Source: Verrucomicrobiota bacterium
GTDB taxonomy: Bacteria > Verrucomicrobiota > Kiritimatiellia > RFP12 > UBA1067
Direction of reading: 5' to 3'
Length of the DNA: 32,793 nucleotides
Assembly: GCA_016288465.1 (NCBI GenBank)
Contig: JAEEZC010000058.1
Location: forward strand, 1 to 32,793
Both the position numbers and the translations under genes were made by a program. The notes under the pieces were generated by a model. That model was not told the origin of the DNA. It did no database searches and saw nothing but the letters and a program-made list of their open reading frames with translations. Below, one piece after another: positions 1 through 32,793 of the stretch; within the stretch, counting starts at the first letter, position 1; every line of letters begins with the position of its first letter.

Positions 1-214
1 AGAAAGCCAATGTTAAGCCACATGATTGGCAATTGGACCTTCAAGTCAAAACGACGACGCGGCATTCCAGCGGCAAAGCCGCTCGACAAGCGCCGTGGTT
101 CGTGGTCGCGCCGGTAGGCGCAAAAAGCGCAAGGCTTTCCATGTGCTCGACAGCGTTGCACGAATCGCGGTGGATATTCCAGCGCCCTGGCGTATTTCGT
201 ATCGCGGCAAAATA

Positions 215-223
215 TGCTATAAT
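215..223 (+). promoter_or_regulatory. Extended -10 promoter TGCTATAAT
   Basis: 38 nt upstream of ATG 261, with SD GAGGAG between. Confidence 0.6.
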
Positions 224-260
224 ATCACCTTATCGCCTAAGTAGGGGCGAGAGGAGAACA

Positions 261-2372
261 ATGGACAGCAATAAGAAGCGCTATCTTGGCATAGACATCG
301 GCTCGACGACGTTCAAGGCGGTATTGGTCGCGGAGGACGGCAAGGTCGAGCGCACCGTCTACAAGCGTACGCAGCCGGTTGACGCAGGCAAGGTCGCCTG
401 CACCGGTCGGTGTTCGGGTTGCGGCGCATGCGGCGGCGGCGCGTCTAAGCGGCTCGCCCTCGAGTTTCTGAAGGTCGCAGGCATACAGTCGTTCAAGGAT
501 GTCTCCGCCATCGTCGTCACGGGAAGCCAGATCGTCGAGGATACGCGCAAGTTCATTCCGTTCGACTTCCAGGTCAGCGAGGTGACGGCGCATGTCGCGG
601 GCGCGAAGTTTCTGCATCCTGACGTGGACGCGATCATCGACTGCGGTGGCCAGGACTCCAAGTGCATGGTCTACAATCCGACCATGAAGCTCTGGACGTC
701 GATGATGTCGGGCGTGTGCGCGGCGGGCACGGGGAGCTTTCTCGACTCGGTGGCCGCGAAGCTGGGCGTAAGGATAGAGGACGTCGCCGAGAAGGTCAAC
801 TACGACTCCACCACCGAGTTCAGCTCGGTGTGCGCGGTCCTTTCCGCGACGTCCATCAACAAGTTCAAGAACCGCGTGCCCGTCGGCGACCTTCTGGCCG
901 GCGCGTGCAAGGCTCAGGCGAGGACGATTCTCAACTCCGTCGGGCAGCTGCTCCTCAACGCGCCGGGCCGCAAGATACTTTTCCAGGGCGGCGTGGCGTT
1001 CAACAGCGCCGTCGCGTACTTCCTCAAGAAGCTCACCGGCAGCGAAATCGTCATTCCGCAGTACCACGAGGTCATGGGCGCCCTCGGCGCCGCGGTGATC
1101 GCGCGGCAGCTTGACGATCTGAGGGCCAAGGGCGCGCTCGACCTCTCCAAGGTCGAATACGAGCCGACGCGCGGCAAGTCGGCGGTGCTGCGAATCAAGT
1201 CCACCAAGCGCGACTTCTTCTCGACCGACAAGTCGAAGCCCCTTGTGTGGCGCAACCTGTTCTTCCCGACCGAGATTCTCAACGCGATGGGCTGCCGCAT
1301 CCGCACCCTGGAGACATACGCGGCGCTTTTCGGGCGCAAGGCGGACAAGGTGAAGGAGGCGCTCGGGCGTGCGGCGCAGAAGGGCTTCGACGGCCAGACG
1401 TGCTCGTTCCTCAGGATGCTGGAGGGCATGGAGCTGGAGAAGCCCGACTTCGTGGTCTCGACGATGCAGCCGTGCCAGCAGGCCGAGCGCGTGTTCGCCG
1501 ACCTTGTGCGCGAGTACGGCATACCCGACCGCCTGTATTCCCTGCAGACGCCGGTCAACGCGCAGAGCCGGAAGGCGGAGGAGACGATCGCAGACGGGCT
1601 CGCCGAGGCCGTCTCGCTGATGGAGAAGGCGTTCGGCATGAAGCTGGACCCCGCCCGGCTCGAGCAGGCATGCGTCCTCTCGAACGAGGCCGCCGAGCTT
1701 GCGAAGAAGTGCGCGGAGCTGCGCTTCACGTCGCCGCCGCTCGTGCGCGGAGGCGAGGCGATCTACAACGCCGTCGTGTTCTCCCAGCTCTGGGGAACCC
1801 AGGACCTCGTCGACATCCAGCGCGCCTATCTCGAGGAGCTGCAGGCGAAGAAGGAGTGGGCGGAGAAGCGCTATACGATCGACAGCACGCACCGCCTGCT
1901 CTGGCTGCATCTGCCGCCTTTCTACGACACCAAGCACCTCGACTTCATCGAGAAGACGTGCAACGCGCCGATCATCTTCGAGGAGACGAACTTCGTCGGG
2001 TGGGAGCCGCTCGACCCGAAGGACCCGTACCGTTCGCTTGCGCGCAAGCTTCTGCAGTCCGGCTTCCTCGACCCTGCGCTTCGCGTGGAATACGTGAAGG
2101 GCGCCGTAGCGGCCGGAAAGTTCAACGGAGTCATCCTCTACACGCACGGGTTCGGCCGCTGCTCGCTCGCCGACCGCGCGTTCTCGAAGCTTCTGCGCGA
2201 GACGCTCGATTCAATCGGGTGTCCGCTGCTCACGCTGGAAGGGGACTGCATGGACGCGTCGATCGACCCGTGCTCGACAGTGACCAAGATATCGTCGTTC
2301 GTGGAGGCGCTCAACCTCAACAAGTACGGCAACATCTTCGGCAGGGCGAAAGCCGCCCCTGCGGAGAAGTGA
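261..2372 (+). CDS. Acyl-CoA dehydratase activase (BadF/BadG/HgdC ASKHA ATPase) fused to a 2-hydroxyacyl-CoA dehydratase-like domain
   Basis: ORF 33..2372; start moved to ATG 261 after GAGGAG. Motifs GIDIGSTTFKAVL, VVTGSQIVEDT, IDCGGQDSKC, GVCAAGTGSFLD, FQGGVAFN, GALGAAV; HgdB-like C-terminal half. Confidence 0.85.
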   Translation: MDSNKKRYLGIDIGSTTFKAVLVAEDGKVERTVYKRTQPVDAGKVACTGRCSGCGACGGGASKRLALEFLKVAGIQSFKDVSAIVVTGSQIVEDTRKFIPFDFQVSEVTAHVAGAKFLHPDVDAIIDCGGQDSKCMVYNPTMKLWTSMMSGVCAAGTGSFLDSVAAKLGVRIEDVAEKVNYDSTTEFSSVCAVLSATSINKFKNRVPVGDLLAGACKAQARTILNSVGQLLLNAPGRKILFQGGVAFNSAVAYFLKKLTGSEIVIPQYHEVMGALGAAVIARQLDDLRAKGALDLSKVEYEPTRGKSAVLRIKSTKRDFFSTDKSKPLVWRNLFFPTEILNAMGCRIRTLETYAALFGRKADKVKEALGRAAQKGFDGQTCSFLRMLEGMELEKPDFVVSTMQPCQQAERVFADLVREYGIPDRLYSLQTPVNAQSRKAEETIADGLAEAVSLMEKAFGMKLDPARLEQACVLSNEAAELAKKCAELRFTSPPLVRGGEAIYNAVVFSQLWGTQDLVDIQRAYLEELQAKKEWAEKRYTIDSTHRLLWLHLPPFYDTKHLDFIEKTCNAPIIFEETNFVGWEPLDPKDPYRSLARKLLQSGFLDPALRVEYVKGAVAAGKFNGVILYTHGFGRCSLADRAFSKLLRETLDSIGCPLLTLEGDCMDASIDPCSTVTKISSFVEALNLNKYGNIFGRAKAAPAEK

Positions 2373-2404
2373 CGGCATGATGTCCGCCTGAGCCGAGGGG
2401 GCAG

Positions 2405-3700
2405 ATGCCGCAGGAGCCCAGATTCGGTGTCGGGAGGGTGACGCGTTTCTACGTGCCGCTTCTTCTGCAGGCGATATCCCAGACCCTTGCGTATCCTCTT
2501 GTCGCCGGCATCGTGACCCACGGCGAGCACGGGGTCAACGCCCTGACTGCGTTCAGCCAGGGCCAGATGATAATGTTCGCCATCGGCTCTCTCGGCGGAG
2601 GGCTGGTGACGACGGGGCTCGTCTTCGCGAAGACGGCCCGCGGCTTCGCAGCGTTCAGGAGGCTGAACGTGCGGATGATGTCGGTGCTCGTGGCGATAGA
2701 GTGCCTGGCGTCGCTGCCTCCGTTCTCCGACTGGATATTCGGGGGGTTCTTCGGCATGACGCCGGAGCTTGCGGAGATATCGCGCGAGACGCTGCTCTAC
2801 GGGTCCGTCATGAACGCCGGCTTCTTCGTGCGAAACGTCCCTCTTGTCGCGCTGTTCGATTCGCTCGAGAGCGGCAAGGCGAACAGGGCGACGTTCATGC
2901 GCATCATGCTGACCGCGGCGCTTTCGGTGGCGTTTCCGCATTTCGGGCTTGTCGGTCCAAGATGGGGGCTCTTCGCCCTGACGGTCGGAGTCTGGCTCGA
3001 AACCGGGCTTGGCTGGGTGTATTCGAGGCCGTACGCGCAGAAGATCGAGGCGCGTGCGGCCTCGGGCGCCGAGGAGCCGTGCGGCGTGCGCGAGCAGCTG
3101 CGCTTCACCATGCCGCTTGCAGTCGGCTATCTTCTGCTTTCGGCGTCGCCTCTCGTCATCGCCGCCTTTGTGGCGCGGACGGCGAACCCAGACGACATGC
3201 TTGCGATACACTACGTGACGCTCGGCATCGCGAACCCTATGGCGGCCGCCGCGCTGCGTATCCAGACGGTCTCGGTAAAGTTCCTGCCGGAGTACCCGGG
3301 CGACTTGAGACTCCTCGCATACGCGGTGGTTGCAGGGAGCGTCCTCGGTCTGCTGCCTATCCTCTTCGCGACGCCTCTTGTCGGCAACTGGTACTTCGGA
3401 GTGTTCCAGAACGTGCCCGAACGGATACTGCCGACGGCGCGGCTTGCGGTAGGGCTGTACTCCATATTCTGCATCTTTCACGCCGTGAGGGGAAGAATTG
3501 AGGGCATCGCGGCGGCCGCGAAGCGCTCCGACGCCGTCATGGTCGGGCAGATAGCGTATACGGTCTCGCTTTTCATCGTCTGCGCCGCCATGCTGCCGCT
3601 AGGCTGTCCGGGCTGGATGATAGCGGTCACATCCGTGACTCTTGCGCCGCTTTGCGTGACATTTGCTGTTTATGCCGCGCTCGCGGTGCGCAAAGTTTGA
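2405..3700 (+). CDS. Multi-pass membrane protein, MATE-like transporter
   Basis: 431 aa, many hydrophobic segments; overall look of a MATE/flippase-type protein, no decisive motif. Confidence 0.55.
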   Translation: MPQEPRFGVGRVTRFYVPLLLQAISQTLAYPLVAGIVTHGEHGVNALTAFSQGQMIMFAIGSLGGGLVTTGLVFAKTARGFAAFRRLNVRMMSVLVAIECLASLPPFSDWIFGGFFGMTPELAEISRETLLYGSVMNAGFFVRNVPLVALFDSLESGKANRATFMRIMLTAALSVAFPHFGLVGPRWGLFALTVGVWLETGLGWVYSRPYAQKIEARAASGAEEPCGVREQLRFTMPLAVGYLLLSASPLVIAAFVARTANPDDMLAIHYVTLGIANPMAAAALRIQTVSVKFLPEYPGDLRLLAYAVVAGSVLGLLPILFATPLVGNWYFGVFQNVPERILPTARLAVGLYSIFCIFHAVRGRIEGIAAAAKRSDAVMVGQIAYTVSLFIVCAAMLPLGCPGWMIAVTSVTLAPLCVTFAVYAALAVRKV

Positions 3701-3706
3701 TATAAT
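3698..3706 (+). promoter_or_regulatory. Extended -10 promoter TGATATAAT
   Basis: 12 nt before ATG 3719. Confidence 0.6.
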
Positions 3707-3718
3707 TTACGACAACCT

Positions 3719-4081
3719 ATGGAAGAGATAGACTTCGAGTCCGACGACTTCGCCGACATCGTGGCGAAGGACAAGCGATACGACGCGCGCGCCTACGCGC
3801 TGCTCATGGACGTTGTCCACTACCTCAGCGGAGAGGAGGGCAAGCACGTGAGCGGCGAGGACATCCTCGACGAATTCAAGGAGCGCGCGCTCGACCAGTA
3901 CGGTCCGATGACGTATACCGTGCTGACCGAATGGGGCCTCACCTGCACGGAAGACGTGGGGGAGATGATGTTCAATCTCGTCGAGGCGCGGCGAATCCGC
4001 AAGAACGACGAGGATTCCGCCGAGAGCTTCTCGGGCGGATACGACTTTCGCGAGACTTTTCTCGCCCCGTACCAGGCGTGA
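3719..4081 (+). CDS. Minf_1886 family protein (uncharacterised, PVC-associated)
   Basis: 120 aa; YDARAYALLMDVVHYL...HVSGEDILDEFKERALDQYGPMTYTVLTEWGLTCTEDVGEMMFNLVEA...GGYDF pattern recalled for this family. Confidence 0.7.
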   Translation: MEEIDFESDDFADIVAKDKRYDARAYALLMDVVHYLSGEEGKHVSGEDILDEFKERALDQYGPMTYTVLTEWGLTCTEDVGEMMFNLVEARRIRKNDEDSAESFSGGYDFRETFLAPYQA

Positions 4082-4989
4082 GCGGGGCCGTCCATAGTCC
4101 CGCAGCCGGCGAACCCACCCTTATCGAGAGATTCGGGTGGCGCGGCGCTGTGGAGCCCGGTATCGCGCGCGTCGTCTCGTCCCACGGCGACTACTACCGC
4201 ATCGTCTGCAACGAGTCGCCGGAGCCGCTGCTGGCGCGCAAGAAGAAGTCCGCGTTCGCTCGCATGAAAGTGGCTTCGCCGGACGGGATCAGGGCGGTTA
4301 AGCGGGCCGGAGAGCATCCCGACGCGCCCGTGAGGCCCGTTACCGGCGACTTCGTGCGGTTCCGCCACAACGACCGCGGCGACTCCCTCATTCTCGAGGT
4401 GCTGCCGCGGTTCTCCGTCTTCGAGCGCAGGGACCCGACGGCGCGCCGCTCGTCGCAGACGCTTGCCGTAAACTACGACACGCTTTTCGTGATGATGTCT
4501 CTCAACGAGGACTTCTCCGTGCCCAGGCTTGAGCGCTATCTCGCGCTTGCGGAAGGCGCCGGCGGCGAGACGGTCGTTGTGCTGACGAAGACGGACCTCG
4601 CCCGGGACGAGGCGGACGTGCGCGTGGCGGAGCTGCGAAAGGCGGCGGACGGGCGTGCGGAGGTGATCGCGATATCGGCTCTCACCGGCGATGGCATGGA
4701 CGGCGTCGCAAGGTATGCGCGGCCCGGCAGGACGATTGCGCTAGTCGGCTCGTCGGGCGTCGGCAAGTCGACTCTTCTGAACGCGCTCGCGGGCGAGGAG
4801 CTTTCCGCCACGCAGGAGATACAGGAGTGGTCGGGCAAGGGGCGGCACACGACGACTGTCAGGGAGCTGTCGATGCTTCCGTCCGGCGCGATGGTCATCG
4901 ACACGCCGGGAGTCCGTGAGATCGGCATCGTCGGAGAGGAGGAGTGCGGCCTGGCCAAGGGCGAGTGCTCGCACCGATACAGGAAATGA
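4078..4989 (+). CDS. rsgA: Ribosome small subunit-dependent GTPase A, C-terminally shortened
   Basis: GTG start overlapping upstream stop (GTGA). TKTD (G4), GSSGVGKSTLLNAL (G1), GRHTTTVREL, DTPGVREIG; ends at GECSHRYRK. Confidence 0.8.
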   Translation: MSGAVHSPAAGEPTLIERFGWRGAVEPGIARVVSSHGDYYRIVCNESPEPLLARKKKSAFARMKVASPDGIRAVKRAGEHPDAPVRPVTGDFVRFRHNDRGDSLILEVLPRFSVFERRDPTARRSSQTLAVNYDTLFVMMSLNEDFSVPRLERYLALAEGAGGETVVVLTKTDLARDEADVRVAELRKAADGRAEVIAISALTGDGMDGVARYARPGRTIALVGSSGVGKSTLLNALAGEELSATQEIQEWSGKGRHTTTVRELSMLPSGAMVIDTPGVREIGIVGEEECGLAKGECSHRYRK

Positions 4990-5636
4990 CCGCTCGCGCA
5001 TGTGTTCTCTGGGACTGGAACGGAACGCTTCTGGACGACACGGAGGCGTCGCTTGCCGCGTTCAACGCGCAGCTTGAGAAGCGCGGCGCGGCGCGTGTCG
5101 GCATGGACTTCTACCGCGCGCACTTCGCGTTCCCCGTAAAGCCGTTCTACGCCTTGTGCGGTGTCGACCCCGACCGCGAGGACTGGGACGAGATTGCGCG
5201 CGAATACCACGCCTCGTACGCGGCGGAGCCCAAGGCGCTGAACCGCGAGGCGATCGCAGCGCTCGAGCGCGTGAGGGCGGCCGGGGCGCGGCAGTGCGTG
5301 CTTTCGGCGCTTCGGCAGGACCTTCTCGACGCCGCGCTAGACTCGTTCGGCGTCAGGGGCTACTTCGACCTCGCGTACGGCTCGAGCGACCTGTACGGAG
5401 GCAGCAAGCTGGACCGAGCCCGCCAGCTCGTCGACAGGCTCTCGGGCTTCGACCTCGTCATGATCGGCGACGCGACGCACGACAAGGAGGTCGCTGCGGC
5501 GCTTGGGATACGATGCGTGCTCTGCGCGCAGGGCGGCCACTCGGCCGACAGGCTTCGAGCCGTCGCGCCGACGGGAGATACGCTTCTCGAAGCCGTCGGT
5601 CTTGCCCTTGGCGCGATCGACCGCGACGAAGAATGA
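4986..5636 (+). CDS. HAD-superfamily hydrolase (phosphoglycolate phosphatase-like)
   Basis: ATGA overlap with rsgA; LWDWNGTLLDD motif I, SALRQDLL motif II, MIGDATHDKEVAAALG motif IV. Confidence 0.8.
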   Translation: MTARACVLWDWNGTLLDDTEASLAAFNAQLEKRGAARVGMDFYRAHFAFPVKPFYALCGVDPDREDWDEIAREYHASYAAEPKALNREAIAALERVRAAGARQCVLSALRQDLLDAALDSFGVRGYFDLAYGSSDLYGGSKLDRARQLVDRLSGFDLVMIGDATHDKEVAAALGIRCVLCAQGGHSADRLRAVAPTGDTLLEAVGLALGAIDRDEE

Positions 5637-5658
5637 CCATGCAAATGAAAGGACCATC

Positions 5659-6234
5659 ATGAGAAGTGCAATTGCGGCCGTTGTGGTCGCCGGCATGTGC
5701 GGGGCTCTTGCGACGGAAGTCGCGGAGGAACGGCGCGGAGCGACCGAAGGCGGCGCCGGCGCGGCAGCGGAGGAGCGTACGGATGCATGGCGCGACGCCA
5801 TGCGCGCGAAGACTTTCGCACGCACTCAGGCCGACCTGGCTCTGTACGGACGGGACGGATGCAGGGAGATCGAGATGGCGTACCGCGCGTATTCGAAGAG
5901 CGGTGACGTCGACAACGAACACCTGCAGAAGCTTCTCGAGAAGTTCCCCAAGGCGAACCGCACGGGCTGCGCCGTGATGTACGCGGGCCAGCGGTCGCAG
6001 GGCAAGGACGGCGGAAAGTGGTTCCGCCTCGCGATCGAGAAGTTCGGCGACTGCATGTACGGCGACGGTGCGCAGGTCGGTGCCTACGCGCGCTTCTATC
6101 TGGCGGCGCTGCTCGAGCGCGAGGGCAGGAAGTCCGAGGCCGACGCAATCCGCGCGGAGCTTCTGAAGCTCTATCCTGACGCCCGCACGCATCGTGGGCG
6201 GAAGATGGCCGATCTCATCAATTCCGCCAAGTGA
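5659..6234 (+). CDS. Small exported hypothetical protein, helical/TPR-like
   Basis: ATG 5659 after AAAGGA; signal-like MRSAIAAVVVAGMCGALA; helical repeats in the mature part. Confidence 0.5.
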   Translation: MRSAIAAVVVAGMCGALATEVAEERRGATEGGAGAAAEERTDAWRDAMRAKTFARTQADLALYGRDGCREIEMAYRAYSKSGDVDNEHLQKLLEKFPKANRTGCAVMYAGQRSQGKDGGKWFRLAIEKFGDCMYGDGAQVGAYARFYLAALLEREGRKSEADAIRAELLKLYPDARTHRGRKMADLINSAK

Positions 6235-6302
6235 ACGCAGGTGGAAAGCGGAAGAGAGTCGTAATGGAGCCGCTGGCTCGCTCGCAGTCGGCGGCGGATT
6301 TT

Positions 6303-6311
6303 TGCTATAAT
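6303..6311 (+). promoter_or_regulatory. Extended -10 promoter TGCTATAAT (trpS)
   Basis: 8 nt before ATG 6320; no room for an SD. Confidence 0.7.
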
Positions 6312-6319
6312 ACGTAGCT

Positions 6320-7273
6320 ATGAGAATTCTGACGGGTATCCAGCCTTCGGGCAAGCTTCACTGGGGCAACTACTTCGGCGCGATGAAGTCGATGTTCGAT
6401 CTCCAGAACAAGGGCGAAAACTTCATGTTCATCGCGAATTTCCACGCGATGACGACGGTGCGGGACGGCGCGGCGCTTCGCGAGGCGACGAAGGAGGTCG
6501 CGCTTGACTATCTGGCGTGCGGGCTTGATCCCGCCAAGACGGTCATGTACAGGCAGAGCGACGTTCCCGAGGTCCAGGAGTTGGCCTGGTATCTCTCGTG
6601 CCTGACGCCGATGGGCCTTCTCGAGCGCTGCCACAGCTACAAGGACAAGATGGCGCACGGCTTCGAGGCGACCCACGGCCTCTTCGCCTATCCGGTGCTG
6701 ATGGCGGCCGACATCCTCATAATGAACTCCGACCTCGTGCCTGTGGGCAAGGACCAGAAGCAGCATCTCGAGGTGACGCGCGATCTCGCCCAGAAGTTCA
6801 ACAACGCGTATGGCGAGATATTCACGCTGCCCGACGCGTACATTCCCGAGACTGTCGCGACGATCCCCGGCACCGACGGCCAGAAGATGTCCAAAAGCTA
6901 CCACAACACCATCGAGCTCTTCGACCCGTCCGTCAAGAAGAAGGTGATGAGCATCGTCACCGACTCGCAGCCGATGGAGGCGAAGAAGGAGCCCGACGGC
7001 AATTCGATCTACGAGCTGTACAAGCTCTTCGCGACGCCCGACGAGGTCGCCGAGATGGCTGCGGCCTTCCGCGCCGGCGGCTATGGCTACGGAACGGCCA
7101 AGAAGGCGCTGCTCGCGGCGTACCACAGGCTTTTCGATCCCTTCAAGGCCCGCAGAGACGAGCTCGTCAAGGATCCCGACATGCTTGAGGACATCCTTCG
7201 TGACGGCGCGAGGCGCGCACGCGAGCGCGCGGCGGTCCAGATGGACAAGGTGCGCAAGGCCGTAGGCCTCTGA
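6320..7273 (+). CDS. trpS: Tryptophanyl-tRNA synthetase
   Basis: MRILTGIQPSGKLHWGNYFGA; KMSKSYHNTIELF; 317 aa. Confidence 0.95.
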   Translation: MRILTGIQPSGKLHWGNYFGAMKSMFDLQNKGENFMFIANFHAMTTVRDGAALREATKEVALDYLACGLDPAKTVMYRQSDVPEVQELAWYLSCLTPMGLLERCHSYKDKMAHGFEATHGLFAYPVLMAADILIMNSDLVPVGKDQKQHLEVTRDLAQKFNNAYGEIFTLPDAYIPETVATIPGTDGQKMSKSYHNTIELFDPSVKKKVMSIVTDSQPMEAKKEPDGNSIYELYKLFATPDEVAEMAAAFRAGGYGYGTAKKALLAAYHRLFDPFKARRDELVKDPDMLEDILRDGARRARERAAVQMDKVRKAVGL

Positions 7274-7319
7274 CCGACGCGTGAACCTCCGGTCGTCCGA
7301 CGGCGTTTAACTGCTTGCG

Positions 7320-7694
7320 ATGGAAGAGATTCTCCAGTGCTTCAGGAAGGGCGGCCCGGTGATGTGGCCGATACTCGCGCTTTCCGTGCTCGGGCTCGCC
7401 ATTCTCATATGGAAGGCGTTCGAGTTCAGGGCCGGGCGGCGCAGCCCGAGCGGGCTTGTCGTCGTCTCGACGATCATAACGGCCGAGCCGATGCTCGGGA
7501 TACTCGGCACGGTGACCGGCATCATGCGCACGTTCGGCGCTCTTAACGGCGCCGACGGAATGTCCAGTCCGATGGCCGCGACCTCCGGCATTGGCGAGGC
7601 TCTGATAACGACGGCGGCGGGGCTCGTGGCGTCTCTGCTGCTGCTCTTCCCGTACAACGTGCTCGACAGCAAGGCCGAAGACTCGGGCGACTGA
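7320..7694 (+). CDS. MotA/TolQ/ExbB-family proton channel, unusually short
   Basis: 124 aa; TM1 PVMWPILALSVLGLAIL; TM2/TM3 EPMLGILGTVTGIMRTF...SGIGEALITTAAGLVASLLLL typical of ExbB/TolQ. Confidence 0.85.
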   Translation: MEEILQCFRKGGPVMWPILALSVLGLAILIWKAFEFRAGRRSPSGLVVVSTIITAEPMLGILGTVTGIMRTFGALNGADGMSSPMAATSGIGEALITTAAGLVASLLLLFPYNVLDSKAEDSGD

Positions 7695-7718
7695 CGCGCG
7701 GAACGGGAGCTTCGCGAC

Positions 7719-8132
7719 ATGAGCCGCCGCAGAAGAGGAATTCGGCTTGAGATGACGTCGCTCATGGACGTCATGTTCCTCGTTCTCGTCTTCTTCATAT
7801 ACTGCATCTTCGACATGGCGGTGCACAAGGGCGTGAAGGTCGATCTGCCTGACGCCGACGGCGCCGACGAGAAGGGCGAACGCATCGTCATCACCATCAG
7901 GGCGGACGACTCCCTCCAGCTCAACGGCATGGACCTCGCCAGGGACGAGATAGTCGCGCGCGTCAAAGAGCTTCAGTCGGTGAAGATGGATCTGCCCGTG
8001 CTGATATCGGGCGACAGGAAGGCGTCGCTGGGCGCTGGCATAGGACTGCTAGGCGAACTGAGGGCCGCTGGCGTCGTCAAGGCCAGTTTTCAGGTCAAGG
8101 GAGACGCGGCGCACAGGCGTCCGGGCGGGTGA
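7719..8132 (+). CDS. ExbD/TolR-family biopolymer transport protein
   Basis: RLEMTSLMDVMFLVLVFFI (TM Asp), 137 aa, downstream of exbB-like gene. Confidence 0.85.
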   Translation: MSRRRRGIRLEMTSLMDVMFLVLVFFIYCIFDMAVHKGVKVDLPDADGADEKGERIVITIRADDSLQLNGMDLARDEIVARVKELQSVKMDLPVLISGDRKASLGAGIGLLGELRAAGVVKASFQVKGDAAHRRPGG

Positions 8133-8135
8133 GCC

Positions 8136-8789
8136 ATGCGTTTCGCGACCGCCATTGCCGTCTCCGGACTCGTCCACGCCGCGCTCGCCGCGGCGCTTGC
8201 GGCCTGGCTCGGGCGCGGAGGCGCGGCGGACGTGTCCGCGGCGCTGGACGTGTCGAGCGTCGAGCTTTCGTTTGCGGAGGAGGACGACTCGACTGCGGAG
8301 GCCTCGTTCGTTCCGCCTTCAGTCCCCTCCAAGGCCGCGGCTCCAGCTCCGCGCGAGCCGGATATGCCTGTTCCCGACGAGCCGGTCGACCTTCCGGGCA
8401 TGCCGTTCGCGACAATGCCGCCCAGTCCCGCGACCGAGCCTGAGCGGTTCGAGACGCCCGTCGCGCCGGCTGCGGAGGCGGCGCCCGTGCCAGATTCCGC
8501 TCCGAGACAGGCGAAGGTGGATGCGCCGCCTCGTCCGGCCGCCTCGATCAGACCTGACTATCCTCGCGGTCCGCGGCAGAGAGGCGAACAGGGCGACGTA
8601 ACACTTGAAATGCGGATCGGCGCGACGGGTGCCGTGGAAGACGTCCGCGTGGCTCGTTCGAGCGGACATTCCGAGCTGGACGAGGCGGCAGTAAGGGCCG
8701 TAAGAATGGCGAGATTCGTGCCCGCTAAGTCGGGCGGTGAGGCAGTTTCGTCGACCGCCCGCATTACATTGACGTTCAGGCTGAAGTAG
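8136..8789 (+). CDS. TonB-family protein
   Basis: N-terminal TM, Pro-rich middle, C-terminal RPDYPRGPRQRGEQGDVTLEMRIGATGAVEDVRVARSSGHSELDEAAVRAVRMARFVPA. Confidence 0.85.
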   Translation: MRFATAIAVSGLVHAALAAALAAWLGRGGAADVSAALDVSSVELSFAEEDDSTAEASFVPPSVPSKAAAPAPREPDMPVPDEPVDLPGMPFATMPPSPATEPERFETPVAPAAEAAPVPDSAPRQAKVDAPPRPAASIRPDYPRGPRQRGEQGDVTLEMRIGATGAVEDVRVARSSGHSELDEAAVRAVRMARFVPAKSGGEAVSSTARITLTFRLK

Positions 8790-8827
8790 GCGCGTCGGAT
8801 GCGCGTCGCACAGGAAAGGAGATCGAC

Positions 8828-9877
8828 ATGATTGGTGCAATGCTGGCTGCGGCTGTCGGACTTGAGGCCGCGATTGCGAACGGGGCGGACTTTCTTCTGA
8901 AATGCCAGGCGGAAGACGGGCATTGGAGCGATCCGCAGATGCCCGCGCTGACGGCGCTGCCGCTTTGGGCCTTGTCCGGCGCAGGCGGTGGAAAGGGGGG
9001 CGATGGCGAGCCTTCTCCGCTTCGGAAGGCGGCGGACTTCGTGCTTGCGACGCAGCGCGAGGACGGCGGGTTCTACGTCCCGAAGCCCGGTCGCGGCGGT
9101 TCCGGGCTTGGCAACTACAACACGTCTGTCTGCCTCGCGGCCCTTTTCGACTCCGGCCTTTCGCCGAAGGGTCCGCTTCTGAAGGCGCGCGAGTACATCG
9201 CCTCCTCGCAGCTGGAGGGCGACGACACGATGGCCGGCGGCTTTGGCTACGACAGGCTTTCGAGACGGAGGTATGCGGACCTCTCGAACACGTCGTACGC
9301 GATGAGCGCCATGGCGAAGACCGCGTCGCTTGAGGAGTTCAGGACTTCCGGCAAGAAGGTGGACATAGACTGGAATCTTGCGCTTTCGTTCGTCGAGGGC
9401 CTTGTCGCGAGGGAAGGTCCGGATTCCGGAGGCGCCGCGTACAACCTCCGGACGCCGCAGGCCGGAGTCGCGACGAATTCGCAGGGCAAGGTGCATCTTC
9501 GCGCATACGGGTCCATGACATACGCGGCGGTTCTGTCGATGTGCTCCGCGAAGCTGGACCGCGGCGATGCGCGCGTAAGGCAGTCTCTGGCGTATCTTTC
9601 GTCCAACTGGACAGTGGACGAGAATCCCGGAATGGGCGGACAGGGCCTTTACTATTTCTACGACATCATGGCGCGGGCGCTGTCCGCGGCAGGCGTCGAC
9701 GACGTCGGCGGGCACAAATGGAAGAAGGAGCTGTCGGCGAAGCTGATCTCTCTGCAGCGAGAGGACGGCAGCTGGGCGAACGACAACAACCGTTTCTGGG
9801 AGGCGGATCCCGTCCTTTGCACGTCCTTTGCGATGCTGGCCCTCGAGCTTTGCCGGGATTCGGCGCAAGGCAAATAG
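8828..9877 (+). CDS. Prenyltransferase/squalene-oxidase-repeat (alpha-toroid) protein
   Basis: Repeated QxxDGxW/GGF motifs: CQAEDGHWSDPQ, TQREDGGFYVP, GGFGYDRLSRRRYADLSNTSYA, SLQREDGSWAND; AAAGGAG RBS. Confidence 0.7.
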   Translation: MIGAMLAAAVGLEAAIANGADFLLKCQAEDGHWSDPQMPALTALPLWALSGAGGGKGGDGEPSPLRKAADFVLATQREDGGFYVPKPGRGGSGLGNYNTSVCLAALFDSGLSPKGPLLKAREYIASSQLEGDDTMAGGFGYDRLSRRRYADLSNTSYAMSAMAKTASLEEFRTSGKKVDIDWNLALSFVEGLVAREGPDSGGAAYNLRTPQAGVATNSQGKVHLRAYGSMTYAAVLSMCSAKLDRGDARVRQSLAYLSSNWTVDENPGMGGQGLYYFYDIMARALSAAGVDDVGGHKWKKELSAKLISLQREDGSWANDNNRFWEADPVLCTSFAMLALELCRDSAQGK

Positions 9878-10034
9878 CCTGAGCCTGCGGCCCTTTTGCC
9901 GCAATACGCCATAACCTGTTGGGAAGGGGGCGTCGCGCATAAGTGTCTGTCGCAGCCGCCGCCATGCGACCTTCGCCCGCAAGACGGTTGTCTTGTACTG
10001 CATTTTCACTTTGCCCATTTTCCTGTTCATTTCG

Positions 10035-10144
10035 TTTTCTGGTTGTTTCTCGGATTTCTGTCAGTTGACAAAAAGATTTTTGTCAGTTGACGGAAGATGT
10101 TCTGCCGGTTGGCAAAATTTCGTCTGACGGCTGCTGCTTCGGGC
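10035..10144. repeat. Degenerate 22-bp tandem array (4-5 units)
   Basis: Units at 10035, 10057, 10079, 10101, 10123: ttttctggttgtttctcggatt / tctgtcagttgacaaaaagatt / tttgtcagttgacggaagatgt / tctgccggttggcaaaatttcg / tctgacggctgctgcttcgggc. Confidence 0.6.
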
Positions 10145-10210
10145 TTTCGCTGAATGATAAACTCCGGGCGGTGTGGCTCTCGCGCAGACGCTTGCGTGCC
10201 CTGCGTAAAC

Positions 10211-10363
10211 CTATGAGGGCGGCTTTGATCTTAACTCAGATGGGTCCCCATCGGCTTTCACGCGGCTGAAGTCGTGGCACGCCTTCGCCTCGTCTCGAAT
10301 CTTCTGCGTCTCGAACGCCGCGTCAACCCGCTCATTGAACTGCTTCTTCGTCTTGATTTTCAT
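10211..10363 (-). CDS. Possible 50-aa basic small protein
   Basis: MKIKTKKQFNERVDAAFETQKIRDEAKACHDFSRVKADGDPSELRSKPPS with AAAGGAAG RBS; no homology test possible. Confidence 0.3.
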   Translation of the reverse strand: MKIKTKKQFNERVDAAFETQKIRDEAKACHDFSRVKADGDPSELRSKPPS

Positions 10364-10588
10364 GGTCTTGCTTCCTTTCTTTCGTTTGTTGCGAAAATGG
10401 CGGGGATCGGGCGAATCTCTCCGCCACACATCCTCGTACGAGGGGCGGAGCCAGCCAGCCTCTCCGTATATGTTAGTTACATGAGAGGCGAAATTTTTCA
10501 CCGACGGCGGAAGATTTTTCCAATATTCACAATTCACAAGGGGGCACTTACACTCTTGAGAAAAACCATGTGTTCGTGAGTGAAGATT

Positions 10589-10677
10589 GTGAAGATTGGA
10601 AATGTGTGTGTTGTATGTGCGTAAAAGGCGAAAGAACCTTTCGATTCTTTTGCCTTTTCTCGCTTTCCAATCTTCAC
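10589..10677. repeat. Nested inverted repeats
   Basis: Outer arms GTGAAGATTGGAAA (10589-10602) / TTTCCAATCTTCAC (10664-10677), perfect 14 bp; inner arms AAAAGGCGAAAGAA (10623-10636) / TTCTTTTGCCTTTT (10645-10658), 13/14. Confidence 0.75.
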
Positions 10678-10720
10678 AAACTCATGTGAGGATAGCGTTA
10701 AGATTGTGAAGGCATCGTAT

Positions 10721-10815
10721 AGTCCTTTCGCAAATGTATAACGTCCGGGGCTGATGAAATGATATAATCAAGGCGAATGCAAAGGAGGTGTTCCATGATG
10801 ATCACAGAAAAGCTC
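10721..10815 (+). repeat. Promoter/leader cassette copy A (95 bp)
   Basis: 87/95 identical to 14411-14505; contains TGATATAAT, AAAGGAGGTG and ATGATGATCACAGAAAAGCTC. Confidence 0.9.
10760..10768 (+). promoter_or_regulatory. Extended -10 promoter TGATATAAT (cassette A)
   Basis: Followed by AAAGGAGGTG and ATGATG. Confidence 0.7.
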
Positions 10816-10826
10816 TGGGTGGGGGG

Positions 10827-12455
10827 ATGGAAGTGTCAGTCGTGATTGGAATGATAGCGGCCGTGGCCATGGCCGCCAGCGCGGCGGAAGACGTTTCTGT
10901 GCCTGTCCGACCAGGCTGTTCCGGCCGGGGAGTCCCTTTCTGGAACGCACACGCGGCGTTCTTTCGCTATGCGCCGTCGTTCGACTTCAAGGCCGTGCCG
11001 AAGGCCGTGCGATACAGGTTCTCGCTGAAGGGCGGGGGCGCCGGGGAGTCCTTCGAGGCTGATTCGCCCGAGGCGCCGCTTTCTCCGGTCTGGAAGCGGA
11101 TGGCGAACGCGCAGTGGACGGTTGTCTGCGAGGGGATCGGCGCGGACGGGGCGGTTGTCGGCAAGGCGGGCGAGCGGTCGTTCGTGAAGACCGCGCCATA
11201 TGCCGGCGGCTGCGCTCCGGCCGCCCGGCCGTACCGCGAGGCGGCGAGGCGAATCTACGAGTACATGACGTCCCTTCCGGCGATGAAGACGCTTGTCGAG
11301 ACCGGCGTGCCCGAGCAGAACTACCAGCACAACGCCTATCCGTCGAAGACCCATGCGGCGCACATCAAGGCGATGCTGGGATGGGCGAAGGCCGATCCGC
11401 AGAACCGCGACAAGGCGATGCGCTTCGCCCGTGCGTCGGGCGAATACCTTCTCTCGCAGCTGGAGCCTGCCGACGCGCCGCTCGCCTTCTGGCCGCCGAC
11501 CTACGGGCGCAAGCCGCTGGAGTACGACACCAGGACCGACGGCGGGAAGATGCGCGAGTCTATGGTCGGCAACGATCCTGCAGGCGCGGCGAGATATCGC
11601 GGGCAGGTGATGTCGCTTTACCCGGCGGACGTCGGGTCGCAGTTCGTCGCGCTTGCCGAAGCGACAGGCGAGAAGAAGTATCTTGAAGCCGCCAGGGGCA
11701 TTGGCGAGACATATCTCAGGATTCGCCGCGCCGACGGCACGTGGGCGCTCAAGTACTGGCTGGCGACGGGCGAAGTGCAGTGCCCGAATCCGCTCGTGCC
11801 GACGAGGCCGATGGCGTTCTTCGAGCGGCTTGCCGAGGCGACGGGCGACGAGAGGTGGCGCAAGGCAGCGGACGAATGCTTCGCCTGGCTTGAAAATGGG
11901 CCGCTTGCGGACTGGAACTGGGACGGGCAGTTCGAGGACATAGAGCCCCGTCCGCCATATCAGGACCTGACGGAGCACAACGCCATAGAGACGATGCTGC
12001 ATCTCCTCGGGCGGCGTGCGGACGACCCGGCGGCGTGCAGGCAGGCGCGGGAACTGCTGCGCTGGAGCGAAGACCAGTTCGTGTTCTGGGAAGCTCCGTG
12101 CCGGGCCGAAGAAAAGGTGCCTTGCGCAGGGAGCGGCAGGCCGTTCGCCCCGGGCAAGTGGCACTATCCGTCCGTCTTCGAACAGTACAGCTGCTACATC
12201 GCGATAGATGCATCTGCCTCGAAGATGATAGCCGCCTACCTCGCCATGCACGGAGCGGAGGGGAATCCGCTCGATCTGGCGAAGGCGCGGGCGCTCGCGG
12301 ACGCCATCACGCAGATGCAGGAGCCGTCTGGCCGCGTTCCGACATTCTGGGCCGAGAAGGACAATTGGCTTTCGGGCGTTCGCTACGACTGGCTGAACTG
12401 CATGGCGTCGTGCGCGGCTGCGCTTTTGGAGCTGGCGGCCGTTTCCATTGAATAG
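10827..12455 (+). CDS. Secreted (alpha/alpha)-toroid protein, putative glycosidase/lyase-like
   Basis: Signal-like MEVSVVIGMIAAVAMAASAAED; toroid-like repeats (YPSKTHAAHIKAMLGWAK, YPADVGSQFVALAEATGEKKYLEAARGI, RPMAFFERLAEATGDERWRKAADEC). Start uncertain because of the frame break in the leader. Confidence 0.6.
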   Translation: MEVSVVIGMIAAVAMAASAAEDVSVPVRPGCSGRGVPFWNAHAAFFRYAPSFDFKAVPKAVRYRFSLKGGGAGESFEADSPEAPLSPVWKRMANAQWTVVCEGIGADGAVVGKAGERSFVKTAPYAGGCAPAARPYREAARRIYEYMTSLPAMKTLVETGVPEQNYQHNAYPSKTHAAHIKAMLGWAKADPQNRDKAMRFARASGEYLLSQLEPADAPLAFWPPTYGRKPLEYDTRTDGGKMRESMVGNDPAGAARYRGQVMSLYPADVGSQFVALAEATGEKKYLEAARGIGETYLRIRRADGTWALKYWLATGEVQCPNPLVPTRPMAFFERLAEATGDERWRKAADECFAWLENGPLADWNWDGQFEDIEPRPPYQDLTEHNAIETMLHLLGRRADDPAACRQARELLRWSEDQFVFWEAPCRAEEKVPCAGSGRPFAPGKWHYPSVFEQYSCYIAIDASASKMIAAYLAMHGAEGNPLDLAKARALADAITQMQEPSGRVPTFWAEKDNWLSGVRYDWLNCMASCAAALLELAAVSIE

Positions 12456-12468
12456 GGCTCCATCTTTA

Positions 12469-12477
12469 TGATATAAT
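12469..12477 (+). promoter_or_regulatory. Extended -10 promoter TGATATAAT
   Basis: 9 nt before TTG 12487. Confidence 0.6.
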
Positions 12478-12486
12478 GGCGCCGTT

Positions 12487-13185
12487 TTGGGTGAGAAGCA
12501 CAAAGACAGTCCTTCGGAGAATCCTTTCCTCATAGGATTGGCGTCGGCAAAGGCTAACCTTCTGCCGATGATTTTGCTGTGGCTGATGGCGTTTGCGACG
12601 GCGCTGTCCTACTATTTTGTGCCGGGTTTCGCCCAGATGCTTGAGCCTGTGCGGAGATGGCAGTGCGAATACGGCGCACTGGCGGCCTTTGCGACGCAGG
12701 CCTTCTTCTGCGGCATGTTTCCCGCCATCTTTCTTCTCACGGTGAAGTCGATACGCCCAAAACATCCATGGATCAAGGTGGCGGCGCAGACTGTCTGGTG
12801 CGGATCGTGGGGAATCGTGTACCTGTGGTTCTATGCGTTCCAGTTCCGGATGTTCGGCGATGGACCGGAGATCTCGGCGCTGGTCTGCAAGATGCTGTTC
12901 GACCAGTTCGCATGGACGCCGTTTGTCGTCATGCCTCTGAGTTCGTCTTTCTTCCTCTGGCTGGGCTGCGACTTCTCGTTTCAGGCGGCGTTCGGCAAAT
13001 GCCGTGAAGGTTTTGTGAGAAGGATAATCCTTCCCAATCTCGTCTCTAGCTGGTGCGTGTGGATTCCGGCCGTGATCGCGGTCTATGCGTTCCCCGTCTC
13101 GCTTCAGGTTCAGATGCTCGGATTCGTCTCGTCCTTCTGGACGTTGATGTGCCTGCAAATCGGCAAGAGGGTTGCCGATGGGTGA
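12487..13185 (+). CDS. Mpv17/PMP22-like integral membrane protein
   Basis: 232 aa (TTG start), about 4 TMs; KMLFDQFAWTPFVVMPL and NLVSSWCVWIPAVIAVYAFPVSLQVQMLGFVSSFWTLMCL resemble Mpv17-family DQ..xAP and xxVWPxxQxxNFxxVPxxxR...WN patterns. Confidence 0.5.
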   Translation: MGEKHKDSPSENPFLIGLASAKANLLPMILLWLMAFATALSYYFVPGFAQMLEPVRRWQCEYGALAAFATQAFFCGMFPAIFLLTVKSIRPKHPWIKVAAQTVWCGSWGIVYLWFYAFQFRMFGDGPEISALVCKMLFDQFAWTPFVVMPLSSSFFLWLGCDFSFQAAFGKCREGFVRRIILPNLVSSWCVWIPAVIAVYAFPVSLQVQMLGFVSSFWTLMCLQIGKRVADG

Positions 13186-14338
13186 TTCCGACACCATCCT
13201 CTACGTCGACATGTGGAAGGGTGAGCGAATCCAGGAGATGAAGCTTGCCGGCATCCGTCGGTATGCCGCGATGCGCGGGTGGAACGTCGACGTGCTTTCC
13301 GAAGACGAGTCGCGTCCGGGCAGGCTTAGGCCTGCCTTGGGCAGACTCGAGCCGGTAGGCGTTATCGTCGAGGCGGCCGCCGCGCACAGAGACCTCCCGC
13401 CTCGCTTCTTCCGCAAGATTCCCGTGGTGTATCTCGACTGTGCGCGAAGCCTCTACGGAGGCCGCATGCCGAAGGTCGTCCACGATGGAGAGGCGACGAC
13501 GCGCGTTGCGTTTCGCGAGCTTTCGTCAAACCGTCCGCAGGCCTACGCAGTCGTCGGCTACCGGGAGCGCCGCTTCTGGTCGGACATACGCGAAAGGGAG
13601 TTTCGCTCCCTTGTGCGGGAAACCGGCAGGAAGTGCATCGCTTTCGCAAGGCGCGACGAGTCTGCCGAGCCCCGGGCAAAGCGGCTTGTCTCGTGGATCG
13701 GGCGCCTTCCGCCGAAGACCGCGGTGTTCGCGGTGAATGACGACACCGCCGCAGAGGTCGTTGCCGCGTGCCGGGAGTGCCGGAAGGGCATCCCCGCAGA
13801 CATGACGCTTCTGGGCGTAGACAATCTGGCGAGCGTGTGCGAGAACGGCGAGACGCACATATCGAGTGTCCAGGTGGATTTCGAGCGGGCGGGGTATTCT
13901 GCCGCGAAGATGCTGGACGACGTGATGTCAGGAAGAGCGGTTCGTCCCGTCGAAGACCGCTTTGGCCCGATGATGGTCGTGCGCCGCGAGTCGACGCGCG
14001 GCTTCGGGCGGTTCGAGCAGCGGATACTGCCGGTCGTGGAGCTGATCCGCCGCGAGGCGTGCAACGGGCTTACGGCGCGCGAGGCGATGAAGGGCATAAA
14101 TGGGTCGCGCCGCCTTTTCGAGATGCGATTTCGCGAGGCGATGGGGCATTCGGTGCTTGACGAGATCCTGAGTGTGCGCCTGGAGCGGGTCTGCCATCTG
14201 CTTTCCCGCACGGAAACGCCCATAGGCGCGATAGCCGCCTTCTGCGGATTCAAGAGCGACATTGCGCTTTCAAAGCTCTTCCGCCGCCGTTTCGGAGCGT
14301 CGCTCCTCGCCTGGCGCAGGCAGAACCGCAGCATATAG
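13178..14338 (+). CDS. XylR-type transcriptional regulator (LacI-like sensor + AraC HTH)
   Basis: Periplasmic-binding-like N-terminus; C-terminal AraC HTH (RLERVCHLLSRTETPIGAIAAFCGFKSDIALSKLFRRRFGASLLAWR); ATG overlaps upstream stop. Confidence 0.85.
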   Translation: MGDSDTILYVDMWKGERIQEMKLAGIRRYAAMRGWNVDVLSEDESRPGRLRPALGRLEPVGVIVEAAAAHRDLPPRFFRKIPVVYLDCARSLYGGRMPKVVHDGEATTRVAFRELSSNRPQAYAVVGYRERRFWSDIREREFRSLVRETGRKCIAFARRDESAEPRAKRLVSWIGRLPPKTAVFAVNDDTAAEVVAACRECRKGIPADMTLLGVDNLASVCENGETHISSVQVDFERAGYSAAKMLDDVMSGRAVRPVEDRFGPMMVVRRESTRGFGRFEQRILPVVELIRREACNGLTAREAMKGINGSRRLFEMRFREAMGHSVLDEILSVRLERVCHLLSRTETPIGAIAAFCGFKSDIALSKLFRRRFGASLLAWRRQNRSI

Positions 14339-14410
14339 CCGATCGGTGCCGGTGCGCTCGATTCTCCTTTGCCGGGATTCGCCTGCGCCCAAGGCCAGGC
14401 CGATGCCGTC

Positions 14411-14505
14411 AGTTCTTTCGCAAATGTATAACGTTTGCGGCTGAGAAAATGATATAATCAAGGCAGATGCAAAGGAGGTGTTCCATGATGATCACAGAAA
14501 AGCTC
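14411..14505 (+). repeat. Promoter/leader cassette copy B (95 bp)
   Basis: See 10721-10815; offset exactly 3690 bp. Confidence 0.9.
14450..14458 (+). promoter_or_regulatory. Extended -10 promoter TGATATAAT (cassette B)
   Basis: Followed by AAAGGAGGTG and ATG 14485. Confidence 0.75.
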
Positions 14506-16923
14506 AGTGCGGTTGCGTGCGCGGCGACGATGTTCGCGACGGGCGCGGCGGTTGCCGCGGCGTCATCCTCGATCACTGTTGCCGACATCAGCTCCGGCCG
14601 CAACGCCTATTCTACCAACGGCAAGTGGACCGGCGGCGTCTCGCCAGCGAACGATTCGTCGAGGAACTACGACTTCGTCATCGCGAACGGCTACGACGTG
14701 TTCCTTCCCGACAACAGTGTCGCGCTCACGTTCGGCGGCAACTCGGTCCAGTTCGGCGCATCTGACTTCTCGAGCGCGGGGACGCTCTACATCAAGGGCA
14801 ACAACCGCTGGGTCACGTTCCCCGATCTGCGCCTCTACAAGGGGCTTTTCAGCCCGGCGCAGAACGGATCGGTGGGATTCGCCGGCAACGCCTCCGTCTT
14901 CTCCACGGCGGAAGACCCGTTCAATTTCCTGATGAGACTCGACTACGATTCCTACTTCAACCTCGTCTTCACCGGCGGCGACACTAGCGCCGTCAAGTTT
15001 TCGGGGGCCTATACGAAGAAGTGCCCAATCTTCCTCTACGCGGACCAGTCGGCTACCTACTCTGGTTCGTGGATCGTCGGCGAGAATGTCGAGCTTCGGC
15101 CGTCCTACAATACAAGCTACGGCTCCATCAGAACCTCGGCGCAGGCATTCGGCAAGGCTCCTGCGACGTTCAATCCGAAGGGAGTCGTTCTGCAGTCCGG
15201 TGCCACGCTTCGCTACGAGGCGGCAGGCAGGGCGTTCCTCGCGTCCGACAACCGCGGCCTCTGGCTTGATGCGGAAGGTTCTTCGGCCACATACGTCCTC
15301 ATCAACGGCGCCAACCATGTGTTTGGCTGGCCGATTGGCGGCGCCGGGACGTTCCAGCTGATCGGAAGCGGCACCTTCTATTTGAGCTCGGAATGCGCGG
15401 TGCCGCTTTCCGTGACGCAGCTTGTGTCGCTCCATCTGGTCTCCGGCGCGTCCGTCACGAACGGCCTCTCCAGCGTGAATCCGGTTGCCGCAACCATAAC
15501 CATATCGGCCGACGGCACCTCCTCGACGCCCATTCGCATTGGCGGTACGTTCGACGTGCCGGGCCCGATTGCCGTCGCCCTCTCGCAGATCCCTTCCGTC
15601 TCCGCGACGACGGACATTCCCGTCTTCGTAATCGACAGCTCATCCGCCAACCAGTTCACCGAGGCGGATTTCGACCCATGGGGCGTTGCCGGGGCACAGA
15701 CGGCCAACGCCGATTCGATCGTCTTCTCGACCGACGGCAACGGCGACACGGTAGTTTCCGTGCGAGTCTTCCCGTTCGCCCGCTCCAACGCCTCGGCCGG
15801 CGCAATTGTCACGATGGACAACTCCGGACAGTGGACGCCCGCCGGCATTCCCTCGGCGTCCGGGAACTACATTGTCTGGAACAACAACCTGCGCACCGGC
15901 GGCGCCGACCTGCAGAACCCCTACAACGTGCAAGGCGGCCGGTTCGTCCTCTTCAACCCGTCCGGCGCGACCTACTACGACTACCAGAGCAAGCACTACG
16001 GCACGGTGTTCCCGTTCCTCCGCCTACTCGACGATACCGGATTCGTGCCGGCGCATAGCAGGGCTGACATGACACTGGCGCTTGGCGGGTGGGTGGATGT
16101 CCGCACGTCGCGCTCAAAATACGCCAGACTGTGCGCAAACGCCACCAACATGCGGCTGGACGCGACGCTTTCCGGGCGCGGCAACCTGCTGCTGTTCCCC
16201 TACAATGGACTCTACCTCGAAATGGCAGGCGACGCCTCGGCTTTCACCGGTCGCGTGATCGTCTCCAACTACATAAACGCCGTCACATCGACGCTCAAGG
16301 CATCGTCCGAAGCCAACTTCGGCGGGAATCCCGAAACCTTCTCGGCGGACGCGTGGCAGCTCTGCGCGAACGTGACGTTCGCGCCGACGGCCGATATCGT
16401 CTTCGACGACGCCAACCGCGGCGTCACGCTTGCAGGCGGTTCTTCCGTCGATACGACTTCGGGCGACTTCACGGTCAAGACGCCCATCGTGATTGCGGGA
16501 GCTTTCGCAAAGAACGGCACAGGAACTTTTGCCTATGGCGAAGGCGGCGCAACGGCAAATGGCGCGGCGATTTCGGTGAACGGAGGTGCTCTCAAGGTCC
16601 AGCATGCCGATGCGCTGAAAGGCGCGTCCGTCTCGTTTGCCGACGGCGCGATGCTTGCGCTGGGCGTCGGGCCGAACAGCCCGGTCGTCGACCTTTCCGC
16701 GACCGCGCTTTCCAAGGCCGGCGCGAAATACCTTGTGCGCATCGACCGCGCCGCCAGCGACAGCGGAGTGCGTCCTGTCATGACATTCGCGGACGCGGCG
16801 GCGGCATCGGCGTTCGTGGCAAACGCGAAAACCGTGACGGGGACAGGATCAAAAGGGGCTCTCGTAGCAGACGGAGCCGTCGTGAAGTCCGCGATTCCTG
16901 GCTTTGTCCTGTTCGTGCGATAG
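14485..16923 (+). CDS. Large secreted beta-rich protein (autotransporter-associated-repeat-like), two related modules
   Basis: ATG 14485 after AAAGGAGGTG; signal peptide MMITEKLSAVACAATMFATGAAVAAASS; Gly/Ala/Thr/Ser-rich beta-strand repeats. Confidence 0.6.
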   Translation: MMITEKLSAVACAATMFATGAAVAAASSSITVADISSGRNAYSTNGKWTGGVSPANDSSRNYDFVIANGYDVFLPDNSVALTFGGNSVQFGASDFSSAGTLYIKGNNRWVTFPDLRLYKGLFSPAQNGSVGFAGNASVFSTAEDPFNFLMRLDYDSYFNLVFTGGDTSAVKFSGAYTKKCPIFLYADQSATYSGSWIVGENVELRPSYNTSYGSIRTSAQAFGKAPATFNPKGVVLQSGATLRYEAAGRAFLASDNRGLWLDAEGSSATYVLINGANHVFGWPIGGAGTFQLIGSGTFYLSSECAVPLSVTQLVSLHLVSGASVTNGLSSVNPVAATITISADGTSSTPIRIGGTFDVPGPIAVALSQIPSVSATTDIPVFVIDSSSANQFTEADFDPWGVAGAQTANADSIVFSTDGNGDTVVSVRVFPFARSNASAGAIVTMDNSGQWTPAGIPSASGNYIVWNNNLRTGGADLQNPYNVQGGRFVLFNPSGATYYDYQSKHYGTVFPFLRLLDDTGFVPAHSRADMTLALGGWVDVRTSRSKYARLCANATNMRLDATLSGRGNLLLFPYNGLYLEMAGDASAFTGRVIVSNYINAVTSTLKASSEANFGGNPETFSADAWQLCANVTFAPTADIVFDDANRGVTLAGGSSVDTTSGDFTVKTPIVIAGAFAKNGTGTFAYGEGGATANGAAISVNGGALKVQHADALKGASVSFADGAMLALGVGPNSPVVDLSATALSKAGAKYLVRIDRAASDSGVRPVMTFADAAAASAFVANAKTVTGTGSKGALVADGAVVKSAIPGFVLFVR

Positions 16924-16950
16924 CAAAAGAGGCAAAACAAGCATCCGCCG

Positions 16951-18174
16951 ATGAAACTCAATTCAGTCTGTACTCTCGCCTTTTGCGCGGCGCTCTCGCT
17001 CTCCGCCGCGCCATGCGGCGCTCTCGACGTGCTCTGCATCTACTATCCGGAATGGCACGTCTATCCGGAAGGGGAGGCGATCTTCGGCAAAGGGCGCACA
17101 GAATGGGACTATGTCGATTCGGCGATCCCGCGCTTCGAAGGACACGAGCAGCCGCTGCTTCTTCTCGCCGGGCATCCGGACGACTCAAACCCATCCGACG
17201 TCTCGAAGGAAATAGACCTCGCGGCGGACGCAGGCGTCGACGCTTTCGTCTATGACTGGTACTGGGCGGATGGGCATCCGATCCAGCACGAAGCGCTCGA
17301 GCGCGGCTTTCTGCAAGCGCCGAACCGCAGGCGGATCAAATTCGCGCTGATGTGGGCGAACCACAACAGAGCGGACGTCTTCCGCACTGCGCCGGGCAGG
17401 TGCAACGACCGTTTCTGGTGGCGCCTGAAGTACGACCGCGAAGAGTTCCTTGCCGCGGTCGACTACTGCATTGTGCATTACTTCGCGCAGCCGGAATACT
17501 ACCGCAAGGACGGAAAGACTTTCTTCTCGATCTACTCGGCGCATGAGCTCGTGAAGGGACTGGGCGGCGCGGATGCGGCTCGCAAGGTGTTTGCCGAGGC
17601 GCAGGAACGGATGGCGAAGGCGGGGCTGCCGCCGCTTCACTTCTCGGCGATGGTGCGGGATGCCGCGACTGCAGCGCGGATGGCCGCGGCTGGGTTCGAG
17701 TCGGTGTCCGCATACAACATTACGCCCTACGAGTTCGACGACTCCAAGGTCGTCGAGGAGACGGGGGAGCGCCGGCAGCTCTTCACGCACGAGGAGTTCG
17801 CCGACCTGCACGCGACTTTCAACTCGAAGGTCGCGGCGGGCTCGCCGGTTCCGTTCATCCCCGTCGTTTCGCGCGGCTGGGATCCTTCGCCCCGCTGCCG
17901 CCTTGACGAGCCGTTTCCATGGCGCACGCTGTGGTATCCGTATCTCGGAATCATCCGCGACCTTTCTCCGGAGGCGTTTGCGCGCAGCGTCGGCATAGTG
18001 AGGCGCCAGGCCGAAACGGACCCGAAGAAGCCCGGCGCGATTCTCGTCAACGCCTGGAACGAATATACCGAAGGCTGCTATCTCATGCCTGACGTAAAGA
18101 ACGGAGACGCGTACCTCCGCGCCCTCCGCCGCGCCCTTGGAGCCAAAGGGCGCCAGAAGGGGCAGAGCCGGTGA
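16951..18174 (+). CDS. Exported GH99-like / WbsX-domain protein
   Basis: Signal MKLNSVCTLAFCAALSLSAAPCGA; CIYYPEWH, DAFVYDWYW, NAWNEYTEGCYLMPD. Confidence 0.75.
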   Translation: MKLNSVCTLAFCAALSLSAAPCGALDVLCIYYPEWHVYPEGEAIFGKGRTEWDYVDSAIPRFEGHEQPLLLLAGHPDDSNPSDVSKEIDLAADAGVDAFVYDWYWADGHPIQHEALERGFLQAPNRRRIKFALMWANHNRADVFRTAPGRCNDRFWWRLKYDREEFLAAVDYCIVHYFAQPEYYRKDGKTFFSIYSAHELVKGLGGADAARKVFAEAQERMAKAGLPPLHFSAMVRDAATAARMAAAGFESVSAYNITPYEFDDSKVVEETGERRQLFTHEEFADLHATFNSKVAAGSPVPFIPVVSRGWDPSPRCRLDEPFPWRTLWYPYLGIIRDLSPEAFARSVGIVRRQAETDPKKPGAILVNAWNEYTEGCYLMPDVKNGDAYLRALRRALGAKGRQKGQSR

Positions 18175-18376
18175 CGCTGGTGCGTCGCGTCGAGGAATTC
18201 GGCGGCGGCGGTGGACTGCGCGTGACCAGGGAGTGCCGGCGCGCGGGAAAAAGTCGAACCGGCAATGCGGCGTCTCGGCCGCTTGCAGTGCGCGGGATTC
18301 TGGTTCCGAATGCCGTTTCGCAAACCAGGAGGCTATCTCCGAAAACCCCAGGTTGTGCCAGAAGCCGCCGATTTTT

Positions 18377-18385
18377 GGTATAATA
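18377..18385 (+). promoter_or_regulatory. Extended -10 promoter TGGTATAAT (purB)
   Basis: 7-8 nt before the purB ATG. Confidence 0.7.
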
Positions 18386-18392
18386 CGCGTTT

Positions 18393-19733
18393 ATGAATCT
18401 AGACACGGTGCTGGCGATTAGCCCGATTGACGGGCGGTATGCGAACAAGTGCTCCGAACTGCAGGAGGTGTTCTCCGAGTTCGGGCTGATCAGACGTCGC
18501 GTTCTCGTCGAATGCGCATGGCTTAAGGCTCTTGCCGACGAGCCCGGCGTCGCGGAGTGCAAGCTCTCCGCCGCGCAGAGAAAGGCCGTTGACGGCGTCG
18601 TCTCCGGCTTCTCGGTCGAGGATGCGCGGCGCGTCAAGGAGATCGAAAAGACGACCAACCACGACGTCAAGGCCGTGGAGTACTTTCTCAAGGAGAAGAT
18701 CGGCCAGAACGAGTTCGTCCATTTCGGCTGCACGAGCGAGGACATCAACAACATGGCGCACGCCCTCATGCTTCGCGACGGCAAGAAGGTGCTGCGCGGC
18801 GCCATGGACTCGATGACGGACAAGATCGCCGAGATGGCGAAGGCGTACGCGAAGGTGCCGATGCTCGCCCACACCCACGGCCAGCCGGCGTCGCCCACGA
18901 CGGTCGGCAAGGAGCTCGCGGTCGTCTCGCGCAGGCTGAAGCGCCAGGCCGCGGAGATGGACCGCCTCGTCATGCCCGCCAAGATGAACGGCGCCGTCGG
19001 CAACTTCAACGCTCACCTCTCCGCCTATCCGAAGGTCGACTGGGAGAAGCTCTCGCGCAAGGTCATCGAGTCGCTCGGCCTCAGGCAGAACCGACTCACG
19101 ACGCAGATCGAGAGCCACGACGGCATCGCCGAGCTCTTCGACGCGATGTGCCGCTGGAACTCGGTGCTGCTCGACTTCGACAGGGACGTCTGGATGTACG
19201 TGTCGATGGGCTACTTCAAGCAGCGCACGGTCAAGGGCGAGATCGGCTCGTCCACGATGCCTCACAAGGTGAACCCGATTGACTTCGAGAACTCGGAGGG
19301 CAATCTCGGGCTCGCCAACGCGGTTCTCGGCTTCATGGCGCGCAAGCTCGCGGTGTCGCGCATGCAGCGCGACCTCACCGACTCGACCACGCTGCGCAAC
19401 ATGGGCGTGGGCTTCGGCTACACGCTCGTCGCGATCCGCTCGACGGAGAAGGGGCTCGGCAAGCTCGAGCTCAACGAAGAGCGCCTTGCGGCCGACCTCG
19501 ACGCGAACTGGGAGGTTCTTGCCGAGCCGATCCAGACGGTGATGCGCAAGGTCGGGATGGACCATCCGTACGAGCGGCTCAAGGAGCTTACCCGCGGCCG
19601 CCGCGTGAACGCGGAGATCATGCGCGACTTCGTCAAGGGGCTGCCTCTGCCCGACGGCGACAAGAAGCGCCTTCTCGCGATGACCCCGTCCAACTACATC
19701 GGCATTGCGGCGAAGCTCGCAAAGCTTGCGTAA
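18393..19733 (+). CDS. purB: Adenylosuccinate lyase
   Basis: MNLDTVLAISPIDGRYANKC; AHTHGQPASPTTVGKE; GSSTMPHKVNPIDFENSEGNLGLANA. Confidence 0.95.
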   Translation: MNLDTVLAISPIDGRYANKCSELQEVFSEFGLIRRRVLVECAWLKALADEPGVAECKLSAAQRKAVDGVVSGFSVEDARRVKEIEKTTNHDVKAVEYFLKEKIGQNEFVHFGCTSEDINNMAHALMLRDGKKVLRGAMDSMTDKIAEMAKAYAKVPMLAHTHGQPASPTTVGKELAVVSRRLKRQAAEMDRLVMPAKMNGAVGNFNAHLSAYPKVDWEKLSRKVIESLGLRQNRLTTQIESHDGIAELFDAMCRWNSVLLDFDRDVWMYVSMGYFKQRTVKGEIGSSTMPHKVNPIDFENSEGNLGLANAVLGFMARKLAVSRMQRDLTDSTTLRNMGVGFGYTLVAIRSTEKGLGKLELNEERLAADLDANWEVLAEPIQTVMRKVGMDHPYERLKELTRGRRVNAEIMRDFVKGLPLPDGDKKRLLAMTPSNYIGIAAKLAKLA

Positions 19734-19759
19734 CGACAAATCTCAAGGACAAGCACGAA

Positions 19760-21580
19760 ATGAAGAACCTGACTGCGGACGAACTCCGCGACATGTACCT
19801 CAAATTCTTCGAGTCGAAGGGGCACAAGATCATCCCCGGCGCCTCGGTCATACCCGAGAACGACCCGACGGTCCTGTTCACCACGGCCGGAATGCATCCG
19901 CTCGTGCCGTATCTGATGGGCGCGATGGAGCATCCGGCGGGCACGCGGCTCACCGACGTGCAGAAGTGCGTCAGGACGGGCGACATCGACGAAGTCGGCG
20001 ATGCCGCGCACCTCACCTTCTTCGAGATGCTCGGCAACTGGTCGCTCAACGACTACTTCAAGAAGGAGGCGATCAGCTGGAGCTTCGAGTTCCTCACCAG
20101 GCACCTCGGCTTCTCGCCCGACCAGATATCCGTCACGGTCTTCAGAGGCGAGGGCAGGGAGGGCGAGCCGGGCTACATTCCGGCCGACGAGGAGGCCGCC
20201 GCGATCTGGAGGAGTCTCGGCATCCCCGACGAGCGCATACACCGCCTTCCCCGCGAAGACAACTGGTGGGGCCCTGCGGGCACGACGGGTCCGTGCGGCC
20301 CTGACACCGAGATGTTCATCGACACCGGCAAGGAGAAGTGCGGCCCGGAATGCCGTCCCGGCTGCCACTGCGGCAAGTACGTCGAGATATGGAACGACGT
20401 CTTCATGCAGTACAACAAGAACGCCGAGGGCAAGTTCGAGCCTCTCGGCCGCCACAACGTCGACACGGGCATGGGCGTCGAGCGCACGATCTGCATGATG
20501 AGCGGCGCGCCGACCGTATACGACACCGAGATATTCGCGCCGATCATGGCGAAGATCGACGAGCTCTCCACCGCTTCGCCGGACGACGCCGAGCTGAAGC
20601 TCCGCTCCAGGCGCATCATCGCCGACCACATGCGCACGGCGACGTTCATACTCTGCGACCCCAAGGGCGGCGTGAAGCCCGGCAACATCGGCGCGAACTA
20701 CGTCCTTCGCCGCCTGATCCGCCGCGCGGTGCGCTACAGCCGCTTCCTCGGCATCGCGCCCGGCTTCACCGTGAAGCTCGCCGAGACGATCTGCGAGAAG
20801 TACAAGCACGTCTATCCCGAGCTCGCTCAGAACCTGCAGACCTGCAAGCTCGACCTCGAGGCGGAGGAGAACCGCTTCAACCAGACTCTCGACAAGGGCG
20901 AGGCGATGTTCAACAAGGTCGCCGAGCAGCTGAAGGCCCACGGCCAGACGCAGATCAGCGGCAAGACCGCGTTCAAGCTCTACGACACGTTCGGATTCCC
21001 GTTCGAGATGACGCTTGAGATGGCCGACAAGGCCGGGCTCACCGTCGACAAGGAGGGCTTCGAAGAGGCGAACCGCAAGCACCAGGAGCTCTCTCGCACG
21101 ACGAGCGCGGGCTCGTTCAAGGCGGGGCTTCAGGACAACAGCGAAGTCGTGACGCGCATGCACACCGCGACGCACCTTCTCCACGCGGCGCTTCACAAGG
21201 TCCTCGGGCCGACTGCGAACCAGAAGGGCTCCAACATCACTGCGGAGCGCCTGCGCTTCGACTTCACCTGGCCCGAGCCGATGACGGCCGAGCAGAAGGC
21301 GGAGGTCGAGAAGCTCGTGAACGAGTGGATCGCCCAGGGCATCGACGTCTCGAAGAAGATGACGACGGTCGAGGAGGCGAAGGCCGAGGGAGCGATGGCC
21401 CTCTTCGGCGCGAAGTACGGCGACCAGGTGTCTCTTTACACGATCGGCGACGTCTCGAAGGAGATATGCTGCGGCCCCCACGTCGCGAACACGAAGGAGC
21501 TCGGCTCGTTCAAGATCGTCAAGGAGCAGTCGTCGTCGGCGGGCGTCCGCCGCATCAAGGCCGTAATCGGCAACATGTAG
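19760..21580 (+). CDS. alaS: Alanyl-tRNA synthetase, short form lacking C-terminal C-Ala region
   Basis: FFESKGHKIIPGASVIPENDPTVLFTTAGM; HTATHLLHAALHKVLG; CCGPHVANTKELG; ends at GVRRIKAVIGNM after 606 aa. Confidence 0.93.
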   Translation: MKNLTADELRDMYLKFFESKGHKIIPGASVIPENDPTVLFTTAGMHPLVPYLMGAMEHPAGTRLTDVQKCVRTGDIDEVGDAAHLTFFEMLGNWSLNDYFKKEAISWSFEFLTRHLGFSPDQISVTVFRGEGREGEPGYIPADEEAAAIWRSLGIPDERIHRLPREDNWWGPAGTTGPCGPDTEMFIDTGKEKCGPECRPGCHCGKYVEIWNDVFMQYNKNAEGKFEPLGRHNVDTGMGVERTICMMSGAPTVYDTEIFAPIMAKIDELSTASPDDAELKLRSRRIIADHMRTATFILCDPKGGVKPGNIGANYVLRRLIRRAVRYSRFLGIAPGFTVKLAETICEKYKHVYPELAQNLQTCKLDLEAEENRFNQTLDKGEAMFNKVAEQLKAHGQTQISGKTAFKLYDTFGFPFEMTLEMADKAGLTVDKEGFEEANRKHQELSRTTSAGSFKAGLQDNSEVVTRMHTATHLLHAALHKVLGPTANQKGSNITAERLRFDFTWPEPMTAEQKAEVEKLVNEWIAQGIDVSKKMTTVEEAKAEGAMALFGAKYGDQVSLYTIGDVSKEICCGPHVANTKELGSFKIVKEQSSSAGVRRIKAVIGNM

Positions 21581-21602
21581 AAGGGACGGCGCGTGGCGTC
21601 CG

Positions 21603-22667
21603 CTATTGCTGGCGCCACGCCCGCGGCGTCATCCCCGTCTCGCGCTTGAACACGTTGTTCAGGTGGGACGGGGAGCAGAAGCCGCACTTCTCGGCGATCT
21701 GCATCGCCGTCAGCTCGGAGTTCCTGAGCAGCGTCTTGACATGCGCGAGGCGCTGCCTCAGTATCTCCTCGCCTATCGGACGGCCCAGCGTCGCGGAGAA
21801 CAGCTTGTCGATGCGCGAGCGGCTCACGCCGACGTGTTCGGCCACCTGCGCCGCGCCTATCGAACGGGAGAGGTTCGAGCGGATGAACAGCACCGCGGCG
21901 CGCACCGTCGGGTCGTCCACCGCCAGAGTGTCGGTGGATTTGCGCGTGACGATGCACTTCGGCGGGATGATCGTGTGTCGGCTTGCAGGGGCGCGCCCCT
22001 CCATCATCTCGTAGAGGACCGCTGCCGCGACGTATCCGCCGCGTTCGAGGTCCTGGTCGATCGACGAGACGGGGATCGGCTGCAGCTCGGACAGCACCGG
22101 GTCGTTCCCTATCGACAGTATCGAGATCTCCTCCGGAACGGCGATGCCGAGCGCGAGGCATTTGCGCATAAGGCACGCCGCGTCGGTTTCGTCGTACGTC
22201 AGCACGGCAAGCGGCCTGCGGACGCGCTCGACGGGCGCCTCGCCCACCCATTTCGCGGCCGGACGCTCTTCCGTGAAGCCCTTGAAGCGAAGGGCGTGCA
22301 CGTGCCCCCATCCGCTTGAGAACCATGCGCGGCTGGTGAAGTGGTGGCGCTCGAAGTGCTCGGCGGCGAGCCTGCCGATCATGACGTGGTCGCTGGTAAC
22401 GCGCACGACGTCCATCCTCGGCATCTCGCACGTAAGGTCGACGACCGGCACGCCGCGCTTCAGAAGCCGGCGTACGTTCGCCACGATCGGCGAGCCGGTT
22501 CTGACGGTCGCAATCGCCCCGTCAGTCTTCCAGCCGGGTATTTCGGCGCGCTGCCGGTCCTTGACGAGAAGGTTCCAGCCGTGCTCCTTGGCAAACTTCG
22601 CGATTCCCTGCAGGCGAGGCTGGCTCACCGGCGAAAGCATCACGAGAACGTCTTTGCGATTCTCCAT
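21603..22667 (-). CDS. XylR-type transcriptional regulator (LacI-like sensor + AraC HTH)
   Basis: MENRKDVLVMLSPVSQPRLQGIAKFAKEHGW; C-terminal HTH AMQIAEKCGFCSPSHLNNVFKRETGMTPRAWR. Start moved from 22826 to 22667. Confidence 0.87.
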   Translation of the reverse strand: MENRKDVLVMLSPVSQPRLQGIAKFAKEHGWNLLVKDRQRAEIPGWKTDGAIATVRTGSPIVANVRRLLKRGVPVVDLTCEMPRMDVVRVTSDHVMIGRLAAEHFERHHFTSRAWFSSGWGHVHALRFKGFTEERPAAKWVGEAPVERVRRPLAVLTYDETDAACLMRKCLALGIAVPEEISILSIGNDPVLSELQPIPVSSIDQDLERGGYVAAAVLYEMMEGRAPASRHTIIPPKCIVTRKSTDTLAVDDPTVRAAVLFIRSNLSRSIGAAQVAEHVGVSRSRIDKLFSATLGRPIGEEILRQRLAHVKTLLRNSELTAMQIAEKCGFCSPSHLNNVFKRETGMTPRAWRQQ

Positions 22668-22674
22668 GGGCGCA

Positions 22675-22683
22675 AGTATACCA
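22675..22683 (-). promoter_or_regulatory. Extended -10 promoter TGGTATACT (regulator 21603-22667)
   Basis: Minus strand, 7 nt before ATG 22667. Confidence 0.65.
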
Positions 22684-22717
22684 CAAGCGCGGCATGCGGC
22701 GCAACGGAGTTGGCTGG

Positions 22718-22755
22718 TGCAATTTTTCGCGGAAAAAATGCAATTGCTCGCGGAA
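22718..22755. promoter_or_regulatory. Candidate AraC/XylR operator: 17-bp direct repeat, 21-bp period
   Basis: TGCAATTTTTCGCGGAA (22718-22734) and TGCAATTGCTCGCGGAA (22739-22755), 15/17 identical, in the divergent regulator/dehydrogenase intergenic region. Confidence 0.65.
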
Positions 22756-22824
22756 CCCGCATATGCTATCATAATCGCGGATTCAGCAAAGTCCACACAC
22801 GAAAACCAATCGAGGAGCAAGAAC

Positions 22825-24201
22825 ATGAGGGCAAAGGCATGGAGACTTTACGGCGCCAGGGACGCAAGGCTTGAGGACATCGAACTTGAGTCGGCGGGCG
22901 AGGAGGGCATCGTCGTCGAGCTCGTCACCAACACCATCTGCCTCAGCGACTACAAGGGAGCGACGCTGGGCACCGGGCACAAGCGCGTGCCGCGCGACAT
23001 CGCGACGCGTCCGACGATGTTCGGCCACGAGGTCGCCGGCATCGTGCGCGAGGTGGGCGAGAAGTGGAAGGGCCAGTTCCGCGTCGGCCAGCACGTCGGC
23101 CTACAGCCTTCCCTCAACATCCCCGGCCACGAGCTCGAGACTGTCGGCTACGCATGGCACACGATTGGCGGCGAGACGACGCACGTGTATCTGCCGTCCA
23201 TCGTGATGGAGATGGGCTGCCTTCTGCCTTACGACGGGGACGCGTTCTTCAAGTGCTCGCTCGCGGAGCCGATCTCGTGCATCGTCTCGGCGTTCCGCAC
23301 CAACTACCACAACGCGTTCTGCTCGCACGACCTCGAAGTCGGCATCGTGGACAAGGGAACGATGCTTCTCATGGCCGGCTGCGGCGCGATGGGGCTCGGC
23401 TGCATCGACATCGCCTGCCACTCGCCCGAGAAGCGTCCGCGCCGCCTTGTCGTGACCGACATCGACGACGTCCGCCTCTCTCGCGCGGCCCGCATGTTCG
23501 GCCTCGCCTACGTTGACGGACGCGCCGACGGCGATGTGAACGGCGTGGACGTGCACTTCGTCAACACCGGGAAGATGGCCGATCCCGTCAGGGAGCTGAA
23601 GGCGTACAACCTGGTGGACGACGCGCGCGCCGACAATCCGACGTCGACCGGTGGCGGCTACGACGACATCTTCCTCATGGCCGCTGTTCCCGCGCTGATC
23701 ACGCAGTGCTCCGACCTTCTAGGCTTCGGCGGATGCCTCAACTTCTTCGCGGGCCCGACCGACCAGCATCTCATGGCGTCGTTCAACTTCTACAACGTCC
23801 ACTACATGATGCACCATGTTGTCGCCAACTCCGGCGGAGACGTGAAGGACATGGCCGACTCGGTGGACTGGATCGGCAGAGGGTATCTCCATCCCGAGGT
23901 GATGATAACGCACGTCGGCGGGCTCGACTCTGCCGCCCAGGCGACGTTCGACATGCTCAAGGTGCCCGGCGGCAAGCGCCTCGTCTACACGCACGTCAAC
24001 ATGCCGATGACGGCTATCGACGACTTCGCCGAGAAGGGCAGGAGCGATCCGTTCTATGCGGAGCTCGACCGCATCTGCTCCGCGAACAACGGGCTCTGGT
24101 GCAAGGAGGCCGAGGAATACCTTCTCGCCCACGCTCCCAAGGTCGAGATCGGCGAGCCGAAGGAGCTCGTGAAGGAGCGCATCATCCGGCTCGGCTCGTG
24201 A
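22825..24201 (+). CDS. Zinc-type MDR alcohol/polyol dehydrogenase (L-sorbose-1-phosphate reductase-like)
   Basis: CLSDYKGATLGTGHKRV, FGHEVAGIVREVG, MLLMAGCGAMGLGCIDIA; GAGGAG RBS; 458 aa. Confidence 0.7.
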   Translation: MRAKAWRLYGARDARLEDIELESAGEEGIVVELVTNTICLSDYKGATLGTGHKRVPRDIATRPTMFGHEVAGIVREVGEKWKGQFRVGQHVGLQPSLNIPGHELETVGYAWHTIGGETTHVYLPSIVMEMGCLLPYDGDAFFKCSLAEPISCIVSAFRTNYHNAFCSHDLEVGIVDKGTMLLMAGCGAMGLGCIDIACHSPEKRPRRLVVTDIDDVRLSRAARMFGLAYVDGRADGDVNGVDVHFVNTGKMADPVRELKAYNLVDDARADNPTSTGGGYDDIFLMAAVPALITQCSDLLGFGGCLNFFAGPTDQHLMASFNFYNVHYMMHHVVANSGGDVKDMADSVDWIGRGYLHPEVMITHVGGLDSAAQATFDMLKVPGGKRLVYTHVNMPMTAIDDFAEKGRSDPFYAELDRICSANNGLWCKEAEEYLLAHAPKVEIGEPKELVKERIIRLGS

Positions 24202-24219
24202 CGGGGCCTCGGGTCCGCC

Positions 24220-25350
24220 TCAGCCGACGTCGGCTTTGGCGGACTGCCTGGCGCGCCATTTTCTCGGCGACATGCCCGTTTCCCTGTGGAAGAGGTTCGT
24301 CAGGTATGCGGCGTTGCAGAAGCCGCATGCCGACGCAATCGCCTTCAGCGGCAGGGTCCTGTCCATGATCAGCCGCTTCACCCTCAGCATGCGCTGACGC
24401 AGAATCTCGTCGCCGACCGAGCGGTGCAACTCGGTAGCGAAGAGCGCGTCGAGCCGGCGGCGCGTTATGCCGATTCCGGCGGCGACCTCGCGAGCCCCGA
24501 ACGCCCCGCCGAGATGCGAGTGGATGTAGACCATCGCCGCCCTTACCTTCGGGTTGGAGTGCGCCAGCGTGTCGGACGAGTCGCGCGCCACAATCGCTCC
24601 AGGAGGCATCATGACCGGCTTGGCCGAGAACGCCGCCTTCCTGCGCGAGGGCGGCATCGACATGAGCTTTTCGAGCCGCGCAGCCGCGGCGTATGCGGCG
24701 TCGGACAGGTTCTGGTCAACGCTGGAGATGGTGGTCTCCTGGTTCTCGGACAGGATCGGATCGTTTCCGACGCCTACGATGGAAACCTCCATCGGCACCG
24801 AGACGCCCGCCGATCTGCACGAGAACACGAGACGGGCCGCGTCCGGTTCGTTGTAGGCGAACACGGCGACCGGCTTCGGCGTTGACGCAAGATCCTTCAA
24901 GACAGTCTTTGCGTGCCATTTGGCGGGACGGGTGCCTTCGGGAAGGGCGCTTCTGAAGCCTTCGTAGCGCAGCTCGTGCACGTGCGACCAGCTTGCAGAG
25001 AACCATGCGAAGTTGTCGAAGCCTCTCTCCATGAAGTGCCGCGCCGCCGCCGCTCCGATTGCGCGATGGTCCGACACGACCCGCGGCATCTGCACGTCCG
25101 GACGCTCGATGGTCAGGTCGACGACCGGAATGGCGTCGGCGAGAATCCTGCGGGCGGTCTTCACCATCTGCGGCTTGTCCCTCAGAGTCATGAGAATGCC
25201 GTCGAATCCCGTCAGGCTGTCGTAGTCTTCGAGACGGTCTGCGAACACAAGGCTCCAGCGATGCTCCTTTGCGAATTTCGCAATGCCGTTCATTCTGGGC
25301 TGGCTGTACGGCGAAATCATCACCAGCACATATCTTGACTCGGTTCTCAT
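24220..25350 (-). CDS. XylR-type transcriptional regulator (LacI-like sensor + AraC HTH)
   Basis: MRTESRYVLVMISPYSQPRMNGIAKFAKEHRW; HTH LPLKAIASACGFCNAAYLTNLFHRETGMSPRKWR. Start moved from 25386 to 25350. Confidence 0.87.
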   Translation of the reverse strand: MRTESRYVLVMISPYSQPRMNGIAKFAKEHRWSLVFADRLEDYDSLTGFDGILMTLRDKPQMVKTARRILADAIPVVDLTIERPDVQMPRVVSDHRAIGAAAARHFMERGFDNFAWFSASWSHVHELRYEGFRSALPEGTRPAKWHAKTVLKDLASTPKPVAVFAYNEPDAARLVFSCRSAGVSVPMEVSIVGVGNDPILSENQETTISSVDQNLSDAAYAAAARLEKLMSMPPSRRKAAFSAKPVMMPPGAIVARDSSDTLAHSNPKVRAAMVYIHSHLGGAFGAREVAAGIGITRRRLDALFATELHRSVGDEILRQRMLRVKRLIMDRTLPLKAIASACGFCNAAYLTNLFHRETGMSPRKWRARQSAKADVG

Positions 25351-25357
25351 TGGCCCA

Positions 25358-25386
25358 ATTATCTTAAAAATATCACTTGAAGTCAA
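25358..25386 (-). promoter_or_regulatory. Sigma70-type promoter for the 24220-25350 regulator
   Basis: Minus strand TTGACT-17 nt-GATAAT, 7 nt from ATG. Confidence 0.65.
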
Positions 25387-25389
25387 GTG
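25374..25389. promoter_or_regulatory. Palindromic operator candidate CACTTGA-AG-TCAAGTG
   Basis: 7-bp perfect arms, overlaps the regulator -35 box. Confidence 0.5.
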
Positions 25390-25637
25390 GGCGCTGGTTT
25401 GGGATTTCGGAACAGCTGCAGATTGCGTCTCGTTTGTCCTTCTACGCTGACGGAGACATCAAAAAGGCCATTTGAGGATGGAAAGGACTGTGTCTGCGTT
25501 ATGATGCCGAACACACGATATGCTGCCTTTGTCAAGCAAGCCGCCGCCGTTGCGCTTACGCGCGACCAACAAAAAGACACGAAAGCGGCTTGTTGCGGGT
25601 TCCCTCCGACAGCGCGGGACACGTGCGGCGTTAAAAG

Positions 25638-25649
25638 TTGACATGTCAA
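25638..25649. promoter_or_regulatory. Perfect palindrome TTGACATGTCAA upstream of the MFS promoter
   Basis: 12-bp perfect palindrome, 26 nt upstream of the TAAAAT -10. Confidence 0.4.
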
Positions 25650-25672
25650 TTGCGCGGCGGGGCTTCAGAATG

Positions 25673-25681
25673 TGGTAAAAT
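25673..25681 (+). promoter_or_regulatory. Extended -10 promoter TGGTAAAAT (MFS)
   Basis: Upstream of ATG 25735 with a normal leader and SD. Confidence 0.55.
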
Positions 25682-25734
25682 ACTGTGAGACGTCTTGTAG
25701 ACGGCGTGTGTGCAATCAAACTCGGGAAGGAATC

Positions 25735-27168
25735 ATGAGCAAATCGCTTTTCTATGTAGTTGCGGTGGCCGCGATCGGCGGCTTTCTCTTCGGCTTTGAC
25801 TCCGGCGTCATCTCGGGCTGCGAGAAGGCCATACAGACCGAGTTCGGCCTAAGGGCCTTCTGGCACGGGCTCATCGTCTCGGTCGCGCTCATCGGAACCG
25901 TGATAGGCGTCTTCGCCGCCGGTGCTCCGTCCGACAAGTGGGGGCGGCGCCCGACGCTGTGGCTGATGGGGACGCTATTCCTCGTCTCCGCCGTCGGCTG
26001 CGCGTTCACGCCGACGTCCAAGGCGCTGGGCCCGCATCTTCTCGGCTGGTTCCGCTTCATCGGAGGGCTCGCGATAGGCGGCGTGTCGGTCGTGGTTCCG
26101 CTCTACATCGTCGAGGTGTCGCCTGGCGCGCTGCGCGGGCGTCTTGTCGCGACCAACCAGCTCAACATCGTCTTCGGCATTCTCATCAGCTACGTCTCCA
26201 ACTACTTCGTCGCGCGGTGGATGGCGGTCGACGGAGGCTGGTTCAACAACCTCTGCCAGTGGCTTGCGGGCGTGTTCGCCTCGAATCCCATGACCGTAGA
26301 GATGGTCAAGTGGCGCGTCATGCTCGGCATGGAGTGCCTGCCGATCGTCGTGTTCATGGCGCTGCTCACCACGATACCCGAGTCGCCGCGCTGGCTTGTG
26401 CGCGCTGGCAGGAGCGACGAGGCCGAGCGGGTCCTCGCGCGCATCGGCTTTGCGGAGAAGGGCAAGACGATGGCGGACATAATCCGCGAGATAGCCGAGT
26501 CGCTTCGCGAGGTTGGGGCCGGCGCGAGCGTGCCGCTCTTCCAGCGCAAGTACCTGAAGCCCATCCTGCTTGCGTTCTTCATAGCCTTCTTCAACCAGGT
26601 CTCGGGCATCAACGCCATAAACTACTATGCGCCGCGCATCTTCGACATGATCTTCGACAAGGGAAGCGAGATGGCGTCCCTCGCCGGCACGATGGGCGTC
26701 GGCACGGTCAATCTGACGTTCACGATCCTCGCGTTCTTCATAATCGACAAGTTCGGACGCAGGGCCATGATCATCGGCGGGGCGACGCTCATGATACTCA
26801 TGCATTCGCTTGTCGCGTGGCAGCTCTCGCTGGGCGACAGGTGCAACTCGACGCTTGCGGTGGTGGGCATCCTCGGCTTCATCGCCTTCTTCGCCTGCTC
26901 GTCCGGCGCCGTCATCTGGGTCTACATATCGGAGGTATTCCCCAACGCCGTTCGCGCGAAGGGCCAGGCTCTTGGGTGCTTCACGCACTGGTTCATGTGC
27001 ACGGTCATCAGCTGGGCGTTCCCTGTCGTGGCCGAGATGGCCGGAATGTGGGCGTTCGCGTTCTTCGCGTTCATGATGGCGGTGCAGCTCGTCTGGGCCG
27101 TCTTCTTCATGCCCGAGACGAAGGGCGGGACGATCGAGGACATCGAAAAGCGGCTTGGCATAGCCTGA
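25735..27168 (+). CDS. Sugar porter family MFS transporter
   Basis: GGFLFGFDSGVISG, DKWGRRPTLW, PESPRWLVRAGR, NQVSGINAINYYAPRIF, PETKGGTIEDIE; ATG 25735 after GGAAGGA. Confidence 0.92.
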   Translation: MSKSLFYVVAVAAIGGFLFGFDSGVISGCEKAIQTEFGLRAFWHGLIVSVALIGTVIGVFAAGAPSDKWGRRPTLWLMGTLFLVSAVGCAFTPTSKALGPHLLGWFRFIGGLAIGGVSVVVPLYIVEVSPGALRGRLVATNQLNIVFGILISYVSNYFVARWMAVDGGWFNNLCQWLAGVFASNPMTVEMVKWRVMLGMECLPIVVFMALLTTIPESPRWLVRAGRSDEAERVLARIGFAEKGKTMADIIREIAESLREVGAGASVPLFQRKYLKPILLAFFIAFFNQVSGINAINYYAPRIFDMIFDKGSEMASLAGTMGVGTVNLTFTILAFFIIDKFGRRAMIIGGATLMILMHSLVAWQLSLGDRCNSTLAVVGILGFIAFFACSSGAVIWVYISEVFPNAVRAKGQALGCFTHWFMCTVISWAFPVVAEMAGMWAFAFFAFMMAVQLVWAVFFMPETKGGTIEDIEKRLGIA

Positions 27169-27187
27169 GGAAGGGGAGAGAGAAGCT

Positions 27188-29449
27188 ATGGAACTGAAGA
27201 CTGTCGTTTTGCTGGCGGCGTCTGCGATCTCGGCGGCGTTCCCGGGACCGCGTCAGGCCGCGGCCGCCGAAGTCGGAGGCTGGAAGGTCTCGTTCGACGA
27301 GCAGAGCTCATCGCTGAAGCTGGAATGCGGCGAAGCCCGCATAGAAGGGCGGCTGTCCTTTACAGGTCCGCAGAAAGTGACCGGCGGCGGCGTGGGCGCG
27401 GACGACAGGACGGCCGCGTGGCGCGTCTGCAAAGCCCGCGACGGCGTTGATTCCCGTCTCGCCCTCGTCGACGTCAAGGACAACGTCCACGGCTACATTT
27501 CCTTTCAGGCGAGCGGCGGAGGCGTCTCCATGCTCGTCTATCACCGCACCGCCTTCGCCTACCACGGCGAACTGCGGTTCGACGCCGAGGTCAAGTACCG
27601 TCCCGACGCGTTCTCCTGCTCGGTGACGCCCAGAAAGGGGGACCGCGTCCTCTCGATTCGCAGCGGCAGGGCTTCGCTTGTCGGCGACGACGCGCTCTTC
27701 TCCCCTGGCGCCGACGAGGTGCTGCGGGCGACGCACGGCGGATTCGTCGCTGACGGCGACGGCTGGCGCTATTCCGCGGCGTTCCGCATCGACGACCCCG
27801 CCGAAGACTCCGCAGTCTTCGCGATAGAGGGCGACTACTACAAGAGCCGCTGGGTGCCGAACTTCCGTCCCCTCGATCGCAGACGCGCGCCCCACGCGCC
27901 GACTGGCTGGCTGAGCTGGAACACGTACTTCGACCAGGCCGGCTCCAAGGAGAATCTCGACGAGGCGCGTTTTGCCGCGAAGTGGTTCAAGCCGTTCGGG
28001 ATGGAGATATGGAACATAGAATCGTGGCAAGACAATTCGCCGAAGCTCCCCGTCTCGAACTTCCACAACATGAACCTCGAGACGTACGCCGCGCAGTTTC
28101 CCGAGGGGATGAAGTGGCTTGCGGACGAGATTCGCAAGCTCGGGTTCAAGCCGGGGCTGTGGATGGCGCCGTTCGGAACGGGCAATGCCAACTTCTACAA
28201 GGAGCACGTCGACTGGTTCCTCCACGATGCGAACGGCAAGCCGATCTCCTGCTGGAACGGCAAGTTCACGCTCGACCCGACCGTGCCGGCCGCGCGCGAG
28301 CACCTGAAGCGCATCTTCGACAAGGCGTCGCATGACTGGGGCTACGAGTTCTTCAAGATAGACGGCATGTCGGGCCGCGGGCCCGGATACTGCGCGCATC
28401 TCTACGAGCGCCCCGACATACGCGCGCGCTTCGCCGATCCGCAATGTCCGAATCCGTTCGAGCTCTGCGTAAGGGCGTTCCGTGAGGGCATTGGCGACGA
28501 CCGCATCTTCCTCGCCTGCCAGGGCCATTTCACCGGCGCCGAGGCGGCCTACGCCGACTGCTCGCGCACCGGAGCCGACATCGTGCATCCGAACGAGCCC
28601 GTCAAATGGAATAACCTGCTGCTGCAGTCGCGCTGCACGGTCAACCAGTTCTTCGTCCATTCCATCGTGTTCTGGTCCGATCCGGACTGCATGCTCGTCA
28701 ACCAGGCGGCGCTGGAGCGTGGCCAGGCCGAGGTCGAGACAGCGATTGTCGCGCTGCCGGGGCAGCAGACGTTCGCGGGCGACCATCTTGCGGAGCTTGC
28801 GCCCGACCGCGTAAGGCTCATCCAGCAGGCGCTGCCGGTCGTTCCGACGCATCCCGGAAAGCTCTATCCGCAGTTCGGGCATCTTCCCGTCTGGGATCTC
28901 GCGGTCTCTCGTCCGTTCGGCTCCTGGCACGTCGTCGCGCTCTTCAACTGGACCGATTCCGAGGCGGACGTAGCATGCGACTGGAGCGAGATCGGCGAGA
29001 GCGAAGGGCGTCGCTTCATCGCCTGGGACTTCTGGCGCGGCGAAATGCTGGGCGAGATAAGCGGACGGCTTGAGCTGGCGGTGCCGCCGCGCTCGGTGCG
29101 CCTCGTCAGCCTTCGTCCTGCGCTCGGCCGTCCGCAGGTCCTTACATCCGATCGCCATATAACGCAGGGAGGAGTGGAGCTTGAGGACGAGTCGTGGAGC
29201 GGTGGCGTACTTACGGTGAAGGTCGCGGCGGTGGCGGGCTTCCCGCAGACCTTGCGCGTGGCGGTTCCGGAAGGCTTCGCCTTTTCGCGCGTATCGGCCG
29301 ACGGCGCGTCGGTGGAGCCGAGCATGGAGGCCTCCGGCCGCGTGCTTGCACTGGCCGTCTCGTCCGGGGCGGGCGGCACGGTGTCGCTTTCCGCCGAATT
29401 CTCCGAAAGCCCTGCCCGCCAGTCGGACTCCGGCGCGGCAAATAAATGA
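27188..29449 (+). CDS. Exported alpha-galactosidase-like glycoside hydrolase (GH36/GH27 clan)
   Basis: Signal-like N-terminus; GWLSWNTYF, LGFKPGLWMAPF, GYEFFKIDGMSG; C-terminal beta domain. Confidence 0.78.
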   Translation: MELKTVVLLAASAISAAFPGPRQAAAAEVGGWKVSFDEQSSSLKLECGEARIEGRLSFTGPQKVTGGGVGADDRTAAWRVCKARDGVDSRLALVDVKDNVHGYISFQASGGGVSMLVYHRTAFAYHGELRFDAEVKYRPDAFSCSVTPRKGDRVLSIRSGRASLVGDDALFSPGADEVLRATHGGFVADGDGWRYSAAFRIDDPAEDSAVFAIEGDYYKSRWVPNFRPLDRRRAPHAPTGWLSWNTYFDQAGSKENLDEARFAAKWFKPFGMEIWNIESWQDNSPKLPVSNFHNMNLETYAAQFPEGMKWLADEIRKLGFKPGLWMAPFGTGNANFYKEHVDWFLHDANGKPISCWNGKFTLDPTVPAAREHLKRIFDKASHDWGYEFFKIDGMSGRGPGYCAHLYERPDIRARFADPQCPNPFELCVRAFREGIGDDRIFLACQGHFTGAEAAYADCSRTGADIVHPNEPVKWNNLLLQSRCTVNQFFVHSIVFWSDPDCMLVNQAALERGQAEVETAIVALPGQQTFAGDHLAELAPDRVRLIQQALPVVPTHPGKLYPQFGHLPVWDLAVSRPFGSWHVVALFNWTDSEADVACDWSEIGESEGRRFIAWDFWRGEMLGEISGRLELAVPPRSVRLVSLRPALGRPQVLTSDRHITQGGVELEDESWSGGVLTVKVAAVAGFPQTLRVAVPEGFAFSRVSADGASVEPSMEASGRVLALAVSSGAGGTVSLSAEFSESPARQSDSGAANK

Positions 29450-29463
29450 ACAGGAGCGATCCC

Positions 29464-31545
29464 ATGACCGAAAGAATCAAATCTCTTCTAGACAGGACGT
29501 TCGACAAGGAGCAGCGGAAGTTCCGCAGGGACGTCGACTGGAAACCGCTTCTCGAGAGGTTCATCGCCGAAGGCACGAGCGACGAGGCCCGCGCCAGAAT
29601 GGGCCTTGTCGAGATGCTTGCGGCCGAGACGCCCGCGTTCATGGAAGGCGAGCGGATCGCGTTTCTCAGGACCGTGCGGCAGATACCCGACCTTCACTCC
29701 GACGAGGAGATGGACGAGCGCCGCAGGAACGGCACGGCGTTCGGCGAGAAGGGCGTCGTCTTCAACCTCACCGCCGACTTCGGCCCTGCGATCCACGACG
29801 GACTTGGCGCGCGCCTCGGCGCAATCGACGCCAGGCTGGCGAAGTGCCGCGAAGAGGGCGATGCGGAGGGCGTCGAGTTCCTCGAGAACGCGCGCCTGTC
29901 GGTCCTCGCCGTGCTCGATCTTGCCGAGCGCTATCGTGCCGAGGCCGAGAAGCGCGGCCTCTCCGAGATTGCGGACACGCTGTCCAGAGTGCCGTACTTC
30001 GGCGCGCGGACTTTCCACGAGGCCCTTCAGTCGCTCAGGATTCTCCACTACGCGATGTGGTGCGAAGGGGAGTATCACTGCGGCCTCGGGCGCATCGACC
30101 AGTATCTTCTGCCTTACTACTACGCCGACATCGCCGCCGGAAGGCTTGACGAGGACGGGGCGCTTGAGCTTGTCGAGGAGTTCTTCATCGCGTGCAACCG
30201 CGACAGCGACCTCTACATTGGCGTCCAGCAGGGCGACAACGGCCAGTCGGTCATGCTCGGCGGCCTCTCCCGCGACGGCACTCCGGCCTTCAACGCGCTT
30301 TCGAGGCTGTGCCTCAAGGCCTGCGGCGAACTCAAGCTTGTGGATCCGAAGATCAACCTTCGCGTGGACAAGACCACGCCTCTCGAAGTGTTCGAGGCCG
30401 GCACCGAGCTGACCAAGGAGGGCCTTGGCTTTCCGCAATATGCGAACGACGACGTCGTCATCCCCGCGCTTCAGAGATGGGGCTACGAGCTTGAGGACGC
30501 CCGCGACTACTCGGTCGCGGCGTGCTGGGAATTCCTGGTGCCTGGCTGCGGCATGGACATCAACAACATCGACGCGGTCAGCTTCGTCGGCTGCCTTGAC
30601 GCGGCCCTCAGACGTCTCGTAAAGGAGCGCGGCGACATGTCCGTCTCGTTCGACGACGTCAAGGCGGAGTTCCGCGGCGAAGTCCAGCGGCGCGCCGACG
30701 CCCTTGTCGAGAAGTACAGGCACGTCGAGATCCTTCCGGGTCCGTTCGTGTCCGTCATCTCCACGGGCTGCGTGGACAGGGCCCGCGACATCTGCAGGGG
30801 CGCGAAGTACAACAACTTCGGCATACACGGCACGGGAATCTCCGTCGCGGTCGACTCCCTCGCGTCCGTGCGGGAGCTGGTCTTTGAAAGGCGGCTCGTG
30901 ACGCTGTCCGAGCTGGTCGGCCTTCTCGACACCGACTTCGCGGGGCGCGACGACGTGCGCGCCGCGGCGAAGGCGGCGCCGAAGATGGGCAATGCGGACG
31001 CCCGAGCGGACGACATAGCGAAGTGGCTGATTGACTTCTGGGGCCGCGCCTTCGACGGAAAGCGCAACGACCGCGGCGGAATCTTCCGTCCGGGCACCGG
31101 CAGCGCCATGTACTACATCTGGCATGCGAGGGAGGTTAGGGCCTCGGCTGACGGAAGGCTCTCCGGCGAGCCGTTTTCGGCCAACTACGCTCCGTCGCTT
31201 GACGTGCCTGTGAAGGGGCCGGTGTCGGTAGTCAGGTCGTTCACCGAGCCGGATCTCCGTCCCGTGTGCAATGGCGGACCTCTCACGATCGAGATACACG
31301 ACTCCGCCTTCGCCATGCCTGACGGCGTCGCCAAGGTCGCGCATCTCGTCAAGTTCTTCATCGACCGCGGCGGACACCAGCTGCAGATAAACACGATCAA
31401 CCGTGCGACTCTGAAGGAGGCTCAGGCTCATCCCGAGCTGCACCGGCATCTCATCGTGCGCGTCTGGGGATGGAGCGGATACTTCGTCGAGCTGGACAGG
31501 GAGTACCAGGACCAGATTATCAGCCGCGTCGAGCTGTGCGCGTGA
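29464..31545 (+). CDS. Glycyl radical enzyme (PFL/diol-dehydratase superfamily), uncharacterised type
   Basis: Cys-loop SVAACWEFLVPG; C-terminal LIVRVWGWSGYFVELDREYQDQIISRVEL; activase gene immediately downstream. Start chosen at ATG 29464 after AGGAGC. Confidence 0.88.
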   Translation: MTERIKSLLDRTFDKEQRKFRRDVDWKPLLERFIAEGTSDEARARMGLVEMLAAETPAFMEGERIAFLRTVRQIPDLHSDEEMDERRRNGTAFGEKGVVFNLTADFGPAIHDGLGARLGAIDARLAKCREEGDAEGVEFLENARLSVLAVLDLAERYRAEAEKRGLSEIADTLSRVPYFGARTFHEALQSLRILHYAMWCEGEYHCGLGRIDQYLLPYYYADIAAGRLDEDGALELVEEFFIACNRDSDLYIGVQQGDNGQSVMLGGLSRDGTPAFNALSRLCLKACGELKLVDPKINLRVDKTTPLEVFEAGTELTKEGLGFPQYANDDVVIPALQRWGYELEDARDYSVAACWEFLVPGCGMDINNIDAVSFVGCLDAALRRLVKERGDMSVSFDDVKAEFRGEVQRRADALVEKYRHVEILPGPFVSVISTGCVDRARDICRGAKYNNFGIHGTGISVAVDSLASVRELVFERRLVTLSELVGLLDTDFAGRDDVRAAAKAAPKMGNADARADDIAKWLIDFWGRAFDGKRNDRGGIFRPGTGSAMYYIWHAREVRASADGRLSGEPFSANYAPSLDVPVKGPVSVVRSFTEPDLRPVCNGGPLTIEIHDSAFAMPDGVAKVAHLVKFFIDRGGHQLQINTINRATLKEAQAHPELHRHLIVRVWGWSGYFVELDREYQDQIISRVELCA

Positions 31546-31555
31546 GGCGCAAAGA

Positions 31556-32248
31556 GTGAAGGGCAGGACGTTCGAGGTAAGGGAGTTCACTTTGCACGAC
31601 GGACCGGGAGTGAGGACAACTGTCTTCCTCAAGGGCTGCCCTCTCAGGTGCGCATGGTGCCAGAATCCGGAGGGACTGTCGTTCGAGCATGAGACGATGA
31701 CTCGCTCGGACGGCGGCAGGATTGCCTGCGGATGCGACTGGACGCCGGAAGATCTTGCCGAGGAGCTTGCGCGGAACGCCGACATAATGGAACAGTCCGG
31801 AGGCGGAGTGACTTTTTCCGGCGGCGAGCCTCTCGCCCAGCCCGACTTCCTGCTGGCGCTGATTCCGCTTCTGAAGGCGAAGGGCATCGGCCTTGCAATC
31901 GAGACGAGCGGGTACGCTCCGCACGAAACCTACAAGTCCGTGGTGTCGCGCCTCGACTTCGTCTATCAGGACCTCAAGCACCACGATGCCGAGGCCTTTC
32001 GCAAATGGTGCGGCGGAGACCTTTCCGTCGTCATGCGCAACGTGGAGTGGCTGAAGTCGTCCGGCGTCGAACATGCATTCCGTGTGCCGTGCATACCGGG
32101 CGTGAACGACGGCGAGGCGGACAGGAGGGCTTTTCGCTCCATTGCCGGAGACGACCGAGTCGAGTTCCTTCCGTACAACCCAGCCGCTGGTGCCAAGTAT
32201 CCGATGCTTGGCCGCGAATTCCCGCTCCGTTCGCTGCTCCCGTCATGA
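31556..32248 (+). CDS. Glycyl radical enzyme activase (radical SAM)
   Basis: LHDGPGVRTTVFLKGCPLRCAWCQNPEG (CX3CX2C), GGGVTFSGGEPLAQPDF; 230 aa, GTG start. Confidence 0.9.
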   Translation: MKGRTFEVREFTLHDGPGVRTTVFLKGCPLRCAWCQNPEGLSFEHETMTRSDGGRIACGCDWTPEDLAEELARNADIMEQSGGGVTFSGGEPLAQPDFLLALIPLLKAKGIGLAIETSGYAPHETYKSVVSRLDFVYQDLKHHDAEAFRKWCGGDLSVVMRNVEWLKSSGVEHAFRVPCIPGVNDGEADRRAFRSIAGDDRVEFLPYNPAAGAKYPMLGREFPLRSLLPS

Positions 32249-32390
32249 ACGGCGGTCGCAATGAATCGGAAGCGCAGTCTGACTTCGCGGCAGACTCCGG
32301 AGCGCGCTCGGCGCGGATGTCTCGAAGGGCGGGACGAAGCTTTCGGCCGCCAGCTGCCGATGCCGAGCGGCGGCAGAGCGGCTCCGAGTG

Positions 32391-32399
32391 TGGTATAAT
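32391..32399 (+). promoter_or_regulatory. Extended -10 promoter TGGTATAAT
   Basis: 8 nt before GTG 32408. Confidence 0.65.
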
Positions 32400-32407
32400 A
32401 TGCGCTA

Positions 32408-32793
32408 GTGAAGTTTTCGCTTTCGACGAACTGGTGTAGCGGCATGGTCGAGTCCGGCGAGGAGATTGCCGAGACTGCGGCCATGCTTGGCTTCGACGAG
32501 CTTGAGCTCGGGTACAACACGACCGACGCCCAGGCCAGGGGCTTCGCGAAGTCGCTCGGCGTGATTCCCGTGGGCTCGGTGCACGCGTTTTGTCCGATTC
32601 CGCTTAGCGCGCCGCAGGGCTATCCGGAGCTGTATCTGCTTGCGTCGTTCGACGAGGAAACCCGGAAGATGGCGCACTTCCAGATCGTGAGGAACATCCG
32701 CTTCGCCGCGGGGATCGGGGCGGACACGCTCGTTCTGCACATGGGCCGCGTGAAGTGCCGCGGGTGGCTTTCGAGGTTCGACATGTCGCGCCG
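32408..32793 (+). CDS. Sugar phosphate isomerase/epimerase-like TIM barrel, N-terminal part (runs off window)
   Basis: GTG start: VKFSLSTNWCSGMVESGEEIAETAAMLGFDELELGYNTTDAQARGFAKSLGVIPVGSVHAFCPIP...GADTLVLHMGRV; open to window end. Confidence 0.65.
   Translation, partial: MKFSLSTNWCSGMVESGEEIAETAAMLGFDELELGYNTTDAQARGFAKSLGVIPVGSVHAFCPIPLSAPQGYPELYLLASFDEETRKMAHFQIVRNIRFAAGIGADTLVLHMGRVKCRGWLSRFDMSR

Follow-up and report, generated by a model that had tools for sequence, protein, structure and literature searches.

Three described systems stand closest to the locus reported here. Class II activators of the AraC family bind sites that lie across the -35 box and take its place (PMC10268841), and the capture of promoters by tandem duplication or deletion has been documented in bacteria (PMC11111574). 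The third is E. coli XylR, in which a LacI-like sensor is joined to an AraC helix-turn-helix (HTH).

The 32,793-nucleotide stretch of Verrucomicrobiota DNA that we analysed (the window; features lie on the forward strand unless marked) encodes a regulator of the XylR architecture, XylR1, at 13178–14338. It has both a LacI-type, periplasmic-binding-protein-like sugar sensor (Peripla_BP_3, PF13377, E = 3e-25) and a C-terminal AraC HTH (HTH_18, PF12833, E = 4e-14). A 95-bp segment occurs once directly behind this gene and a second time 3690 bp upstream, each time ahead of a probable exported protein. From sequence comparison, we consider it probable (roughly 0.72) that the upstream copy records a promoter capture, in which the promoter of the downstream gene (gene B) was copied in front of a second gene (gene A) and recruited it to XylR1 control.

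Structure of the repeated segment

The two copies lie at 10721–10815 (copy A) and 14411–14505 (copy B), and alignment confirms the initial annotation in its count of 87 identical positions out of 95 without gaps and in its spacing. The flanks of the copies are unrelated on either side, which rules out gene duplication as the source of the repeat and supports the earlier description of a promoter, ribosome-binding site and start segment duplicated before unrelated, probably exported proteins. The identical stretch reported earlier is also present, although the longest exact block, at the 3′ side of the repeat, measures 39 bp and not 35. As the longest exact repeat in order-3 Markov versions of the window is at most 19 bp, the repeat is real and far beyond chance.

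The putative XylR operator TTTCGCAAATGTATAAC occupies 10726–10742 in copy A and, in identical form, 14416–14432 in copy B. An extended -10 element, TGATATAAT, begins 17 nt past it in both copies (10760–10768 and 14450–14458), and a Shine-Dalgarno sequence, AAAGGAGG, can be read at 10781–10788 and 14471–14478. A -35 hexamer is absent upstream of the extended -10 in copy B, where the 17-nt spacing falls on AACGTT, which matches TTGACA at 0 of 6 positions. All eight mismatches between the copies (copy A positions 10724, 10745, 10746, 10748, 10755, 10756, 10775 and 10776) lie outside the operator, -10, Shine-Dalgarno sequence and ATG; with a p-value that is itself modest (p = 0.016), this placement hints modestly at selection on the two copies.

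Upstream of copy A, the region 10025–10389 is made up of dispersed repeats in a mosaic arrangement. About 20 partial copies occur in the same genome, several of them near contig ends, and the region includes tandem 22-nt units with GTCAGTTGAC. An imperfect inverted repeat at 10584–10682, with 19-nt arms 61 nt apart (AGATTGTGAAGATTGGAAA and TTTCCAATCTTCACAAACT), sits in AT-rich sequence shortly before copy A. Elsewhere in the window, two more XylR-type regulators (21603–22826 and 24220–25386, minus) flank a dehydrogenase-like gene. No Rfam element was matched in the window.

A putative operator behind XylR-type genes

We scanned 162 genomes of the order for the pattern TTTCGCAAAnGTATAAC-N17-TGATAyAAT, allowing up to three mismatches. 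Exact matches were returned at copies A and B and on contig C33 of G112, a genome from another genus, where the site lies directly 3′ of an XylR1 orthologue (66% identical) and agrees with the window's operator at 16 of 17 positions. A genome from another family, G138, has one site with three mismatches (contig C180), just 3′ of a XylR gene (44%). Across the 162 genomes, the pattern with its spacing is confined to the neighbourhoods of XylR1-type genes and to copy A, and the reversed pattern used as a control gave 0 matches.

The G112 locus preserves more than the promoter. Behind its XylR gene stand TTTCGCAAAAGTATAAC, then 17 nt, then TGATACAAT and a gene for an exported protein, and ahead of it is an orthologue (68% identical) of the Mpv17/PMP22-like membrane protein that precedes XylR1 in the window (12487–13185; PF04117 at E = 7e-4, which falls short of the curated cut-off). 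The whole Mpv17–XylR–promoter order is common to the window and G112 only, and a scan of genome contigs for near relatives of the Mpv17-like protein gave only relatives at 45–49%. An exported protein also follows the G138 site, and the downstream exported protein differs from genome to genome; gene B and its positional counterpart in G112 gave no significant match and so show no homology. Since the downstream genes are unrelated, the element follows the regulator. Mpv17/PMP22-like genes were also seen beside XylR-type regulators in several genomes, at 12487–13185 in the window and at six further loci.

Within the XylR1 clade, TTTCGCAAAA with one mismatch or none follows the stop codon of the regulator within 150 nt at 18 of 44 loci, against 0.18 loci expected by shuffling; not every member of the clade has the element. 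As controls at the same loci, the element was found upstream of the regulator in none and on the opposite strand in two. The best extended -10 falls 33–34 nt from the operator start in 15 of the 18 loci (46 offsets tried). When the window and G138 loci, which had been found through the pattern or the repeat, are excluded, the counts become 16 of 42 loci with the element and 13 of 16 with this offset. In distant XylR paralogues with a diverged HTH, a related element, TTCGCAAATGGAGATA, occurs upstream of their own genes. We also considered a palindromic operator (CGCAAA...TTTGCG in copy B) and rejected it, as the right arm is missing in copy A and in G112.

The promoter layout resembles that of AraC-type class II activation, with the candidate site overlapping the -35 position at a fixed distance from the -10. 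We propose that gene B is natively transcribed from copy B, and that XylR1, from the adjacent gene, would bind the 17-bp element TTTCGCAAAnGTATAAC in place of the missing -35 box and from there bring RNA polymerase to the extended -10 by class II activation. A transcription start about 7 nt past the -10 would put the operator at about -49 to -33, and XylR1 binding to either promoter would depend on TTTCGCAAA. Sugar binding by XylR1 could then trigger activation of both promoters, and its HTH may bind further sites. We infer XylR1 binding, activation, the co-expression of genes A and B and the mechanism of duplication from the sequences themselves.

Origin of copy A

Gene B (14485–16923) encodes a predicted exported, repeat-rich, autotransporter-like protein with matches of 34–43% in other genera. 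Its signal peptide starts MMITEKL and is in frame with copy B, so for this gene the earlier claim that the repeat extends through the first seven codons stands; the copied start codons are in frame in copy B only. Copy B also sits at the conserved position behind XylR, as judged from the repeat alignment and the cross-genome comparison, and copy A, the second-best match in its own genome, lies elsewhere. In G112, gene A is absent from the position before Mpv17. A paralogue of gene A on contig C364 of the same genome (78% identical) is without the copied promoter: DNA similarity between the two begins right after the signal peptide, and the region upstream is unrelated. Given the conserved position of copy B and the unrelated promoter of the gene A paralogue, copy A most likely derives from copy B, which would be ancestral. 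We suggest that a local duplication set the 95-bp copy, which includes the ribosome site and first codons of gene B, immediately ahead of gene A, and that gene A would thereby have joined gene B under XylR1 control.

Copy A could be the remnant of a larger tandem duplication, from gene A to promoter B, whose first set of genes was then lost. The geometry fits, and tandem duplication is a documented route to promoter capture (PMC11111574); however, traces of XylR1 or gene A were looked for upstream of copy A and none were found, which leaves this history a tentative one, with the odds somewhat against it. It is a possible route for the capture and no alternative to it.

Gene A and its translation start

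Gene A (10827–12455) probably encodes an exported enzyme. It has no match in Pfam or NCBIfam, but a profile of 11 of its relatives matches the GH76 mannanase 4v1r (E = 1.4e-4), and its predicted structure (pLDDT 81.6) yields Foldseek matches to GH76 and sugar 2-epimerase toroids with E-values down to 1e-9. The product is thus likely an (alpha/alpha)6-toroid carbohydrate enzyme of the GH76 or sugar 2-epimerase fold.

For this toroid gene the claim of shared first codons fails, as those of copy A are out of frame with it. They open (ATG ATG ATC ACA GAA AAG CTC, from 10795) a 16-codon leader reading frame, MMITEKLWVGGWKCQS, which stops at 10845 and overlaps the start of gene A at 10827. As assembled, the start codons of copy A do not serve gene A, so that its translation is uncertain; it perhaps starts at 10827 by coupling to the leader. 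The two frames are separated by a run of six Gs at 10821–10826, and a seventh G, whether the run reflects an assembly error or is phase-variable, would fuse MMITEKL to the signal peptide of gene A. The 32 nt from the ATG at 10795 to that at 10827 are one base short of in-frame, and gene A's own start provides no basic residue in the n-region of its signal peptide, both of which speak for a fusion. However, the assembly reads six Gs, and six is short for phase variation, and we regard the fusion as unlikely.

Mobility of the segment

The 3595 bp between the copies (gene A, Mpv17 and XylR1) might instead be inserted DNA that is able to excise, bounded by a 95-bp duplication. Direct repeats at both ends and the dispersed repeats upstream of copy A would suit such a block. 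It contains no recombinase, however, and the Mpv17–XylR–promoter unit is old and common to another genus, so that most of the block was not newly inserted before gene B. To our knowledge, known elements do not typically produce target duplications as long as 95 bp, which also counts against this account, and we consider it very unlikely. Excision by recombination between the copies, as proposed earlier, is possible in principle.

The initial annotation had further seen in the segment a portable expression cassette. A search of the window's own genome (3.52 Mb in 393 contigs, 82.6% complete, with about 17% missing) found no third copy of the 35-bp core with up to three mismatches; a 106-bp BLAST query likewise returned the two known copies and nothing further. 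The exact 35-mer was not found in 85,462 GTDB species genomes, a set that may leave out the window's own genome. Although the copies stand ahead of different proteins, both of them probably exported, the two genomic copies, the lack of the exact core in other GTDB genomes, and the fact that other genomes share the operator and -10 alone, without ribosome-binding site or codons, make a promoter, ribosome-binding site and signal module copied repeatedly ahead of exported proteins highly improbable. In the genome as assembled, the repeat is a two-copy local event and no mobile cassette spread through the genome.

Discussion

Promoter capture is in itself an ordinary type of event, and the evidence on what was captured, a regulator-linked promoter, is unusually good here. 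The locus offers a concrete case of a gene recruited to a regulon via promoter copying. Of greater interest is what it exposes along the way, a recurrent XylR–operator–exported-protein layout in an uncultured Kiritimatiellae-like order with dozens of such regulators per genome. With this layout, the specificity of operators and regulators can be predicted from sequence and tested with reporters. We found no description of it in the searched literature, and no work on XylR or AraC-type regulators in Kiritimatiellae/Kiritimatiellota, Verrucomicrobia or Lentisphaerae came up in searches.

XylR-type regulators appear greatly expanded in five genomes, including G138, with about 100–140 candidates per genome at first look. 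Many of these genes are followed by TTTCGCAAAA-like operators and exported-protein genes. It is conceivable, though we lean slightly against it, that the expanded clade forms modules of one regulator and one exported protein across the order, each with a short operator that immediately follows the regulator and keeps a fixed distance to an extended -10. The operator would then be a constant address and the cargo freely swapped, and the 95-bp copy would be a module acquiring a second cargo.

XylR1 shares its domain architecture with E. coli XylR but differs in operator and targets, and its gene lies 5′ of a gene for an exported protein, whereas E. coli XylR is associated with xylose genes. Like the class II promoters of the AraC/MarA family, those of the window combine a forward-oriented site over the -35 position with a good -10 and no -35 hexamer (PMC10268841); they differ in the recognition sequence, and here the start site and the binding are deduced from sequence. 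The event itself resembles the described captures in that a local rearrangement has duplicated a promoter before another gene (PMC11111574); it differs in that the intermediate is not seen, that the captured promoter is a regulated one and includes its operator, and that the lineage is uncultured.
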